Source: an uncultured Oscillospiraceae bacterium (GTDB lineage Bacteria; Bacillota; Clostridia; Oscillospirales; Oscillospiraceae). Taken from it: a stretch of 64,000 nt of DNA. The notes below the pieces were generated by a model, which had not been told where the DNA came from, did not search any database, and saw nothing but the letters and a program-made list of their open reading frames with translations. Position numbers and translations under genes: made by a program. This document shows, one piece after another, positions 1 through 64,000 of this stretch. The stretch's first letter is position 1. Every line of letters starts with the position of its first letter. The stretch is from positions 124,001 to 188,000 of the forward strand of contig CAMVRT010000001.1 in NCBI GenBank assembly GCA_947169975.1, written 5' to 3'.

Positions 1-581
1 ACGATGGCCATGTCGTCCTCGCCGCAGTCAAAGGTGCGGGCGGACTTCCCGGCGTCCAGATGCTCCGCCAGAGCCCGGAACACATCGGCCTCGTGGAGGA
101 ACTTCTTGTCGCCCTTGGCGGCCTTGGCGGCCTTGTCCACCCGGCGATTCACCATCTCCAGATCGGCCATGATCAGCTCCAGGTCAATGGTCTCAATGTC
201 GCCCAGGGGGTCCACCGGCACGTTCTGGGAGGCGTCGGCCACCACGTGCATGATGTTCTCGTCGTCAAAGCAGCGCACCACGTGGACGATGGCGTCGGTG
301 CGGCGGATGTTCTCCAGGAACTTGTTGCCCAGACCCGCGCCCTGGCTTGCGCCCTTCACCAGCCCCGCAATGTCCACAAACTCAATGACGGCGGGGGTCT
401 TCTTGTCCGGCTCGTACATCTCCGCCAGCTTGTCCAGCCGGGCGTCCGGCACAGCCACCATGCCCACATTGGGCTCGATGGTGCAGAAGGGATAGTTGGC
501 GCTCTCCGCCCCCGCGTTGGTAATGGCGTTGAACAGGGTCGACTTTCCCACGTTGGGAAGTCCCACGATACCGAGCTTCAT
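1..581 (-). CDS. ychF: Ribosome-binding ATPase YchF, N-terminal part (runs off the window)
   Basis: Translating the minus strand from the ATG at 581 gives the start of an Obg-family P-loop protein. The G1 motif GLPNVGKS is at residues 7-14 and the G3 motif DIAG at 70-73, followed by the YchF-typical GLVKGASQGAGLGNKF. YchF binds ATP rather than GTP and associates with ribosomes in translation and stress control (family knowledge). A clear AAGGAGA ribosome site lies about 10 bases before the ATG. Only about 193 of the usual 365 residues are visible; the coiled coil and TGS domain lie outside the window. Confidence 0.95.
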   Translation of the reverse strand, partial: MKLGIVGLPNVGKSTLFNAITNAGAESANYPFCTIEPNVGMVAVPDARLDKLAEMYEPDKKTPAVIEFVDIAGLVKGASQGAGLGNKFLENIRRTDAIVHVVRCFDDENIMHVVADASQNVPVDPLGDIETIDLELIMADLEMVNRRVDKAAKAAKGDKKFLHEADVFRALAEHLDAGKSARTFDCGEDDMAI

Positions 582-966
582 CTATGATCACGTCTCCTTA
601 AATAATCTCTGTTTGCAGCGGTTTGGCCTTCTGACTTTTCAATTACAGATACTCTTTCCGCATTTCTTTCCCTTAAGGGTCTTTCTCTTCCTTGTTTTCT
701 CTTCAAGAGAGAAAGAGCCCTCCGTAACGGTGGAATTATACCACCGCCAAGTCCTTTTCTCAATAGCTTTCGGCTGATAATCCGGACATTTTGATGGCAC
801 CCCCTTTCCGCATGGTCGGATTTGCGGGATTGTCTTTCGTTTTCTCACAAATTATTGTGCTGGAAGAAGTCGCGAAAATCACACTTTCATCCGCTGGCTC
901 TTTGTGATATAATTTATTGTAATGAAGTGAACTTTGCTTTGCCGGGACAGATAGACAGGGGGTGTT
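582..966. other. Intergenic region between divergent ychF and phosphatase genes
   Basis: There is no convincing gene in these 385 bases. The region holds the ychF promoter on the minus strand. On the plus strand a TATAAT at 908-913, about 55 bases before the next start codon, is the likely -10 of the 967 gene, although its -35 is weak. A partly self-complementary stretch (TCTCTTCAAGAGAGAAAGAG) lies near 699-718. Confidence 0.5.
735..763 (-). promoter_or_regulatory. Sigma-A promoter for ychF
   Basis: On the minus strand TTGAGA (758-763) and TATAAT (735-740) are separated by exactly 17 bases. The site is about 150 bases upstream of the ychF start, with no gene between, so the transcript has a long leader. 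Confidence 0.7.
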
Positions 967-2475
967 ATGTTGAAAAAGAAAACAATTCTGATCGGGCTGG
1001 CCCTTACCGTTGTGCTGGCCTTTGGCAGTCTGGTTCTGGGCCTGCAGTTTTTTAACAATCCGCGTCTGGACGCGGCGTCTTTGTTCCACGCCGGTGTAGA
1101 CGTGATGGGTGCCTTTGTCTGCGCCGTTTTGTTCTACGGATGCATGGGGCAGGTGGAGCAGGCCTCACGCAGCTTCAGCGTGCTGGTCGTCATGGCAAGC
1201 GCGTCCTTTGCCATCAACGAAACAATGTGGTTTATTGCCGGATCGCCCCAGTGGCGCGCGCTGTACTTCGTTTGCTGTTTGCTGAGCAAGTGGGTCAACC
1301 TTGCGATGATCTATTGTTTCTTCCTGTATGTGAGACATACCCTTCGCTTCGAGGGGAAGCTGGCGCGGTGGGCGGACAAATGGTTTCCCGTTTTGCTGAT
1401 CTGCTCCATGCTGATCGTCCTTGCCAATGTGTTCTGTCCCATCAGCTTTCTGGTGGACGCAAACGGGTTCTATGGAAAAGGGGGGCTGCCCTGGCTGGAG
1501 GATCTCTATCTGATTGTTGCAGCCTCAGTCACCACTGTCCTGATCGTCAAGTGTGCCAGTCCCCGCCGGCAGAAATGGGCGGCAATGTCTTTTGTTGTCG
1601 TTCCTATCGTTGCGTTTCTGGCCTCGGGAGGAGCTTTTGCTTACGCGACCCAGTACGGATCGGTTCTCCTGTCGCTGATCCTGATGTACTGCATCCTCTT
1701 CAACGACAGAAGCCGTAAGCTGGCTGCCACGCAAACGGAGCTGGCCATGGCAACGGAGATCCAGGCAGCCATGCTGCCTTCCATTTTCCCTGCTTTTCCC
1801 AGCAGAGAAGAATTTGATCTCCACGCCAGCATGGATCCCGCCAAGGAGGTCGGCGGCGATTTCTACGACTTCTTCCTGATCGACGAGGATCACCTGGGGC
1901 TGATCATTGCCGATGTGAGCGGAAAGGGGATTCCGGCAGCCCTGTTTATGATGATCTCAAAGACTGTGCTTCAGAACTTCGCCAAGCTGGGCATCGGCGC
2001 GGCAGAGATCCTGAAGAAAGCGAATGAAGCTCTTTGCGTCGAAAACAAAACGGAGATGTTCGTGACGGCGTGGGTGGGGATCCTGGAGATATCAAGCGGG
2101 AAAATGACCTGTGCCAATGCCGGGCATGAGTATCCTGCCGTCTGCCAGGACGGCCGGTTTACGCTGCTGAAGGACAGGCACGGCTTTGTCCTCGGCGGCA
2201 TGGAGGGATCCCAATACCGCGAATACTCGATCCGGCTAAAGAAGGGCGATAAGATCTTTGTCTATACCGATGGCGTACCGGAGGCAACCGACAGAGAGAA
2301 CGCCCTGTTCGGAACAGAGAGAATGCTGGAGGCACTGAACAAGGACGCCGCCCTGAGTCCGAGAGAATTGCTGGGAAAGGTTCGGAGAGCAGTGGACGCC
2401 TTCGTGGGCGACGCCGAGCAGTTCGACGACCTGACCATGCTCTGTCTGGAATACAAAGGGATGCCCGCGAGATAA
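967..2475 (+). CDS. Membrane-anchored SpoIIE/RsbU-type PP2C serine phosphatase
   Basis: This 502-residue protein has about seven hydrophobic segments in its first 245 residues, then a linker ATEIQAAMLP (typical before SpoIIE/RsbU domains) and a PP2C-like domain. The domain shows the metal-binding VGGDFYDFF near residue 298, ADVSGKG, and the C-terminal DDLTMLCLEY. Such phosphatases dephosphorylate STAS anti-sigma antagonists in partner-switching cascades, here presumably in response to a membrane signal. A STAS gene lies convergently just downstream (3014-3313) and is a plausible substrate; a second STAS lies at 17481. The family is clear; the stimulus and output are unknown. Confidence 0.88.
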   Translation: MLKKKTILIGLALTVVLAFGSLVLGLQFFNNPRLDAASLFHAGVDVMGAFVCAVLFYGCMGQVEQASRSFSVLVVMASASFAINETMWFIAGSPQWRALYFVCCLLSKWVNLAMIYCFFLYVRHTLRFEGKLARWADKWFPVLLICSMLIVLANVFCPISFLVDANGFYGKGGLPWLEDLYLIVAASVTTVLIVKCASPRRQKWAAMSFVVVPIVAFLASGGAFAYATQYGSVLLSLILMYCILFNDRSRKLAATQTELAMATEIQAAMLPSIFPAFPSREEFDLHASMDPAKEVGGDFYDFFLIDEDHLGLIIADVSGKGIPAALFMMISKTVLQNFAKLGIGAAEILKKANEALCVENKTEMFVTAWVGILEISSGKMTCANAGHEYPAVCQDGRFTLLKDRHGFVLGGMEGSQYREYSIRLKKGDKIFVYTDGVPEATDRENALFGTERMLEALNKDAALSPRELLGKVRRAVDAFVGDAEQFDDLTMLCLEYKGMPAR

Positions 2476-2510
2476 ACTGCTGCTGCATTTGCAAAAGAAA
2501 AAGCCTCGTA

Positions 2511-2751
2511 GAGTTCGCGCCGCGCACGGCGCGAAGATATGTAATCGTATTTTGCCGCGGCGTTACGTGAGCGCCCAAATCTATGATTTGGCTGCACGAA
2601 CTTATGCATGTGAGCGAAGCGAGTCGTAGTACGTGGCAAAATACACCTCTCAGACTACGAAGTGTGCGAATTGTCCGCCATTGGCGGACAATGAGTGCGC
2701 GCAGTAGGCTGCAAGCCTTTTGTCAAAAAACGGCATTGCCGTTTTTTGACA
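2511..2751 (+). repeat. Structured intergenic repeat, family 1, copy A
   Basis: About 240 bases match, by eye, the reverse complement of 31741-31965 almost throughout. Hairpins visible: TTCGCGCC/GGCGCGAA (2514-2521 with 2528-2535), CCAAATC/GATTTGG (2575-2581 with 2585-2591), a perfect 9-bp stem TTGTCCGCC/GGCGGACAA (2671-2691), and a 14-bp stem 2721-2734 with 2738-2751. An outer stem CAGaCTAC/GTAGgCTG encloses the third hairpin. It lies directly after the phosphatase gene and in the same orientation. No open reading frame is conserved between the copies, so it behaves like RNA or a non-autonomous mobile element. Confidence 0.8.
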
Positions 2752-2762
2752 GTCTGAAAAGA

Positions 2763-2786
2763 AAAAGCCGCCTGCGGGCGGCTTTT
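2763..2786. terminator. Bidirectional intrinsic terminator
   Basis: The stem GCCGCC/GGCGGC (2767-2772 with 2777-2782) is flanked by an A run on the left and TTTT on the right. It can stop transcription from the phosphatase gene and from the opposing minus-strand genes. Its left arm sequence AAAAGAAAAAGCC also appears at 2493-2505, on the other side of the repeat. Confidence 0.7.
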
Positions 2787-2789
2787 CTT

Positions 2790-3008
2790 CGGAATAAAGG
2801 GCCGGATCTTTCGCGGCTGCGCCGCCGGCTTCACATGGGCGACGCCGTCGCCGTAGATGGTGGTCCAGTCGTTCTTCATGCAGACAGGGATCCGGTCAGG
2901 CTCCCCGCACACGGCATACATCCTGTCCGCCTTGGATTCGCTGCCGTTATCCCGCACGGCGTCGTCGCAGCAGAGCATGAAGGCCAGGCTCTTGTATGCC
3001 CGGATCAT
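2790..3008 (-). pseudogene. Truncated reading frame after the STAS gene, no recognised family
   Basis: Five bases after the STAS stop an ATG opens a frame with normal, GC-rich codon use. It reads as a Cys-rich segment containing LCCDDAVRD, YAVCGEPDRIPVC and MKNDWTTIYGDG. After about 70 residues it runs into the terminator hairpin and then the family 1 repeat, where the amino acids become terminator sequence read in frame. It looks like the 5' part of an older gene whose 3' end was lost when the terminator or repeat arrived. I do not recognise the family, and an intact short protein cannot be excluded. Confidence 0.35.
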
Positions 3009-3013
3009 CTCTC

Positions 3014-3313
3014 TTATTGAATGGTCAAAATGTCCGTGAAGCCCGTAACCTCAAAGATCTCCCCGATAATATCGTTGACGTGGATGACGCGCATGCTGCC
3101 CTGCCTGTTCATGGTTTTCTGTGCGGTGAGCATCACACGCAGTCCGGCAGAAGAAATGTATTCCAGCCCCGCCATGTCAATAACGAGGTCAGTCACGCCA
3201 TCCAGAGAAGCCTTCAGTGCCTTCTCCAGCTCCGGCGACGTGGTGGTATCCAGCCGTCCGGTTAATGCGACAGTCAGCTCGGATGCGTTCCGTTTTTTCT
3301 CAATGTTCAGCAT
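3014..3313 (-). CDS. STAS-domain anti-sigma factor antagonist (RsbV/SpoIIAA-like)
   Basis: The start is the ATG at 3313, preceded by GGGAGGAG, giving 99 residues (MLNIEKKRNA...). The STAS fold is evident: LTGRLDTTTSPELEKAL, then DLVIDMAGLEYISSAGLRVM, which contains the conserved serine pair (SSAG) that is phosphorylated in this family. Such proteins bind an anti-sigma kinase when dephosphorylated. The neighbouring SpoIIE-type phosphatase (967-2475) is a natural partner. A paralogue of the same 99-residue length is at 17481-17780. The 291 bases upstream (3314-3604) show no gene. Confidence 0.9.
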   Translation of the reverse strand: MLNIEKKRNASELTVALTGRLDTTTSPELEKALKASLDGVTDLVIDMAGLEYISSAGLRVMLTAQKTMNRQGSMRVIHVNDIIGEIFEVTGFTDILTIQ

Positions 3314-3604
3314 GGTTCCTCTCCTCCCGGTTCTTGTTTGAAAACAGTAATCAGATTCAGCCGTCCCGGCAGCATCAGCAAAGCCCGGTTCGGCATATTT
3401 CGTCCAACAGCGGAAACGGATATCGCTGCAATGGATGGAAAGGCAGTGTCCTGGCGGCAAAGAGCGGCCGTCTGTTCCCCTGCACTTTTACAGAGCGAAT
3501 CAACTGATATCACACGTTCTCCATCAATTCCACAGCCAATCCATTTTGGGAATGGGCTGCTTGCCGAATGTGAAATGATATTGCTCCTACGGCAAACGAT
3601 CCGT

Positions 3605-4309
3605 TTACCGCATACGCATGGCGGTTCGCTGCCTGAAACGCCGCCACTTGGGTTTCCAGTAATCCTTCCCGAATACAAGGATCTCCGCCAGCAGGCAGAC
3701 CGGCAGGGCGGCAAGCACATCAATGGAGGAGTGCTGCTTGACAAAGCAGACCGCCACGCACACCAGCAGCACAAACAGGGTCAGGGCGGCTTTGATCCAT
3801 TTTTTCAGTTCCTTGTCCTTCAGCGCAACGGAGAGGATCCCCAGTGAATAGGCCACATGCAGCGACGGGCAGACGCCGGTGGGCGTGTCAAAGGCATAGA
3901 TGATGCCCAGCACCCAGGTAAACACATTCTGCCGCGGGAAGACCGCCGGGCGCAGATCCTGCACGTTGGGATAGACGATGTAGCAGAGCATGGCCACGGC
4001 CTGCGTGATCATCAGGAAAACCTGCAGCTGCCTGAAACGCTCCACATCATAGAAGAACGTGTAGGCCAGCGAACCGGCGACCAGAAAAAACCAGCCCACA
4101 TAGAAGATCACAAAAACCTCGCTAAATGGGATCACGTCATCCAGAAAGCCGTGAATCACGTGGCAGCGCTCCAGCGGGATCAGATTCTCTGTGAGAAAAT
4201 ACAGAGCGAAGTAAACAAGCCAGCCGGCCAGCAGTTTTACATGGGAGAAACGCGGCTCATTTAAACGCTTCAGAGAAAAGCCGTGATAGTCAAAGCGCTG
4301 CTTCTTCAT
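3605..4309 (-). CDS. PAP2-family membrane phosphatase
   Basis: This 234-residue protein has about six hydrophobic segments. It carries the type 2 phosphatidic acid phosphatase signatures: DLRP as a short motif 1, the CPSLHV core of motif 2, and FVKQHSSIDVLAALP for motif 3, with its His and Asp. The likely role is dephosphorylation of a lipid phosphate or pyrophosphate at the membrane. Its start overlaps the end of the acyltransferase gene upstream by 20 bases, so the two are translated together, consistent with acylation followed by phosphatidate removal. Substrate not determinable. Confidence 0.85.
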   Translation of the reverse strand: MKKQRFDYHGFSLKRLNEPRFSHVKLLAGWLVYFALYFLTENLIPLERCHVIHGFLDDVIPFSEVFVIFYVGWFFLVAGSLAYTFFYDVERFRQLQVFLMITQAVAMLCYIVYPNVQDLRPAVFPRQNVFTWVLGIIYAFDTPTGVCPSLHVAYSLGILSVALKDKELKKWIKAALTLFVLLVCVAVCFVKQHSSIDVLAALPVCLLAEILVFGKDYWKPKWRRFRQRTAMRMR

Positions 4310-5066
4310 GGGAACAGACCTCCAGAGGGATGTTTTTCGGATAGCACCTTTTGGGAATGTTGGGATAGGGCACCACCGTATGCTCCGGGAGCGAAACGGC
4401 CATTTCGGTGATTGCGTCCATCAGCGCCGTGCAGATACGCTTTCGCTCCTCCGCGATGGGCTGATCCGGATCAAATGCAATGGGTTTTCCATAATACATG
4501 GTCTTGAGCCGGGGCGCCAGATAGAGCGGCACAAAGCGCAGGACTTGGCCCGTCTTCCTGTAATAAAGGCGGGCCAGATCCACAAATTTATCCTGAAAAT
4601 CATGAACGATATTGTTGTGCTCTTCGTAATGCTCCGGAAAGATAACCACACAGTGCCCCTGCCGGAGCTTGTCAATGGACTCCCGGAGCGTCGTGATAAG
4701 CCGTGCATCGTGATAGACGGCGATGGTGTGGGCGTTGGTGAAGATCAGCTCCGACAGCGGCGCGATCAGATGGCTCAGCAGCTTGAAAAACCAGCGGTTC
4801 CATTTGGGCTTGTTCGACCAGAAGTCCCGGTAGGCGTAGGCGGCCACCTCTTCCCGGTGCATCATCTCCCCAACGCACCAGATGTCATGCTTCTTCGGCG
4901 TATAAAACTCACAGGCGATCGGGCCATACATCTGGCTGTGGTTGCCCACGATTATGCAGGGCTCGTCGGGCAGATTTTCCGCGCCGACCACCTTGAATTT
5001 CGGTGAGAACAGCTGAACCAGCCGGCGGATCATCCGGTATAACCGGCTCGTTTTCTTTTCATCCAT
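4290..5066 (-). CDS. PlsC-like 1-acylglycerol-3-phosphate acyltransferase, atypical motif I
   Basis: The 258-residue protein has the lysophospholipid acyltransferase layout: GAENLPDEPCIIVGNHSQM for motif I, a FPEHYEE segment at the motif III position (normally FPEG), and RFVPLYLAPR near motif IV. Motif I keeps the catalytic His but has Gly where the family Asp of HxxxxD is expected (HSQMYG). The start follows GAGGTG. It is the first gene of a pair with the PAP2 phosphatase. A second PlsC-like gene with an intact motif lies at 6645-7442. Family assignment is firm; activity is less so. Confidence 0.85.
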   Translation of the reverse strand: MDEKKTSRLYRMIRRLVQLFSPKFKVVGAENLPDEPCIIVGNHSQMYGPIACEFYTPKKHDIWCVGEMMHREEVAAYAYRDFWSNKPKWNRWFFKLLSHLIAPLSELIFTNAHTIAVYHDARLITTLRESIDKLRQGHCVVIFPEHYEEHNNIVHDFQDKFVDLARLYYRKTGQVLRFVPLYLAPRLKTMYYGKPIAFDPDQPIAEERKRICTALMDAITEMAVSLPEHTVVPYPNIPKRCYPKNIPLEVCSHEEAAL

Positions 5067-5075
5067 ATCAGCACC

Positions 5076-5228
5076 TCACAGTCCGGCCGCCAGGCAGAGA
5101 TGACGAACCGGCCATTCCCGGCTGTTCCGTCCGCCGGCCGTTGCGAGGGTATCATCTTCAGACTCCAAAGCCGCCTGCAGCAATTTGCGCGTGTATTGAT
5201 CATCGTCAGCCATAAGTATTTGGTACAT
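5076..5228 (-). pseudogene. Response-regulator receiver fragment
   Basis: From the ATG at 5228 (AGGGAAGAG upstream) the product begins MYQILMADDDQYTRKLL, the classic first strand and acidic pocket of a CheY-like receiver. After about 30 residues the similarity is lost and the frame stops at residue 50. The phosphoacceptor Asp, Thr and Lys positions of a complete receiver (about 120 residues) are missing. It sits directly upstream of the PlsC-PAP2 pair and probably marks a lost regulator. Confidence 0.65.
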
Positions 5229-5350
5229 CTTACTCTTCCCTTTTTCTGTAATTAATGTTAGTATAGCAGAGAAATCCAAACAGAGTAGTAAATTTTTTGA
5301 GAATTTTCTTTTTTGCGCCGGATATGTGAAATCCGCCCGGAATTTCCTTT

Positions 5351-5399
5351 CATGAAAAAGGCGTCCAGAGGAGCTTGCTCTCTGAGCGTCTTTTTCATG
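5351..5399. repeat. Large palindrome upstream of the glycosyltransferase gene
   Basis: CATGAAAAAG at 5351-5360 pairs with CTTTTTCATG at 5390-5399, and CAGAG pairs with CTCTG inside. The A and T runs lie within the stem, so it could act as a bidirectional terminator. It stands about 100 bases before a plus-strand start, with no plus-strand gene behind it, so an attenuator or leader structure is equally possible. Confidence 0.55.
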
Positions 5400-5500
5400 T
5401 GCTATTCCAGATGTACAGGAAATACCCCCGATTTGCTGCTCTTTTCTGGTTAAAACCCGGTTCTATGATAACTCAACATCAATTTATTTTGGAGAGATAT

Positions 5501-6685
5501 ATGACAATTTGTGTGGTATGCGATGTGCTTGGCCAGGAGAACAACGGCACAACCATCGCGGCAATGAATCTGATCCGCTCTCTGCGGGAGAAAGGACACC
5601 GTGTGCGCGTCATTTGCCCGGACAGGGAGCGCAGCGGCGAGCCGGACTATTTTATCGTACCCACGCTGTCGGTGGGACCGTTGAACGGATATGTGCGGAA
5701 AAACGGCGTTGTGATCGCAAGACCGTCCCTTGAGATTCTGGAGGCGGCACTGGAGGGTGTCGACCATGTGCATCTGATGCTGCCGTTTTTTGTGGGCTGC
5801 GCTGTTTTGCGCCTGGCAAAAGAGAAGGGTATCTCCGTTACGGCAGGCTTCCACTGTCAGGCGGAAAACTTCTCCAGCCACATATTTATGAAGGACAACA
5901 AATTGGTAAACCGGCTGGTTTACCGGGTCTTTTACCGGTACTGCTATCGCTATGTGGATGCGGTGCACTATCCGTCGGAATTTATCCGCCGGGTCTTTGA
6001 GCAGTATGGCGGCAAAACCAACGCCTATGTGATCTCCAACGGCGTAAACCGGCAGTTCCGGACCATGCCCGTCCAGCGGCCAAAGGAGTTTGATGGGAAA
6101 TTCGTGATTCTGTTTATTGGGCGGTTCAGCAAGGAGAAAACCCACAGGGTGCTGATCGACGCGGCGAAAAAGAGCCGGTACACCGAGCAGCTGCAGCTTG
6201 TTTTTGCCGGCGACGGGCCTTTAAAGAACAAACTGATCCGGCGCAGCAAGGGCCTCAAAAATCCCCCGATCTTCCGCTTCTTCTCCCGCGGTGACCTGGT
6301 GGAAATGATCAACAGCGCCGACCTCTATGTCCATCCGGCAGAGATCGAAATCGAGGCGATCTCCTGCCTGGAGGCGATCTCCTGCGGGCTGGTGCCGGTC
6401 ATCTCCGATTCTCCCCGCAGCGCTACCCGCTTCTTCGCTCTGGGGGAGAGAAACCTGTTCCCCTGCAACGACAGCAAGGCGCTGGCCGATCGGATTGACT
6501 ACTGGCTGGAGCACCCGGAAGAAAAGGTCGCGTGCAGAGAGGCCTATCTCGGCTACACAAAGCAGTTTGATTTTGACTGCTGCATGGATCGGATGGAGCA
6601 GATGATCCTGCAAACCCATCAAGAGAAAAAAGAGGCGGTTGAACATGGGAAAGAAGATCATTTATTACGAGGATGCCGCACATGA
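5501..6685 (+). CDS. Glycosyltransferase family 4 protein
   Basis: The start at 5501 follows GGAGAG and gives 394 residues; a longer frame back to 5375 lacks a ribosome site. The N-terminal Rossmann domain opens MTICVVCDVLGQENNGTT. The C-terminal domain has VILFIGRFSKEK, LVFAGDGPLKNKL, and the nucleotide-sugar binding E-rich region EIEIEAISCLEAISCGLVPV, all typical of GT4 (GT-B fold). It probably transfers a sugar to a lipid or envelope acceptor. The following acyltransferase gene overlaps its end by 41 bases, suggesting glycolipid synthesis. Confidence 0.9.
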   Translation: MTICVVCDVLGQENNGTTIAAMNLIRSLREKGHRVRVICPDRERSGEPDYFIVPTLSVGPLNGYVRKNGVVIARPSLEILEAALEGVDHVHLMLPFFVGCAVLRLAKEKGISVTAGFHCQAENFSSHIFMKDNKLVNRLVYRVFYRYCYRYVDAVHYPSEFIRRVFEQYGGKTNAYVISNGVNRQFRTMPVQRPKEFDGKFVILFIGRFSKEKTHRVLIDAAKKSRYTEQLQLVFAGDGPLKNKLIRRSKGLKNPPIFRFFSRGDLVEMINSADLYVHPAEIEIEAISCLEAISCGLVPVISDSPRSATRFFALGERNLFPCNDSKALADRIDYWLEHPEEKVACREAYLGYTKQFDFDCCMDRMEQMILQTHQEKKEAVEHGKEDHLLRGCRT

Positions 6686-7442
6686 CGATTTTGCGGGCAA
6701 TCACATACAGGCAAAGACCGTTCCCACGGATTTCCCCTATGCGATTCAAAATCCCTTCTGGCGGATTCTGGAATTTCTGCTCTACCGGCTGATCGCCACC
6801 CCACTGGTATGGCTGATCGGCAAGGTGGGCTTTGGCCTGAAAATCAAAAACCGCAAGGCGCTTCGCAGACTGCGCGGAACAGGCTATTTCCTCTACGGCA
6901 ACCACACCCAGGGCATGATGGACGCCTACACGCCCACCCTGGCGGCATTTCCCCGGCACGCTCACATCATCACAGGCCCGGAAGCAGTCTCGGTGCCGGT
7001 GCTGCGCAGGCTGGTGCAGCTCCTGGGCGGCATTCCGCTGCCCGGTACCATGAAGGGCCACCGCCCGTTTCTTGCGGCACTGCATTCGAGAGTCTGCCAA
7101 AAGCGCGTGGTGGCGGTCTATCCCGAGGCGCATATCTGGCCCTGGTATACCGGCATACGCTCCTTCCCCGACGGCAGCTTCTCCTATCCCGTGCGGGAAA
7201 ACGTACCGGTTGTGGCCTTTGTGACAACCTACCGCCAGCGAAAGATTTTCAAAAAGCTCTGGCCCTGCATGACAGTGACCCTCTCCGATCCGTTCTATCC
7301 CGATCCCGCCCTTTCGCCCCGGGAGGCCAGACAAAAGCTTCGCAATGCGGTCTACGATTTCATGTGCAGAACGGCTGCTGCTCCGGATAATTATGCTTAT
7401 TTCGAGTATCGAAAGAGGACCCCGGAGAAGGCAGAAAAGTGA
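6645..7442 (+). CDS. PlsC-like acyltransferase
   Basis: The ATG at 6645 is preceded by GAGGCGG; the product has 265 residues. Motif I is intact (NHTQGMMD), with GTMKGHRPF as motif II and VVAVYPEAHIWPW as motif III. A hydrophobic stretch lies near residues 45-60. The gene overlaps the GT4 gene by 41 bases, so translation is coupled. Together with the PlsC-PAP2 pair on the other strand this makes a lipid-modification cluster. The acceptor could be a glycolipid made by the neighbouring transferase; that is inference. Confidence 0.85.
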   Translation: MGKKIIYYEDAAHDDFAGNHIQAKTVPTDFPYAIQNPFWRILEFLLYRLIATPLVWLIGKVGFGLKIKNRKALRRLRGTGYFLYGNHTQGMMDAYTPTLAAFPRHAHIITGPEAVSVPVLRRLVQLLGGIPLPGTMKGHRPFLAALHSRVCQKRVVAVYPEAHIWPWYTGIRSFPDGSFSYPVRENVPVVAFVTTYRQRKIFKKLWPCMTVTLSDPFYPDPALSPREARQKLRNAVYDFMCRTAAAPDNYAYFEYRKRTPEKAEK

Positions 7443-7456
7443 ACCAGACATTGGAA

Positions 7457-7484
7457 GAGCAAGAGCCATTACAGGCTCTTGCTC
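7457..7484. terminator. Bidirectional terminator between convergent genes
   Basis: An 11-bp perfect stem, GAGCAAGAGCC (7457-7467) with GGCTCTTGCTC (7474-7484), lies between the convergent ends of the acyltransferase and the ABC permease. The plus-strand tail is TCCGTTTTG. Confidence 0.75.
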
Positions 7485-7510
7485 TCCGTTTTGTCCTTGA
7501 TTTGTCCTTT

Positions 7511-10500
7511 CTACGCGACGTCCGTGAGCTTCAGATTTTTGACCCGGCGCAGCGCAAGGACGTTGATGATGACGGTAAAGGCTACGGTGATGGCCGCGCC
7601 CATGAGCCAGGCAAAGAAGCTGATGCGCCGGTCGAACTGGAAGAACGCCTGCTCCATGGAGCGGATGATCTTGTAGGCGATGCCGGAACCCACGGCCAGT
7701 CCCAGAAGGATTCCCAGCGACGTGGTGAGCACGGTTTCCCGGATCATATAGCCGATGACCTCTCCCACGGAGAAGCCGTTGATCCGCATGATGGTCAGCT
7801 CCCGCTTCTTCTGCAGGACGTACATGTTGGTCAGATTCATCAGCACCACGCCCGCCATGACGGCAGCCATGAAGATGAACAGAGCCACCAGCGTGTTGAT
7901 CACCGAGGTGGATGCCTCAAAAAAGGCCCTGTCCTTGTCCACAGGCGTACAGCTGTCAAAAACGTCCACCGCCTTCAGTGCACTCTCCACCTTCCCGGCA
8001 TCGGCGCCGTTCAGCCGGACAAGGCAGGCGTTCACGGGACAGGTCTCCTGAAAAGCTGTTTTATAATAGGCGGGACTCATGAACATGGGCCGGCCGATAA
8101 AATGCTCGAAGATGCCCGCCACGCGGACGGTGGCCGTCTTTGTGCCGCCGATGGCAATCTCAAATTCGCTGCCTATGTCCAGGCCGTAGATCTCCGCCAG
8201 ACGCCGCTGAATCAGAATACCCTCGTCCGTGGCGCGGAGCGGCTCGCCCGTTTTCCAGTCCCGCAGATGGTAGAACGATTCAATGGACTCGAGGTCGCCG
8301 CAGTACAGCTCGCCCACCTGATTGTCCGTGATGCGATAGGTAATATTGGCATCATAGAGCATGGTGTAGGCCGCGCCGGCTTCCTCCAGCTTCCGCCCGA
8401 TCTCCCGGGCGCTGCCTTTGACCTCGGGGTCAAAGGTCACGCGCATATCGTAGTCCGAAACAACGGCGTACTGCCGCTCCATGGAGCCGTTCACAGCGGA
8501 TTTCAGCGTGAAGCCGATCACCACCAGGGCGCAGCAGCCCGCCACGCTGACAACGGTTACGATCACGCGGCGCAGGTCCGCGCGCATATTCAGAAGGATC
8601 AGCCGGGAGTAGAGGGACAGCACATGCTTCCCGCCGCCCGACTTTTTGGCGCCCTCCGGAACCTTCGGCTGCATCAGCCGGACGGCCGGGGCGCGCAGCA
8701 GCCTGGTGCAGGCCACCCACGTGGCGCCTACGGACAACAGAATGCCCGCCAGCAAAACAAGCAGCGTAGGCACGGCATACAGAGCCGGCTTTGTCAGGTC
8801 GAATACAAAATAGTTGTCAAAGCCGCCGAGAACAAATCGTTCCATGACAAAGCGGGCAGTCAGAATGCCCAGCACGGTGCCCAGCACCGTGGCGGATACG
8901 CCGAAGGCGAGATATTTTGCGAATATCTCCCGGTTGAAAAAGCCCAGAGCCTTGGTGGTGCCCACCAGGTTGCGCTGCTCATCAATCATCTTGCTGACGG
9001 TGGCAAAAATCACCAGCGCGCCCACCAAAATGAACAGCAGAGAGAAGGTCGTTTCCAGGCTGGCAAGGTTGCCGCTGCCGATGATCAGCTGGGCAAAGCT
9101 GGCACTGCCATGAACATCCAGCAGCAGCCAGCGGCACTCCTCCTGCCCGGCCAGCCGATCACGGGCCAGATCCAGCTGCTCCTCTCCGTCTTCGTACTCG
9201 GCAAGGCCGGCCTCATAGTCCAGCTCGCCGTCCTCCAGCTGCTTCCGGCTTTCCTCCAGTCGCTTTTCGCCGTCTGCAAGATCGATAACCCCCTGCTCGT
9301 ACTGCGCGGTACCCTCCTCATACGCCGCCATGCCGGCATCGTAATCGGCCAGACCTGTCTCATATGCCGCCTGTCCGTCGCGGTACTGCCGCGCCGCGGC
9401 GTCATACTCGGCCTGCGCCGCCTGAAAACGGCTGAGGCCGCTGCGGTATGTACTCAGGCCGGACAGATATTCCGCGTGCCCCTCGTCCCACTGCCTGCAG
9501 GAGGAGGCAAGCTGGTCATAGTCCGATTCGTACTGCTCCGAGGCGGCAATGGCCGCGCCGGCAAGAATGCCTCTGGCGGAGCCGGGATTATACCCGTCCA
9601 TGGATCCCGTCTTGTTCTCGTAGCACTTCATCAATACCTCATCCGGAATCTCGTCGGAATAGATGAAGGATGTGATGTTGTTCGCCATGGGGCGGTTCAG
9701 ATCGGCCCGGTAGGTCTCCGTGATCCAGAAGTCCATGGCGGTGACGCTGCTGCTGTTCAGATCGACGCTGCGGCGGGAGGCCCAGCGGATCTGCCCGGAG
9801 GTGTCGCCGCCGTAGGCGTCCTCAATGGCGCTGCGCATGCCGTTGCGGAGAGTGGCCTTGGCGTCCTCCAGCTGGTTCCAGCCGGACGTCAGCTGTGCGG
9901 CAGCCTGATTGATTTCTGCCTCCGCAGCTCGAATCTCCTTTTCACTTGCGTCCAGCCGGGTCTTCGCTTCAGTCAATTCCGGCTCGCCGGCATCCAGCCT
10001 TGCCTTCGCCTCATTCAGCTGCTTCTGCGCATCCTCCAGCTTAGCCCAGGCCTCCTCCAGCTCGGTTTTTGACTGCTCCAGCCGCTCACGGCCGTCCTGG
10101 AGCTCCTGCTCTCCTTCAGCCAGCTCGCGCCAGCCCTCGTCCAGCTCTTTGCGGGCGTCATCCAGCTGCCCGCGGGCCTCATCCAGCCGCGCCTGGCTCT
10201 CGTCGATCTGCCGCTGATACACATCCCGCAGTGTTTCGCTGCGCTCCGACGAGCGGGACTCGGCAAGCTCATTCAGCCGTCCGTATACAACAGCCACGGT
10301 GTCATCGTATTCCCGGCTGATGCGGTTCACGCCGGCAGCCTTCTCAATGACCACCTCAGCCTTCATAAAGCAGCCGTCCAGGGCTGTCTGATCAAAGGCG
10401 TCCTTTGTGACAAGGATGTAGGGCGTCTCGGGTACGCTCAAATTGGTATGGTCGGGGTGGTTGACAATGCCCGTGATCACAAAAGTGCCGCCCGAGAGAT

Positions 10501-10975
10501 ACTGCCCCACGCCCGATGCGGTCTCCACCTCCACCCGGTCGCCGACATGCCAGCCCATCTCCTCGGCCAGATGCTGCTCCACGGCGCACTCCGCGGCCGA
10601 GGCGGGCAGGCTGCCCTCCTCAACCCGGGGCAGGTTGATGCGCTCGGTGAGAGAGATCACATTGACATTCTGCCGCGCTTCTCCCGCGGATACACGGCCG
10701 GCGGACTGCCACACGGCCTCCGCGTCCGCCACGCCCTCCGTCTGCCGGATGGCCTCCAGATCCTCCTGGGTGAACAGGAGGGTGGACACCATCTCGATAT
10801 CCCGGAAGTTCTGCCGGTTATACATCTCCGATCCGTTCTGCCGCAAGGCGCGGGTGGAATAGTCCACACCCAGGAAGGTGGTAACGCCGAGAAAGGCGAT
10901 CACGACGATGGAGAGGTACGACACCCCCTGCCGGACAATATTCCGCAGGGTATCTTTGATCTGCGTTCTCTTCAT
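7511..10975 (-). CDS. FtsX/MacB-like ABC transporter permease with long coiled coils
   Basis: At 1154 residues this is a large FtsX-like permease. An N-terminal membrane segment (about 15-36) precedes an extracellular MacB_PCD-like region. A very long Glu/Arg/Gln-rich coiled coil follows (about 240-360, with heptads such as LDEARGQLDDARKELDEG) and a second Tyr/Gly/Glu-rich one (about 490-610, AAYEEGTAQYEQGVIDLADG). Two FtsX core domains each have membrane segments, the second ending in three helices. It lies 6 bases after the GAF-ATPase gene, its partner. Such exporters move lipids, peptides or lipoproteins, or transmit force to cell-wall enzymes; the cargo is unknown. Confidence 0.9.
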   Translation of the reverse strand: MKRTQIKDTLRNIVRQGVSYLSIVVIAFLGVTTFLGVDYSTRALRQNGSEMYNRQNFRDIEMVSTLLFTQEDLEAIRQTEGVADAEAVWQSAGRVSAGEARQNVNVISLTERINLPRVEEGSLPASAAECAVEQHLAEEMGWHVGDRVEVETASGVGQYLSGGTFVITGIVNHPDHTNLSVPETPYILVTKDAFDQTALDGCFMKAEVVIEKAAGVNRISREYDDTVAVVYGRLNELAESRSSERSETLRDVYQRQIDESQARLDEARGQLDDARKELDEGWRELAEGEQELQDGRERLEQSKTELEEAWAKLEDAQKQLNEAKARLDAGEPELTEAKTRLDASEKEIRAAEAEINQAAAQLTSGWNQLEDAKATLRNGMRSAIEDAYGGDTSGQIRWASRRSVDLNSSSVTAMDFWITETYRADLNRPMANNITSFIYSDEIPDEVLMKCYENKTGSMDGYNPGSARGILAGAAIAASEQYESDYDQLASSCRQWDEGHAEYLSGLSTYRSGLSRFQAAQAEYDAAARQYRDGQAAYETGLADYDAGMAAYEEGTAQYEQGVIDLADGEKRLEESRKQLEDGELDYEAGLAEYEDGEEQLDLARDRLAGQEECRWLLLDVHGSASFAQLIIGSGNLASLETTFSLLFILVGALVIFATVSKMIDEQRNLVGTTKALGFFNREIFAKYLAFGVSATVLGTVLGILTARFVMERFVLGGFDNYFVFDLTKPALYAVPTLLVLLAGILLSVGATWVACTRLLRAPAVRLMQPKVPEGAKKSGGGKHVLSLYSRLILLNMRADLRRVIVTVVSVAGCCALVVIGFTLKSAVNGSMERQYAVVSDYDMRVTFDPEVKGSAREIGRKLEEAGAAYTMLYDANITYRITDNQVGELYCGDLESIESFYHLRDWKTGEPLRATDEGILIQRRLAEIYGLDIGSEFEIAIGGTKTATVRVAGIFEHFIGRPMFMSPAYYKTAFQETCPVNACLVRLNGADAGKVESALKAVDVFDSCTPVDKDRAFFEASTSVINTLVALFIFMAAVMAGVVLMNLTNMYVLQKKRELTIMRINGFSVGEVIGYMIRETVLTTSLGILLGLAVGSGIAYKIIRSMEQAFFQFDRRISFFAWLMGAAITVAFTVIINVLALRRVKNLKLTDVA

Positions 10976-10981
10976 GTCGGC

Positions 10982-12202
10982 TCACCAGACCAGTTCTTCC
11001 GCGTGGAGCGGATGCATGTTCTTCTTGATGGAGGCGATCTTCCCGCTGCGCACCTTCACCACCCGGTCGGCCATCTTGGCGATCTCCGGGTTGTGGGTGA
11101 CCATCATGACGGTGGCGCCCTGGTTCTTGACGATATCCTCGATCACCCGCAGGACCTCGATGCTGGTGGCGTAATCCAGAGCCGCCGTGGGCTCGTCGGC
11201 CAAGATCAGCCGGGGACGCTTGACGATGGCCCGGGCAATGGATACGCGCTGCTGCTGACCGCCGGACATCTGACCGGGATAATTATCGGCCCGGTCCGTC
11301 AGGCCCACCTTCTCGATGGCCTCCTCCGCGCTCATGGGATCTGCCACCAGCTCGGCAATGAACTGGACGTTCTCCAGCGCGGTCAGATTGGGCATGAGGT
11401 TGTAGGACTGGAAGATGAAGCCCACATATTCCCGGCGGTAACGGGTCAGCTCCGCGTCCGTGGGATGGGAGAAGTCCTTTCCCTCGATGAGCAGGGTGCC
11501 GTCCGTGAGGAAGTCCATGCCGCCGATGATGTTCATCATGGTGGACTTGCCGCAGCCGGACTCGCCCAGCACCACCACAAATTCGTTTTTGTATACCTCC
11601 AGATTGATGCCCTTGAGCACGCGGTTCACGCCGTCGCCGGAGGGGAACTCCTTGGTCACGTTCTTCAGCACCGCCAGCGGCTCCTTCTTCTCGCCCAGAT
11701 CCACCAGCAGGCCCTTTTCATCAATGGTGATGGCCGCCAGAGACGCCATGCGCTCGCACAGCTTCAGCTCCTCGGCGTCGTACAGGCTGCCGTCCTTCTT
11801 GTTGACGATCTGCACACAGCCGATGATATCGTGGAGGTTGTTGAGAGGCACGCAGATCATGGTCTTTGTGACCAGTCCGTTGTCATCAAACACGGTGCCG
11901 TCGAAGCGGGGATCGTTGGCGGCGTCCTCTACGATGACGGACTTGCCGGTTTTGGTGACGATGCCCTCCAGCCCCAGGCCGTTTTCCACCGTGATATTGG
12001 AGATATCGGCCGGTCCGATATGGAACATGGGGCTCAAACGATCCGTTTTGGGATCCAGCATCCAGATGGCTCCTGCCTCGCTGTTCAGCGTCCTGACAAT
12101 GGTCTCCAGACTGCCGGACAGGGCATCCTCCAGATTATCCACCTCCAGAAGCTGCTCCATGATCTGCCAGGTCGCTTTTGTAAACCGCTTTTCCTCTGCC
12201 AT
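10982..12202 (-). CDS. ABC transporter ATPase with N-terminal GAF domain
   Basis: The protein has 406 residues. Residues about 10-165 form a GAF sensor domain (GLGLEGIVTKTGKSVIVEDA, then MICVPLNN and GCVQIVNKKDG). Residues about 178-390 are a LolD/MacB-type ATPase: Walker A GESGCGKST at 213-221, Q-loop FQSYNLMPNL, signature MSGGQQQR at 312-319, Walker B LILADEP, and a THNPEI switch His. The permease follows after 6 bases. Fusing a small-molecule or redox-sensing domain to the ATPase is uncommon and suggests that transport is gated by a cytoplasmic signal. Confidence 0.92.
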   Translation of the reverse strand: MAEEKRFTKATWQIMEQLLEVDNLEDALSGSLETIVRTLNSEAGAIWMLDPKTDRLSPMFHIGPADISNITVENGLGLEGIVTKTGKSVIVEDAANDPRFDGTVFDDNGLVTKTMICVPLNNLHDIIGCVQIVNKKDGSLYDAEELKLCERMASLAAITIDEKGLLVDLGEKKEPLAVLKNVTKEFPSGDGVNRVLKGINLEVYKNEFVVVLGESGCGKSTMMNIIGGMDFLTDGTLLIEGKDFSHPTDAELTRYRREYVGFIFQSYNLMPNLTALENVQFIAELVADPMSAEEAIEKVGLTDRADNYPGQMSGGQQQRVSIARAIVKRPRLILADEPTAALDYATSIEVLRVIEDIVKNQGATVMMVTHNPEIAKMADRVVKVRSGKIASIKKNMHPLHAEELVW

Positions 12203-12355
12203 ATCCGCAAGTACCTCCCGCCGGTAAAATTCTTTAATTGAATATTATAATGTATTGGGGAAACATTTGCAAGGTCGGAACGGCACATGCGGCGATATTC
12301 CGATTATCATCGAATCGTTCTTTGCTATTGCCTCCGCCGGAAACGGCGAAAAAAC

Positions 12356-12389
12356 GCCGGATCTGCTCTCGTATATAAGCAGATCCGGC
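12356..12389. terminator. Bidirectional terminator, 12-bp stem
   Basis: GCCGGATCTGCT (12356-12367) pairs with AGCAGATCCGGC (12378-12389). There are seven T bases after it on the plus strand and a six-T run after it on the minus strand. It most likely ends the minus-strand kinase operon (12532-17780). The remaining bases of 12203-12531 show no gene. Confidence 0.85.
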
Positions 12390-12531
12390 ATGTTTTTTTC
12401 GGTTTCACAAGCTGTACAGCATTTGCGGTAATCGGGAAAACCGCGCTTCGATGCTGTCATCTCCCCGATCCTTTGATCTCTGAATTTTCGGCCAGGTCTT
12501 TTCCCGTGTATTTATTTTGCCTTCAACCGGA

Positions 12532-13617
12532 TTACAAGCCCGTGGGACGATAGAAAAAGCTTGTGGCCTGCTTTTTCCGGCATGATGCGCATACCTCGCC
12601 CTCTTCCGTCATTTGACAGCCGCACTGCGCGCAATAGTGCACCCGAAGCGGGGGTTTCTCCTCCTTGCGGGGTTCCTCTTCGGCTTTACCGTTGTCCGGC
12701 TGCGCCTCCTCCGCAGACAGCTCCTCCTCCGCCAGATCCGGCCGCAAAGCCCGGAATACCTCGCGGGCAGAGGGGCGCTTGTCCGCGTCGCGCGCCAGCA
12801 TCCCCAGGAACAGCCGGCGGATATCCTCCGGCAGTTCCTCCTTGAGGACCAGGGTTCCGCCACGCCAGATTGCCTGACCCACCGACAGTTTTTCACCCGG
12901 CGTGAAGCCCGGCACCGCGCTCATGTCGTAGCCCGGAAGCTCTCCTGTAAAGTACCGGTAGAACAGGATGCCCAACGCGAAAACATCGATCTTGCAGGAG
13001 AGGTTTGTGTTTTCTCCGCTGAATCGTCCCCACACCTCAGGCGCAAAATACACCCAGTCGCCCGAAATGTCCTCCCTATTAAGCGGAGGGTCATCTTCTG
13101 TAAATGCGCTGTCAAAATCAATGATCTTGGCGCTCACCAGTCCCGACGGCGTCTTCGCAAACAGGATGTTCTCATGCTTCAGATCGGCATGCACCAGCCT
13201 GCCTTCGTGCAGTCCGGCCACCGCATGGGCGATGACCGCGCACAAACGCCGTCTGTCAGTCTCCGGGAGCGCGGCGATATCCGAGATCTTCCAGGAAAGA
13301 TCCCGGATCTTCTCCATGGCGATGTAATACTTTGACTTGACCCGGAAAAAATCGACGACCCGCACATCATTGCCGTCGGAGAAGCGATTGACCGCGGCAT
13401 AGATCCGGCTCTTCTTTTTCTCGAACCCCACACAGTCCGCAATCTTTTTCCGGATACGTTCCTCCGAAGAGACCGTATCCCCAAACGGAAACTTTGGCGC
13501 AAGGAACTGCTTGATGAAGTACTCTCTGCCGTTCTTCTCGGCAAAGCACCACAGCGAATACCCTGCGTTTTGATTCGTCATATTGCCGGTCAATACATAA
13601 TCACAAAGGGTCTCCAT
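12532..13617 (-). CDS. Eukaryotic-like Ser/Thr protein kinase with C-terminal zinc ribbon
   Basis: The protein has 361 residues. Lys36 in REYFIKQF fits the ATP-anchoring lysine, and the catalytic loop is HADLKHEN (143-150, Asp145, Asn150). The metal-binding motif is IIDFDSA (DFD in place of DFG), with the APE-like FAPEVW and DVFALGILFYRYF after it. The glycine-rich loop is weak. An acidic linker leads to a zinc ribbon CAQCGCQMTEEGEVCASC near the C-terminus; no transmembrane helix is evident. The ATG overlaps the upstream phosphatase stop (TGATG). Kinase plus PP2C plus vWA matches the TerY-P triad described for Ter-type stress systems. Confidence 0.9.
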   Translation of the reverse strand: METLCDYVLTGNMTNQNAGYSLWCFAEKNGREYFIKQFLAPKFPFGDTVSSEERIRKKIADCVGFEKKKSRIYAAVNRFSDGNDVRVVDFFRVKSKYYIAMEKIRDLSWKISDIAALPETDRRRLCAVIAHAVAGLHEGRLVHADLKHENILFAKTPSGLVSAKIIDFDSAFTEDDPPLNREDISGDWVYFAPEVWGRFSGENTNLSCKIDVFALGILFYRYFTGELPGYDMSAVPGFTPGEKLSVGQAIWRGGTLVLKEELPEDIRRLFLGMLARDADKRPSAREVFRALRPDLAEEELSAEEAQPDNGKAEEEPRKEEKPPLRVHYCAQCGCQMTEEGEVCASCRKKQATSFFYRPTGL

Positions 13618-14624
13618 CAGTTCGCTCCCCTATAATACTGCATATACCCGTCTTTATACGTATTCCACATCTGCATCCGGGCATCTCTGTCGTCTATCGG
13701 CAGTTTTTTCAGCTTGTTCAGGTACTGTTTCTGCAATCTGTCATATCTGTCCGAAAAATGCTTTTTCAATTTGGAAAAGGTGGGGAATCCGTATGCGGCG
13801 AGGCATAAGGTATAATCGTCTCCTGCCGCCTTCCCCAGGATATCGGATAATTGTGTCTCCCAGTCGGCCGCACATTTTGCGGACATCAGCGTTCCCAATA
13901 TCGCACCTTCAAACTCCATGGGAGTCGAAAGATAACCGAAGCACCCGTCTGTTGCGGCGAGAACGGCAAAGGGTTCTCTGACGGTGATGGTCGCGGAATG
14001 AACCTGTACGGTACTGTCAGCGCACAACATCCGTTTCAGCACGCCGTCTTTATACAGGTTCTCCATGGGGTCATACACAGACGTATCATCCACCGTAAGC
14101 TGGGCAAGCCCGTCCTTCGTCAAAAGGTAGCTGCGGGAATCTCCCAGCCAGAAGGCGGTCACCGTTCTTTCCTCCATAGCCCCGTTCTCGATCATTACGG
14201 CGGCCGCGGTACAGGGCAGGGTGCGGACCATGGAGCCCTTGATCGCAAAAGCCGCGTCGTCCCGGGGCGGTCTGTAAGTCCGCAGAATATCCTCGCAGTT
14301 CAGTTCCCACCGGCGGATAAACGGATCAGCTGCTCTGCCGCCGCCCTGTGGAATGGGGAAGAGCTCCTGATATGTATCATATGCCGCTCCCGCGCAAAGG
14401 CGGGAAGCCATATACGCTTCCGACATATTGGAATAATACGGATGCCGCCGCGCTCCCGCTCCGCCGCAGCCGTCAAAAACCGCCAGAAGCGCCGCCTCTT
14501 CCCCGTAGCAGAAGCAGTAGCTGTCCTCTCCGCGGCCGGCTATGGCCTCACCGCACAGATGGATCTCACAGTCCGGGACACATGTCGCCGGATTTGTCAT
14601 TCCGTCCTTCATAGCCGGAGCCAT
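13617..14624 (-). CDS. PP2C-type Ser/Thr protein phosphatase
   Basis: The 335-residue protein carries PP2C motifs: GRGEDSYCF, AVFDGCGG (metal-binding Asp and Gly), FWLGDSRSYLL, LAATDGCFGYL and DDYTLCLAAYG. A basic, Lys-rich C-terminal extension of about 60 residues follows. The gene overlaps both neighbours by one base (TGATG at each junction), so vWA protein, phosphatase and kinase are made together, and the phosphatase is expected to reverse the kinase. The eukaryotic-like sequence sets it apart from the SpoIIE-type phosphatase at 967. Confidence 0.88.
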   Translation of the reverse strand: MAPAMKDGMTNPATCVPDCEIHLCGEAIAGRGEDSYCFCYGEEAALLAVFDGCGGAGARRHPYYSNMSEAYMASRLCAGAAYDTYQELFPIPQGGGRAADPFIRRWELNCEDILRTYRPPRDDAAFAIKGSMVRTLPCTAAAVMIENGAMEERTVTAFWLGDSRSYLLTKDGLAQLTVDDTSVYDPMENLYKDGVLKRMLCADSTVQVHSATITVREPFAVLAATDGCFGYLSTPMEFEGAILGTLMSAKCAADWETQLSDILGKAAGDDYTLCLAAYGFPTFSKLKKHFSDRYDRLQKQYLNKLKKLPIDDRDARMQMWNTYKDGYMQYYRGAN

Positions 14625-15379
14625 CAGATGGAGTTGGCCAGAGCGTTCATAATGGTGGCGTAGCTCTGCTCGGCCAGACCGTTACCGGCCTTGGACGGGA
14701 AGTGGACAACATTGCTCCAGTTTTCGGAGATATCACTCCAGTGCTGCTCGTCAGGGGCAAACAAAACAAGCCGCTTGTAGTTGTCATCCATGTACTCGCT
14801 CCACCAGTCGGTCAGCTCGGACAGATCTCTGGGCATGCCGGCGGGATAGTTCCTCGCTCTGGCGCCAAACTGAAGCGGATGAGTCGGCGCATCCGTCCAC
14901 ACAACGATGACCTGCCGTTTTTTGATGCCCTCCTGCGCCCAGTCGGAGCGGATGGCGTACGCCAGAGCTTCCAGGCCGTCCTCGGGGATGTCACCGCCGC
15001 CGCCGGCATTGATGCTGTTGATGCAGGCCACAAATTCCTCGGTCTGCTGGGGCAGCATAAAGAAGTCGGTCACCAGCATGGCCTGATCGCCGTCGGCAAG
15101 ATAATCACGGAACGCCACAATGCGAATGCGGAGCTGCCGGATGTGCTTGTCCTTCGACTCCATGATCCGCGTCAGATCGTCATAGAAGCTGATGGCACCC
15201 TCCTTCACCATGTTGATGATCTTCTTCTGGCCTGCTCCCGTGGCCTCCATGCTGCCGGTAGCATCGATGCAAAACACCATGTCCACCGTATAAGCGTCCA
15301 TACCGGTGTACTGCTGATAGCCGTTCTGCGCCAGACCCGACTGATTGTCCGGGACATAATTGCCGTAATTGTTCTGCAT
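14624..15379 (-). CDS. vWA-domain protein (TerY-like)
   Basis: The protein has 251 residues. After a short polar N-terminus rich in Asn, Gln and Tyr, a von Willebrand A domain begins VDMVFCIDATGSM, with the MIDAS DxTGS at residues 39-43. The further MIDAS parts are GGGGDIPEDGLEAL and VWTDAPTH. There is no signal peptide, so it should be cytoplasmic. The ribosome site AAGGAGAG is good. In TerY-P triads the vWA protein is thought to act as a metal-dependent scaffold or kinase target; that role is inferred here from gene order. Confidence 0.88.
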   Translation of the reverse strand: MQNNYGNYVPDNQSGLAQNGYQQYTGMDAYTVDMVFCIDATGSMEATGAGQKKIINMVKEGAISFYDDLTRIMESKDKHIRQLRIRIVAFRDYLADGDQAMLVTDFFMLPQQTEEFVACINSINAGGGGDIPEDGLEALAYAIRSDWAQEGIKKRQVIVVWTDAPTHPLQFGARARNYPAGMPRDLSELTDWWSEYMDDNYKRLVLFAPDEQHWSDISENWSNVVHFPSKAGNGLAEQSYATIMNALANSI

Positions 15380-15476
15380 GATTTTCTCTCCTTATCTATT
15401 GTTTGTTGTTTTTATAATGACAAAATGAATATCAGATATCCATGATCATCCGCTGCTGTTAAATCGAGCTGTTTCC

Positions 15477-16511
15477 TTACAGCGTGACAGTTCCCAGCGT
15501 GATCTCCACGGTTTTTCCTGTCGTTCCCTCACAGATGATCACACAGCGGATCGTGGCCCCGAGGAGCCCGTTTGGCTCGACCGTAACTACTGCATCGGAT
15601 TCGTTATCCGGCTCAACCGTACTCCAGTCGGATCCCATAAGAGATTTGAGCTGTACCTTGTACTGAACCGACGGGTCCGTTCCGAACATCTCGTCGTTCA
15701 CTTCGCATGTGGGCTTTACCGTCCACTTGGCCTCATCTTCCCAGTATTGACAGACCAATTCTGCGGTAATAGAGGGTTCTGCCGCACCGTCTGCGTAGCA
15801 TTTCGCCGTAAGCCCGGCCTCTCCGTTTTCCGGTTCGAGGAAGACGACGTGGTACGTCACGCCCTCCAAGTCGAATGTGGGTTCGGTCCCATCATTCCCC
15901 CGGATCAGGTCGATTCGATGCTCCGTTGTTTCCGGGTCATCGGGATTCTCCGGATCATCGGGATTCTCCGGGTCGTCGGGATTCTCCGGGTCATCGGGGT
16001 TCTCCGGATCATCGGGATTCTCCGGATCATCGGGATTCTCCGGGTCGTCTGGGTTCTCCTTCTCCATTTGAGACAAGATCTCGTCCAGCTTTTTCTGCGT
16101 TTCCGATTGTGCCTCTTCCACGCGCTTCAGCTTCTCCTTTGTCTCCTCCGCCTCCCTGCTGATCTCCCTGATGCGTTCATTTTTCCGCGCATTCGAAATC
16201 AGCTGTATCGCCAGAAGCACCAGACAGACAGCAAGGGCTGCCCATAAAAGCGCAGGCAGCGGGGACTGCTTCCTCCTGCTTCTTCTCACGGCATTATCTG
16301 CTCTTTGCTCCCGGTATTCTCTGTTCTCTGCATTCATATCCTCATGCCTTATCTGCTCTGTCGGCATTTTCCACTCTGCTCCTCCCGGTTTCGCCGTTGG
16401 GACAAGGTTATAAAACCCGCCGCACTCCGACAATGCCGGCAATCCTCTTCCGCAGGACGGACATCTCCCGTCCGTCGGGCTCACTGCTTTCCCGCACCAT
16501 TTGCAAATCAT
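15477..16511 (-). CDS. Membrane protein with zinc ribbon, coiled coil and ENPDDP repeats
   Basis: The protein has 344 residues. Residues 3-20 form a zinc ribbon (Cys3, Cys6, Cys17, Cys20). One membrane helix lies at about 85-105, followed by a coiled coil (107-150), seven exact ENPDDP repeats (about 152-193), and a beta-rich C-terminal region of about 150 residues. With Arg/Lys before the helix, the zinc ribbon should be inside and the repeats and C-terminal domain outside. The acidic, proline-rich repeats would act as a stiff spacer. It lies in the phospho-signalling operon and could be its surface sensor or a kinase target. I do not recognise the C-terminal domain. Confidence 0.75.
   Translation of the reverse strand: MICKWCGKAVSPTDGRCPSCGRGLPALSECGGFYNLVPTAKPGGAEWKMPTEQIRHEDMNAENREYREQRADNAVRRSRRKQSPLPALLWAALAVCLVLLAIQLISNARKNERIREISREAEETKEKLKRVEEAQSETQKKLDEILSQMEKENPDDPENPDDPENPDDPENPDDPENPDDPENPDDPENPDDPETTEHRIDLIRGNDGTEPTFDLEGVTYHVVFLEPENGEAGLTAKCYADGAAEPSITAELVCQYWEDEAKWTVKPTCEVNDEMFGTDPSVQYKVQLKSLMGSDWSTVEPDNESDAVVTVEPNGLLGATIRCVIICEGTTGKTVEITLGTVTL
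15933..16058. repeat. Seven in-frame 18-bp tandem repeats
   Basis: Seven units of 18 bases encode (on the minus strand) ENPDDP seven times. Units differ only at single, mostly third codon positions. Because the unit is a multiple of three, slipped-strand changes would lengthen or shorten the spacer without breaking the frame. Confidence 0.9.
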
Positions 16512-16524
16512 GGCAGATCACTCC

Positions 16525-16839
16525 TTATCCCTTTTCTCCGCAGACGGGACACCTGTTCGTACCCCCGTCTTTTTCAGCGCCGCAATACCTGCAGATCGTC
16601 TTACCCGTCTCCATGTGGTAACTGTAGATTTTCATTACCTCCGGAACACCTGGAACACCGCTTTTGGGTTTTTCTTTGACAGGCGGCGCAACATAGCCGC
16701 TGCGTGACGGCGTGCTGATCGGGGCGGGGGGCGTAGTGTGCCCGGCGTGCCTGTCACGTTTGAGATTCACCACCACAATAATAATGCAAATTGCCAGAAC
16801 AAGCAGAACTATCCCGAGGACAACTCCACCGTCTCCCAT
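16525..16839 (-). CDS. Small membrane protein with C-terminal zinc ribbon
   Basis: The ATG at 16839 has GGGAG at good spacing; an upstream GTG in frame at 16848 does not. The product has 104 residues: an N-terminal membrane helix (about residues 4-25, GIVLLVLAICIIIVVV), a Pro/Ser/Lys linker, and a zinc ribbon CRYCGAEKDGGTNRCPVC at the end. It lies 13 bases before the next zinc-ribbon membrane protein in the operon. Two small zinc-ribbon membrane proteins in one operon suggest a shared membrane complex. No exact family recognised. Confidence 0.7.
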   Translation of the reverse strand: MGDGGVVLGIVLLVLAICIIIVVVNLKRDRHAGHTTPPAPISTPSRSGYVAPPVKEKPKSGVPGVPEVMKIYSYHMETGKTICRYCGAEKDGGTNRCPVCGEKG

Positions 16840-16899
16840 GGGGATCACTCCCTTCTTATCATTCTTATCATTTTCCCGGACAGAGAAGAGCCGCGCCTG

Positions 16900-17466
16900 T
16901 TATGCCAGCTTTTTGAAAATGGTCATTTCCACGTCCGAACCGCGGATGCTGACCTTGACATCGTCCGCCACATGGGCAACAACGGATTTTTCCAGCTCAT
17001 CCCATGCCTCCGCGGCGCCTTCCCGATCCTGCTGGATAAACTGCCGGACCTGTGTCTGATAGGTGTGCAGCGTCCAGGTCATGTCGTGGTCGGGGCCCGG
17101 ATCAAAAAACAGCGGCGCGTCATCCACAGGCTCAAAAAAGGCGCGGATCTTACCCATAAAGCCGCGATGTGCCTCGTTCCGGCCGCTGGTGGACGCAGAG
17201 AGCAGCTTCTCGCGCTTGTCGAAGTTCATGGGTGTTTTGGCGCACAGGTGCAGCTCGTACTGCTCCCCTTCGCTCTCGATCCAGAATCGGCCCTGCATAT
17301 TGCCTGCAATAGCCCGCACCATGCTCATCATCTCTTCCGTCAGAAGGCGCAGATGCAGCGCACCTTTGCGGGACAGGTGCCGGTATACCGCTACACGCTC
17401 CGCCTGATCCAATGCAAGCTCGGTCCGGTCTTCCGTGCTGGAGACCGCAATCACGTCGCTTCTCAT
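16900..17466 (-). CDS. Possible degenerate anti-sigma-type (GHKL) ATP-binding protein
   Basis: The ATG at 17466 has GGAGG 8 bases upstream; the ATG at 17472 is too close to it. The product has 188 residues. The segment LRLLTEEMMSMVRAIAG followed by GRFWIE resembles the helix-strand that carries the N-box in RsbW/SpoIIAB-type ATPases. STSGRNEAHRGFMGKI could be a glycine-rich lid. The canonical Asn and DxGxG are not clear. Position supports the idea: it follows a STAS gene by 14 bases, the RsbV-RsbW order. The assignment is tentative; it may instead be a non-ATPase partner. Confidence 0.45.
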   Translation of the reverse strand: MRSDVIAVSSTEDRTELALDQAERVAVYRHLSRKGALHLRLLTEEMMSMVRAIAGNMQGRFWIESEGEQYELHLCAKTPMNFDKREKLLSASTSGRNEAHRGFMGKIRAFFEPVDDAPLFFDPGPDHDMTWTLHTYQTQVRQFIQQDREGAAEAWDELEKSVVAHVADDVKVSIRGSDVEMTIFKKLA

Positions 17467-17480
17467 CTGCATACCCTCCG

Positions 17481-17780
17481 TTACCTGATCGTCAGGATAT
17501 CCGAAAATCCTGTGACGTCAAAGATTTCCATAACCGTCTCATTGACACCGCAGATCTCCATGGATCCCTGCTTATTCATGGCCTTCTGCGCCCAGAGCAG
17601 CACACGCAGGCCTGCGGAGGAAATGTACTCCAGCTTTTCAAAGTTCAGCGTCAATCCGGTCACCCCATCAAGAGATTCCTTGAGCATCTCCTCCAGGTCG
17701 GGTGCGGACACCGTGTCCAGCCGTCCTTCCAGCATGAAAACAGCCTTTCCGTTCTCAATAGTTTTGGTCGTGTTGAGCAA
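17481..17780 (-). CDS. STAS-domain anti-sigma factor antagonist, TTG start
   Basis: I place the start at TTG 17780, 8 bases after a GGGGG ribosome site. That gives exactly 99 residues (LLNTTKTIENG...) and aligns end to end with the 99-residue STAS at 3014-3313. An upstream ATG would add residues with no counterpart. Motifs: LEGRLDTVSAPDLEEML and LEYISSAGLRVLL with the phosphorylatable Ser. It is the first gene of the kinase/PP2C/vWA operon, so a partner switch may feed into that module. No sigma factor gene is nearby. Confidence 0.88.
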   Translation of the reverse strand: MLNTTKTIENGKAVFMLEGRLDTVSAPDLEEMLKESLDGVTGLTLNFEKLEYISSAGLRVLLWAQKAMNKQGSMEICGVNETVMEIFDVTGFSDILTIR

Positions 17781-18092
17781 TGTGGTTACCCCCTTTTTCA
17801 TCATCAGCGCCGAAAAACGGCTCGCCGACGAGCAGCTCATGGCGAACCACTTTCCAAAGAATCGCTAAATTATTAAGTTATTATACTTGATACCGATGGA
17901 CAATTCAACACAAGCAACCATAATTAGTGAAAATACTCCATCAATATAGTTTATCTGCGAAACGTACGGAAATCTCACCGCAGGATTCCCCTCGACAGCC
18001 ATGATTGTCAGGCGGCAAAAAATGTGGTACACTGTTTTCGACAGGCATACCATGGGCTCCGGGGCATCAATCGCCCCACGGGGGTAAATAAG
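17781..18092. other. Divergent control region of the signalling operon and the Sel1 gene
   Basis: These 312 bases separate the minus-strand operon from the plus-strand Sel1 gene and should hold both promoters. The middle part (about 17870-17970) is AT-rich compared with its surroundings. I see no gene and no clear -35/-10 pair with 17-base spacing. Confidence 0.4.
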
Positions 18093-20057
18093 ATGGATGG
18101 AAATGTGAACGATTTACATAATGTGGAAAATTCGGACAACACGGGGGATCAGGTGGTGTTTTTCGACCCGGAGATGCTGAAGCTGGCCGACCAGCGGCGC
18201 CGCCTGGCGCAGGAGCGGCTGGACGAGTGCCGCCGCGCCGCCGAGAGCGGCGACGCCGGGGCGCAGGTGCAGATGGGATTGAACTGTCTGTTCGGTCTCA
18301 ACGGCACCCAGCGGGATCCGGACCGGGCCTTTGCATGGCTGAGCCGGACAGATACGGACGATCCGGTGGGGCGCTACTGGCTGGCTGTATGCTATGACAA
18401 CGGCATCGGTACGGCTCAGGACAGCGGCAAGGCGTTTGCCCTGTTCCGGCAGGCGGCCGAGGCGGGCTATCCCCCCGCCCTGTGCGATCTGGGCGTGTGT
18501 TACGAGAACGGACAGGGCACCGAAAGGGATATGGACAAGGCCGTGGCCCTCTACAAGGAGTCGGCACGGCGGGGCTATCCCATGGGGCAGTGCAATCTGG
18601 GCACGCTCTACTACTTCGGCGCTGGCGTGCCGCGCCATCACGGCAGGGCCGCCCTTCTCTTTGCCAGGGCTGCGGAGCAGCGGCTGCCCCGGGCGCAGAC
18701 ATTTCTCGGTATGTGCTGCGAGTTCGGGCACGGCGTGCCTCAGGATCTGCGAAAGGCCTTTCTGCTGTATCAGGAGGCCGCGCGGCAGGGTTATCCCGAC
18801 GGAATGTGCTCGCTGGGCGTGCTGTATTACTGCGGAAAGGGCGTAACGAGGGACGGAAAGGCAGCCTTCAACCTGTTCCGTCAGGCAGCGGAGGCTGGTT
18901 TGCCCCGGGCGCAGTTCTTCCTCGGAAAATGCTTTGACACCGGCGTGGGCACCGTGGAGAGCGCCTATGACGCCTTCCGCTGCTATGAGCAGGCCGCAAG
19001 ATCCGGACATCCGGATGCCTTGTTCCAGCTTGGCCTTTGCTGCGTCTGCGGACGCGGAACGCCACCGGACGCCGAGCGCGGCGCCGACTGCTTCCGAAAG
19101 GCCGCCGAGGCCGGAAGCTCCCGGGCTATGGCCCATCTGGGCGTTTGCTACGAGGCGGGCAAGGGCGTGCCGCGGGATCTGGAGCAGGCGGTGACATGGT
19201 ACCGGAGAGCAGCAGAGCGGAACGGTGCAGAGGGGCTTTGCAATCTGGGCGTACTGTACCGCGGCGGCATCGGTGTGACGCAGGACGACGGGAAGGCCGT
19301 GGACTGCTTCCGCAAAGCCGCGCAGCAGGGATTCCTGCGAGCCGTGTTCTTCCTCGGCCTGCACTACGAGGCCGGCAGAGGCGTGCCCCGGGATCCGAAA
19401 AAGGCCGCCGCCCTTTACCGGCAGGCAGCCGAGGGACGGTTCCCCTCCGGACAGCGTGCGCTGGGCGTGTGCTATGAAAACGGCATTGGCGTGGAGAAGG
19501 ATCTCCCCCGGGCGGCCTCCCTCTATGAGCTGGCCTCCCGGCAGGGGGACGTCATCGCCCGGTTCTTCCTGGCCAACCTGCTCTTTACCGGCCGGGGCGT
19601 AAACCGCGATCTGACGCAGGCTGCGCGGCTCTACCGTCTGGCCGCCGATCAGGGGCATCCCGGGGCACAGTGTCAGTACGGCTTCTGCTGTGAGCGGGGG
19701 CTGGGTGTGAGCAAGGATCTGTCCGCCGCCGTTGCCTACTACGAAAAGGCAGCGCAGCAGGGAGAGCGGGCTGCCTGCAACAACCTGGGCTATCTCTGCG
19801 AGAAGGGCCTGGGCTGCACAAAGGATCCCGCCAGGGCCGCGGTGTGGTACCAAAAGGCCAGCGATCTGGGTCTGCCCTTGGCCAGCTTCCATCTGGCCGC
19901 TCTCTACGAAAACGGACTGGGCGTGAAGCGGGACCGGAAACGGGCTATGGCGCTGTATCAGCTGGCGGCCGACGGAGGCGTGGCGCCGGCGGCGGAGGCT
20001 CTGCAGCGAATGCAGGGCGGGCTGCTTTCCCGCGCAAAAAAGCATTTGAAACAGTGA
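18093..20057 (+). CDS. Sel1-repeat (TPR-like) protein
   Basis: The ATG at 18093 follows GGGGGT and gives 654 residues. After about 45 N-terminal residues the protein is a continuous array of about 16 Sel1 repeats of 36 residues. Each resembles AxxxLGxCYExGxGVxxDxxKAxxLYxxAAxxG (for example DLGVCYENGQGTERDMDKAV). The C-terminus is ALQRMQGGLLSRAKKHLKQ. Sel1 solenoids scaffold signalling complexes. There is no signal peptide, so it is cytoplasmic. It stands divergent to the kinase/PP2C/vWA operon and may assemble its components. A near-copy of its last 20 codons is found at 22373-22435. Confidence 0.9.
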   Translation: MDGNVNDLHNVENSDNTGDQVVFFDPEMLKLADQRRRLAQERLDECRRAAESGDAGAQVQMGLNCLFGLNGTQRDPDRAFAWLSRTDTDDPVGRYWLAVCYDNGIGTAQDSGKAFALFRQAAEAGYPPALCDLGVCYENGQGTERDMDKAVALYKESARRGYPMGQCNLGTLYYFGAGVPRHHGRAALLFARAAEQRLPRAQTFLGMCCEFGHGVPQDLRKAFLLYQEAARQGYPDGMCSLGVLYYCGKGVTRDGKAAFNLFRQAAEAGLPRAQFFLGKCFDTGVGTVESAYDAFRCYEQAARSGHPDALFQLGLCCVCGRGTPPDAERGADCFRKAAEAGSSRAMAHLGVCYEAGKGVPRDLEQAVTWYRRAAERNGAEGLCNLGVLYRGGIGVTQDDGKAVDCFRKAAQQGFLRAVFFLGLHYEAGRGVPRDPKKAAALYRQAAEGRFPSGQRALGVCYENGIGVEKDLPRAASLYELASRQGDVIARFFLANLLFTGRGVNRDLTQAARLYRLAADQGHPGAQCQYGFCCERGLGVSKDLSAAVAYYEKAAQQGERAACNNLGYLCEKGLGCTKDPARAAVWYQKASDLGLPLASFHLAALYENGLGVKRDRKRAMALYQLAADGGVAPAAEALQRMQGGLLSRAKKHLKQ

Positions 20058-20062
20058 AAAAG

Positions 20063-20086
20063 CGGTGTGACCCGGAGGTCACACCG
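20063..20086 (+). terminator. Terminator of the Sel1 gene
   Basis: A perfect 10-bp stem CGGTGTGACC/GGTCACACCG with a CGGA loop is followed by TTTTTATT. The same hairpin occurs again at 22438-22467 and 22632-22661. Confidence 0.9.
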
Positions 20087-20197
20087 TTTTTATTAAATGA
20101 GCGCCCAATCCCCCGCATCCGTTTGCAGGCCGCCTCGTCCCGTTTGCCGGGGTGTCTTCCCCGCCGAGAATAAACGGTCGAATTGTGGATAATTTGA

Positions 20198-20226
20198 TTG
20201 AAAAAGAGGGGAATATGTGGTATTAT
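20198..20226 (+). promoter_or_regulatory. Sigma-A promoter for the ABC transporter operon
   Basis: TTGAAA (20198-20203), a 17-base spacer and TATTAT (20221-20226) lie about 75 bases before the ATPase start. Confidence 0.65.
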
Positions 20227-20300
20227 ATAAAAGTTAATCGAGTATTCTCACGATTAAACGAGACCTGCCACACGGCAGAATGCAGAGGGACGAAGAGCGT

Positions 20301-21500
20301 ATGAAGCAATTGAATGTCGCAGACTACTCTTACTTCTTTCAGCAGGCGACGGATCTGTCGGACAAAGAAGCCCGCAGCTTTTTTCTGACGGGCGGCGATC
20401 TGCTTCCGCAAAACGAGCAGCCAGACCTGCGGGGTCATGGAGGCTCTCCCCGTCCTGACAACGCGAAGCACCCCGACGGAGGGGAAATCTCCGCTTCGCC
20501 CGCCGTCTACAGCCCCGCAGGCGGTTTTAAGCCCGCCGGCGGCTTTCGTCCGGCCGGGGGCTTCCGGCCAGGCGGGGACGCCGGGCTGTCTGCGTCCGGG
20601 GATCACGGCAAGAGCTCCCCGTCTTCCGGCAGCGCCGACGGACATGCCCCCACTCCGCCTCCGCGTCCCAAAATCGAGACGCCCGAGGAGGTCGCCATGC
20701 GCGTCAACATCCGGAGTCAAACCGTCCAGATGGGGAGAAAGACTCTGCTGAAGGACGTGAACTTTCAGGTCTCGCGCGGCGACTTCATGCTGATCCTGGG
20801 GGGCTCCGGCGCGGGAAAAACCACGCTGATCCGCTCCATTCTCGGCGAAACCAAGGCGGACGGCTCCATTCAGCTCAACGGCAAAAACCTGTATACCAAC
20901 TTCAAGAGCATGAAGTCGCAAATCGGGCTGGTTCCGCAGTTCTTAACGCTGCGGCTCAACGATACCGTCCTCAGCACAGTCACCGACGCGGCCTATATCC
21001 GTCTGGGCGGCACATTCAGCTCCGCGGAGATCCGCCAGCGGGTGAACCGCGTACTGGATAAGGTGGGCATCACCGATCTGCAGGACAGTCTGATCTCCCA
21101 TTTGAGCGGCGGACAGAAAAAGAAGGTCTCCGTTGCGGTGCAGCTCGTCGGATTCCAGCAGGTTTTTATCTGCGACGAGCCGGACTCCGGTCTGGACGCG
21201 GCGTCCCGGGTGCAACTGATGGAGCTCTTGAAGGAGATCGCCCGCACCGGGAAGATCGTGATGGTCATTACGCACTATCCCGATGACGCCATCGAGCTGT
21301 TCTCCCGCGTCGTCGTCCTGGCAAAGAGCAGCACCGACAAGGCCGGACACCTGGCCTATACCGGCGACGTCGCCGGCGCGCTGCGAACCTTCCATGTGGA
21401 GCATCTGCAGGACATCGTGAAGGAGATCAATCCGCCGTACGAGGGCGGAAAGGGTCTGGCAGACGAATATATCAGACGTTGGAGCGTGACAAGGACATGA
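20301..21500 (+). CDS. ABC transporter ATPase with low-complexity N-terminal extension
   Basis: I prefer the ATG at 20301 (GAGGGA upstream), giving 399 residues; the ATG at 20280 has no ribosome site. The first about 30 residues are helical (KQLNVADYSYFFQQATDLS). A Gly/Pro/Ser-rich segment follows, with short repeats of AGGFRP. The ATPase domain starts near residue 135: Walker A GGSGAGKTT, Q-loop VPQFLTLRL, signature LSGGQKKK, Walker B VFICDEPDSGLDAASR, switch His ITHYPDD. The LSGGQKKK and the long helical insert recall ABCG-type ATPases. It overlaps the permease gene by four bases. Confidence 0.88.
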   Translation: MKQLNVADYSYFFQQATDLSDKEARSFFLTGGDLLPQNEQPDLRGHGGSPRPDNAKHPDGGEISASPAVYSPAGGFKPAGGFRPAGGFRPGGDAGLSASGDHGKSSPSSGSADGHAPTPPPRPKIETPEEVAMRVNIRSQTVQMGRKTLLKDVNFQVSRGDFMLILGGSGAGKTTLIRSILGETKADGSIQLNGKNLYTNFKSMKSQIGLVPQFLTLRLNDTVLSTVTDAAYIRLGGTFSSAEIRQRVNRVLDKVGITDLQDSLISHLSGGQKKKVSVAVQLVGFQQVFICDEPDSGLDAASRVQLMELLKEIARTGKIVMVITHYPDDAIELFSRVVVLAKSSTDKAGHLAYTGDVAGALRTFHVEHLQDIVKEINPPYEGGKGLADEYIRRWSVTRT

Positions 21501-22336
21501 CAGAGGCCGGTTTCTTTCAGCAGGTTTTCATCCTGTTCAACAAAACGGTGCGAATCGCCTGGCGCGAACGCTTCTACAAATCCATCGCCTTTTCTGCCAT
21601 CATCGCCGTGTTGGTCATGGCAGTCGTCGGCGGAGATATGCTGGAGGGCTACGGTGAGACGAGGTCCGGCTTCTTCACGCTGGCATCGGCGTGCATCTGG
21701 ATCGGCATTTTCAACACCATCCAGAGCATCTGCAAGGAGCATGAGATCATCCACGCCGATACACGCAACGGCATGATGCTCTCCGCCTTCGTCACAGCCA
21801 ATGTGATGTGGCAGTTCATCGTCTGCATCCTGGAGGCCGCCGTGATCTACGGCATCAGCGCCGTCTTCGTGTCATACAACACCGACTCGCTGATTTTCGA
21901 CAGCACGGCCGCCGAGTATTTCCTGACCATCTTCCTGCTGCTGTTCGGCTCCGCCTGTCTGGGAATGCTGATCTCCGCCGTGGCAAACAACGGAACCGTT
22001 GCCATGACCATCATGCCGTTCGTTTTGATCCTGCAGCTCATCATGTGCGGCGTTCTGTTTAAGCTGGAAGGGGTCATGGACGTCATCTCCTACATCACCT
22101 TCAGCAAGTGGGGCATGTCCGCCTTTGGCGCGATCTCCGATATGAACGGTCTCATTGACCCGCCGCCCGGGGATCTTGCGACAGAGTTTGGGCAGATACG
22201 CTCCCCTTTTGAGCCCATCGAAGCCTATGATCACACCCCGGAGACACTTCTGACCGCATGGATCTGGCTCGTTGCTGTTACGTTGGGCTGCGCGCTGCTC
22301 ACCACCCTTACCCTGAAGCTGCGCAACCGCGAATAG
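21497..22336 (+). CDS. ABC-2 type transporter permease
   Basis: The ATG at 21497 overlaps the ATPase stop (ATGA), so the two are translationally coupled. The 279 residues hold about six membrane helices with the ABC-2 pattern: an N-terminal amphipathic helix (VRIAWRERFYKS), FNTIQSICKEHEIIHADTRNGM between helices 2 and 3, and a C-terminal helix pair with a loop of about 60 residues. With the ATPase it would form an exporter for lipids, glycans or drugs. Its closeness to the Sel1 gene suggests a link to the signalling island. Confidence 0.88.
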   Translation: MTEAGFFQQVFILFNKTVRIAWRERFYKSIAFSAIIAVLVMAVVGGDMLEGYGETRSGFFTLASACIWIGIFNTIQSICKEHEIIHADTRNGMMLSAFVTANVMWQFIVCILEAAVIYGISAVFVSYNTDSLIFDSTAAEYFLTIFLLLFGSACLGMLISAVANNGTVAMTIMPFVLILQLIMCGVLFKLEGVMDVISYITFSKWGMSAFGAISDMNGLIDPPPGDLATEFGQIRSPFEPIEAYDHTPETLLTAWIWLVAVTLGCALLTTLTLKLRNRE

Positions 22337-22354
22337 GCGAAAGCGGGCAAAAGG

Positions 22355-22435
22355 CTGCCGGTCGGTTCGGAGATGGCTCTGCAGCGGATGCAGGGCGGAC
22401 TGCTGTCCCGCGCAAAAAAACATTTGAAGCAGTGA
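22355..22435 (+). pseudogene. Remnant of a Sel1-protein C-terminus
   Basis: In frame, 22373-22435 encodes MALQRMQGGLLSRAKKHLKQ and a stop, the same as residues 636-654 of the Sel1 protein apart from the first residue. The preceding codons (LPVGSE) resemble the AAE context there. DNA identity continues through the stop into the terminator hairpin. No Sel1 repeats remain upstream, so this is the tail of a lost paralogue, or a duplicated 3' end now serving the permease gene as terminator. Confidence 0.8.
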
Positions 22436-22437
22436 AA

Positions 22438-22467
22438 AAGCGGTGTGACCCGGAGGTCACACCGCTT
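22438..22467 (+). terminator. Terminator hairpin copy left of family 2 repeat
   Basis: These 30 bases are identical to 22632-22661. The stem GCGGTGTGACC/GGTCACACCGC is the terminator expected after the permease and Sel1 remnant. The repeat element begins immediately after it. Confidence 0.85.
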
Positions 22468-22631
22468 CAGTGTGTCGACAAAGTGTCGACACACTGAAGC
22501 GGTAAATTCAGAAACATTGAAAAATGTTTCTGAATATGCATGGATTTCACGTGAAGGGGGACTCCCATCCCCCTTCACAATCCCCCATGCGTGTCGTTGC
22601 CTTTCGTCATATACCCTTTGTCTTCAGTTTG
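22468..22631 (+). repeat. Structured repeat, family 2, copy C, nested in a terminator
   Basis: These 164 bases align over their full length with the reverse complement of 42301-42470. Elements in order: a long hairpin around TGTGTCGACA-AAG-TGTCGACACA (22470-22492); a 12-bp hairpin ATTCAGAAACAT/ATGTTTCTGAAT (22506-22534 region); a stem GTGAAGGGGG/CCCCCTTCAC (22551-22578); an enclosing GCATGG/CCATGC pair; and an end hairpin CTTCA/TGAAG touching the right terminator copy. It has no reading frame. Both flanks carry the same 30-bp terminator sequence. Confidence 0.85.
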
Positions 22632-22661
22632 AAGCGGTGTGACCCGGAGGTCACACCGCTT
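22632..22661. terminator. Terminator hairpin copy right of family 2 repeat
   Basis: This is an exact 30-bp duplicate of 22438-22467, here followed by TTTTG. It lies 15 bases from the convergent HtrA stop and may serve both strands. Confidence 0.85.
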
Positions 22662-22676
22662 TTGTATGATTTGGGA

Positions 22677-24077
22677 TCAGTTGCCCCAGCCGGGGCCGTA
22701 GAAATAGTCGAAGTAGTCCTCCCAGCCGTCAGGGTACTGGGATCCGCCCCAGGGGTAGGACGGCTGCTGCGGCTGCTGCTCCTCCTGGCCGGTGGTGTCG
22801 GGCTGGGCGTCGAAGGTCAGGGGGAGGGTGATATACTCGCCGTCGCGGTAGACGGTGAGCGTCACCGTGTCGCCGGCGCGGTAGCCCTTCTTGACCGCAG
22901 CCAGTTCCTCCATGGAAGTGATCTTCGTGTCATTGATCTTTGTGATCACATCGCCCATTTTCAGGCCGGCCTTTTCACCGGCGCCGCCGGGCACGGTGGA
23001 GAAAACGAACACACCCTTTGTGACGTCGATGCGGTACTGGGCACCCATGGACTCAGTCATGGTGCCGGCAGTGATGGCCATGTATGCCTTGTTGGTCACC
23101 TGTCCGTTCTCCATAATGTCGGTGATGATGGTCTGCACATCGTCCATGGGAATGGCGAAGCCCAGGCCTTCCACCGTGGTGGTGGAGTAGGAGGAGTACT
23201 TGGCGGACACAATGCCCACCACCTCGCCGTACAGGTTCACCAGCGGGCCGCCGGAGTTGCCGGGGTTGATGGAGGCGTCCACCTGGATCATGTTGAAGGG
23301 CGTGCCGTCCACGTTGATGGCACGGTCGCAGCAGGAGACGATGCCCTGGCTCATGGAGAAGGTCAGCTCACCCAGGGGGTTGCCGATGGACAGCACCGTG
23401 TCGCCCACGTTCAGATCGGTGCTGGAGCCCAGGGTAACAGCCTGAAGGCCCGACGCCTTGATCTTCAGCACGGCCACGTCATAGTCGCTGTCGCCGCCCA
23501 CCACCTGGGCATCGTAGGTCTCGCCGCTGTACAGGGTCACCTGAACGGAGGTGGCTCCCTTCACCACGTGGTGATTGGTGACGATATAGCCGTCAGAGGT
23601 GATGATAAAGCCGCTGCCGGCGCTGGCGCTTTCCACCGGCTGGCCAAACACATTGGTGGAGCGGGTGGTGCTGTTGATGGACACCACGGAGTTCACCGCC
23701 GAGGCATAGACCTCCGCGGGGGTCATGAGAGTGTTGCCGTCCACGCGCTTGACCACCACATCTACCGCGCCGCGGCTGCTCTGGCGCACATTGGTGACGG
23801 ACTCATCCTCATCGCTGTCGCTGCGGGCGGCCAGCGCAGCGCCGCCGTAGCCGCACAGTCCGGCCACCACAGCCACCGTCAGCAGCAGAGCCGCTACCTT
23901 TGTGCCGGTGCGGCGGAAAAAGCTCTTCTTCCGGACCGGCGCAGGAGCGTGATACACCGGTGCAGTATAGGCAACGGTCTCCGGCGTGCTCCGGGCCGGT
24001 TCGCCGGCAGACGGCGCCGTATTGGTAAAGCGGTCGCCGCTCTCCGTATAGCCGTATCCGTATTCTTCACTCGTCAT
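22677..24077 (-). CDS. htrA: HtrA/DegP-type membrane serine protease
   Basis: The protein has 466 residues and a strong AAGGAGG ribosome site. A cytoplasmic N-terminus of about 58 residues precedes one membrane helix (59-83) and an extracellular trypsin-like domain with catalytic His170 (TNHHVV), Asp200 (SDYDVAVLK) and Ser275 (NPGNSGGPL). One PDZ domain (about 340-425, VPGGAGEKAGLKMGDVI) follows, then a Gln/Pro/Tyr/Trp-rich tail. It degrades or refolds damaged proteins outside the membrane. It is monocistronic and convergent with the ABC exporter. Confidence 0.95.
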   Translation of the reverse strand: MTSEEYGYGYTESGDRFTNTAPSAGEPARSTPETVAYTAPVYHAPAPVRKKSFFRRTGTKVAALLLTVAVVAGLCGYGGAALAARSDSDEDESVTNVRQSSRGAVDVVVKRVDGNTLMTPAEVYASAVNSVVSINSTTRSTNVFGQPVESASAGSGFIITSDGYIVTNHHVVKGATSVQVTLYSGETYDAQVVGGDSDYDVAVLKIKASGLQAVTLGSSTDLNVGDTVLSIGNPLGELTFSMSQGIVSCCDRAINVDGTPFNMIQVDASINPGNSGGPLVNLYGEVVGIVSAKYSSYSTTTVEGLGFAIPMDDVQTIITDIMENGQVTNKAYMAITAGTMTESMGAQYRIDVTKGVFVFSTVPGGAGEKAGLKMGDVITKINDTKITSMEELAAVKKGYRAGDTVTLTVYRDGEYITLPLTFDAQPDTTGQEEQQPQQPSYPWGGSQYPDGWEDYFDYFYGPGWGN

Positions 24078-24251
24078 AAAAAATGACCTCCTTCTTTCCT
24101 TGCGGTTTTTCTTGTAGGCCGCCGTGTCTTATGATATCATATAGGCATGGCATCCGCCATCTGTTTCTGTGTTCTATCATAGGCAGAAATCTTAAAATAA
24201 TCTTTAATCTTCGTCGGTAATTGTTAACATTTTTGAAACGAGGTGTGCTCC

Positions 24252-25850
24252 ATGCTGCGGCTGGATCAGATCAAACTGAATCCCGACCAGAATGAGGCGG
24301 CCCTGTGGGACAAGGCGGCAAAGCTGCTGCGCCTGCCGCGGACAGCCATCCGCTCCCTGCAGGTGCTGCGCCGGGCGGTGGACGCCAGGGAGGAGCCTGT
24401 TCTGGTCTACACGGTGGCCGTGGCGGTGGAGCGGGAGCAGCAGGTGCTGCGGCGCTGCGGCGGCAGACACATCAGCGTTTTCGAGGAGTCGTTCTACACG
24501 CTGCCGGAGCCGGTCACGGCGCCAAAGCTCCGCCCTGTGGTGGTGGGTGCGGGGCCGGCGGGTCTTTTTGCCGCGCTGGTGCTCAGCCGCTGCGGGGCAA
24601 AACCCATTCTGCTGGAGCGGGGACAGCCCACGGAGCAGCGGATCCGGGACGTGAACACCTTTTGGGAGAGCGGACTTCTGAACACCGAGTCCAACGTCCA
24701 GTTCGGCGAGGGCGGCGCCGGGGCATTCTCCGACGGGAAGCTGAACACCGGCACCCGGGATGTCCGCCACCGCTGGATCCTGGAGCAGATGGTGTCCTGC
24801 GGCGCGCCGGAGTCCATCCTCATCGACGCCAAGCCCCACGTGGGCACCGACAAGCTCCACATCACCCTGCGGAACCTGCGGCGGGAGCTGCTGGAGAGCG
24901 GCTGCGATATTCGCTTCGGCCACCGGCTCTGCGGTCTTCACACGGAAAACGGAGCCGTCACCGCCGTTGACGTGGCGGCAGGCGGCGAGCAATACACCCT
25001 GCCCGCCCGGCATGTCATTCTTGCCCTGGGCCACAGCGCCCGGGACACGGTGGAGATGCTGTATGAGGCCGGAGTGCCCATGGAGCCCAAGCCCTTTGCC
25101 GTGGGCGTGCGCATCGAGCACCGGCAATCAGACATGGACGCCGCCCAGTACAAGACCTACGCCGGCCATCCGGGACTGGGCGCCGCCAGCTATAAGCTGG
25201 CCTGTCATCTGCCCAGTGGGCGCAGCGCCTTCTCCTTCTGCGTCTGTCCCGGCGGACAGGTGGTGGCCGCCGCATCCGAGACGGGGCAGGTGGTGACCAA
25301 CGGCATGAGCGAATATGCCCGGGACAGGGAGAATATCAACGGCGCTCTGCTCATCAACGTAACGCCGGAGGACTTCGGCAGCGACCATCCGCTTTCTGGC
25401 ATCGCCTTCCAGCGAAAGCTGGAGCGGGACGCCTATGCTCTGGGCGGCGGCGGATACCTTGCCCCGTGTCAGCGGGTGGAGGATTTCCTGGCAGGACGGC
25501 CCAGCGCCGGACCCGGCGCCGTGCTGCCCAGCTACCGGCCCGGCGTCACCTACACCGATCTCCACGCCTGTCTGCCGCCCTTTGTGGCGGAGTCTATCGC
25601 CCAGGCTCTGCCTCTTTTGGGACAGAAGCTGCGGGGTTACGATCAGCCGGACGCCCTGCTGACGGCGGTGGAGAGCCGCTCCTCCTCCCCGGTGCGCATT
25701 CCCCGGGATGAGACGGGACAGAGCGGCATTGCGGGACTGTACCCCTGCGGCGAGGGAGCCGGCTACGCCGGCGGCATCCTTTCCGCCGCTTCCGACGGCA
25801 TCCGTGCCGCCGAACAGATACTACAAACGATCAGGAGGGAATCGACATGA
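24252..25850 (+). CDS. FAD-dependent oxidoreductase of the COG2509 type
   Basis: The ATG at 24252 follows GAGGTG; the product has 532 residues. A short N-terminal region (LRLPRTAIRSLQVLRRAVDAR) precedes the FAD-binding VVVGAGPAGLFAALVLSRCG and VQFGEGGAGAFSDGKLNTG. The C-terminus has GLYPCGEGAGYAGGILSAASDGIRAAE. This matches the widespread, poorly characterised FAD-dependent dehydrogenases often annotated as geranylgeranyl reductase-like. The substrate is not known. The next gene overlaps by four bases. Confidence 0.88.
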   Translation: MLRLDQIKLNPDQNEAALWDKAAKLLRLPRTAIRSLQVLRRAVDAREEPVLVYTVAVAVEREQQVLRRCGGRHISVFEESFYTLPEPVTAPKLRPVVVGAGPAGLFAALVLSRCGAKPILLERGQPTEQRIRDVNTFWESGLLNTESNVQFGEGGAGAFSDGKLNTGTRDVRHRWILEQMVSCGAPESILIDAKPHVGTDKLHITLRNLRRELLESGCDIRFGHRLCGLHTENGAVTAVDVAAGGEQYTLPARHVILALGHSARDTVEMLYEAGVPMEPKPFAVGVRIEHRQSDMDAAQYKTYAGHPGLGAASYKLACHLPSGRSAFSFCVCPGGQVVAAASETGQVVTNGMSEYARDRENINGALLINVTPEDFGSDHPLSGIAFQRKLERDAYALGGGGYLAPCQRVEDFLAGRPSAGPGAVLPSYRPGVTYTDLHACLPPFVAESIAQALPLLGQKLRGYDQPDALLTAVESRSSSPVRIPRDETGQSGIAGLYPCGEGAGYAGGILSAASDGIRAAEQILQTIRREST

Positions 25851-26815
25851 GATATATCGCCGTATTCGACCATTTTCTGAACCGGAGGCACCGGGATCAG
25901 ATCACAAAAACCGCCGCTGACCTGGGCTTTTCCGTCACCTACTGCACCACCGTGGACGACCTGCCGGAGAACGAACGAGGTCGCTATGAGGTGCTGTACG
26001 GCAACCCCGCGCCGGAGATCCTGCACCTGTTCCCCAACCTGAAGTGGGTGTGCGTCAGCAGTGCCGGCGTGGACCGGCATGTGGACGATTCCCTTTACCC
26101 CAACCCCGACGTGGTGCTGTCCAACTCCACCGGCTCCTACGGCGTCACCATCTCCGAGCACGTGCTGATGATGACCATGATGCTGCTGCGCAATATGCCC
26201 GCCTTTCAGGAGGCGGCGCGGGAGCACCGCTGGCACGGCCCGCTGCCCACCCGCGCCGTCTACGGCAGCCGGGTCACCATGATGGGTACCGGCGACATCG
26301 GCACCGCTGTGGCGCAGCGGATGAAGGCTCTGGGCGCCGCCTCCGTCACCGGCGTGCGCCGCAGTGTCAAGGCCGCCGATCCCGCCTTCGACCGCGTCAT
26401 TACCTTCCGGGAGCTGGATGAGGTGCTGCCGGAAACCGATATCCTTGTCTCCGCCCTGCCTCACACCGCTGAGACAGCGGGCGTGCTGAACCGGGAGCGG
26501 ATCGGCCTGCTGCCCGATGGCGCCATCCTCGTCAACGTGGGGCGCGGCACGGTGCTGGATCAGGACGCCCTGATCGATGCCCTTCGCAGCGGACATCTGG
26601 CCGGGGCGGCGCTGGACGTGATGGTGCCGGAGCCCCTGCCGGCCGATCACCCGCTCTGGGACGCACCCAACCTGCTCATCACCCCCCACATCTCCGGCAA
26701 CATGTCTCTGGAGCACACCTGTGACGTGGACGTGGATCTCTTCTGCGAGGACATGGCGCGGTTTGCCGCGGGCCTGCCTCTGCTGCGCGCCGTGGACAGA
26801 AAACGGGGATATTGA
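25847..26815 (+). CDS. D-isomer-specific 2-hydroxyacid dehydrogenase
   Basis: The 322-residue protein starts in an ATGA overlap with the FAD enzyme. The NAD-binding site is MMGTGDIGTAVAQRMKALG. The catalytic set is visible: Arg in NVGRGTVLDQDALIDAL, Glu near the ALDVMVPEPLP segment, and His in LITPHISGN. It interconverts 2-oxoacids and D-2-hydroxyacids with NAD(P)H. Coupling to the FAD oxidoreductase suggests a shared redox pathway, but the substrate is not evident. Confidence 0.9.
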   Translation: MRYIAVFDHFLNRRHRDQITKTAADLGFSVTYCTTVDDLPENERGRYEVLYGNPAPEILHLFPNLKWVCVSSAGVDRHVDDSLYPNPDVVLSNSTGSYGVTISEHVLMMTMMLLRNMPAFQEAAREHRWHGPLPTRAVYGSRVTMMGTGDIGTAVAQRMKALGAASVTGVRRSVKAADPAFDRVITFRELDEVLPETDILVSALPHTAETAGVLNRERIGLLPDGAILVNVGRGTVLDQDALIDALRSGHLAGAALDVMVPEPLPADHPLWDAPNLLITPHISGNMSLEHTCDVDVDLFCEDMARFAAGLPLLRAVDRKRGY

Positions 26816-26833
26816 GACCCCATAGATTCCCCC

Positions 26834-26862
26834 TTGTTATTTGGGGAAAATGCGTGTATAAT
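26834..26862 (+). promoter_or_regulatory. Sigma-A promoter for the Asp23-FakA operon
   Basis: TTGTTA (26834-26839), a 17-base spacer and TATAAT (26857-26862) lie 48 bases before the Asp23 gene start. Confidence 0.75.
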
Positions 26863-26909
26863 AAAGTGCTACGTTACCATCGGGTTTTTCCAAAGAAAGG
26901 AAGGTCGTT

Positions 26910-27266
26910 ATGATAAAGGTTCAAACCGATTGCGGCGAGATCTCCATCAGCAACGCCGTTTTTACCACCATTACCGGCGCGGCGGCCACCAACTGCTTCG
27001 GCGTGAAGGGCATGGCCTATCGCAGCATGAAGGACGGCCTGGTCCACCTGCTGCGGCCGGAGGCCATGAGCAAGGGCGTGAAGGTCACCTACAATGACGA
27101 GGGCACCGTGTCCATCGAGCTCCACATCATCGTGGAGAACGGCGTCAACATCGCCACCGTTTGCCGCTCGATCATGAACGAGGTCAAATATATGGTCAGC
27201 AAGAACACCGGCGTGGAGGTCCGCGACGTGAACGTCTGCGTGGACTCCATCACCATGCCCGCGTGA
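26910..27266 (+). CDS. Asp23/Gls24-family envelope stress protein
   Basis: The 118-residue protein matches the short Asp23 (YloU-like) form: an N-terminal beta region (GEISISNAVFTTITGAAATN), FGVKGMAYR, and the C-terminal SIELHIIVENGVNIATVCR with VRDVNVCVDSI. It is encoded 25 bases before the DAK2 kinase gene, the usual order in Firmicutes. Its role is probably accessory to the fatty acid kinase or to envelope stress. Confidence 0.9.
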   Translation: MIKVQTDCGEISISNAVFTTITGAAATNCFGVKGMAYRSMKDGLVHLLRPEAMSKGVKVTYNDEGTVSIELHIIVENGVNIATVCRSIMNEVKYMVSKNTGVEVRDVNVCVDSITMPA

Positions 27267-27291
27267 GTTTCCGGCCGAAGGAGAGTAGACA

Positions 27292-28965
27292 ATGACAGAC
27301 AGAATCAACGGCGGCACCTTTAAGCAGATGGTGCTCTTCGGTGCCGCCTGCATCACCCAGCAGAAACAAGCCATCAATGACCTGAACGTGTTTCCGGTGC
27401 CCGACGGCGACACCGGCACCAATATGAGCCTGACCATCCAGACCGCCGCCACCGAGCTGCGGCGCATCCAGCCTACTACGCTGGATCAGGCTGTCAAGGC
27501 CACCGCCTCCGCCCTGCTCCGGGGTGCCCGCGGCAACTCCGGCGTTATCCTGTCCCTGCTGTTCCGGGGCATGTCCAAGTCCTTCAAGGGCATGCAGGAG
27601 GCCGACGGCGCCGCTCTGGCCGCCGCCATGACCGAGGGCGTCACCACCGCCTACAGCGCCGTCATGAAGCCCGCCGAGGGCACCGTGCTGACGGTCTCCC
27701 GTCTGGCTGCCAAGCGGGCCGTGGAGGCAGCGCAGGAGCGCAACGAGGTGGAGTACGTGCTCTACGAGGCCATCAAGACCGGCTACGTCACTCTGGCCGA
27801 GACCACCGACATGAACCCGGTGCTGAAAAAGGCCGGTGTGGTGGACGCCGGCGGCAAGGGCTACCTCATCATTCTGGAGGGCATGCTCCGCAGCCTTCAG
27901 GGCGAGGAGATCCCCGAGATCGACGCCTCCGGTGACAAGGAGAAGGCTGACTTTGCCGCCATCGGCGACGAGGACATCACCTTCACCTTCGACACGGTGT
28001 TCATCGTGCGCAAGACCTCCGACAAGTCCATCGAGCCCTTCCGCACCTATCTGAACAGCATCGGCGACTCTCTGGTCATCGGTGAGGATGACGAAGCCTT
28101 CAAGGTCCATGTACATACCGACATTCCCGGCGCCGCTCTCACCGAGGCCGCCAAGTACGGCACGCTGGAGGTCGCCAAGATCGAGAACATGCGCATCCAG
28201 GCCGAGGATATGGCCGCCGGAAAGAAGACCATCAGCGCCGACCAGCTGGACGACGAGGATATGACCCCCCACGCTGAAGAGACGCCCGCTGTGGCGGCTC
28301 CCGAGAAGCGCTACGGCTTCCTGGCTGTCTGCGCCGGCGATGGCCTGGCCGAGGCATTCCGGGATCTGGGCGTGGATCGCATCGTCTCCGGCGGACAGAC
28401 CATGAACCCCTCCACGGAGTCCATTCTCCGGGAGGTGGAGCAGACCCCCAGCGAGGTGGTCTTTATCCTGCCCAACAACAAGAACATCATCATGGCCGCC
28501 CAGCAGTGCGTGGGCCTGACGGAGAAGGAGATCATTGTGATCCCCACCGCCACCGTGCCCCAGGGCATCACCGCCATGATGAACGCGGATCTGGAGCAGG
28601 AGGACCCCCAGGCCATTGCCGCGGCCATGACTGCGGCGGCCCAGACCGTCACCACCGCCCAGATCACCTACGCCGCCCGCAACTCCGACTTTGACGGCTT
28701 CGCCATCAACGAGGGCGACTATCTGGCTCTGGTGGACGGCAAGCTGCTGGGTACCGACCGCTCCATCGACGCCCTGCTGGAGCAGTTGGCCGCGCTGGCC
28801 GCTGAAAAGAACGCCGAGTTCATCACCGTGTTCTACGGCGAGGGCGTCAGCGACGAGGAGGCCGAGGCCGCCAGCATCCACTTCCGCACCGCCTGCCCCG
28901 ACTGCGAGCTGTCTCTGCTGGCCGGCGGCCAGCCCGTGTACTACTACATCGTTTCCATGGAGTGA
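27292..28965 (+). CDS. fakA: DAK2-domain fatty acid kinase (FakA/YloV-like)
   Basis: The protein has 557 residues. The N-terminal DhaL/DAK2 domain has NVFPVPDGDTGTNMSLT with the Asp residues that bind Mg-ATP, and LLRGARGNSGVILSLLF. The C-terminal FakA domain ends with FITVFYGEGVSDEEAEA. FakA phosphorylates fatty acids bound to FakB (family knowledge), feeding exogenous lipids into phospholipid synthesis; no fakB is in this window. GGAGAG precedes the ATG. A small TIGR04076-like protein follows. Confidence 0.9.
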   Translation: MTDRINGGTFKQMVLFGAACITQQKQAINDLNVFPVPDGDTGTNMSLTIQTAATELRRIQPTTLDQAVKATASALLRGARGNSGVILSLLFRGMSKSFKGMQEADGAALAAAMTEGVTTAYSAVMKPAEGTVLTVSRLAAKRAVEAAQERNEVEYVLYEAIKTGYVTLAETTDMNPVLKKAGVVDAGGKGYLIILEGMLRSLQGEEIPEIDASGDKEKADFAAIGDEDITFTFDTVFIVRKTSDKSIEPFRTYLNSIGDSLVIGEDDEAFKVHVHTDIPGAALTEAAKYGTLEVAKIENMRIQAEDMAAGKKTISADQLDDEDMTPHAEETPAVAAPEKRYGFLAVCAGDGLAEAFRDLGVDRIVSGGQTMNPSTESILREVEQTPSEVVFILPNNKNIIMAAQQCVGLTEKEIIVIPTATVPQGITAMMNADLEQEDPQAIAAAMTAAAQTVTTAQITYAARNSDFDGFAINEGDYLALVDGKLLGTDRSIDALLEQLAALAAEKNAEFITVFYGEGVSDEEAEAASIHFRTACPDCELSLLAGGQPVYYYIVSME

Positions 28966-28971
28966 TCGCCT

Positions 28972-29286
28972 GTGAAGAAGTGCCGTATCACCGTCATCCG
29001 CAAGGCCAGTTACCCCGACCTCTCCGCCCGGTATGAAAACCCCATCGCCCACGCCTGTGACATGGCCGAGGGACAGGTGTTCATGGCCAACGGATGGCAG
29101 AAGCCGGAGGGCCTGTGTCAGAGCGCGTGGGATACCATGTCCCCCTTCGTGCTGGCTCTGAGCCACGGCGGCGGCAACTTCTACGACGGCTGGATGAAAA
29201 ATCCCCGCTCCGCCATGATCTCCTGCAATGACGGCTTCCGCCCGGTGAGCTTCCTCATCGAAGCGCTGGACGAGGAAGTCGAATAA
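28972..29286 (+). CDS. TIGR04076-family small protein, GTG start
   Basis: The GTG at 28972 has GGAG nine bases upstream and gives 104 residues. It contains GQVFMANGWQKPEGLCQSAW and SCNDGFRPVSF, typical of the TIGR04076 family of small proteins found in anaerobes. Conserved Cys residues suggest metal or redox binding, but the function is unknown. It is cotranscribed with fakA (6 bases apart) and followed by a strong terminator. Confidence 0.8.
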   Translation: MKKCRITVIRKASYPDLSARYENPIAHACDMAEGQVFMANGWQKPEGLCQSAWDTMSPFVLALSHGGGNFYDGWMKNPRSAMISCNDGFRPVSFLIEALDEEVE

Positions 29287-29300
29287 TGGATACAGTTCAA

Positions 29301-29326
29301 AACGCCGCCCCAACCGGGGCGGCGTT
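29301..29326 (+). terminator. Terminator of the Asp23-FakA operon
   Basis: An 11-bp stem AACGCCGCCCC/GGGGCGGCGTT with an AACC loop runs into TTTTT. Confidence 0.92.
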
Positions 29327-29361
29327 TTTGGTATGCCTGTAACCATTGGGGGTCATACTAT

Positions 29362-29922
29362 TTATCCCAGGCTGTTCTCCAGCAGCCCCATCAGCGTGGC
29401 GGCCTGGCAGCGCATGGTTTCCGCCATATTTCGCAGAGACGCGGCCATGCAATCATCCGACGCGGCGGCCCAGCCGTCGTACATCGCGGCCGTCTCCATT
29501 GCCAGCTGATAGCGCCGGCGCAGGAACGGACACAGGCTGAGGATCTCCGCCTGTCCACAGACAGGGAAGGGACGATAGCACTCTCCCGTCAGCAGGAAAT
29601 ACAGACTCCGCAGGCGGCAGGCATGACGGCCGCTGTCGGACGCCAGCTGCATCAGCGCACGGCCCGTGCTGCCTCCAGTGCAGCGGGCGTGGGCCAGATA
29701 GGCCCGGCGGGCGGCCAGCTCCTCCTCCACGGCGGCGGCCAGCGCCTCCGGCGTCATGGCATCATCGCACCGTACCGTCTGCCGCTTTGCCTCCATGGCG
29801 GCGCAGGGCGTCTCCGCTGCCAGTGCGGCGGCGCGCACCTCCGGATAGGGGTTCAGCTCCGGCGCCACCCGCTGCCACACCGCATCGCAGGCTCGCAGAT
29901 CCATCTCCTCTATTTGCTCCAT
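29362..29922 (-). CDS. Ferritin-like/rubrerythrin-like four-helix protein
   Basis: The ATG at 29922 has a perfect GGAGGTGA upstream and gives 186 residues. The sequence is almost all helical, with two related halves: EELAARRAYLAHARCTGGSTGRALMQ...DSGRHACRLRSLYFLLTGE, and MYDGWAAASDDCMAASLRNMAETMRCQA. These fit a ferritin-like bundle with Glu and His ligands, although not every di-iron ligand is clear. It lies divergent to the Fe-S assembly operon, so a role in iron handling is plausible but inferred. Confidence 0.6.
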   Translation of the reverse strand: MEQIEEMDLRACDAVWQRVAPELNPYPEVRAAALAAETPCAAMEAKRQTVRCDDAMTPEALAAAVEEELAARRAYLAHARCTGGSTGRALMQLASDSGRHACRLRSLYFLLTGECYRPFPVCGQAEILSLCPFLRRRYQLAMETAAMYDGWAAASDDCMAASLRNMAETMRCQAATLMGLLENSLG

Positions 29923-29974
29923 GTTCTCACCTCCCCGCCATTCTATGTGACGCGGGGAATTCACGTGCCGATAC

Positions 29975-30003
29975 TTGCTTTTCCGCCGGTCTTCTGCTAA
30001 AAT
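29975..30003 (+). promoter_or_regulatory. Promoter of the SUF-like operon
   Basis: TTGCTT (29975-29980), a 17-base spacer and TAAAAT (29998-30003) are followed by a leader of about 70 bases with a GC-rich stretch. No recognisable IscR/SufR box was seen. Confidence 0.6.
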
Positions 30004-30072
30004 ATATAAACTGCGCGGGGAAACTCCGAGTCCTCGCGACGACGAATCAACGCCCCAAAGGAGGAGTCTCCC

Positions 30073-30813
30073 ATGCTGGAGCTGAAGCATATTTCCTACC
30101 GCGTGTCCGCCCCCGAGGGGGAGATGGACATTCTCAAAGACATCAGCCTGACCATCCCCGATGAGAAGCTGGTGGTATTCACCGGCCCCAACGGCGGCGG
30201 CAAGACCACGCTGGCCCGGATCATCATGGGCCTCGCCCATCCCACCGCCGGTCAGATCATCTATGACGGGCAGGATATCACCGATCTGGACATCACGGAG
30301 CGTGCCCGGTTGGGCATCAGCTACGGATTCCAGCAGCCGCCCCGCTTCAAGGGCATCACCGTCCAGAATCTGCTGCAGCTTGCCGCCGGGCAGAACAAGC
30401 TCAGCAAGGAGCGCTGCTGCAACTATCTGACCAGCGTGGGCCTGTGCGCCAACGACTATCTGGACCGCGAGGTGGACGTGTCCCTCTCCGGCGGCGAGGT
30501 CAAGCGCATCGAGATCGCTACCATCCTCGCCCGGAACAGCAAATTCATGATCTTTGACGAGCCGGAGGCCGGCATCGATCTGTGGTCCTTCGCCCGCCTG
30601 ACCGAAACCTTTGAGCAGATCCACGAAAAGCACAGCGCCACCATGGTCATCATCTCCCACCAGGAGCGGATCATCCGCCTGGCCGATGAGATCATCGTGG
30701 TGGCCGGCGGCCAGATCGCCCACCGTGGCACCACGGAGGAGATCTTCCCCCTGATCCTGGCCGACACCCTGGGCTCCTGCCCCGTGATGACAAGAAAGGA
30801 GGCCGACCGATGA
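30073..30813 (+). CDS. sufC: SufC-like Fe-S assembly ATPase
   Basis: The protein has 246 residues with Walker A TGPNGGGKTT, Q-loop YGFQQPPRF, signature LSGGEVKR, Walker B MIFDEPEAGIDLWS (the SufC-type EPxxGID) and the switch His ISHQER. It overlaps the SufB-like gene by four bases (ATGA). With no SufS, SufU or SufD nearby, the pair matches the minimal two-gene SUF-like (SMS) systems known from archaea and some Clostridia. Confidence 0.9.
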   Translation: MLELKHISYRVSAPEGEMDILKDISLTIPDEKLVVFTGPNGGGKTTLARIIMGLAHPTAGQIIYDGQDITDLDITERARLGISYGFQQPPRFKGITVQNLLQLAAGQNKLSKERCCNYLTSVGLCANDYLDREVDVSLSGGEVKRIEIATILARNSKFMIFDEPEAGIDLWSFARLTETFEQIHEKHSATMVIISHQERIIRLADEIIVVAGGQIAHRGTTEEIFPLILADTLGSCPVMTRKEADR

Positions 30814-31736
30814 TCACCGACATCGACGCCAAGCTGCTGGAGAAGATCGCCGACCTCACCGGCAAGCCGGTGGGCGCCATCAACATCCGCAAGGACAGCG
30901 GCTGCGAGGCCCGCCAGTCCACCGAGCATATTGAGATCACCGGCAAGACCGACAAGCCGGGCATCGACATCCGCATCAAGCCCGGCACCAGGGGCGAAAA
31001 GTGCTACATCCCCGTCATCATCAGCAAGACCGGCCTGACGGAAATGGTCTACAACGACTTCTACGTGGGCGACGACTGCGACGTGGAGATCGTGGCCGGC
31101 TGCGGCATCCACAACTCCGGCTGCGACGAGAGCCGCCATGACGGCGTCCACACCTTCTATATCGGCAAGAACTGCCGGGTGAAGTACGCCGAGAAGCACT
31201 ACGGCGAGAACGACCCCGAGCAGACCGGCAAAAACGTGATGAACCCCCAGACCATCGTGTATCTGGGCGAGGGCTCCACCATGGAGATGGACACGGTGCA
31301 GATCCGGGGCATCGACTCCACCAAGCGCTTTACCAAGTTCGTCTGCGAGGCGGGCAGTGAGGTGGTGGTTACCGAGCGTCTGCTGACCCACGGCAAACAG
31401 ATCGCCGAGAGCGAGATGGAGATCGAGCTCAACGGCACCGACGCCAGAGGCCGGGTCATCTCCCGCTCCGTGGCCCAGGACGAATCCCAGCAGGTGTTCT
31501 ACCCCCGTATGGTGGGCAACGCCCAGTGCTTCGGCCATGTCCAGTGCGACTCCATCATCATGGGTGACGCCAAGGTCAAGTCCATCCCCGCCATTGCCGC
31601 CAACTGCACCGACGCCCAGCTGATCCACGAGGCCGCCATCGGCAAAATCGCCGGCGACCAGCTGCTGAAGCTGGAAACCCTGGGCCTTTCCCCGGAGGAG
31701 GCCGAGGAGACCATCCTCAAGGGCTTTTTGGCATAA
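30810..31736 (+). CDS. sufB: SufB/D-family Fe-S scaffold, minimal type
   Basis: At 308 residues this is shorter than proteobacterial SufB (about 480) because the N-terminal region is missing. The beta-helix core is clear (IVYLGEGSTMEMDTVQIRG, GRVISRSVAQDES, FGHVQCDSIIMGD). The conserved C-terminal SIPAIAANCTDAQLIHEAAIGKI carries Glu and His ligand residues and the ANCTDAQL Cys. It forms the cluster-building scaffold with the SufC-like ATPase. A 30-base hairpin directly after the stop ends the operon. Confidence 0.9.
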   Translation: MITDIDAKLLEKIADLTGKPVGAINIRKDSGCEARQSTEHIEITGKTDKPGIDIRIKPGTRGEKCYIPVIISKTGLTEMVYNDFYVGDDCDVEIVAGCGIHNSGCDESRHDGVHTFYIGKNCRVKYAEKHYGENDPEQTGKNVMNPQTIVYLGEGSTMEMDTVQIRGIDSTKRFTKFVCEAGSEVVVTERLLTHGKQIAESEMEIELNGTDARGRVISRSVAQDESQQVFYPRMVGNAQCFGHVQCDSIIMGDAKVKSIPAIAANCTDAQLIHEAAIGKIAGDQLLKLETLGLSPEEAEETILKGFLA

Positions 31737-31740
31737 GTCC

Positions 31741-31965
31741 TACCCCAAAGCGGCAACGCCGTTTTGGGGTATTTGGTTTGCAGCCCACTCCGCGCACTCG
31801 CTGCGCTCGCACACTGCGTGGTCTGAAAAGAGTTTTTTTCCACGTACTACGACTCGCTTTGCTCGCATGCATAAGTTCGCGCAGCCAAATCAGAGATTTG
31901 GGCGCTCACTTAACGCCGCGGCAAAAAACGATTCTATATCTTCGCGCCGTGCGCGGCGCGAAATC
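31741..31965 (-). repeat. Structured intergenic repeat, family 1, copy B
   Basis: On the minus strand this matches copy A (2511-2751). The TTCGCGCC and CCAAATC hairpins are the same. The outer stem reads CAGaCCAC/GTGGgCTG where copy A has CTAC/GTAG, a compensatory change. Where copy A has an inserted TTGTCCGCC hairpin this copy has a short GCGCAGC. The end hairpin (31741-31771) also serves as the sufB terminator on the plus strand. The core spans about 31775-31965. Confidence 0.8.
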
Positions 31966-31987
31966 TGCGATGCCTGGCTTTATAATG

Positions 31988-32024
31988 AAAAGCAGCCATC
32001 CCGAAATGGAATGGCTGCTTTTTT
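31988..32024 (-). terminator. Terminator of the coiled-coil protein gene
   Basis: AAGCAGCCATtCC pairs with GGgATGGCTGCTT around an ATTTC loop, with T runs outside on both strands. The family 1 repeat copy B starts about 20 bases beyond it. Confidence 0.85.
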
Positions 32025-32035
32025 GCGCTTTTCGG

Positions 32036-32401
32036 TTACTCCTTGATCTCCTCGACCTTTTCCTCGACGGTCTCCTCCGCCTTGGCGCTCAGCTCGGCGA
32101 TCTTCGCCTTGGAGGCGTTGACGGCGGCCACCACGTCCTTCACGGCGTTGGGGATCTCGCCCTTGAACTCCGCCACAAACCACTCGCCGATGGCCTTGTA
32201 GTTCTTCTCGATCTCCCGCTGTTCGGCGGCGATGGCCAACTTGGTCTTGGCGGTGTCAGAGGCGCTCCTGGCCTTCTCGGCGGCGGCTCCGGCCAGATCC
32301 TTTGCCTTCTCCGCGGTGGTGCCTGCGATATCCTTTGCCTTTTCTGCCGTAGCGCCGGCAATGTCCTTTGCCTTCTTGGTCAGATCTTCCAAAAATGCCA
32401 T
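32036..32401 (-). CDS. Small helical protein with tandem AEKAKDIAG repeats
   Basis: The 121-residue protein starts with repeated 11-residue amphipathic units (KAKDIAGATAE, KAKDIAGTTAE, KAKDLAGAAAE), like LEA-type or apolipoprotein-like helices. A conserved-looking middle (EQREIEKNYKAIGEWFVAEF) and an Ala/Lys/Glu-rich coiled coil follow. There is no signal peptide. The repeats suggest membrane-surface or stress binding, unproven. A promoter lies at 32443-32471 and a terminator at 31988-32024, so it is a single-gene unit. Confidence 0.75.
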   Translation of the reverse strand: MAFLEDLTKKAKDIAGATAEKAKDIAGTTAEKAKDLAGAAAEKARSASDTAKTKLAIAAEQREIEKNYKAIGEWFVAEFKGEIPNAVKDVVAAVNASKAKIAELSAKAEETVEEKVEEIKE

Positions 32402-32442
32402 AATGATGCTCCTTTCCCGTTGGGTTGATTCGGTTTGGCCAG

Positions 32443-32471
32443 ATTATAGTCCTGATTTTCGCGCCGCGCAA
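32443..32471 (-). promoter_or_regulatory. Promoter of the helical protein, overlapping the glpK terminator region
   Basis: On the minus strand TTGCGC and TATAAT (32443-32448) are 17 bases apart. A GC-rich imperfect hairpin (ATTTCGCC...GCGCGAAAAT, about 32455-32490) that could end glpK covers the -35 region. Confidence 0.55.
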
Positions 32472-32506
32472 GTGAGGCGGGGCGAAATTTACAGTCTTTT
32501 AAAAAA

Positions 32507-34000
32507 TCAATGCTCGATCCAGTCGGCGGCGCGCTGGACGGCCCGCTTCCACAGGCGGTACTCCCGGTCGCAGTCCGCCTGAACGCGCTCCGGACGGAAG
32601 ATCCGCTGGCTCTTTCGCAGCCGGCTCAGCTCGTCCATACTGTTCCACAGGCCGCAGCTGAGACCCGCCAGAGCCGCCGCGCCGAAGGCGGTGGTCTCCA
32701 CCATGGTGGGGCGGTCCACCTCGATGCGCAGAAGGTCGGCCTGCATCTGCAGCATGATGTCCGACACGCTGGCGCCGCCGTCCACCCGCAATCGGGTGAT
32801 GTCCCGGCCGGCGTCCTGCCGCATGGCCATCATCAGATCCGTGACCTGATAGGCGATGCACTCCAGTACGGCGCGGGCCACATGGGCGCGGTTGGTACCG
32901 CGGGTGATGCCCAGGATGGCGCCGCGGGCGTACATATCCCAATAGGGCGCGCCCAGGCCGGTGAAGGCGGGCACCAGCACGATGCCGCCGCTGTCCGGCA
33001 CCGAGGCGGCCAGCGTGTCCACCTCCGGGGCAGAGTCGATGAGCTTCAGCTCGTCCCGCACCCACTGGATGGTGCTGCCGCCGTTGAACACGCTGCCCTC
33101 CAGCACATAGGTGGTCTTGCCGTCCACCTGCCAGCCGATGGAGCTGACGAGGCCCGCGCGGCTGCGCACCGGCGCCTCGCCCACGTTCATCAGCGTGAAG
33201 CAGCCGGTGCCGTAGGTGTTCTTGGCGTCACCGGGGGCAAAGCAGGCCTGACCGAACAGAGCCGCCTGCTGGTCGCCGGCCGCGCCGCACACCGGCACGC
33301 CCGCCAGCTTTTCAAGGCCCGGGATGCCCGGCTTCACATAGCCGTAGATCTGGCTGTTGCCCACCGGAGTGGGCAGGACGCTCATGGGTACCTTCAAAAT
33401 CTCACACAGCTCCTCATCCCAGCACAGGCGGTGGATATCAAAGAGCATGGTGCGGCAGGCGTTGGAGTAGTCGGTGACGTGCTCACCCGTCAGCTGCCAG
33501 ATGAGCCAGGTCTCCACCGTGCCGAAGAGCAGCTCGCCCCGCTCCGCCCGCTCCCGGGCGCCGGGCACGTTGTCCAGGATCCAGCGGATCTTGGTGCCGG
33601 AGAAATAGGCGTCAATCAGGAGGCCGGTGGAGGTCTCCACCCGCTCGGTGAGGCCCTGACGCTTCAGCTCCTCGCACAGCTCCGCCGTGCGGCGGCACTG
33701 CCAGACGATGGCGTTATATACCGGCTCGCCGGTGTTCCTGTCCCACAGAATGGTGGTCTCCCGCTGGTTGGTGATGCCGATGCCGGCGATATCGCCGGGG
33801 GCGAAGTCGGAAATGGCCTCCATGGCGGACAGCCGCTCGCTGTTCCAGATGTTCATGGGGTCGTGCTCCACCCAGCCCGCCTGGGGATAGATCTGGCGGA
33901 AGGGGTGCTGGGCTTTGGCGGCAATCTGCCCCTGCCGGTCAAAAACAATGGCCCGGGAACTGGTGGTTCCCTGATCCAGCGCCAAGATATAGCTTCCCAT
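32507..34000 (-). CDS. glpK: Glycerol kinase
   Basis: The 497-residue protein is a full-length FGGY-family glycerol kinase. The N-terminal phosphate-binding LALDQGTTSSRAI, substrate residues in ITNQRETTILWDR and the second FGGY signature region GGASVSDIMLQMQADLL are present. It makes sn-glycerol 3-phosphate from glycerol and ATP. Its ribosome site is GAGGAGG. It is monocistronic here; no glpF or glpD is adjacent. A cre-like site lies 44 bases upstream. The adjacent divergent lipase gene could supply glycerol. Confidence 0.97.
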   Translation of the reverse strand: MGSYILALDQGTTSSRAIVFDRQGQIAAKAQHPFRQIYPQAGWVEHDPMNIWNSERLSAMEAISDFAPGDIAGIGITNQRETTILWDRNTGEPVYNAIVWQCRRTAELCEELKRQGLTERVETSTGLLIDAYFSGTKIRWILDNVPGARERAERGELLFGTVETWLIWQLTGEHVTDYSNACRTMLFDIHRLCWDEELCEILKVPMSVLPTPVGNSQIYGYVKPGIPGLEKLAGVPVCGAAGDQQAALFGQACFAPGDAKNTYGTGCFTLMNVGEAPVRSRAGLVSSIGWQVDGKTTYVLEGSVFNGGSTIQWVRDELKLIDSAPEVDTLAASVPDSGGIVLVPAFTGLGAPYWDMYARGAILGITRGTNRAHVARAVLECIAYQVTDLMMAMRQDAGRDITRLRVDGGASVSDIMLQMQADLLRIEVDRPTMVETTAFGAAALAGLSCGLWNSMDELSRLRKSQRIFRPERVQADCDREYRLWKRAVQRAADWIEH

Positions 34001-34043
34001 GTCGTCCTCCTCTTTTCAAATGGAAATATATGTGTTATAATTA

Positions 34044-34057
34044 GTAAAACGCTTTCA
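34044..34057 (-). promoter_or_regulatory. Possible CcpA cre site upstream of glpK
   Basis: On the minus strand TGAAAGCGTTTTAC matches the first 12 positions of the cre consensus TGWAANCGNTNWCA and fails at the last two. glpK is a classic CcpA target, so catabolite repression is plausible. Confidence 0.35.
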
Positions 34058-34104
34058 CGGTTTTAACTGATAATTGATTATAACATAGAACAGGAGGAAT
34101 TACC

Positions 34105-35040
34105 ATGACGAATCTGCAAGAATTTACGTTTCTCTCCTCGGACGGAAAAACCACGCTCCACGGCATGGAGTGGCTGCCGGAGGGCAAGGAGCTGATGGGC
34201 GTGCTGCAGATCGCCCACGGCGTGGCGGAGCACATCGCCCGCTATGACGGCTTCGCCCGCTTCCTCAACGAGCAGGGCATCGCCGTGGTGGGCCACGACC
34301 ATCTGGGCCACGGCAAGTCCGTCGCTCCCGGCGGCACCCCCGTCTATTTCGGCGAGGGCAATACCTGGCAGACCGTGGTGGACGACCTCTACGCCCTGCA
34401 CCTGCGCATCAAGGAGAAATTCCCGGGCGTGCCTCTGTTCCTCATGGGGCACTCCATGGGCTCCTTCCTGGCCCGCACCTACCTCATCCGCTATCCCGGC
34501 ACCGTCAAGGCCGCCATCATCATGGGCACCGGCTGGCAGCCGGAGTTCATGCTCACCGGCGGACTGACCGTGGCCAAGACGGTGGCACGCCGCAGCGGCG
34601 AGAACGCCACCAGCGATTTTGTGACCAATCTGGCCTTTGGGGCTTACAACAAGGCTTTCGCCCCCAACCGCACCCCGGTGGACTGGCTCAGCGCCGACAA
34701 CGACAACGTGGACCGCTATATCGCCGATCCCATGTGCGGCCAGCCGGCCACGGTGGGTCTGTTCCGCCAGATGCTGACCGGCATCCGCTTCAACCAGAAG
34801 ATGGAGAACCTGCGCAAGATGGACAAGGACATGCCCGTGCTGTTCATCTCCGGCGAGCAGGATCCGGTGGGCAATATGATGAAGGGCGTGATCCGCTCCC
34901 GCGACGCCTTCCGCAGCGCCGGGATGAAGGACGTGACGCTGCTGTCCTACGCCGGACTGCGCCACGAGATCCTCAACGAGAAGGCCCAGCAGCAGACCGT
35001 GTACGATGACATCTGGGGCTGGCTGAAGAAGTATTGCTGA
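34105..35040 (+). CDS. Alpha/beta hydrolase, monoacylglycerol lipase-like
   Basis: The 311-residue protein follows the lysophospholipase pattern: HGVAEHIARYDGFARFLNEQG, GHDHLGHGKS, the nucleophile elbow MGHSMGSFLAR (Ser), the acid near FISGEQDPVG (Asp), and the His in YAGLRHEIL. There is no signal peptide. It probably releases fatty acid and glycerol from monoacylglycerol or lysophospholipid. It is divergent to glpK, which would use the glycerol, and is followed by a DNA repair gene 13 bases on. Confidence 0.92.
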   Translation: MTNLQEFTFLSSDGKTTLHGMEWLPEGKELMGVLQIAHGVAEHIARYDGFARFLNEQGIAVVGHDHLGHGKSVAPGGTPVYFGEGNTWQTVVDDLYALHLRIKEKFPGVPLFLMGHSMGSFLARTYLIRYPGTVKAAIIMGTGWQPEFMLTGGLTVAKTVARRSGENATSDFVTNLAFGAYNKAFAPNRTPVDWLSADNDNVDRYIADPMCGQPATVGLFRQMLTGIRFNQKMENLRKMDKDMPVLFISGEQDPVGNMMKGVIRSRDAFRSAGMKDVTLLSYAGLRHEILNEKAQQQTVYDDIWGWLKKYC

Positions 35041-35053
35041 CGGGAGAGAGACC

Positions 35054-35632
35054 ATGGGCGAGTGGGAAAAGCTGCATCAGCAATGCCTGAACTGCCGGGC
35101 CTGCGCTCTGGCGGAGAAGCGCACCAACGTGGTGTTCGGCGTGGGAAACCCGGAGGCGGAGGTGCTGTTTATCGGCGAGGCACCCGGCGCCAACGAGGAT
35201 GCCCAGGGCGAGCCCTTTGTGGGCCGTGCCGGCAAGCTGCTGGACGACATGCTGGCCATGATCGGTCTGGACCGGTCGAAAATCTATATCACCAACTCCG
35301 TCAAGTGCCGTCCGCCCCAGAACCGGGATCCGCTGAACACGGAGAAGGACGCCTGCCGGGGCTTTCTGCGGCGGCAGGTGGAGCTGATGCGTCCCAAAAT
35401 CATCGTGTGTCTGGGCCGGATCAGCGCCGCGGAGATCATCAAGGAGGACTTCAAGATCACCCAGGAGCACGGCCAGTTCTTTGAGCGGGGCGGCATCCAG
35501 ATGATGGCCCTCTACCACCCCGCCGCCCTGCTGCGGGATCCACGGAAGAAGCCGGAGACCTTCGAGGATCTGAAGGCGCTGCAGCGCAAGATCCGGGAGA
35601 TCTGCGAGAGGACGACGTTGGAGTTTGTGTGA
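35054..35632 (+). CDS. Family 4 (Fe-S) uracil-DNA glycosylase
   Basis: The 192-residue protein has family 4 UDG features: N-terminal Cys residues (CLNCRAC), the catalytic [20 protein letters not shown], further Cys in NSVKCRPP and DACRGFL completing the 4Fe-4S site, and HPAALLR as motif 2. It removes uracil from DNA. Length and motifs are normal. It is probably cotranscribed with the lipase. A distant relative of the UDG-like superfamily may be encoded at 59340-60041. Confidence 0.93.
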
Positions 35633-35633
35633 A

Positions 35634-36002
35634 ATGGCCGGAATAAGATCATTTGAGTACTATGTTCAACGATTTCTGTTGGGCGTATCCTATACGCAGA
35701 ATGTACAGTACGAGAGTCGTGAATCAGTAAAGCGAAACAACCAAGGCACAGCTATGTATCGGAAAGCCGCAACATCTGTTGGAAAATACTATCCAGACCG
35801 AATTTGTGAGTTTGCATCCCTTCTCACTCACGAAGACAGGGACACGCGAATCGCCTGTGCTGTCTGTATCGGTGAGCTGATGGACGCCGACCCAGAAACA
35901 CGAGTCCGAGCGCTGGAGCTCATAAAAGACGTTGCAAAAAATGGAGATCCGATTGAGCGATTTGGGTTTGGCGTTTGGTTAAAGCGGCACGGAGATGAAT
36001 AA
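35634..36002 (+). CDS. Small HEAT-like helical protein, AT-richer than neighbours
   Basis: The ATG at 35634 comes one base after the UDG stop; 122 residues. The C-terminal half (LTHEDRDTRIACAVCIGELMDADPETRVRALELIKDVA) reads as HEAT/ARM-type helix pairs, similar to DUF2019-type small proteins. Codon use is clearly more AT-rich than the flanking genes (for example TTT, AAA, ATA codons), suggesting recent transfer. Such small HEAT proteins sometimes serve as immunity proteins, but no toxin is adjacent. A strong terminator follows. Confidence 0.65.
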   Translation: MAGIRSFEYYVQRFLLGVSYTQNVQYESRESVKRNNQGTAMYRKAATSVGKYYPDRICEFASLLTHEDRDTRIACAVCIGELMDADPETRVRALELIKDVAKNGDPIERFGFGVWLKRHGDE

Positions 36003-36005
36003 TAA

Positions 36006-36039
36006 CAAACCCGGAGCTGTCGATACAGCTCCGGGTTTG
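36006..36039. terminator. Bidirectional terminator, 15-bp perfect stem
   Basis: CAAACCCGGAGCTGT (36006-36020) pairs with ACAGCTCCGGGTTTG (36025-36039) around CGAT. It separates the HEAT-like gene from the convergent membrane protein gene. Confidence 0.9.
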
Positions 36040-36070
36040 CTATTCGCGTTTTCAATTCTTTCTTTTCCCC

Positions 36071-37267
36071 TCACACGATCATGCTCAGCAGAACGTAAAT
36101 CCAGTGGGCCGCCACGCCGGCCAGGAAGCCGCCGACGGTGTGGCTGATGATGGCCTTGCTGATGAGCTTCTCGCAGTGGAGGCTGTTCATCATGGACACG
36201 TGGGTGCTGAGGTAGCCGCTCCAGCACATGCACATGGCGGTGAACACCGCCACATCGCCGGCGCCGGCCTTACCCGCCTCCACCAGACGCTCCGCCACGC
36301 CGATGGCAGCGCCGGCGGCGCCCAGCGCGGTGATGGGCACGCCCACGGCCTCCGGGGAGGAGAAGCCGAACAGGGGCTTCAAGATAAAGCTGAGCTTATC
36401 CGCCAGCCAGGGCAGCAGGCCGATGCCCTCGTAGGCCGCGCCGGTATAGACGCCGCCCTCGCCGGGGCCGTTGGTCAGCATCATGACCAGCGTGCAGATG
36501 ATCAGCACGCCGGGGACGATGCTCACGCCCATCTTGACGCCGGATGCGCCGCCCTCCAGAATGGCGTCCAGCAGGCGGTTTCCCACGCTGCCGGGGCGCA
36601 CCGGGCGCATGTTCTTCTCGATGCCGGTGATCTCACCGGAGGCCTCCATATCCTCATCCTTGCCGTAGACCCTCTTGGTAAAAAAGAGCATCATGCGGGT
36701 GCTGACAATGCTGCCCACCACGGCGCCCAGCAGGCCTACCAGAACAGCCAGGCCGAAGTTGCCGCCGCTCTTGCCGGACAGGCCCAGCATGAAGGTGCAC
36801 ACGATCATGCCCATGCCGAAGGAGGTGCCCAGATTGGTGAGGGCGGGGAACTGATATTTCTTGAAGAAGCTGCGGAAGTACCTGTCGTCCGCCAGAGTCA
36901 GGATCACCGGGTTATCCGACAGGAAGGTGGTGACGATGCCCAGCGAGGCGGCGCCGGGCAGACCGTACACCGGCTGCATCAGGGGACGCAGGAGCCGGTT
37001 GGTCAGGGACACCACGCCGAACTCCGACAGCAGCGCCGACACCGCGCCCATCAGCACACAGATGGCCGTCAGGTACAGCACCGTGTCCGTCAGCAGCTTA
37101 TAGGCGGTGTTCATCATGGTGTTCATGGCGTTGACCATGCCCATTTTCCAGGCAAACACAGCGAAAAAGCCCACAAAGAGGGCGATAAAGATAAAGGCCT
37201 CCAGACTGATCTCCTTCTTCTGTGCAGGTCGCTTCTCCGTCTGGACGGGCGTCTTTGTTGCAGCCAT
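36071..37267 (-). CDS. Nucleoside-recognition (Gate) domain membrane protein, YjiH-like
   Basis: The ATG at 37267 follows AAAGGAGAG; the product has 398 residues. It has about nine hydrophobic segments and a Gate-like repeat, with FLSDNPVILTLADDRYF, LGTSFGMGMIVCTFMLG and the C-terminal GYLSTHVSMMNSLHCEKLISKAIISHTVGG. It resembles YjiH and SpmA/SpmB-related proteins of unknown transport substrate. The gene stands alone, with a terminator of the upstream gene at 37361-37385. Confidence 0.75.
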   Translation of the reverse strand: MAATKTPVQTEKRPAQKKEISLEAFIFIALFVGFFAVFAWKMGMVNAMNTMMNTAYKLLTDTVLYLTAICVLMGAVSALLSEFGVVSLTNRLLRPLMQPVYGLPGAASLGIVTTFLSDNPVILTLADDRYFRSFFKKYQFPALTNLGTSFGMGMIVCTFMLGLSGKSGGNFGLAVLVGLLGAVVGSIVSTRMMLFFTKRVYGKDEDMEASGEITGIEKNMRPVRPGSVGNRLLDAILEGGASGVKMGVSIVPGVLIICTLVMMLTNGPGEGGVYTGAAYEGIGLLPWLADKLSFILKPLFGFSSPEAVGVPITALGAAGAAIGVAERLVEAGKAGAGDVAVFTAMCMCWSGYLSTHVSMMNSLHCEKLISKAIISHTVGGFLAGVAAHWIYVLLSMIV

Positions 37268-37360
37268 GTCATTCTCTCCTTTTCCCGGATTGCTGTCACA
37301 GGCAGTCCTTGCAGAGCATATCACGGACGGCGAAAAAAAGCAACGAAAAAAGGGAAAATC

Positions 37361-37385
37361 CCCGCGGCAATTTGTCTGCCGCGGG
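37361..37385 (-). terminator. Terminator of the acyltransferase-like operon
   Basis: On the minus strand CCCGCGGCA/TGCCGCGGG forms a 9-bp stem followed by GATTTTCCCTTTTTT. Confidence 0.88.
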
Positions 37386-37401
37386 AATTTTGACGTCGGG
37401 A

Positions 37402-38295
37402 TCAGTATTCAAATCCGCTGGGCTCGCCCAAAGGCAGATCCAGCATCTCGGGGTGGTCAAATATATGCTTGATGAGCTTGAGGCTGCGGGCGAAATAGAA
37501 GCCGTCGGCAATGCGCTCGTCCAGGGTGGCGCCGTAATCCACCACGTCCCGGATCTCCTTGGTGCCGTCCGGCATCAGGATCTCCTCCTTGTGGAGGGTG
37601 CCCACGGTGATCATGATGCTGTTGGTGCCGTAGTTGTTCAGGTGGTGGTACACCGAGGGCGTCTTGATGCTGCCCAGATTGGAGGTGAGGATGGTGGTGT
37701 AGTTGGGATCGCCCTCGGTGAGGGCCTTGGGGTTGATGCCCCAAAAGTCCAGCCAGCGCACGACGCGCACAATGATCATCAGCAGCAGCCGGGGCAGTCT
37801 GGCCAGACTGTCCAGCAGGGCGTCCACGCCGCCGGTGGAGGTCTCGCTCTTCCGGGTCTCTCTGATATCACCCACAATGCGGCGGCTGATGCTGTCCAGA
37901 TTGTCCCCGTCCTCCGGCACCAGCACCATCAGCGCCTCGTCAGCCCCGTCGGCAAAGCGGCGCTTGGCCACAAAGCTGATGGTGATCTCATCCCGCTCAT
38001 AAATCCGGTAGCCCTGAATAAAGCGGTTCATCAGCGGCCGCTCCTTCACCATACGGGCCATGGCCGTGATGGCGGCATGGAAAATGGTGGTCTTGTACTC
38101 CGGGTGCTCGGCGTTTTTCCGCTCCAGATACTTCAGCAGCTCCGTGGCGTCCACCTTGTCGCTGATATACACCTCGCAGTCCGTCCGCTTGGGCCACAGA
38201 TAGCCCATGATGGTCTGCAGTCCGGGCGCCTTCACCAGCCGGGCGTCACGCCGGTCACCCCAGCGGCGCTTGCGTTTTGTCTCGTTCTTGCTCAT
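37402..38295 (-). CDS. E2-type acyltransferase-like protein lacking lipoyl domain and catalytic His
   Basis: The 297-residue protein resembles the catalytic domain of 2-oxoacid dehydrogenase E2 (chloramphenicol acetyltransferase fold): HAAITAMARMVKERPLMNRF, TILTSNLGSIKTPSVYHHL, and a C-terminal TLDERIADGFYFARSL. In E2 enzymes the last motif reads DHRxxDG, with the catalytic His; here that His is Glu. There is no lipoyl or peripheral-binding domain. It is in an operon with a metallo-hydrolase and an acyl-CoA ligase, which hints at CoA-thioester chemistry. Activity is uncertain. Confidence 0.75.
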   Translation of the reverse strand: MSKNETKRKRRWGDRRDARLVKAPGLQTIMGYLWPKRTDCEVYISDKVDATELLKYLERKNAEHPEYKTTIFHAAITAMARMVKERPLMNRFIQGYRIYERDEITISFVAKRRFADGADEALMVLVPEDGDNLDSISRRIVGDIRETRKSETSTGGVDALLDSLARLPRLLLMIIVRVVRWLDFWGINPKALTEGDPNYTTILTSNLGSIKTPSVYHHLNNYGTNSIMITVGTLHKEEILMPDGTKEIRDVVDYGATLDERIADGFYFARSLKLIKHIFDHPEMLDLPLGEPSGFEY

Positions 38296-38313
38296 CTTTC
38301 TCTCTCCTGTCTT

Positions 38314-39096
38314 TTACAGCTCCACGGTCTCGTATTTCTGCAGTGCCCGGCAGGGGATTCCAAGGCGTTGAGGAATCGCCGATACAACGGGCGCGGGATC
38401 GATAGCCGAGGACATGGGGGGAAACGCATCGTCATAGTGATCCAGCAGCACCGCCTTGGGCGCCAGACGCTCCACCAGCGGCAGGGCGTAGTCCACCAAA
38501 TCGCTGCGCCCCTGATAGGGCAGGATCAGCCAGTCCGCTCCGGTGGGATAGTCTGTGGCGTCGTCCAGACCGAGGCTGCCCATGATCTGCAGGCGGCAGG
38601 TGCCGTCCGTCACCTCGTAAAACAGGATCTCGCCGGCCTCGTCGTATTCCTTGTTGAGCTTCAGCAGCCTGGCAAGCCGTGCCGGATGGGTCAGAGCGCG
38701 GGGCGAGCCCAGCGTCCGCACCACCAGCGGGAAGTCGAAGTGACAGTGCCGTCCCTGCCACATTCGGATATGGAGAGAACCCAGGTCGAAGGCATCGCCG
38801 GGGGCGATGCGATGCAGCCGGTGGTTGGGAAAGCCCTTGCTCTCCAGCGTGCGGCAGGGCGTCTCCGTAGCGTAGACGGGGCAGTCCCCCTCGCCGTAGA
38901 GGGCGGGGATGAACTGAATGTGGTCGAAGTGGCCGTGGGTCACCAGCACACAGTCGGCCCGCTCAAACAGGGCGCGATCCGGGATCTGCCGGTCGATGGG
39001 CTCGTCCAGCGGAAGGCCCGGAAAGGGATCCACGGCGACTGTGATATCATCGGTCTGGAGCAGCAGGGCAGCCGTGCCCAGCCAGATCAGTTTCAT
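38314..39096 (-). CDS. Metallo-beta-lactamase-fold hydrolase
   Basis: The 260-residue protein starts MKLIWLGTAALLLQTDDITVAVDPFPG and carries the metal motif THGHFDH, a further His in QGRHCHFDF and a C-terminal LLDHYDDAFPP. This places it with UlaG-like MBL-fold enzymes, probably a hydrolase of a small ester or lactone. Its start overlaps the acyl-CoA ligase stop by four bases, so translation is coupled. Confidence 0.88.
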   Translation of the reverse strand: MKLIWLGTAALLLQTDDITVAVDPFPGLPLDEPIDRQIPDRALFERADCVLVTHGHFDHIQFIPALYGEGDCPVYATETPCRTLESKGFPNHRLHRIAPGDAFDLGSLHIRMWQGRHCHFDFPLVVRTLGSPRALTHPARLARLLKLNKEYDEAGEILFYEVTDGTCRLQIMGSLGLDDATDYPTGADWLILPYQGRSDLVDYALPLVERLAPKAVLLDHYDDAFPPMSSAIDPAPVVSAIPQRLGIPCRALQKYETVEL

Positions 39097-40778
39097 TTCT
39101 GCTTCTCCTCCTCTTCCAATACGCGGTAGGCCACCTTGCCCACCAGTGTGCGGGGCAGCTCCTCCCGGAACTCGATCTCACGGGGCAAGGCATAGGCGGC
39201 GATCTTCCGGCGGAGTTGATCCAAAATGGCCTCCTTCGTGGCCTCATCGGTTGTTACGCCGGGAGCGGGTACGATGAACGCCTTGACGCGCTGCATCCGG
39301 CGATCGTCCTTCACGCCGATGACGCAGCTGTAGGCCACCTCGGGACACTCGTCGATGGCGTTTTCGATGCGGGAGGGATAGACGTTGTAGCCGTTGGTGA
39401 TGATCATGCGCTTGAGCCGCTGGTGGAAATAGACGTAGCCGTCGTCGTCCATGTGGCCCAGATCGCCGGTGTAGAGCCAGATGTTCCCGTCGGGCAGGCG
39501 GCGCAGCGTACGGGCTGTTTCCGCCGGATCATTGAGATAGCCCAGCATCACCGATGGGCCGCGGAGGATGATCTCCCCCTCCTCCCCGTTGGGCACCACA
39601 TTGTCCGTGTCCGGCTGGACGATGGCGTACACCGTGTCCGGGAAGGGGATGCCGATGCTGCCCTCCCGGTATTCATCACGGGGCGTGAGGCAGCTGGCGG
39701 TGACGCATTCGGTGAGGCCGTAGCCCTCCCGCACCTGAATGTGGGCGTTGTGATCCCGCAGGAATGCGTCGATCCGCCTTTTCAGCTCCACCGGCAGGGA
39801 GTCGCCGCCGCAGAACATACCGGAGAGAAAGCTCAGGTCTGCGTTCTGCAGCTCCGGCACATGGAGCAGGGCGTCAAAGATGGTGGGCACACCGGCGATG
39901 AAATTGGGCTTTTTCTTCTTCACCATCCGGGCGTAGGTCTTGCCGGTAAAGGTGGGCATCAGCAGGCAGCAGGCGCCGTGGATCAGCACGGCGTGGAGGT
40001 TGATGCCGAGGCCGAAGCCGTGGAACAGCGGCATGCAGCTGAGCATCTTCAGCCCCGTGCGGAACTCCATGCCCAGCGCCTCCCGCACCTGCATGGCGCA
40101 GGCGTTGAAGTTGAGGTCGCTGAGGCAGATTCCCTTGGGCGTGCCGCTGGTACCGCCGCTGTAGAGGATCACGGCGGTGCGGTTCTCGTCAAAGGTGGGC
40201 TCGGGCAGCTCCACCGCGCTGTCTCCGTCCTTCAGAAAGCGGGACCACAGCAGATGGGGCGGCCGGGGAAAGCACAGATAGTCCTTCCCCTTTTTCAGCA
40301 CGTACAGCGCGGCCAGATGGGGCGGCAGCTCCTCCTGCATCCGGGCGGTGAGGACGGTGACGGGGTGGTCCACGTCCGAGAGCGCCGCCACAACCTTCTC
40401 ATAAAACAGGTCCACCGTCAGCAGCATTTTGCTGGCGGAGACGTTTAAGTAATAGGTGATCTCCTCCTGCGCGGACAGCGGGTGCACCATGTTGGCCACG
40501 GCGCCGATGCGGTTGAGGGCGTAAAAGCAGTCCAGCGCCTGGGGCGTGTTGGGCATACAGACGGTCACGGCGTCGCCGGGCCGGATGCCGTGAGCCCAGA
40601 AGGCCCGGGCCGCCCGCTCGATCCGCGCCACAAAGGCGCCGTAGCCGGTTTTCCGGCCGTAAAACTCATAGGCCGGCTCCGCCGGATACTGGGCGGCAAT
40701 GCGCTCCACCATCTGAAACATGGTGAGCCGGGGGTATTCCAGATGATCTCTCTGCCGGTAGGGGGCGGTGGCTTCCAT
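39093..40778 (-). CDS. Acyl-CoA synthetase (AMP-forming)
   Basis: The 561-residue protein belongs to the ANL superfamily. The P-loop-like motif is AVILYSGGTSGTPKGICLS, the aryl/acyl motif REGYGLTECVTASCL, the ATP motif LYTGDLGHMDDDGYVYFHQR, and the C-terminal Lys region is LPRTLVGKVAYR. It activates a fatty or aromatic acid to acyl-CoA. It is the first gene of a three-gene operon with an MBL-fold hydrolase and an E2-like acyltransferase. The substrate is undetermined; length and motifs suit medium or long-chain acids. Confidence 0.92.
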   Translation of the reverse strand: MEATAPYRQRDHLEYPRLTMFQMVERIAAQYPAEPAYEFYGRKTGYGAFVARIERAARAFWAHGIRPGDAVTVCMPNTPQALDCFYALNRIGAVANMVHPLSAQEEITYYLNVSASKMLLTVDLFYEKVVAALSDVDHPVTVLTARMQEELPPHLAALYVLKKGKDYLCFPRPPHLLWSRFLKDGDSAVELPEPTFDENRTAVILYSGGTSGTPKGICLSDLNFNACAMQVREALGMEFRTGLKMLSCMPLFHGFGLGINLHAVLIHGACCLLMPTFTGKTYARMVKKKKPNFIAGVPTIFDALLHVPELQNADLSFLSGMFCGGDSLPVELKRRIDAFLRDHNAHIQVREGYGLTECVTASCLTPRDEYREGSIGIPFPDTVYAIVQPDTDNVVPNGEEGEIILRGPSVMLGYLNDPAETARTLRRLPDGNIWLYTGDLGHMDDDGYVYFHQRLKRMIITNGYNVYPSRIENAIDECPEVAYSCVIGVKDDRRMQRVKAFIVPAPGVTTDEATKEAILDQLRRKIAAYALPREIEFREELPRTLVGKVAYRVLEEEEKQK

Positions 40779-40872
40779 AGGAACAGACCTCGCTTGCTTT
40801 CATTCTTTTTTCCATTATAGGGCACTGGCGGCCGGGAATCAATGCCTTTTTCCCACCCGAATGAAATAACGA

Positions 40873-40895
40873 AGGTCTCCGGTATTCGGAGACCT
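40873..40895 (-). terminator. Terminator of the CcdA-thioredoxin gene
   Basis: AGGTCTCCG pairs with CGGAGACCT (40873-40881 with 40887-40895). On the minus strand the tail is TCGTTATTTC. Confidence 0.7.
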
Positions 40896-40906
40896 CCGCT
40901 GCTTTT

Positions 40907-42199
40907 CTAATCGGTTTTCAGCTCCACCGCCAACGTCTGGTCGATGATGCTCTGCATCATCTCCTGGGTCATACCGCCGGGCACGTAGCCCATCACATTG
41001 CCGTTGCGGTCGATCATGAAGGTGGTGGGCAGCGCATTGACGCCGTAACTGCCAAACACTTCGCCGGTGAAGTCCATGAGCACCGGGTAGGTATAGCCGT
41101 GATCGGACAGGAAGGCCGCCACCCCCGCCTCGTCCTGATCGTCGATGCTGCCGGGGCCTGCCACGGCAAGGATCACCACGTCGCTATCGTCGCCGTACTT
41201 CTCATAGAGATTCTGGATATAGGGCATCTCCTCCCGGCAGGGCGGACACCAGGTGGCCCAGAAGTTGAGGAACACCACCCTGCCCCGGTAATCGCTGATG
41301 CGGTGGATCTTGCCATACTGGTCCGTCAGCTCGAAGTCGATGGCGGCGTTGGGATCCTCCGGCTGCTCTCCGGGCTGTTTCTCGGGCTGTTCTCCGGGTT
41401 GTTCACCGGTCTGCTCCTCCGGCTCCGGCTTCGGTTTCGGCTGCGGCGCATGGATCTGGGTGGAAGGCTGCACATTCGCCTGGCTGCCGGAGAGGCGGTT
41501 TACGGTGCCGGTCAGCATGAGAACGCCCATGAGGATCAGCACCACGCCGCCGATCTTCGCCGTATAGCGCACCACGTTGCGGTGCTTGCGGAACAGCTGC
41601 AGCAGCGAGGTGGTGAAGAAGCCCGCCGCCAGAAACGGCAGCACAAAGCCAAGCGTGTAGAGTCCCAACAGCAAAAGGCCCTTTGTGCGGGAGGCTGCGG
41701 ATGCCGCCATCAGCAATACGCCGGTGAGCGACGGACCCACGCAGGGCGTCCAGGCAAAGCTGAACAAAAAGCCCAGGATCAGGGCCATCCAGGGGGAGGC
41801 TGCGGCACGGTCCAGCCGGAAGGGCAGCCTCCGCTCCCGCTCCAGCATCATCCACTTGCCGAATACGCCCAGCTGGTACAAGCCGAACAGAATCACGATC
41901 GCGCCGCCGATACAGGTGAAAAGCTTTTGGCGTCGTCCGAAAAAGGTGCCCAGCGCCGTCATGCCCAGGCCCAGCATCAGAAAAGCAAAGGCAATGCCCA
42001 CCACGAAGCACACGGTATTCAAGGCGACACGGAGCCGGTTATAGCGCATCTCCCCGTTTCCGTCCTGCTCCGCCGTGCCGCCGGAAAGATAGCCGAAGTA
42101 TACCGGCAGCAGCGGCAGCACGCAGGGAGAGAAAAAGCTCAACAGTCCCTGCAGAAATACCGCACCCGTTGTAATGCCTGTTTCCAGATTGAAACCCAC
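40907..42199 (-). CDS. CcdA-type membrane electron carrier fused to thioredoxin
   Basis: I choose the GTG at 42199, nine bases after GGAGGGGA; the product has 430 residues. Residues about 1-245 form a six-helix CcdA/DsbD-beta domain (GLLSFFSPCVLPLLPVYFGY and SFAWTPCVGPSLTG hold the two redox Cys). A Pro/Glu/Lys/Gln spacer with GEQP repeats follows. Then comes an extracellular TlpA-like thioredoxin with WATWCPPCREEMP and the cis-Pro ALPTTF. It carries electrons across the membrane to outside thiols, for disulfide repair or cytochrome c maturation. Confidence 0.92.
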   Translation of the reverse strand: MGFNLETGITTGAVFLQGLLSFFSPCVLPLLPVYFGYLSGGTAEQDGNGEMRYNRLRVALNTVCFVVGIAFAFLMLGLGMTALGTFFGRRQKLFTCIGGAIVILFGLYQLGVFGKWMMLERERRLPFRLDRAAASPWMALILGFLFSFAWTPCVGPSLTGVLLMAASAASRTKGLLLLGLYTLGFVLPFLAAGFFTTSLLQLFRKHRNVVRYTAKIGGVVLILMGVLMLTGTVNRLSGSQANVQPSTQIHAPQPKPKPEPEEQTGEQPGEQPEKQPGEQPEDPNAAIDFELTDQYGKIHRISDYRGRVVFLNFWATWCPPCREEMPYIQNLYEKYGDDSDVVILAVAGPGSIDDQDEAGVAAFLSDHGYTYPVLMDFTGEVFGSYGVNALPTTFMIDRNGNVMGYVPGGMTQEMMQSIIDQTLAVELKTD

Positions 42200-42263
42200 G
42201 ATCTGATCTCCCCTCCGGATCATTTTCTGATAGTTTACCACGCGAAGCAGGAGAAAAGCAAGG

Positions 42264-42300
42264 GAATCCCGCCTTGCCGGTCTGTCCGGCAGGGCGGGAT
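42264..42300 (-). terminator. Terminator hairpin copy left of family 2 repeat (distal for the ATPase gene)
   Basis: These 37 bases are identical to 42471-42507. The stem ATCCCGCC/GGCGGGAT encloses TGCCGG/CCGGCA. On the minus strand it is followed by CCCTTGCTTTTCTCC, the more terminator-like tail of the two copies. Confidence 0.8.
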
Positions 42301-42470
42301 TCCTGTAAACTGCAGGCGAAGGCTATTGCAGAAAGGGTACGACACGCATGGGGGATTGTGAAGGGGGAGGGGACTCCCCCTTCACGTGAAATCCATACAA
42401 ATTCAGGAACATCTTTCCATGTTTCTGAATTTGCCTGTCCGTGCGTCGACACTTTGTCGACACACGGATA
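42301..42470 (-). repeat. Structured repeat, family 2, copy D, nested in a terminator
   Basis: Read on the minus strand these 170 bases align with 22468-22631 from end to end. Nearly identical blocks include GTGTGTCGACAAAGTGTCGA, AAATTCAGAAACAT, TGGATTTCACGTGAAGGGGG and CCCCCATGCGTGTCGT. Stem changes are compensatory: TCCGTG/CGCACGGA here, TCAGTG/CACTGA there. It lies between the P-type ATPase and CcdA genes, oriented with the ATPase transcript, as copy C is oriented with its upstream gene. Confidence 0.85.
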
Positions 42471-42507
42471 GAATCCCGCCTTGCCGGTCTGTCCGGCAGG
42501 GCGGGAT
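42471..42507 (-). terminator. Terminator hairpin copy right of family 2 repeat (proximal to the ATPase gene)
   Basis: An exact 37-bp duplicate of 42264-42300, starting 22 bases after the ATPase stop on the minus strand. Confidence 0.8.
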
Positions 42508-42529
42508 CCCTCCTCTTTTCCTGTATGGC

Positions 42530-44440
42530 TTACAGGTCCTTCACCGCCAGGCAGCGGATGGCGTTGAGCACCGCCAGGATCATCACGCCCACGTCGGCGG
42601 CAACGGCCAGCCACATATTGGCAATTCCCAGCGCCGCCAGCACAAGACACACCAGCTTGACGCCCAGAGCGAACACGATGTTCTCCTTTACGATCCGCAA
42701 ACACTTGCGGGAGATGCGGATGGCCTTGGCGATCTTCACGGGATCATCGTCCATCAGCACCACGTCCGCCGCCTCGATGGCGGCGTCGGAGCCCAGTGCG
42801 CCCATGGCGATGCCGATGTCGGCACGGGAGAGGACCGGGGCGTCGTTGATACCGTCGCCCACGAAGGCCAGCTTCTTCCCGCCGCCGCACCGGGCCAGCA
42901 GCTCCTCCACGCAGGCCACCTTGTCCGCCGGCAGAAGCTGAGCCCGGTAGTCCGTCAGGCCCACCTGCTGCGCCACGTTCTTTGCCACGCTTTCGGCATC
43001 GCCGGTGAGCATCACCGTTTTCTCCACGCCGGCGCGGCGCAGCTCCTCCACGGCGCGGCGGGCATTTTCCTTCAGCTCGTCGGCGATGACAATGTGACCG
43101 CAGTAAGCCCCGTCCACCGCCACGTGGATGATGGTGCCCACGTGATGGCAGGGACGGCTTTCCAGTCCCAGACGGCTCATGAGCTTGTCGTTGCCCACCG
43201 CCACGGTGTGCCCGTCCACGCGGGCCGTGACGCCGTGTCCGCTGAGTTCCTCCACATCGGTGACCCGACCTTGATCCAGCGGCTCTCCATAGGCCGCCTG
43301 CAGGCTTTTGCTGATGGGGTGGCTGGAGTGGCACTCCGCCAAAGCGGCGTACTCCAGCAGTTTCCTGTCGTCAAAGGGGCTGTGATGCACCGCTGTCACA
43401 GCAAAGTTGCCCTTGGTAATGGTGCCGGTCTTGTCAAAGGCCACCACCTTCACCCGGGACAGCGTCTCCAGATAGTTGGAGCCCTTGATGAGAATGCCCT
43501 GGCTGCCGGCTCCCCCCAGTCCGGCAAAGAAGCTCAACGGAATGCTGATCACCAGCGCGCAGGGGCAGCTGATGACCAGGAAGGTGCAGGCGCGCAGCAC
43601 CCAATCACCCCATAGGGCGCCCACGGAGGCATAGGGTTCCATACCGATCCCCGTCACCATGCAGAACAGGGGCGGCAGCACCGCCAGCGCCAGGGCGCCG
43701 TAGCAGACAATGGGGGTATAGTACCGGGCGAATTTGGAGATGAAGCTCTCGGATTTGGATTTCCGGGAGGCGGCGTTCTCCACCAGATCCAGAATCCTGG
43801 AGGCGGTGGACTCGTCGAACCCTTTTGTTGTGCGTACCTTCAGCAGGCCGGTCATGTTGACGCTGCCGCTGAGGATGGGGCTGTCCACGCCCACATCCAC
43901 CGGGCGGCTCTCGCCGGTGAGGGCGGCGGTGTCCAAATTGGAGCTGCCCTCGACAACTACGCCGTCCAGCGGCACCTTCTCCCCGGGCTGCACCACGATG
44001 ACGCTGCCCACCTCCACCTCGTCGGGATCCACGCGGACGAGCTGACCGTCCTCCTCGATGTTGGCATAGTCCGGGCGGATGTCCATCAGGGCGGCGATAT
44101 TGCGGCGGCTCCTGCCCACGGCGATGCTCTGGAACAGCTCGCCCACCTGATAGAGCAGCATCACCGCCACGCCCTCGCCGTACTCCCCCAGGGCGATGGC
44201 GCCTACGGTGGCCACCGTCATGAGAAAGTTCTCATCGAAAACCTGTCCGTTCCGGATGCCCAGAAAGGCCTTGCGCAAAATGTCATAGCCCACCAGCAGA
44301 TAGGGGACGAGGAACAGCGCCAACAGTGCCCACCGGGGCAGCGACAGCTTTACGATCCCCAGATCCACAAGATACAGCGGCACAAGGAACACCGCAGCCA
44401 TCAGGATCCGGAAGAGCAGCTTTTTCTGTTTCTGGTTCAC
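42530..44440 (-). CDS. Heavy-metal P1B-type ATPase (Zn/Cd/Co-like), no fused HMA domain
   Basis: The GTG start (44438-44440) follows AGGAGAGG; 636 residues. P-type motifs: ALTGESRPVDV, the metal channel SCPCALVIS (CPC), phosphorylation site AFDKTGTITKGN, the HP motif CHSSHPISK, and FVGDGINDAPVLSRADIG. The CPC channel and C-terminal helices fit the CadA/ZntA class. There is no N-terminal metal domain; a separate HMA protein is encoded just upstream (27 bases). It exports toxic divalent metal from the cytoplasm. Confidence 0.93.
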   Translation of the reverse strand: MNQKQKKLLFRILMAAVFLVPLYLVDLGIVKLSLPRWALLALFLVPYLLVGYDILRKAFLGIRNGQVFDENFLMTVATVGAIALGEYGEGVAVMLLYQVGELFQSIAVGRSRRNIAALMDIRPDYANIEEDGQLVRVDPDEVEVGSVIVVQPGEKVPLDGVVVEGSSNLDTAALTGESRPVDVGVDSPILSGSVNMTGLLKVRTTKGFDESTASRILDLVENAASRKSKSESFISKFARYYTPIVCYGALALAVLPPLFCMVTGIGMEPYASVGALWGDWVLRACTFLVISCPCALVISIPLSFFAGLGGAGSQGILIKGSNYLETLSRVKVVAFDKTGTITKGNFAVTAVHHSPFDDRKLLEYAALAECHSSHPISKSLQAAYGEPLDQGRVTDVEELSGHGVTARVDGHTVAVGNDKLMSRLGLESRPCHHVGTIIHVAVDGAYCGHIVIADELKENARRAVEELRRAGVEKTVMLTGDAESVAKNVAQQVGLTDYRAQLLPADKVACVEELLARCGGGKKLAFVGDGINDAPVLSRADIGIAMGALGSDAAIEAADVVLMDDDPVKIAKAIRISRKCLRIVKENIVFALGVKLVCLVLAALGIANMWLAVAADVGVMILAVLNAIRCLAVKDL

Positions 44441-44467
44441 GGCCTCTCCTCTCCTTTCCCTCTGTCT

Positions 44468-44686
44468 TTACAGGAAAATCTCACAATCGGGTTCCACCTT
44501 TTTGCAGCTTGCGCGCACCTTCTCCATCACGGCGGCCGCATTGGCACCCTCTTCAAACTCTATCTTCATCTTCAGCGTCATGAAGCTGACGGTGCAGTCC
44601 TTCACACCCTCGGTCTTTTTGGCGGCCTGCTCCATCAGATTGGCGCAGTTGGCGCAGTCCACGTCGATCTTGTAGCTCTTTTTCAT
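44468..44686 (-). CDS. HMA-domain metal chaperone
   Basis: The 72-residue protein is a single heavy-metal-associated domain: IDVDCANCANLMEQAAK carries the CxxC metal site (DCANC, as in ZntA/CadA-type HMA domains), followed by GVKDCTVSFMTLKMKIEFEE. An AGGAGG site precedes the ATG. It stands in for the metal-binding domain missing from the ATPase encoded next. The Asp before CANC favours Zn/Cd/Pb over Cu. Confidence 0.92.
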   Translation of the reverse strand: MKKSYKIDVDCANCANLMEQAAKKTEGVKDCTVSFMTLKMKIEFEEGANAAAVMEKVRASCKKVEPDCEIFL

Positions 44687-44703
44687 GTGCGGCGTCCTCC
44701 TAA

Positions 44704-44756
44704 ATATGAATATTTGTTCATGTGTTCATATTATACGCATCATACAGATTTGTCAA
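44704..44756 (-). promoter_or_regulatory. Promoter and ArsR/SmtB-like operator of the metal-export operon
   Basis: On the minus strand TTGACA (44751-44756) is followed by TATAAT (44730-44735). Immediately downstream are ATGAACACATGAACAAA and the inverted TATTCATAT; TGAATATTTGTTCA matches the TGAA-N6-TTCA core bound by ArsR/SmtB/CadC repressors. Binding there would block transcription until metal is sensed. No repressor gene is present in the window. Confidence 0.65.
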
Positions 44757-44837
44757 CCCCTATTCCCCAGATTCTTCTTGCTCATTGTAAAAAACCGGTT
44801 TATGATAGGGACATCACGGCGAAAGGAACAAAAAACG

Positions 44838-45563
44838 ATGCAGCATGACATCCAAGCGGTCTTCTTCGATCTGGACGGGACGCTCCTGCCCATGGATCAG
44901 GATGCGTTCACAACGGGATATTTCAAATTTCTGGTGAAAAAGCTGGCGCCCCACGGCTACGAGCCGGAGACACTGATCCGTGCCATCTGGCACAGCACCG
45001 GGGCCATGGTGAAAAACGACGGATCCCGCTCCAATGAGGCGGCGTTCTGGGAGGATTTTACTCACGTGCTGGGGCCGAGGGCGATGGAGGACAAGCCTCT
45101 TTTCGAGGCCTTCTACGCCAATGAGTTCCAGCAGGCGCAGCAGCTGTGCGGCTTTGCGCCCATGGCCGCGGAGATCCTGGCGCTGCTGCACCGCGCAGGC
45201 ATCCGTACCGTTCTGGCCACCAACCCCATCTTCCCCGCCGTGGCCACCGAGAGCCGCATCCGCTGGGCCGGCCTGCAGCCGGAGGATTTCGAGCTGATCA
45301 CCACCTATGAAAACATCGGCTGCTCCAAGCCCAATCCGGCCTACTACCGGGAGCTCCTGCGCCGCACCGGTCTCGCGCCGGAGGAATGCATCATGGTGGG
45401 CAACGACGTGGGCGAGGACATGATCGCCGCGGAGCTGGGCATGGGCGTCTTTCTGCTGACGGACTGCCTCATCAACCGCGCCGGCAAGCCCATCGACGCT
45501 TACCCCCACGGGGGATTTGACGCGCTGGAGCGCTATTTGAAGGATCGGCTGGGTCTCAACTGA
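44838..45563 (+). CDS. HAD-superfamily hydrolase
   Basis: The ATG at 44838 follows GAAAGGA and gives 241 residues; the longer frame starting at 44685 crosses the metal-operon promoter and is not used. Motif I is VFFDLDGTLLPMD, motif II VLATNP, motif III a Lys in CSKPNPAYY, and motif IV MVGNDVGEDMIAA, with a mainly helical C1-type cap. It is probably a phosphatase of small metabolites, phosphoglycolate phosphatase-like. It is followed after 30 bases by an amidohydrolase gene. Confidence 0.9.
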   Translation: MQHDIQAVFFDLDGTLLPMDQDAFTTGYFKFLVKKLAPHGYEPETLIRAIWHSTGAMVKNDGSRSNEAAFWEDFTHVLGPRAMEDKPLFEAFYANEFQQAQQLCGFAPMAAEILALLHRAGIRTVLATNPIFPAVATESRIRWAGLQPEDFELITTYENIGCSKPNPAYYRELLRRTGLAPEECIMVGNDVGEDMIAAELGMGVFLLTDCLINRAGKPIDAYPHGGFDALERYLKDRLGLN

Positions 45564-45593
45564 CCCGAAACCGACACGGAGGGAGTCATACAC

Positions 45594-46709
45594 ATGGATC
45601 AAACGCATCTGCGCGCCATTACCGAGCTGCGCCACACCCTGCACCGTCATCCCGAGCTTTCGCTGCAGGAGCGGAATACCGGAGCAGCGCTGCGCCAGTT
45701 CCTGCGGGAACACACCACCTGCCGCCTGGTGGAGCGGGACGGCTGGTTTTACGCGGTGAAGCCGGGGCGCAGCCCCGCTCTCGCCCCCATTGCCTTCCGC
45801 GCCGACATGGACGCGCTGCCCATTCCGGAGGGCATCGACCTGCCCTACGGCTCTGTCTGTGACGGCGTGTCCCATAAATGCGGCCATGACGGGCACAGTG
45901 CGGCGCTGTGCGGGCTGGCTCTGGCGCTGGAGGATCAGGCGCCGGAGCGCACCGTTTATCTCATTTTCCAGGGCGCCGAGGAGATCGGGCAGGGCGCCGT
46001 GCGCTGCGCCGAGCTTCTCCGGGAGGCGGGCGTTGCGGAGATCTACGCCTTTCACAATCTGGGCGGATACCCGGAGGGTACGGTAATCTACCGGCCCGGT
46101 CTGACCCAGCCCGCCTCGGAGGGATTGACCATTGCCCTTCACGGGCGGCAGTCCCACGCCAGTGCGCCGGAGAGCGGCCGCAACCCGGCGGAGGCTATCG
46201 CCCGCATCGCCCTCCATGCCCGGGAGCTGGTCTCCGCGCCCCATGCGGGCATGGTGCTTTGCACTGTGACCGGCATACAGGTGGGCACCGGGGACTTCGG
46301 CATCTCCGCCGGCGACGGGGAGATCCGGCTGACGCTCCGGGCCGAGCAGGAGGATGAGATGAAGGCGCTGGAGCAGTCTCTGCTGGACTTTGCCGCGCAG
46401 CTGGCGAAGGAGCAGGGGTTGAACATGGAGCACCGGATCCGGGACTACTTCCCGGAGACAAGGAACCATGACGCCTGCCTGCAGCGGGTCAGAGAAGCCG
46501 CCGCATCGCTGGGCATTCCCTGCCGGGAGATGGATGCGCTGTGGCGTGCGTCGGAGGATTTCGGCTGGTACACCAAGGTTTGCCCCGGCGCCATCTTCTA
46601 CATCGGAAACGGCGAGGACTATCCCCCGCTCCACACAAAAGGCTATGATTTCAACGACCGCATCCTGCCTGTGGCGGTGGATCTGTTCACTGCGCTGGCT
46701 ACGAAATAA
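45594..46709 (+). CDS. M20-family amidohydrolase
   Basis: The 371-residue protein matches IAA-amino acid hydrolase/hippurate hydrolase relatives: LRHTLHRHPELSLQE, AFRADMDALPIPE, HKCGHDGHSAALCGL, and FQGAEEIGQGAVR with the catalytic Glu pair. It removes acyl groups from N-acylated amino acids or similar compounds using two metal ions. Fully cytoplasmic. GGAGGGAG precedes the ATG. Confidence 0.93.
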   Translation: MDQTHLRAITELRHTLHRHPELSLQERNTGAALRQFLREHTTCRLVERDGWFYAVKPGRSPALAPIAFRADMDALPIPEGIDLPYGSVCDGVSHKCGHDGHSAALCGLALALEDQAPERTVYLIFQGAEEIGQGAVRCAELLREAGVAEIYAFHNLGGYPEGTVIYRPGLTQPASEGLTIALHGRQSHASAPESGRNPAEAIARIALHARELVSAPHAGMVLCTVTGIQVGTGDFGISAGDGEIRLTLRAEQEDEMKALEQSLLDFAAQLAKEQGLNMEHRIRDYFPETRNHDACLQRVREAAASLGIPCREMDALWRASEDFGWYTKVCPGAIFYIGNGEDYPPLHTKGYDFNDRILPVAVDLFTALATK

Positions 46710-46731
46710 CGGCATTTTGACCAATATATAT

Positions 46732-46767
46732 GCAGATACCCGCCCGGAAAACCGGACGGGTATCTGC
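46732..46767. terminator. Bidirectional terminator, 16-bp stem
   Basis: GCAGATACCCGcCCGG (46732-46747) pairs with CCGGaCGGGTATCTGC (46752-46767). It lies between the convergent M20 and M16 peptidase genes. Confidence 0.9.
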
Positions 46768-46780
46768 TTTTCAATTCACA

Positions 46781-49672
46781 TTACAGCGCCTGCCGGATCT
46801 CATCCAGCGCATCGGCGCAGCCCTCCAACAGGCTCTGGCCGGCGATGACGCAGGTGCGGTCATCCGCGGCGACCTCCTCCAGCGCGTCGCAAAGTGCCAG
46901 CAAATCCTCCGGCGTGGTTTGCACCAGCTGCCGGTAGTAGCGGCAGACGTCCTCGTAGGAGGTGCCCTTGAAATACCGGCTCTCCGCCAGGCTCATTTTC
47001 TCGGACTCCGTCAGCAGCGGATCCAGCCCCGCCACAGAGCTGAGGATGAAGCCCGTCAGATCGGGGCTGTCCGCGCAGAAATCGCGGATAAAGGCGGCGG
47101 AGGCATCCATCACGTTCAGGGATCGGTCCGGCTGGGGATCCCGGTAGGTGTAGTAGAACAGATCCCCGTCGTCCCGGCAGGAGAAGCCGCAGCCGTAAGC
47201 GCCGCCCTGTACGCGGATCTCACTCCAGAGATAGACATAGTTCAGCACGCTGGCCAGCACGCCGTAACTGCCGCAATAGGGTCTTCCGCGGCGCTTTAGG
47301 TTGCTGCCCTTGACGGCGAAGCCCACCGAAGCCGGAATGGCCAGTCCTTCCCTTCCGCAGGGAAGCGGCGCGTAGGCAGCCTCCGCAGGGACGGACACGC
47401 CGGTGCGGGGGAAGGCCGCGATCAGTCCGTCCACCACCGCGTCGGGGATGTTGGCGGAGCAGGAGACCGTCAGCCGCTCTCCGGTGAAGATCCGGCGGGC
47501 CAGACGCTCCATGCGACGGAGCAGATCGTCCAGCGCGGCGTCCTCCGCCGTGCTGATTTCTTTGAGCCAGCGGGCCAGCTCCACGCCGCCGGTGTACTCT
47601 CTGGCAGCGCCGGCGGCGGTCAAGCCGCCGCTGACCCGGCCGACGGCGTAGCGGTGGCCGCCGGAGGACAGGGACATCTGCGCTCCCAGGGCGGACTGGT
47701 TCAGCAGGTCACGCAGCAGCTTCCGGTCGGTATAAACCGTCTCATTCAGGATCTCGCGCAGCAGAGCGGCGGATTCCTCCGTCTGCTCGGCAAGGCAGGT
47801 AAAGGACGCGCCCAAGAGAACCTGACAGTGGTCGGCGTCACTGCCGGGGAGAACCACGGGGTAGGCCGCCAGACTGCCCACATGCTCCTTGATGCTCATC
47901 TGCAGCTCCTCGCCGCTGCGGCGGGCCGTGGCGGTAACGCCCAGCAGGGTGGTCAGCGTCACCAGATCGGGCAGCTCCTCCAGCGCCAAGTCGGAGACAT
48001 TGAAGATGGTCTTCACCTTCACCAGGTTCGAGCGGATCTCGTGGCGCAGTACGGTCGTCTCGCCGCGCTTCGTCGCCGTCATGGGCAGGGGCTCCGGCTT
48101 CTCCTTCAGGTCGGAGAGCTGCAGCACCGGGATCGTGGCCAGCGCATCCTCGCTGTCCGGCGTCTGCTGCCATGCCGCCAGTTCCTCCGCCTGACGGCGG
48201 AGCTCCGCTTTGCGCTCCTCCGTCCACGCCGCGCTCTCGGCGGCGACGCGTTGGGCCTCCTTGCGCGCTTTTTCCTCTCCCAGCGCGGGGGATGGCGTCA
48301 GCACTACGGTGACGCTGTGGCTCTCGTCCAGCAGCAGCTCGCGGATGAGCTGCTCGAAGTAGTCGGTATCCAGCTTCGACCCCACCTCTGCCAGAGGCGC
48401 CTCCACCAGCAGCCCGTCGGCGGGATCGCCGCCGTAGAGCCAGGTTTCCAGCAGGTCCAGCGCCTCGTCCAGACTGCGGGGTGCGCCAACGTTGTCCCGG
48501 TCCCGCATGTGGAAGGCAAAGTGGTTGTAGCAGGCCCGCAGGCGGCGCTGGTCCAGGCCTTCCGCCACGATCTTCTCCAGCGTCCGGCGGACGGTCTTTC
48601 GAATCGCGGGCAGCTTGTCCGCGTCGGTATTCCACACATCCCAGGAGATCCATGACTGCTGGATCCCGTCGTGGACGTTGACGGCGGCGTCCTGACCCAG
48701 CTGCGCGTCCAGAATGGCCTTTTTCAGCGGGGCGTCATTGTCGCCGGTGAGATAATCCGCCAGAATGGTGGCGGCAAAATTGCGGGTGAACTCGTCATAG
48801 CGGCCCAGCAGCGTGCCGCAGCACACAATGGCCCTGCCCTCCGGCTCCTCTTCGGGACCGATCTCATAGGGCACAGTTGCCGTCACCGGAGCAACAGGTG
48901 CCTGCATGGGGATGGGGAAGCGCACCTCCCGGCGGTCAAAGCCGGACAGATAGCCGTCGATTTTCTCCAGCGCGGCGTCCAGATCCACGCTGCCCACCAG
49001 AGAGATGCGGGCGTTGGACGGGTGATAGTATTTCCGGTGGTTGGCGATAAACTGCTCATAGGTCAGATCCGGGATGCATGTGGGATCGCCGCCGGAGTTG
49101 TGGCGGTAGCAGGTGTCCGGAAACAGGCGCTTGTCCATCTCGTCCTCCAGCACCGTGCCGGGTGAGGAAAGCGCGCCCTTCATCTCATTGAACACCACGC
49201 CCTGATAGCACAGCTCCTCCCCCTCGCCCTCGTAGCGCCAGCCCTCCTGACGGAAGATCTCCGGGCGGCGGTAGATGGCGGGATGGAATACTGCGTCCAG
49301 ATAGATGTCCATCAGGTTGAGGAAGTCCCGGTCGTTGCGGCTGGAAACGGGGTAGACCGTCTTGTCCGGGAAGGTCATGGCGTTGAGGAAGGTCTGGAGC
49401 GACGTCTTCAACAGCTCCACAAAGGGCTCCTTCACCGGGTATTTGTCCGATCCGCACAGCACCGAGTGCTCCAGGATGTGGAAAACGCCGGTGGAATCCT
49501 CCGGCAGCGTCTTGAAGGCGATGGAGAAGGCCTTGTTCTCATCATCGCGCTCCAGCCAGCACAGCTCCGCGCCGGTCTTCTCATGGGTCATTTCCCAGAG
49601 CGTTGCGGGCAGCTCCGGCAACTCTCTGATCCTCGTTATTTCAAATCCGTGCAATCTGGTTCCCACCTGCAT
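46781..49672 (-). CDS. M16C zinc metallopeptidase (presequence protease-like)
   Basis: At 963 residues it is full length for the PreP/Cym1 group. The inverted zinc motif HxxEH is in FHILEHSVLCGSDKYP near residue 66, with the downstream Glu in GVVFNEMKGALSSP. Four tandem M16 modules follow, with YAVGRVSGGLTAAGAAREY and RVQGGAYGCGFSCRDDG typical of the C-terminal part. It degrades short unstructured peptides in the cytoplasm. Monocistronic. Confidence 0.95.
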   Translation of the reverse strand: MQVGTRLHGFEITRIRELPELPATLWEMTHEKTGAELCWLERDDENKAFSIAFKTLPEDSTGVFHILEHSVLCGSDKYPVKEPFVELLKTSLQTFLNAMTFPDKTVYPVSSRNDRDFLNLMDIYLDAVFHPAIYRRPEIFRQEGWRYEGEGEELCYQGVVFNEMKGALSSPGTVLEDEMDKRLFPDTCYRHNSGGDPTCIPDLTYEQFIANHRKYYHPSNARISLVGSVDLDAALEKIDGYLSGFDRREVRFPIPMQAPVAPVTATVPYEIGPEEEPEGRAIVCCGTLLGRYDEFTRNFAATILADYLTGDNDAPLKKAILDAQLGQDAAVNVHDGIQQSWISWDVWNTDADKLPAIRKTVRRTLEKIVAEGLDQRRLRACYNHFAFHMRDRDNVGAPRSLDEALDLLETWLYGGDPADGLLVEAPLAEVGSKLDTDYFEQLIRELLLDESHSVTVVLTPSPALGEEKARKEAQRVAAESAAWTEERKAELRRQAEELAAWQQTPDSEDALATIPVLQLSDLKEKPEPLPMTATKRGETTVLRHEIRSNLVKVKTIFNVSDLALEELPDLVTLTTLLGVTATARRSGEELQMSIKEHVGSLAAYPVVLPGSDADHCQVLLGASFTCLAEQTEESAALLREILNETVYTDRKLLRDLLNQSALGAQMSLSSGGHRYAVGRVSGGLTAAGAAREYTGGVELARWLKEISTAEDAALDDLLRRMERLARRIFTGERLTVSCSANIPDAVVDGLIAAFPRTGVSVPAEAAYAPLPCGREGLAIPASVGFAVKGSNLKRRGRPYCGSYGVLASVLNYVYLWSEIRVQGGAYGCGFSCRDDGDLFYYTYRDPQPDRSLNVMDASAAFIRDFCADSPDLTGFILSSVAGLDPLLTESEKMSLAESRYFKGTSYEDVCRYYRQLVQTTPEDLLALCDALEEVAADDRTCVIAGQSLLEGCADALDEIRQAL

Positions 49673-49748
49673 GGTTGTACCTCCCGGGTAAATGATGTCA
49701 TGCTATTGTACCCTTTTTGTGCCGCGCCGTCAATCCGCCGATTACAGC

Positions 49749-49780
49749 ACCCCCGCGGCGCTTTTTATCGCCGCGGGGGT
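49749..49780. terminator. Terminator of the TrxB-like gene
   Basis: A 12-bp GC-rich stem ACCCCCGCGGCG/CGCCGCGGGGGT (49749-49760 with 49769-49780) encloses CTTTTTAT. It lies just past the minus-strand stop at 49798. Confidence 0.75.
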
Positions 49781-49797
49781 GTCGGTGCTCTGCTCTG

Positions 49798-50658
49798 TTA
49801 TTGTTTCTCCAGCCCGGCCAGATATGTCACGATGCTGTGGGCGGCAACGTTGCCCTCGCCCGCGGCCTTGGCCAGCTGATAGGGCCGTCCGGTGCAGTCG
49901 CCGGCGGCAAAGCAGCCGGGAACATTGGTAGCCATGTGCCGGTCCACCACGATGTCCGCGCCGTCGATCTCCAGGCCGCGCAGCAGGGTGCCAGGCGCCA
50001 CGGCGCTGCGCAGCACGAACACACCGTTCACCGCCAGCGACCTCCCATCGGTCAGCATCACGCCTTCCACCCGCATGGCGCCGGTGATCTCCTTGATCCG
50101 GCCGGGATTGACGGTCACGTTGTCCCGCACCACGCCGCAGTCGGCATAGGGGGTAAAGAGATAGACCTTTTCCGCCAGTTCGGCCAGATACTCCGCCTCG
50201 TGCTCATATTCTCTGCCGCCGCAGAACACGGCGATGGTCTTTCCCTTGTAGAGGAAGCCGTCACAGGTGGCGCAGTAGCTGACGCCGCTGCCCAGCAGCC
50301 GTTCCTCACCGGGGAAGCCCTTGGCGCTGACAGAGCCGGTGCACAGCAGCACCGTTTTGGCTTCGTAGATCTCATCGCCGCCCTGAAGCATGAAGCCCCG
50401 GCGGTTGGGCAGGATGTTCGTCACCATCCGCTCGGTGATCTCCAGCCCGGCCTGGGCAATCTGCCGGGCGTACAGTCTGTTCAGCTCACGGCCGGTGACC
50501 ATGGCCACGCCGGGGTAGTTGGCGATCATCTCGGACTTCTCCACCTTGGGGCTCATTTTTGCCGAGCCGAACCAGATGATGGACTTGTTGTGGTTCTTCA
50601 ATGTCAGAGCCGCGGAAACGGCGGCAGGGCCGGAGCCCACAATGGCGACGTCGTACAT
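49798..50658 (-). CDS. Thioredoxin reductase-like flavoprotein
   Basis: The ATG at 50658 with AAGGAG upstream gives 286 residues, slightly short for TrxB (about 305-315). FAD motif VAIVGSGPAAVSAALTL, redox centre YCATCDGFLYKG (CxxC), and C-terminal VPGCFAAGDCTGRPYQLAKAAGEG are present. The usual NADPH motif GxGxxA/G is replaced by FCGGREYEHEAEYLAE, so cofactor use may differ. No thioredoxin gene is adjacent. Confidence 0.88.
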   Translation of the reverse strand: MYDVAIVGSGPAAVSAALTLKNHNKSIIWFGSAKMSPKVEKSEMIANYPGVAMVTGRELNRLYARQIAQAGLEITERMVTNILPNRRGFMLQGGDEIYEAKTVLLCTGSVSAKGFPGEERLLGSGVSYCATCDGFLYKGKTIAVFCGGREYEHEAEYLAELAEKVYLFTPYADCGVVRDNVTVNPGRIKEITGAMRVEGVMLTDGRSLAVNGVFVLRSAVAPGTLLRGLEIDGADIVVDRHMATNVPGCFAAGDCTGRPYQLAKAAGEGNVAAHSIVTYLAGLEKQ

Positions 50659-50817
50659 GAGATCACTCCTTCGTAAAAATGAAATAAAAACGGGATCTTG
50701 CGGGATCCTTCCGTTTATTCTACCTGCATGATAGCGCATAAATGCAGGAAAAACAAGATGCGGGTACAACGGCGAGGGGGATTTCTTCTCTCTATCGAAC
50801 CGGCACCGACTGCTGAA

Positions 50818-50846
50818 AAAAGCACTTGCCGCAGGCAAGTGCTTTT
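50818..50846 (-). terminator. Terminator after tRNA-Cys
   Basis: A 13-bp stem AAAAGCACTTGCC/GGCAAGTGCTTTT with a GCA loop lies directly after the tRNA-Cys CCA end on the minus strand. Confidence 0.88.
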
Positions 50847-50851
50847 CTCTC

Positions 50852-50926
50852 TGGAGGTGACACCCGGATTTGAACCGGGGAATGAGGGTTTTGCAGACCC
50901 TTGCCTTACCACTTGGCTATGTCACC
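50852..50926 (-). tRNA. tRNA-Cys (GCA)
   Basis: A 75-base cloverleaf with acceptor stem GGTGACA/TGTCACC, anticodon stem AGGGT/ACCCT, anticodon loop CTGCAAA (GCA) and encoded CCA. It has its own promoter and terminator. Confidence 0.97.
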
Positions 50927-50960
50927 AAATTGAATTGTCCGGCCCAAAGGCTCGATGGGT

Positions 50961-50989
50961 ATTATAATATACCCCCTCGCCTTTGTCAA
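50961..50989 (-). promoter_or_regulatory. Promoter of tRNA-Cys
   Basis: Perfect TTGACA (50984-50989) and TATAAT (50961-50966) with 17 bases between, 34 bases upstream of the tRNA. Confidence 0.9.
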
Positions 50990-51060
50990 GGGGCGATTTT
51001 GCCGAATTCCCGGTTTAAAGTATCCCGGAATCAGAGAGATCTTTGCGCTCGCGGCAGAAT

Positions 51061-51149
51061 TTTTCACGTGCGCACAGCGAACAATTCACGTGCGCAGCAC
51101 ATTTCACACGCCGCAGGCGTATTTCGCTTGCCCGCAAGGGAAAATTTCG
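51061..51149. repeat. Array of mini-hairpins with conserved ATTTCAC linker
   Basis: On the plus strand a linker (TTTTCAC, AATTCAC, ATTTCAC, ATTTCGC; GTGAAAT-type on the minus strand) alternates with different short palindromes: GTGCGC-ACA-GCGAAC, GTGC-GCA-GCAC (51090-51100), ACGCC-GCA-GGCGT (51108-51120), CCC-GCAA-GGG (51131-51140). The linker is conserved while the stems change but still pair. The array lies between the tRNA-Gly terminator and the tRNA-Cys promoter and encodes no protein. Confidence 0.7.
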
Positions 51150-51152
51150 TTG

Positions 51153-51182
51153 AAAAAAGCACTGCCGAAGCAGTGCTTTTTT
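51153..51182 (-). terminator. Terminator of the Val-Asp-Phe-Gly tRNA unit
   Basis: A 13-bp perfect stem AAAAAAGCACTGC/GCAGTGCTTTTTT with a CGAA loop follows tRNA-Gly directly on the minus strand. Confidence 0.92.
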
Positions 51183-51184
51183 CA

Positions 51185-51260
51185 TGGAGCGGGCGACGAG
51201 GCTCGAACTCGCTACCTCGACCTTGGCAAGGTCGCGCTCTACCAGATGAGCTACGCCCGC
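51185..51260 (-). tRNA. tRNA-Gly (GCC)
   Basis: A 76-base cloverleaf with acceptor GCGGGCG/CGCCCGC, anticodon stem-loop GACCTTGCCAAGGTC (anticodon GCC), TTCGAGC T loop and encoded CCA. Last gene of the four-tRNA unit. Confidence 0.97.
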
Positions 51261-51263
51261 AAA

Positions 51264-51339
<76 letters not shown>

Positions 51340-51342
51340 ATA

Positions 51343-51419
51343 TGGCGACCAAGATGGGGCTCGAACCCACGACCTCCAGCGTGACAGGCTGGCGTTCTAA
51401 CCAACTGAACTACTTGGCC
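51343..51419 (-). tRNA. tRNA-Asp (GTC)
   Basis: A 77-base cloverleaf with acceptor GGCCAAG/CTTGGTC, anticodon stem-loop CCAGCCTGTCACGCTGG (GTC) and encoded CCA. Confidence 0.97.
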
Positions 51420-51426
51420 AGGTCTT

Positions 51427-51503
51427 TGGTGGGAACAACTGGACTCGAACCAGTGACCCCCTGCTTGTAAGGCAGGTGCTCTAACCAGCTGAGCTATGCT
51501 CCC
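51427..51503 (-). tRNA. tRNA-Val (TAC)
   Basis: A 77-base cloverleaf with acceptor GGGAGCA/TGTTCCC, anticodon stem-loop CCTGCCTTACAAGCAGG (TAC) and encoded CCA. First gene of the tRNA unit. Confidence 0.97.
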
Positions 51504-51505
51504 GT

Positions 51506-51563
51506 CCCTTGCCGCTTCAAGAACGGCAAGGGTTATTATACTAAAACGGAAGCGCTCTGTCAA
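51506..51563 (-). promoter_or_regulatory. Promoter and leader hairpin of the tRNA Val-Asp-Phe-Gly unit
   Basis: TTGACA (51558-51563) and TATAAT (51535-51540) are 17 bases apart on the minus strand. Between the start site and tRNA-Val lies a perfect 9-bp hairpin CCCTTGCCG/CGGCAAGGG (51506-51514 with 51524-51532), probably a processing or stability element of the primary transcript. Confidence 0.9.
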
Positions 51564-51582
51564 CAAAAAGTTTAGAAAAAAA

Positions 51583-52482
51583 TCATTTTTTTGCGTCATC
51601 CTGCCGCAGCCCGGCAATCAGTCCCTCCAGCTGGGCGGCAGAGAAGTCGTACACCGCGTCGCAGAACTGGCAGGTCATCCGGCACTTGCCCTGATCCCGG
51701 AGGATGCCCTCCAGCTCATCGATGCCCAGAGAGATCAGCGCACGCTCCACCCGCTCACGGGAGCAGTAGCAGCGGTACTCTACCGGCTCGGTATCGAGAA
51801 TATGCAGCTCAAAATCCGACATGACCGTGCGCAGCAGGTGCTCCGGATCGTCATCCTTCTCCAGGATAGCCGACACGGCGCCGGCGGCCATGATGCCCCC
51901 CTCCACCTTGACGATGGTGTCCTCTGTGGCGCCGGGCATCAGCTGGATCAGATAACCGCCGGCGGAGCGGATGCTTTGATCCCGATCCACCAGCACGCCC
52001 AGGGCGCAGGCCGTGGGGATCTGTTCGGACTCCACAAAGTATCCGGCGATGTCCTCTGCGATCTCACCGCCCAGCAGATCCACCGTGCCCACATAGGGAT
52101 CCCGCATGTTCAGATCCTTGATGACCGTCAAGGTGCCCTCGCGGCCCACGGCGCCGCCCACATCCAGCTTGCCGTCCGGCCGCAGAGGCAGCTCCGTGCC
52201 GGGATTGGTCACGTATCCGCGCACGTTGCCCAGGCTGTCGGACACGGCCAGCACCGTACCCAGCGGGCCGCCGCCCTTGAACTGCAGGGTCAGACTGGCT
52301 CCCTGTCCCTTCAACGCGTTGCCCATGAGGCTGGCGCCGGACAGCGCACGGCCCAGCGCCGCCGTGGCGGTAGGTGTGGTATGGTGGATCTGACGGGCAC
52401 GCTCCACCAGGTCGCGGCTGCAGATGGCCGCGGCTTGCACCAGTCCGTCGGCGGAAATGGCTCTGACAATGCGATCACTCAT
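51583..52482 (-). CDS. hslO: Redox-regulated chaperone Hsp33
   Basis: The 299-residue protein is full length. The N-terminal core has the typical ALGRALSGASLMGNALKG and QFKGGGPLGTVLAVSD. The C-terminal zinc switch is a CxC (CYCSRERVERAL) plus CxxC (KCRMTCQFCDAVYDF). Oxidation releases zinc and activates holdase function. It is separated from the tRNA unit by about 80 bases that hold the tRNA promoter. Confidence 0.97.
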   Translation of the reverse strand: MSDRIVRAISADGLVQAAAICSRDLVERARQIHHTTPTATAALGRALSGASLMGNALKGQGASLTLQFKGGGPLGTVLAVSDSLGNVRGYVTNPGTELPLRPDGKLDVGGAVGREGTLTVIKDLNMRDPYVGTVDLLGGEIAEDIAGYFVESEQIPTACALGVLVDRDQSIRSAGGYLIQLMPGATEDTIVKVEGGIMAAGAVSAILEKDDDPEHLLRTVMSDFELHILDTEPVEYRCYCSRERVERALISLGIDELEGILRDQGKCRMTCQFCDAVYDFSAAQLEGLIAGLRQDDAKK

Positions 52483-52514
52483 AGATTTCCAAGTCTCCTC
52501 TTGTTATTTTGTTC

Positions 52515-52799
52515 TTATTTCCCGCAGGCTCGATTCAGGCGGAAATCAAACCACACCGCCATCAACAAGCCGATGCCCGCCAGGGCATGGCTGGCCGTGG
52601 GCTCCAGATGTGCCAGCACGACCACCAATCCACCGATGACCGCGGATGCACACAGCGCCGCCAGCACAGCCAGATAAACCTTCGTTCCCCGGGTCCACGG
52701 CCGGCGGTCTTCTTCCCGGCGCGCCCGACTCCACGTATACACACAGTGGCCCGCCACGACCGCCAATAAAATCAGAATATAGAAATACGTACGGTACAC
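52515..52799 (-). CDS. Small three-helix membrane protein, GTG start
   Basis: The GTG at 52799 follows GGAGGAG by five bases; 94 residues. Three hydrophobic helices (YFYILILLAVVAGHCVYTW, VYLAVLAALCASAVIGGLVVV, ALAGIGLLMAVWFDF) are separated by short charged loops. No family recognised. It lies between the methyltransferase gene (13 bases) and hslO, all on the minus strand and probably cotranscribed with YerC. Confidence 0.65.
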   Translation of the reverse strand: MYRTYFYILILLAVVAGHCVYTWSRARREEDRRPWTRGTKVYLAVLAALCASAVIGGLVVVLAHLEPTASHALAGIGLLMAVWFDFRLNRACGK

Positions 52800-52812
52800 G
52801 CGATCTCCTCCC

Positions 52813-53553
52813 TCACATCCGCACACAGGAGAAGTAGATCCGCTGTTCACCTGCAGCCGGCGCGCGCATCTTCCTGTCGCCGTAAATCCGGATCTTCCCA
52901 AATCCGGCGTCCGTGAGCCACGCCGTCAGCTCCTCTGTGGTATAACAGCGCTCCCGGTGGATTTCCAGACTCCTGTCCCAGGTGCCGTCAGCGCGGCGGC
53001 GGAACAGATCCATATAATAGGTGCAGATCCGGCGGCGGTACTCCGTGCGCCAGACACAATAGGTGTCCTCGGTCTCGTCCAGGAACACCTGACCGTCCAT
53101 CGCCTGAAATTTCTCCGGTGTGTTCACATCGAAGATCAGCAATCCGCCCGGTGCGATAAACAGGCGCAGCCGCTGCAGCGTGCGCTGCACATCAGCGGGA
53201 CGGGTCAGGTAATTCAGGCTGTCCAGACAGCAGATGGCGGCGTCCACGGTGCCGTAGAGATCCAGTCGAGGCATGGACTGGTGCAAAAAGATGGGGGGTT
53301 CGCCCCCCACCTCGCCGTATTTCTCCATGGCTACCGCCAGCATTTCCTCGCTGCCGTCCACGCCGATCATCTCATAGCCGCGTCCGGTCAGCAGCCAGGT
53401 CATGGTGCCGGTGCCGCAAGCCAGATCCAGCACAGTGTGCACCGGCATGGACGCGCGGCGGAACAGCTTTTCCAGATAGTCCGCCCTCTGTTCGTAAGCC
53501 ACGTCACCGGTCAGTTCATCGTAGCACGCGGCCAGCTGATCGTAGCAGCTCAT
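52813..53553 (-). CDS. Class I SAM-dependent methyltransferase
   Basis: The 246-residue protein has the SAM motif VLDLACGTGTMTWLLTGRGYEMIGVDGSEEML, followed by AAICCLDSLNYL and LLIFDVNTPEKF. This is the pattern of the small-molecule or protein methyltransferases common beside YerC or peptidyl genes in Firmicutes. The substrate is not determinable. It begins inside an ATGA overlap with the YerC-like gene. Confidence 0.9.
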   Translation of the reverse strand: MSCYDQLAACYDELTGDVAYEQRADYLEKLFRRASMPVHTVLDLACGTGTMTWLLTGRGYEMIGVDGSEEMLAVAMEKYGEVGGEPPIFLHQSMPRLDLYGTVDAAICCLDSLNYLTRPADVQRTLQRLRLFIAPGGLLIFDVNTPEKFQAMDGQVFLDETEDTYCVWRTEYRRRICTYYMDLFRRRADGTWDRSLEIHRERCYTTEELTAWLTDAGFGKIRIYGDRKMRAPAAGEQRIYFSCVRM

Positions 53554-53858
53554 TCCTTCTCCTTCAGCTTCTCCAGCACGCCCTCATATCCGCCGGTGCC
53601 GCCCAGCAAACTGCGGTTTACGCGGCTGATGGTGGCACTGGACGCGCCGGTCCTGTCCAAAATATCCGTATAAATCATGCCGTCGCTGAGCAGCTTGGCC
53701 ACCTCGAACCGCTGCTCCATGGAGCGCAGCTCGGAAATGGTGCAAAGATCCTGGAAAAAGCGATAGCACTCCTCCTCGGACTCCAGCGTCATGATCGCCT
53801 TATACAGCAGGTCGCTCTTTTCCTTGCGGGCAATCTTCGATTTTGCGATCCTCACCAT
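53550..53858 (-). CDS. YerC/YecD-type TrpR-superfamily regulator
   Basis: The 102-residue protein is mostly helical with the TrpR-like DNA-binding motif: DLCTISELRSMEQRFEVAKLLSDGMIYTDILDRTGASSATISRVNRSL. That is the hallmark of the YerC/YecD group. GGGAGGGA precedes the ATG. It heads a minus-strand operon with the methyltransferase, a small membrane protein and hslO. Its upstream region (53859-54003) is AT-rich and probably contains its own operator. Confidence 0.92.
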   Translation of the reverse strand: MVRIAKSKIARKEKSDLLYKAIMTLESEEECYRFFQDLCTISELRSMEQRFEVAKLLSDGMIYTDILDRTGASSATISRVNRSLLGGTGGYEGVLEKLKEKE

Positions 53859-54003
53859 AACTCATTCCCTCCCGTTTTGGTTTAACATACAGTAATATTA
53901 ACATATTAGTTCGCGAAAGTAAACACCTGACAGCATTTTTTTCACGTCCAAACAGATAGTTTCATAAAATATAACAGGATTTCCGTGCAAAGAGGTGTTC
54001 TGA

Positions 54004-54660
54004 TTGCAGGGACAACTGCGCTTTACCACCGAAAAACGTGTCTATCCGCCGGATGACGTACCGCTTTTAACGGCCGCCGTGCGCCTGCCCCGGTGGGATG
54101 GAACGGGTGGAGAACGGCTGGACCGGTTTTACACAGCATATGAAAAGGCGTTCTTTGCCTACTGTCAGCGTGTGCTGCTGCCTCAGGCGCAGGCCGCGCT
54201 GGAAGCAGCACGGCACAGCGGCGGAGCACTGCCGGCGTGGCACATTGACCTGGACACCACAGTGACGATGGAGCGGGCGGGTCTGATCAGCCTGTACACC
54301 GACACCACGGAGCGCTGCGGCGGCAGACGGCTCCTTTTGCGGCGCAGCGAGACCTGGGATCTGGCCGACGGCTGTCTGCTGCCGCTGGGTGATCTGTTCC
54401 CCGGGATGCCGCTGCCCCGCCGAAAACTGATCCGGGCAGCGGCGGATCAGATCCGTCTCCAGCAGGAGCAGGGTGTGGCGCTTTACCACCCCGACTGGCA
54501 GCGGCGGCTGCGATCCGATTTCAGTTCCGATCGCTTTTATCTGACGGAGCAGGGTCTCTGCCTGTACTATCAGATGTTTTCCATCGCGCCGGCCGCGGAG
54601 GGGATCCCTGTATTCTCCATTCCCTGGGATCCGGACGCCGGACCTCGACTGCTCTCGTAA
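54004..54660 (+). CDS. RsiV/DUF3298-like protein, TTG start
   Basis: The TTG at 54004 follows AGAGGTG; 218 residues. The layout resembles DUF3298/DUF4163 (RsiV-type) domains: YPPDDVPLLTAAVRLPRW, YTAYEKAFFAYCQRVLLPQA, a central strand-rich part (TVTMERAGLISLYTDT), WDLADGCLLPLGDLF, and FYLTEQGLCLYYQ. There is no signal peptide or membrane helix, so this is a soluble cytoplasmic form, unlike RsiV anti-sigma factors. Function unknown. Confidence 0.65.
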   Translation: MQGQLRFTTEKRVYPPDDVPLLTAAVRLPRWDGTGGERLDRFYTAYEKAFFAYCQRVLLPQAQAALEAARHSGGALPAWHIDLDTTVTMERAGLISLYTDTTERCGGRRLLLRRSETWDLADGCLLPLGDLFPGMPLPRRKLIRAAADQIRLQQEQGVALYHPDWQRRLRSDFSSDRFYLTEQGLCLYYQMFSIAPAAEGIPVFSIPWDPDAGPRLLS

Positions 54661-54661
54661 C

Positions 54662-54697
54662 AAACATGCCTCCCGCCATCGGTCGGGAGGCATGTTT
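54662..54697. terminator. Bidirectional terminator, 14-bp stem
   Basis: AAACATGCCTCCCG (54662-54675) pairs with CGGGAGGCATGTTT (54684-54697), with T runs on both sides. It separates convergent genes. Confidence 0.92.
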
Positions 54698-54712
54698 TCT
54701 TATGGTTTGGCG

Positions 54713-56077
54713 TTACGCCAGAATATCCTTCAGATCCTTCAATCCGATGGCCTTGCTGACCACCACCACACGGTCGCCATCCCGGATACAGGTCATGCCC
54801 CCGGGGATGATGATATCATCTCCCCGTGCAATGGCCGCCACCAGAATACCGTGCTTGAGCTTGGGACTCAACTCCTTCAGGGGTTTATCCAGTACACCTG
54901 CGCTGGAGGCGGTCGCGGTGAACTCCAGGGCCTCAACAGACCCGTCCAGCATTTTGTAAAGGCTCTCTACGGCACTGCCCTCACCGCTGGCCATGGCGCG
55001 GACGTAACGGGTAATCTGGTTAGCGGTGATATCCTTGGGGGAGATGATGCTGCCGATGCCCGTGTCGCGCACCAGCTCCATGTAGTTGGGCCGGTTCATT
55101 TTGGCGACAACCTTGGGAACGCCCATGCGCTGGGCGTTCATGGCCATCAGCAGGTTCTCCTCATCCCGGTCGGTCAGGGAGATGAAGGCGTCAGCGTCAA
55201 AGATATTTTCGCTCTGCAGCAGCTCAATATCCGTTCCGTCTCCCTCGATGATCATGGCGTGGGGCAGCTGGGCGGCCAGGCGCAGGCACTTGTCATGGCT
55301 CAACTCCATCAGCCGCACACGGGTCTTGGTATGGGCCAGCTCCCATGCCAGATACACCGCCGTGCGGCTGCCGCCCAGTACAGACACTTTTTTGATCCGC
55401 TGATGGGTGCGGCCCAGGTCCTGCAGGATCTTCTGCATCTCCGGCTTGGTGCCGATCATGTAGAGCTTATCCCCCTCCGACGGGACAAAGCTTCCGTTGG
55501 GGATCAGCAGCTCGCCCTGATGCTCGGCAGCGCAGACCAGCACGTTGGCCAGACGCGGGATCCCCAGGCTGCTCAACGTCTTGCCCACCAGCTTGTCGCT
55601 GCCGGTCAGCTGAATACCGATCATGTCGATGCGTCCCCGGGCAAAGGGCTCCACGGAGAACGCCGTAGGGAAGCTGAGGATCCGGGCAATTTCCCGGGCG
55701 GCACTGAGATCCGGGTTGATCAGCATATCCAGGCCGATTTCCCGCTTCAGTGTCTCCGCATCGCGGCGGTATTCCGGATTTCGCACCCGGGCAATGGTAT
55801 GCCGGGCGCCAAGTTTTTTGGCAATCAGACAGCAGACCAGATTGGTTTCGTCCATGTTCGTCACGGCGATAACCAGATCTGCGTTACGGACGCCGGCCTC
55901 AATGAGCACGCTGATACTGGCGCCGTTGCCCTCCACACACATGATGTCCAGTGTACTGTCCGCCTTGTGCAGGGCCGCCGCAGCGGAATCTACCATGATG
56001 ATGTCATGATTCTCGCGAGCCATCTCACGGGCAATGGCATAGCCGACCTTGCCGTTGCCGACAATGATGATTTTCAT
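54713..56077 (-). CDS. trkA: Trk potassium uptake regulator TrkA
   Basis: The 454-residue protein has two RCK_N (GNGKVGYAIAREMARENHDIIMVD and VLGGSRTAVYLAWELAHTKTRVRLME) and two RCK_C regions, the tandem TrkA layout. It binds NAD(H) or ATP and gates a Trk/Ktr potassium channel. The membrane subunit is not in the window. It starts one base after the YihY gene stops, so the two are cotranscribed. Confidence 0.95.
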   Translation of the reverse strand: MKIIIVGNGKVGYAIAREMARENHDIIMVDSAAAALHKADSTLDIMCVEGNGASISVLIEAGVRNADLVIAVTNMDETNLVCCLIAKKLGARHTIARVRNPEYRRDAETLKREIGLDMLINPDLSAAREIARILSFPTAFSVEPFARGRIDMIGIQLTGSDKLVGKTLSSLGIPRLANVLVCAAEHQGELLIPNGSFVPSEGDKLYMIGTKPEMQKILQDLGRTHQRIKKVSVLGGSRTAVYLAWELAHTKTRVRLMELSHDKCLRLAAQLPHAMIIEGDGTDIELLQSENIFDADAFISLTDRDEENLLMAMNAQRMGVPKVVAKMNRPNYMELVRDTGIGSIISPKDITANQITRYVRAMASGEGSAVESLYKMLDGSVEALEFTATASSAGVLDKPLKELSPKLKHGILVAAIARGDDIIIPGGMTCIRDGDRVVVVSKAIGLKDLKDILA

Positions 56078-56078
56078 C

Positions 56079-56945
56079 TTACAAACCCTCCCTGTCCGTT
56101 GGGGTCTTCTTGTGTTCCGTCAGTTCAAGAATGGCGCCGTTGAGCTCCGCGCCCATGATCAGCACAGCGCCGCTCCAATACAGCCACAGCAGTACCACCA
56201 CAATCGTGGCAATGGATCCGTACAGCTCTGCATAGCGGGCAAAATGCTCCACATAATAGGAAAAGGCCATACTCACAAGCAGCCATGCAGCGAGGGAGAT
56301 GACAATGCCCGGAAGCACCCGATACGCCGGCAGCATTCTTCCCACAGCCAGCATATATAATGCAGCCAGCATAAAAGCCATGACCAGCGCCATCAGCACA
56401 AAGCGCAGATAGCTCCACGCAGTGATGAACCACTCCGGGATGCTCCCCTTGGAGGAAATGAGATGCAGCGCACGGCGGCCCACCATACTCAAAAGCAGGG
56501 TCAGCGCGATGGTGAAAATCAGCAGCACGGCAAAAATCAGTGTGCGAAGCACACTGCCCCAGATACTGGACGGCCGGCCGTAGCCGAAGGCCTTGCGCAG
56601 GGAGTGCATCAGGCAGCTGGTGGCCCGCATGGGAAACCAGATGGAGAACACCAGGCTGAACCACAGCAGCTGCCTGCTGACGTTCCCGGTCACATACGTC
56701 AGATAACTCTTCACAATGCCGGCCACCGCAGGCGGCGCGACGTTGGTCAGGAACCGGGTGATCCCCTCCACGTCCAGCTTCATGGCGCCAACCAGCACGC
56801 TGATGAAAATCAACAGAGGGAAGATGGCAAACAGCAGATAGTATGTCAATGCAGCACTGTCTCTTGCCACGTCGTGCTCATAGTAGCGGCTTACCATCTG
56901 GCCCACCAGTCTGACAGGCCATATGTGCTTCTTTTTCGGCTTCAT
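56079..56945 (-). CDS. YihY/UPF0761-family membrane protein
   Basis: The ATG at 56945 follows GAGGAGG; 288 residues. Six membrane helices with the family pattern AALTYYLLFAIFPLLIF, MRATSCLMHSLRKAFGYGRP, ARYAELYGSIATIVVVLLWLYWSG and VLIMGAELNG (BrkB/YihY). The function of the family is unsettled (earlier called ribonuclease BN in error). Cotranscribed with trkA. Confidence 0.92.
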   Translation of the reverse strand: MKPKKKHIWPVRLVGQMVSRYYEHDVARDSAALTYYLLFAIFPLLIFISVLVGAMKLDVEGITRFLTNVAPPAVAGIVKSYLTYVTGNVSRQLLWFSLVFSIWFPMRATSCLMHSLRKAFGYGRPSSIWGSVLRTLIFAVLLIFTIALTLLLSMVGRRALHLISSKGSIPEWFITAWSYLRFVLMALVMAFMLAALYMLAVGRMLPAYRVLPGIVISLAAWLLVSMAFSYYVEHFARYAELYGSIATIVVVLLWLYWSGAVLIMGAELNGAILELTEHKKTPTDREGL

Positions 56946-57069
56946 GCCATCCCTCCTCTCCCGCATTCTCCCACAATACCGTCATTTTACCACAGCCTCC
57001 CCAAAAAGAAAAGTTCTATTTATCCCCTGCGCCACTTTCTCAATTCCCATTTTTCCCTTCTTTTTTTGC

Positions 57070-57116
57070 TTTTCCCAATTTAAAGTATTGAAAATTGGGA
57101 AAAACTGTGTTATGAT
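57070..57116 (+). promoter_or_regulatory. Promoter with 12-bp inverted-repeat operator for the Xre-like regulator
   Basis: TTGAAA (57088-57093), a 17-base spacer and TATGAT (57111-57116) form a good promoter. The -35 lies inside a perfect inverted repeat TTTTCCCAATTT (57070-57081) and AAATTGGGAAAA (57092-57103). This is the arrangement expected for autorepression by the helix-turn-helix protein encoded next. Confidence 0.7.
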
Positions 57117-57170
57117 TAGTGGCGATAACATATAAGCTTTAATTTCCATTTTTTGTAAAAGAGGTAAGCT

Positions 57171-57524
57171 ATGGATAATCTGACTCAACTCGTTCGCGCC
57201 GAGATCGCGCGTCAGTACAAAAGTGTGCGGCAGTTTGCCTTTGCGGTGAACGTTCCCCTATCGACCATTAACAGCGCGCTGCACAACGGCATCGGCGGAT
57301 CCTCCTACGATACGGTGATGCACATCTGTAAAACGCTGGGAATTCACGCTGTTGCCGAGGACAACGCCCACTATCTCACCGAGGATGCCCTTCGGCTGCT
57401 GGAGCAGTACGCACAGTTGGATAATTATGGGCGCCACACCATCAGTTCCGTGATGCAGGTGGAGTATGAGCGCTGCATGGAGAGTCCCCGTGCCAAGGCC
57501 AAACGTGCCGCTGAAACGGAGTAA
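57171..57524 (+). CDS. Xre/cI-like helix-turn-helix protein
   Basis: The 117-residue protein has an N-terminal HTH (RQYKSVRQFAFAVNVPLSTINSALHNG), a short GGSSYDTVMHICKTLGIHAV segment and a C-terminal tail of about 50 residues without recognised domain. It resembles small phage- or element-type repressors. The ribosome site is GAGGTAA. Its promoter contains a 12-bp inverted repeat, and a terminator follows, so it is probably a self-regulated single gene. It lies at the border of the accessory region. Confidence 0.82.
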   Translation: MDNLTQLVRAEIARQYKSVRQFAFAVNVPLSTINSALHNGIGGSSYDTVMHICKTLGIHAVAEDNAHYLTEDALRLLEQYAQLDNYGRHTISSVMQVEYERCMESPRAKAKRAAETE

Positions 57525-57544
57525 TCCTTCCCGTCGAAAAGCTG

Positions 57545-57571
57545 AAAACGCCGCCTTGTGCGGCGTTTTTT
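57545..57571 (+). terminator. Terminator of the Xre-like gene
   Basis: AAACGCCGC/GCGGCGTTT (57546-57554 with 57560-57568), followed by TTTTTT. Confidence 0.9.
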
Positions 57572-57666
57572 CTTTTGCGTCTCATGTTTTAATGTGCCGG
57601 AACATATCCTGTGAAAAAGCCGGAGGGTGCCGCCCTGCGGCAGACTGACAGGAAGGGACGATTGTC

Positions 57667-58269
57667 ATGATCAAGAAAAGAAAGAGGTCTGTGCGGATCC
57701 TGCTGCTGCGGCGGCAGTATCTCCTGGTGGCGGCTGCGTTGGTGCTGGCGGGCGGCATCTTCTGGGTCGTAAGTTGGCCGGCCGCCGCCGTCACAGCTAC
57801 CGCCACGCAGCGGCAGCTGCCCATTTACTCCGTGGATCGAGATGAAAAGATTTGTTCCATCTCCTTTGACGCCGCATGGGGCAACGAGGACACCCAGATG
57901 TTGATCGACATCCTCGGAAAATACAACGTCAAGGCCACTTTTTTCGTGGTGGGAGACTGGGCGGAAAAATACCCCGAATCCGCCAAGGCATTGGCTGATG
58001 CAGGTCACGAGGTCATGAGCCATTCCCTGCATCATGACCACTATAATTCCCTTTCCGCTGACCAGATCCTGGCGGATCTGGCCGCCGCCAACAAAAAGAT
58101 CAGTGCCGTCACAGGCGTCACACCTACGCTGATCCGCTGTCCATACGGAGAGTACGACGATCATGTGATCTCCGCCATCCGCTCCGCAGGCATGGAGCCC
58201 ATTCAGTGGGATGTGGATGTATACCATACAACGGAAACCCCTTGCGGCACAACGGATTGCAGCGATTAA
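57667..58269 (+). pseudogene. Polysaccharide deacetylase, C-terminally truncated
   Basis: The frame encodes 200 residues: a signal anchor (about 12-36) and a NodB-fold deacetylase with motif 1 SISFDAAWGNEDT (catalytic and metal Asp), motif 2 SHSLHHDH (metal His pair) and motif 3 LIRCPYGEYDD. After IQWDVDVY the sequence departs from the family, reads TTETPCGTTDC and stops. Motifs 4 and 5, including the catalytic His, are missing; intact PdaA/PdaB-type proteins run 50-60 residues further. The break coincides with a change to AT-rich DNA. Confidence 0.75.
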
Positions 58270-58841
58270 GCCCGAATGCAAAAAAGGGAGTTTTAAAATG
58301 TAATCCATGTGCGCAAACGGATAAAATTCCACCTTAATTTTCCTCCATAAACGGCGGCAACAATGTCGTGAGACATGGTAAATACAGGAGATGTCTCAAA
58401 TCGTCGTTTTAAACTCTGCACCAAATAAGGTGGAAAAATGAGTAGTTTGTGGTGCCTTCCTGGCGCGAAGGATTCGGCCTCAGAAATACCAATAACATCT
58501 TTTCTCTTGCGAATAATCGATACACATATAAACGCCATCTTGGAGATGTCCAAGGTGGCGTTTTGTATATTGACACATTTTCTTTTGAAGATATCTGTTC
58601 TTCGCATTAACCTAATATTATTACGTAAGGACGAGATAGGTAAAACTGTTGACAAGATAGCCCGAACACTTTCAACCACAATTTGATAAAACAGCATCGA
58701 TGGTGGCTTGTGGTCTACAGTGTATGCAAATTGCAAAAACACAATATGTTGTGTCTAACTATTGCAAAAAGCGGAATATATAGTTGACATAGAGTTTTTC
58801 CGTGGTATACTATGCGGTGATCTGTGAAAGGAGGTGAGACG
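58270..58841. other. AT-rich stretch with terminator and promoter, no confident gene
   Basis: These 572 bases are clearly AT-richer than the rest. Open frames here (for example 58293-58742 on the minus strand) lack ribosome sites and family signatures. The stretch contains a hairpin AACGCCAtCTTGGA/TCCAAGgTGGCGTT (58531-58562) followed by TTTTG, and a promoter TTGACA (58784-58789) with TATACT (58806-58811) reading into the KTSC gene. It is probably the edge or debris of a transferred segment. Confidence 0.55.
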
Positions 58842-59054
58842 ATGCCACAGATGATTCCTGTCCAGTCCAGCAACCTGAGCTCGGTTGGGTATGATCCAGC
58901 CACGAGTACGCTTTACATCGCGTTCCACTCCGGGCGCACCTACGCCTACTATGGTGTTCCTGCTGGTGTGCACAAAGCCCTGATGCTGGCGCCTAGCAAG
59001 GGCAGGTATCACAGCGCGTACATCAAGTACGCATTCCCGTATTGCCGCCTGTGA
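58842..59054 (+). CDS. KTSC-domain protein
   Basis: The 70-residue protein starts after a perfect AAAGGAGGTGA. The sequence VQSSNLSSVGYDPATSTLYIAFHSGRTYAYYGVP and the later APSKGRYHSAYIK fit the KTSC domain, named after a lysyl-tRNA synthetase-associated short domain and often found alone in mobile or phage regions. Function unknown. A 48-residue basic protein follows 53 bases downstream under the same promoter. Confidence 0.85.
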   Translation: MPQMIPVQSSNLSSVGYDPATSTLYIAFHSGRTYAYYGVPAGVHKALMLAPSKGRYHSAYIKYAFPYCRL

Positions 59055-59107
59055 TGCGGCGATGAGTGTCCCGCGGCAAGGATGTGTCTAACGAAGGAGG
59101 TGAACGG

Positions 59108-59254
59108 ATGGCGAAGGCAAATTCCAAGCAAACCAGTAAGGCCGTGGCATCCAAGGCTGCCAAGCTGCTCTCCAAACCCAGCAGCTCCGCCCGCGTCAAG
59201 AGCGTCGCAGCCAGTGCTCTGTCCCAAACCCGTCCCGGCAGAAAAACTAAATAA
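59108..59254 (+). CDS. Tiny basic protein paired with the KTSC gene
   Basis: A perfect AAGGAGGTGA precedes the ATG. The 48 residues are rich in Lys, Ser and Ala (AKANSKQTSKAVASKAAKLL, ALSQTRPGRKTK), with no hydrophobic core for a membrane helix. The composition suggests a nucleic acid-binding peptide. It is cotranscribed with the KTSC gene and followed by a strong terminator. The strength of its ribosome site argues that it is really made. Confidence 0.75.
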   Translation: MAKANSKQTSKAVASKAAKLLSKPSSSARVKSVAASALSQTRPGRKTK

Positions 59255-59270
59255 GGTGCTCTAACGAGCT

Positions 59271-59296
59271 GAGCGAGGTGCAAGAACACCTCGCTC
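59271..59296 (+). terminator. Terminator of the KTSC operon
   Basis: GAGCGAGGTG/CACCTCGCTC (59271-59280 with 59287-59296), followed by ATTCTTTTTT. Confidence 0.9.
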
Positions 59297-59339
59297 ATTC
59301 TTTTTTACATTGAGAAATCGAGTCTTAAGAGAACATCAT

Positions 59340-60041
59340 TCACACCAACGCCTCAATTATACGTTCCAGATACTCTTTGGAACTTGCCTTGGGCCACGAG
59401 GGGTGATAGGTAAAAATGTAGCGGCGCGATTCATCCGAGAGCGTGAAAATGTACCCGTGATCCCTTAACAGTGAATTGTCACGACAGCCGTTTGGATAAA
59501 GCTTTTCGATAAAATCAGGGTACTCATGTTTCAATGATGTATTGTGCCAGCCGAAGAAAACGACATGCGAGGGACTCATGATCTGAATAACTTGATTTAA
59601 CAAAGGGCGGATAGCAGGCTTGTGCAGAGCAGTGCGGTCTGATGCCGAGAGAGCTTTTCCGTCCCTCGTGTTGATCACGTCGATATTCGTCCACGCAAAG
59701 ACTGCCTCCGGATGTGCTGCATGAAGACGGCGGAATCTCCGCCAAAACGGGCTTCGATTCTCGGAGAAGCCAAACAGCTGACCGTGGAGGTAATCCAGGA
59801 TCCACTTCTGACACTCCTGGCACTCCTGGGCGTCTCCTCCGTAAGGATAATTGTCCCGGCTCCCCCAGGTTGCCTCCTCTCCCACGATGAGAATCCTCTT
59901 TTCCGCATCTGACCACCACTCGGGAACGCCAGTGCAGAAGATATTGGAGTAATTTCCCGTCAGAAGTTGAGGACTTACCTCTCGAAGTTCAGACAACCAC
60001 GCAACATAGAGATCTCGGATCCTCTCGTTAATGTTGTTCAT
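59340..60041 (-). CDS. Uracil-DNA glycosylase superfamily-like protein
   Basis: The ATG at 60041 follows AGGAGGAG; 233 residues. The order of features recalls the UDG fold: KRILIVGEEATWG in the place of motif A (compare GEAPG), then FAWTNIDVINTRDGK, a core strand HVVFFGWHN, and TYHPSWP at the place of the motif 2 His. Catalytic Asp or Asn is not obvious, so it may bind rather than cut. No metal Cys cluster. It lies between the KTSC pair and a helicase gene, in accessory DNA. Assignment is by motif pattern only. Confidence 0.5.
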   Translation of the reverse strand: MNNINERIRDLYVAWLSELREVSPQLLTGNYSNIFCTGVPEWWSDAEKRILIVGEEATWGSRDNYPYGGDAQECQECQKWILDYLHGQLFGFSENRSPFWRRFRRLHAAHPEAVFAWTNIDVINTRDGKALSASDRTALHKPAIRPLLNQVIQIMSPSHVVFFGWHNTSLKHEYPDFIEKLYPNGCRDNSLLRDHGYIFTLSDESRRYIFTYHPSWPKASSKEYLERIIEALV

Positions 60042-60165
60042 GACGTTCTCCTCCTGCTTGTGGGTTATAGGGATGCTTTCGGATATCATCGAACGCATCT
60101 TTCCATGGATATCATACCTCGGAACGCAGCTAATTGTCAAATGGAGGCACACTTCTTATCCGCGA

Positions 60166-60191
60166 GGCGTGGGACAAAACTGTCCCACGCC
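60166..60191. repeat. Hairpin GGCGTGGGACA downstream of the helicase gene
   Basis: An 11-bp perfect stem GGCGTGGGACA/TGTCCCACGCC with an AAAC loop, followed by TTG. A very similar hairpin lies at 63340-63365 on the other side of the helicase gene. No strong T run is adjacent, so terminator function is uncertain. Confidence 0.6.
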
Positions 60192-60248
60192 TTGTCAGCA
60201 CTATATCTTGATCCGCGCCACCTTGCCCCAGGGGCTGGGCCCCATCGT

Positions 60249-63203
60249 TTATGGCCTCCCCTGCACCTGCTCCAGTGTGTGGAACGCTGCGGTGGCAGCT
60301 TTTTCCCGCGTCTCATAGCGCGTCTCACAAAACTGACCGTCGATCAAATATTTCCACCCGCCGTTCTGTAGCTTATACAGTACGATCAGATGTTCACCGA
60401 TTTTCAAATACGGGTTCCCGTTTCTGGATTGCTTCCATTTCCGCGCTTTAAAACTGTCCATGCGTGCCTGACGGTTTTTCAGGTCGCGCTCTCTCTTTCG
60501 AGCAGCTTCCATATCTCCCTCCATTTTTCCGGCGCAGACGCAGCCAACGCCCAGTGCGTGAAAGTGCGGATGGACCATATGGTGTACATACCGGATGATC
60601 TGACGTCCGCACATTTCGCAGGTTTTACACGGGCACCCTAGATCGGAAACGCCCGTACAAGCCCATCCGGAATGGGGAACGTCTTCCCTCTTCCAAAGAT
60701 TGTCCGCAGAGTGAATCTCATCCTGCGAAATGGGGCTATCATTTTCAAACTCGTTTTCCTGAACGGTGACGGTTCCTGATGCCTTCAACAAGACTCCTCC
60801 ATCAGGTGCGTCAGGTTCTTCGGATTTGTCGCGCTCATCGTCCTCCATTTCGGCAGATTCCTTTTGACGCAGATTCGAATCTTCACCGGAAAGAACGATT
60901 GCCGCCATGCCGTCTTCGGGATTTGGCAGTTGCTGACTGGGTCGCTCCGTCTGCGAAAAAAAACCTTCCGGGGGATTGTCGCGGTTTCCTTTTGAGACGG
61001 CAGCAGGTGTTTTCACCAGCATGCGCTGGTGTGGACCTTTGAAATAGTCGATGGACAAGCTTCGAGGCGTGGAAAGGTTATCAAACTGGACTTTTACCGT
61101 TCTCCGGCCGGGATCGGTGGATATGACGCGACCTGTTCCGAACACATGATGTGTAACGACATCACCGCCTCCATAGTCGGGCGGCTCCTCCGCAGAGATC
61201 CCCGCATTCAGTTTCCTCGTGTAGTCGCGGCTTTCCTGATCAAGCTCCTTTGAGATGTTGCCCACACGTACGTAGTTGTCCGTACCGATCTCCCGAAGGA
61301 AGCGGGAAGGCAGCTTTTTTATCCCATTCTGTGAGGTTCCCTCCGAATCCGTGAGATAGAGCTGCTTCTCAGCGCGGGTAATCGCCACGTAACAAAGGCG
61401 GCGTTCTTCCTCCAACCCCAGAAGCTTTCGCTCCTCAATCGTCCTTGCAGACGGGAAAATACCCTCCGTGAAGCCCATCACGATGACCGCAGGGAATTCC
61501 AGTCCCTTGGCCGCGTGGATCGTCATAAGCTTGACTGCATCCCGCTCCTTTTCCGCATCTTCTCCCGCCTGCAGAGCAATTTGCTGAAGGAACTCCGTAA
61601 TCGTCATTTCTTCGCCGAAATTCCTTTCAAATTCATCGGCCATCCGCTTGAACTCCATCAGGTTTTCATATCTCTCCTCGTCACCCAACTCGCGGATGTA
61701 TTTCTCATACCCGGTCTCCGTTGTCGTACGGTTCACGATTTCCGTGATACGGAGTTGACCTATCGATGCGCGCATTTTCTCGACCCATTTGACAATACCT
61801 GCCGTATCGCTGTTTTTAAATGGTGTCTCATGAAGATGCGCACCGAGTACTTCAATCAGGCTGGGCCTCGCCTCTTCACTAAACAGCGAGATGTCTCGCT
61901 CCTGTGCCTGCTCCAGTGCCGCCATCTTGGTTCTGCCGAACCGGCGTCGGGGCTTGTTGATGATTCGCTTGAAGGAGCTGTCATCCTGGAAGGCTATCAG
62001 ACGCAGGTAGGCGATCACGTCCTGGATCTCCATTCGCTGGTAGAATTTTACGCCGCTGTAGATCTCATAGGGGATATTCTGTTCCACCAGCCGCTTCTCC
62101 ACTACGCGGGACAGGAAACCGGAACGGTATAGAATCGCATAATCCGAATACTGCCGCTCTCCTCTGCGTGTCTCACTCTTGATGAGATTCGCAATGATGC
62201 CTGTCTCCTCCTCTTCGCTTTTGGTGTGATAGTGGATAACGGCAGCGCCGTCGGGGGATTTCGTGTAAAGTTCCTTTTTCAGGCGCAGCGTGTTTTTGTC
62301 GATCAGCGTATTCGCGCACGTTAGGATCTGGGGCGTCGAGCGATAATTTCGGTTAAGAAAAACCGTCCTGGTGGGTACATGTGTCTTGTCGAAATCGACC
62401 AGCAGCTTTACGTCTGAGCCGCGCCACTCATAGATGTTCTGATCCGGGTCTCCGACGATCATTAGGTTCCCGTATCGTGAGGAGAGAATATCGACTAAGC
62501 GTAGCTCTCGTGCGGAGCTGTCCTGGAACTCGTCGACCTGGATGTAGTTGAGCCTGTCCTGCCACTTATCACGTACGGAGGCATCGTTTTCCAAGAGATA
62601 TAGAGCAAAGGAGAGCAGATCATTGAAATCCAGCGCGCTGATGGCCTTTTGGCGCTGCATATACTCCTCCATGATCTCATCGTCCATGGTCGCGATTGAT
62701 TTACAGATCTGCCCTGCAGCGGGATTACACATACGCGGAACATATTCCGTGTAATACAGAGTCTTGTATTCCTCGATTTGCTTCAGAACTTTCTCAAAGC
62801 TGGCATAGTCCAGCCGTAGCTCCCTTTTCTGGTAGATCTCGCCGATGATTGTCTTCTGCTGTGTCGTGTCAATAATCTGAAACCCTTTTGGCAAAAAGAG
62901 CTTGTCGGAATCCTCTCGCAGGAGGCGTGCGCAAAATCCGTGATATGTGCAGACAAGCGACGTCTCGTTTTCATCGCCTATAATAGCACGGATCCTCCGC
63001 CGCATTTCACCGGCCGCTTTATTGGTAAAAGTCACGCAGAGGATGTTGGAGGCATCTATGCCGTACTCCTTCGCAAGATACGCATATCGGCACACGAGAA
63101 GCTTCGTCTTTCCGCTTCCCGCACCGGCAATAACACGCACATATCCTTCCGTTTCAGAGACGGCCTCCAGCTGCTTTTCATTGAGCCCATTCAGGTAGTC
63201 CAT
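60249..63203 (-). CDS. UvrD/PcrA-type DNA helicase with zinc-binding C-terminal extension
   Basis: The ATG at 63203 is five bases after GGGGGAG; 984 residues. Superfamily 1A motifs: Q-motif LNEKQLEAV, Walker A GAGSGKT, FTNKAAGEM, YIQVDEFQDSS, VGDPDQNIYEWRGSD, NYRST, MTIHAAKGLEFPAV and YVAITRAEKQLYL. Beyond the helicase core (about 690) are a short beta segment (VVTHHVFGTGRVISTD, a UvrD/PcrA tail feature) and an acidic linker. A Cys/His-rich module CPCKTCEMCGRQ...HFHALGVGCVCAGKM and a basic C-terminal domain follow. The zinc-like module is unusual for PcrA. Confidence 0.9.
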   Translation of the reverse strand: MDYLNGLNEKQLEAVSETEGYVRVIAGAGSGKTKLLVCRYAYLAKEYGIDASNILCVTFTNKAAGEMRRRIRAIIGDENETSLVCTYHGFCARLLREDSDKLFLPKGFQIIDTTQQKTIIGEIYQKRELRLDYASFEKVLKQIEEYKTLYYTEYVPRMCNPAAGQICKSIATMDDEIMEEYMQRQKAISALDFNDLLSFALYLLENDASVRDKWQDRLNYIQVDEFQDSSARELRLVDILSSRYGNLMIVGDPDQNIYEWRGSDVKLLVDFDKTHVPTRTVFLNRNYRSTPQILTCANTLIDKNTLRLKKELYTKSPDGAAVIHYHTKSEEEETGIIANLIKSETRRGERQYSDYAILYRSGFLSRVVEKRLVEQNIPYEIYSGVKFYQRMEIQDVIAYLRLIAFQDDSSFKRIINKPRRRFGRTKMAALEQAQERDISLFSEEARPSLIEVLGAHLHETPFKNSDTAGIVKWVEKMRASIGQLRITEIVNRTTTETGYEKYIRELGDEERYENLMEFKRMADEFERNFGEEMTITEFLQQIALQAGEDAEKERDAVKLMTIHAAKGLEFPAVIVMGFTEGIFPSARTIEERKLLGLEEERRLCYVAITRAEKQLYLTDSEGTSQNGIKKLPSRFLREIGTDNYVRVGNISKELDQESRDYTRKLNAGISAEEPPDYGGGDVVTHHVFGTGRVISTDPGRRTVKVQFDNLSTPRSLSIDYFKGPHQRMLVKTPAAVSKGNRDNPPEGFFSQTERPSQQLPNPEDGMAAIVLSGEDSNLRQKESAEMEDDERDKSEEPDAPDGGVLLKASGTVTVQENEFENDSPISQDEIHSADNLWKREDVPHSGWACTGVSDLGCPCKTCEMCGRQIIRYVHHMVHPHFHALGVGCVCAGKMEGDMEAARKRERDLKNRQARMDSFKARKWKQSRNGNPYLKIGEHLIVLYKLQNGGWKYLIDGQFCETRYETREKAATAAFHTLEQVQGRP

Positions 63204-63506
63204 GAACACTCCCCCTATCCTATTCGCTGCGTTTTCCCGGATGTCAGTTTTCCTTTTACATCATGTCAGAAGGCATATCCTAAAAAAGGGACATACGAAC
63301 TGCGTTTGGGAAAAACGGAAAGGAAATAAACCGGGACCGGGCGTGGGGCATTTTTGCTCCACGCCTTGCCGTATAGTGGGAGCACAAAAAAAAAGAGGGT
63401 GGAAAAAGTGAAAATCTCGCCTAACAAAACGGGAGTTGTCGATTATTCCTGTCCAACACAGTTGGCCCGCAGAGTCGGGCCGCAGCATCAGCTCAAGGAG
63501 GGAAAA
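63204..63506. other. Divergent region between helicase and DnaB-like genes
   Basis: The 303 bases contain a hairpin GGCGTGGGGCA/TGCTCCACGCC (63340-63350 with 63355-63365) and an A-rich stretch. There is also an in-frame GTG at 63408 that could extend the DnaB-like protein by 33 residues (KISPNKTGVVDYSCPTQLAR...). No other gene is visible. Confidence 0.45.
63340..63365. repeat. Hairpin GGCGTGGGGCA upstream of the DnaB-like gene
   Basis: An 11-bp stem with one wobble-type pair and a TTTT loop, followed by TTG as in the 60166 copy. The shared outer GGCGTGGG/CCACGCC and different inner pairs and loops mark the two as one motif. Confidence 0.6.
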
Positions 63507-64000
63507 ATGACACAAATGAACAACCAACCGATCCCCACGGGCCTTGCGCCGCTGGATGACGCCTTGGGCGGAGGATTACGGCCCGGCACGCTGACAGTGA
63601 TCGCCGGGCGGCCCGGTATGGGCGCCACGTCGCTGGCTTTGCAGATCGGCGAATGCATCGCCGGTACCATGCGCAAAAAGGGGTGGCTCTACACAGGAGG
63701 CTCTGCGGAACTGAATCCTGCCGACGTTCTGGGCAGCCTCCTGCGATACAGAGATTCGGGCACTCGGCTTCCGTTCATCATATGTGACAGCCCCCATTGG
63801 TCCGCCGCCATGATCGAGCGTGCACTGGCGGGCAAGCCGGTCAGCTGCGTGGTAATCGACGAGCTGCTCCGTCTTGCACCCAACCGGCCGGAGCGGTACG
63901 ACTGCCCTTCCGCAGCATATCCCGCCATGGCGCAGGAGCTGAAGCATCTGGCGCGGGTGCTGCACGTGCCAGTGCTCTGCAACGTCCGTCTGGGGCGGTT
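63507..64000 (+). CDS. DnaB-like RecA-fold ATPase with altered Walker A (runs off the window)
   Basis: The ATG at 63507 follows AAGGAGGGA; 164 residues are visible. The layout is that of the DnaB helicase C-terminal domain: TGLAPLDDALGGGLRPGTLTV, Walker A GRPGMGATS at 34-42, VVIDELLRL as Walker B, and LKHLARVLHVPVLCNVRLGR, which corresponds to the DnaB sensor segment. The Walker A Lys is Ala40, so normal ATP hydrolysis is not expected. A GTG at 63408 in frame would give an N-terminal extension, but with a weaker ribosome site. The gene is cut by the window end. Confidence 0.75.
   Translation, partial: MTQMNNQPIPTGLAPLDDALGGGLRPGTLTVIAGRPGMGATSLALQIGECIAGTMRKKGWLYTGGSAELNPADVLGSLLRYRDSGTRLPFIICDSPHWSAAMIERALAGKPVSCVVIDELLRLAPNRPERYDCPSAAYPAMAQELKHLARVLHVPVLCNVRLGR

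Follow-up and report, generated by a model that had tools for sequence, protein, structure and literature searches.

Two identical 30-mers, each a complete terminator hairpin, flank a short non-coding stretch in the 64,000-nucleotide window of Oscillospiraceae DNA that was analyzed here (the window being all of these 64,000 nucleotides). This arrangement raises the question of what lies between the two hairpins and how a whole terminator came to stand on both sides of it. The original prediction, made from the letters of the window, was of a non-autonomous element that inserts at terminators and duplicates the full hairpin, perhaps a mobile RNA or DNA of a new, terminator-nesting class. Our analysis indicates that the terminator-duplicating MITE is real and well supported; it is not a new class. 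The kind of target was already known, and the outcome is a variant. The evidence comprises the ends of the element, its copy number, the duplication of whole hairpins, empty sites with a single hairpin, and the same habit in transposase-bearing IS1182 elements.

A short element between two copies of one terminator

The features of the locus are collected in Table 1. T1 and T2 of copy 1 were confirmed to be identical and each to form a complete hairpin, with a perfect 13-bp stem and a 4-nt loop. The 164 bp between them had been described as rich in hairpins and devoid of a reading frame, and this description agrees with the RNA folding of the 224-nt stretch at 22438-22661 (z = -13.8) and with the ORF list, in which no ORF of at least 80 aa was confined to copy 1. 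Two listed ORFs begin within the copy and exit it (22231-22578, minus strand; 22524-24086, plus strand). The ends of the element are short, imperfect inverted repeats of 16-17 bp that resemble IS1182 transposon ends by eye. With its length of 164 bp, its multicopy occurrence, its imperfect terminal inverted repeats (TIRs, compared by eye), its lack of a confined ORF of at least 80 aa, and a target-site duplication matched by a single-copy empty site, copy 1 has the properties of a MITE.

Table 1. Coordinates of the element copies, their flanking hairpins and neighboring genes in the window, and loci of a second MITE family.
Feature	Position	Strand	Remark
Sel1-repeat gene	18024..20057	+	
Paralogous empty site with a single hairpin, after the Sel1-repeat gene	20058..20091	+	2.4 kb from copy 1
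T1, host terminator hairpin on the left of copy 1	22438..22467	+	identical to T2
Element copy 1 (MITE), first bases CAG, last bases TTG	22468..22631	+	multicopy repeat in own genome
Left TIR CAGTGTGTCGACAAAG	22468..22483	+	compared by eye with right end and IS1182 ends
Left-end hairpin (TIR and its own inverted copy)	22468..22496	+	
X, 7 bases AAGCGGT	22497..22503	+	equals first 7 bases of host terminator; complementary to end of T1
Internal hairpin 2	22506..22535	+	
Internal hairpin 3 (GTGAAGGGGGA / TCCCCCTTCAC)	22551..22578	+	
Right TIR CTTTGTCTTCAGTTTG	22616..22631	+	
T2, host terminator hairpin on the right of copy 1, TTGTATGA directly outside	22632..22661	+	identical to T1
Trypsin-like/PDZ (HtrA-type) protease gene, flanking copy 1	22677..24077	-	
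T2 of copy 2	42264..42302	-	
Element copy 2	42303..42470	-	
T1 of copy 2	42471..42509	-	
Second MITE family loci	L294:5368-5646, L303:13254-13487, L272:1786-2087, L183:2455-2724		

Copy 2 is bracketed by a different hairpin, as had been noticed, but the length given for this repeat (37 bp) was too short: it measured 41 bp (42264-42304 and 42471-42511), with 98% identity. Both copies were also said to have the same orientation to the upstream gene, which is formally true but says little because copy 1 sits between convergent genes. No Rfam family was detected over the element by gathering search, the element had no match in phage records, and neither a transposase relative nor an exact element core was found in viral contigs. 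The only non-tRNA Rfam match of the window was a Gut-1 RNA (RF01706) at 51078-51152 on the minus strand, within a tRNA gene cluster.

Hairpin duplication and empty sites

When the own genome was searched by BLAST with the element, 23 matching segments were returned, which were resolved with their flanks into 13 copies and one left-end fragment. An insertion of about 110 bp is nested in two own-genome copies; three copies, L018, L020 and L265, share one such insertion inside internal hairpin 3, where it ends ...GCGGCGCTTCGCTGATTTC. Element matches were present in 8 of 40 genomes: the own genome, six of the 24 further members of the genus, and G039, which belongs to another family. G040 and G046 were added as element-bearing genomes by an additional search. 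The match in G039 was limited to the left-end hairpin, and this genome carries a different element (L035, L028, L042) that has a palindromised left end of the same style and at L035 is also bracketed, by eye, by a repeated hairpin. When the left-end hairpin pattern was searched with at most one mismatch, only the own genome and G003, of the same genus, gave a match among 394 genomes sampled from the order. By eye, several copies of the G003, G022, G024 and G046 group share flanks across species (e.g., L024/L029/L037, L031/L043 and L066/L067) and are therefore old.

Left and right flanks were compared for the 38 copies with both ends readable, with all mismatched left/right pairs as control (similarity score 10.0 at the 99th percentile, 13.0 at maximum). 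By this approach, the true flank pairs of window copies 1 and 2 scored 30.0 and 38.5, so far above the mismatched pairs that their hairpin duplication is not due to chance. The 99th percentile was exceeded by 19 of the 38 copies, with L017, L063 and L065 remaining below the control maximum. Among the 12 copies scored from the own genome, 10 exceeded it and C13b and C12 did not; the left flank of C12 is another repeat. The flanking hairpins of the 13th copy, C17, match by eye, which brings the own genome to 11 of 13 copies with matching hairpins on both sides. The hairpin differs from site to site, and the flanks thus derive from the host site, as proposed. A further 13 loci from G040 and G046 were retrieved, and their scores were judged against the control of the 38-copy set. 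Six of eight G040 copies scored at least 25, and a seventh, L265, matches by eye across its nested insertion (7/8); in L264 the duplicated stretch appears to cover two hairpins. A matching right hairpin was found in none of the four G046 copies scored (L270, which is without a left end, was left out).

The prediction had been staked on the duplication being present in most copies. This was so in the own genome and in G040, but the figure over the 38 copies was half, and in the G003, G022, G024 and G046 group the left hairpin is usually present and a matching right one absent from most copies. The missing right hairpins may reflect decay of the hairpin copy without an outer U-tract. At least four A (left) or T (right) among the eight outer bases were counted on at least one side in 20 of 22 identical-hairpin pairs (raw count). 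Copies L070, L078, L024, L029, L037 and others are old, apparently cross-species copies in which the left hairpin has no counterpart on the right.

Duplicated terminator hairpins also bracket members of a second MITE family, the ends of which (TGTCAAAAAA) are IS1182-like. A scan for repeated hairpins found this family twice in 464 kb from the own genome and once in 187 kb from G040; the scan overlooked T1 of copy 1, probably through its preference for a longer overlapping hairpin. One pair in L310 is unexplained, and an array of CATTGCGAGG-type repeats between two near-identical hairpins at L286:11390-11750 is a separate repeat family.

Empty sites for copy 1 were surveyed in 29 other-genome loci downstream of the protease gene. 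In G045 and G007, the orthologous gene end has one hairpin with the same 13-bp stem as copy 1 and a different loop. In 11 of these loci the protease gene and a Sel1-repeat gene converge; a hairpin lies within 60 nt of the stop codon in nine of these and not in the other two, and two copies of one hairpin were seen in none of the 11. Empty sites with two tandem hairpins, the outcome named as contrary to the original prediction, were thus not encountered in these convergent loci. The window itself holds a paralogous empty site, as the tail of the Sel1-repeat gene and its terminator are repeated (19997-20089 and 22375-22467; 93 bp, 87/93 identical): the first member has one hairpin, and in the second the homology stops exactly at the element junction. 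This 93-bp repeat surrounds two ABC-transporter genes (20280-22336), for which no match was detected in the 29 other-genome protease loci (about 1.5 kb on each side).

At the 29 other-genome loci corresponding to copy 2, neither the element nor its stem was found, and some hairpin starts within 40 nt of the stop codon in 15. For copies C16a and C16b, no sequence-matched empty site was found among eight other loci; on the C16a side a single hairpin is present in L230 and L234 and, 97 nt further on, in L231, and the comparison showed two unrelated hairpins in L232 and none in four other loci. At the protease gene that flanks copy 1, G046 has a member of the second MITE family, bracketed by a 32-bp hairpin that is present twice there and once, as an identical 32-mer, in G022 and G024. 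Taken together, the duplicated hairpins in the own genome and the single-hairpin empty sites bear out the proposal of a non-autonomous mobile element at terminators with duplication of the full hairpin.

Probable relationship to IS1182 transposons

The own genome encodes a transposase, P0001, with a score of 397 bits against NF033551 (cut-off 270) and with domains PF05598 and PF13751. The end of the P0001 element (TCAGCTTGTCAAAG) adjoins a hairpin and differs from the MITE ends. A scan of 84,980 genomes yielded 86 relatives, for which 80 loci were obtained; their titles name mostly Oscillospiraceae, Ruminococcaceae and other Clostridia, many as gut or rumen MAGs. Of these loci 41 were examined, 10 being without a scorable end pair and 31 being scored. 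The same whole hairpin was present at both ends in 14 of the 31 scored loci, with ends reading CAGNYTGTCAAA or CAGACTGTCGAAAAAC, and was unmatched in 17. A hairpin abutted both ends in 23/31 and at least one end in 30/31, counts that lean upward since the end pair was picked for maximal hairpin score. For mismatched pairs of IS1182 loci the score was 11.0 at the 99th percentile and 34.0 at maximum, the maximum coming from L115/L119, which have a hairpin in common. In AP018533.1 the hairpin on the right of L115 is identical to the one on the left of L119, suggesting that IS1182 copies have recombined with each other.

The ends closest to those of the MITE were found in a few of these loci. Compared by eye, and for one end only, the left end of L129 (TCAGCCTGTAGACAAAGG) agrees at 17 of 18 bases with the right end seen in C12 and some other copies (TCAGACTGTAGACAAAGG); the right end of window copy 1 is a poorer match to the L129 end than that of C12. 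L129 has a shortened transposase match, of 458 residues over 1020 bases, and two hairpins that are unlike each other. L132 has the order IS1182 end, hairpin, MITE relative, same hairpin, again with a shortened transposase match, and the ends of L094 and L101 are similar to the MITE ends. None of the loci examined contained a complete element that combined a transposase with both MITE ends. A search for the transposase domains gave matches in 5 of 32 genus genomes, including the own genome; the MITE-bearing G022, G024, G019 and G040 were not among them, and copy number therefore does not track a transposase, as the original prediction had suggested checking. These being draft assemblies, transposase repeats may have been lost there.

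The suggestion of a new class did not hold up: both the ends of the element and its relatives with a transposase indicate a family of DDE transposons that is already known, IS1182. Palindromic targets have already been described for this family in the available parts of two reports (PMC4923244, PMC5678879), and the element shares the palindromic target reported for some IS1182 members.

Judged from sequence comparison, the element is most probably an IS1182-family MITE that is mobilised in trans and whose target duplication spans the entire hairpin. An IS1182-type transposase acting in trans, the particular enzyme being our supposition, would bind the short ends of the element and recognise the palindromic terminator, which has probably been extruded into a hairpin or cruciform structure. 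Both 3' ends of the element would then be joined at the 5' foot of the hairpin, one per strand; with this presumed geometry the stagger would equal the whole hairpin, and gap filling would leave a full hairpin on each side of the element. The outer T/A tracts would remain outside the insertion, so that a transcript from either side would still run into a hairpin and the tract beyond it, and insertion probably leaves termination intact. A terminator insertion that copies the terminator would thus be a likely harmless niche for a transposon, with both neighbors probably still terminated. The same type of element could instead be moved by another DDE family with similar ends, and the absence of an exact autonomous partner from the loci examined is consistent with this; we consider it improbable, as the closest ends beside transposase sequence were those of IS1182, in a comparison that covered IS1182 loci.

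X bases, inverted loops and related systems

The bases just after the left hairpin, termed X, tend to be the same as those with which the host terminator starts. In 46 records the mean X match was 4.70 bases compared to 1.06 when shuffled, with 4.70 reached in 0/5000 shuffles; this mean is inflated by records that are orthologous and by a hairpin boundary set too far inward in several. In a permutation test, for which X and flank strings were read by eye and the left-flank and right-flank definitions of the terminator start were kept apart, own X compared with own left flank outperformed the X of other copies in the own genome (13 copies; 0/5000 permutations in each of three scorings) and in G040 (8 copies; p 0.003-0.07). 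The fit of own X to the right flank was poorer (p 0.003-0.006 for 12 copies of the own genome; p 0.05-0.18 for G040). In addition, the loop is inverted in one hairpin of the pair in MITE copies C14, C5b and, less clearly, C15, and in IS elements L094 and L107.

These two patterns might each arise by template switching at hairpins, during gap repair or in later replication. According to the available text of two studies, template switching between the arms of inverted repeats homogenises the arms and inverts the spacer (PMC8604942; PMC8794818). We regard it as the best explanation of the X match and inverted loops, with no new enzyme needed; it is favored over a guide function of X because X fits the adjacent left hairpin more closely.

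Such a guide function can be drawn by analogy with the IS200/IS605 elements, which use guide sequences: X might pair with a terminator arm and steer insertion to terminators with the same first bases. X is AGAGGC in five of eight G040 copies, and three of these (L259, L260 and L261) lie in unrelated terminators that start with AGAGGC, a start found in the background in 0/48 G040 terminator ends, 2/224 from the own genome and 2/130 genus-locus hairpins; this pattern was spotted post hoc at few sites. Two of these three AGAGGC sites have a left junction shifted by one base, which contiguous copying would not give. Across six scorings, hit terminators matched the X of other copies above background (p 0.000-0.002 in G040; 0.002-0.122 in the own genome), a contrast probably overstated by the background start having been averaged over three offsets. 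Against the guide stand the far better fit of own X than of other copies' X to its left flank (0/5000 in the own genome), the better fit to the left than to the right flank, as predicted by copying from the adjacent hairpin, and the different X carried by own-genome copies with near-identical cores. We thus judge guidance by X to be unlikely, and a DDE element with a reprogrammable target, in which X would be a DNA guide rewritten from the target by hairpin template switching, to be quite unlikely. The X match to the host terminator and the inverted loops look new; if template switching is their source, the process at transposon-host hairpins is visible in genome sequence, and the X pattern raises a testable question of guided targeting.

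A hairpin adjoining one end and a target tied to hairpins could also be explained by a single-strand (HUH/Y1) element, of IS200/IS605 or REP type, that uses a terminal hairpin. HUH/Y1-type elements are not known to make a target duplication, whereas whole hairpins are duplicated around 11 of the 13 own-genome copies, and the terminal inverted repeats resemble the DDE-type ends of IS1182; this origin is highly improbable. Equally hard to credit is a structured 3'-UTR RNA or terminator cluster that never moved and acquired its hairpins via local duplication or gene conversion: folding is strong and several copies look orthologous in G003, G022 and G024 by their common flanks (by eye), so that the sequence may have been kept there, but one core occupies many unrelated sites with site-specific flanks and has single-hairpin empty sites. 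Domestication of old copies is possible.

The preferred reading, an IS1182-family MITE, sets the element beside the IS1182 insertion sequences (NF033551) found in Clostridia, Oscillospiraceae among them (e.g., L090-L110, and copies in AP018533.1), which likewise have short CAG..TGT ends beside hairpins and, in 14 of the 31 scored loci, an identical whole hairpin at both ends. By contrast, these encode a transposase and have no palindromised left end, and the internal hairpins of the element were not seen in the IS1182 ends compared. ISfinder gives long, variable direct repeats for IS1182, and parts of the present findings may already be known there. Group IIC introns also insert beside terminators; they differ from the element in being RNA-based, with a ribozyme fold and no hairpin duplication.

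The BOX, RUP, SPRITE and ERIC MITEs resemble the element in being short, non-coding, intergenic and strongly folding, but duplication of a complete host terminator is not described for them in the available text of a review (PMC10969869), in the main text of which IS1182 is not mentioned. The literature search, which covered its sources in part, returned no description of an IS1182 MITE in terminators or of a demonstrated whole-hairpin duplication, and both MITE families appear undescribed within the literature searched.

The closest described systems are IS1272 and TnSha1 of staphylococci, members of the IS1182 family, which according to the available parts of the reports target hairpins, including confirmed terminators, without sequence consensus (PMC5678879, PMC4923244). 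These delete or replace the hairpin and make no target duplication, whereas at the sites studied here the target hairpin is duplicated instead of removed. In the part of PMC5678879 available, a pathway b is outlined whereby the entire stem-loop may become duplicated if the ends are joined at its 5' foot, and the elements described here fit this pathway. They thus provide many natural examples, some with empty sites, of the whole-hairpin target duplication that was proposed there as possible.
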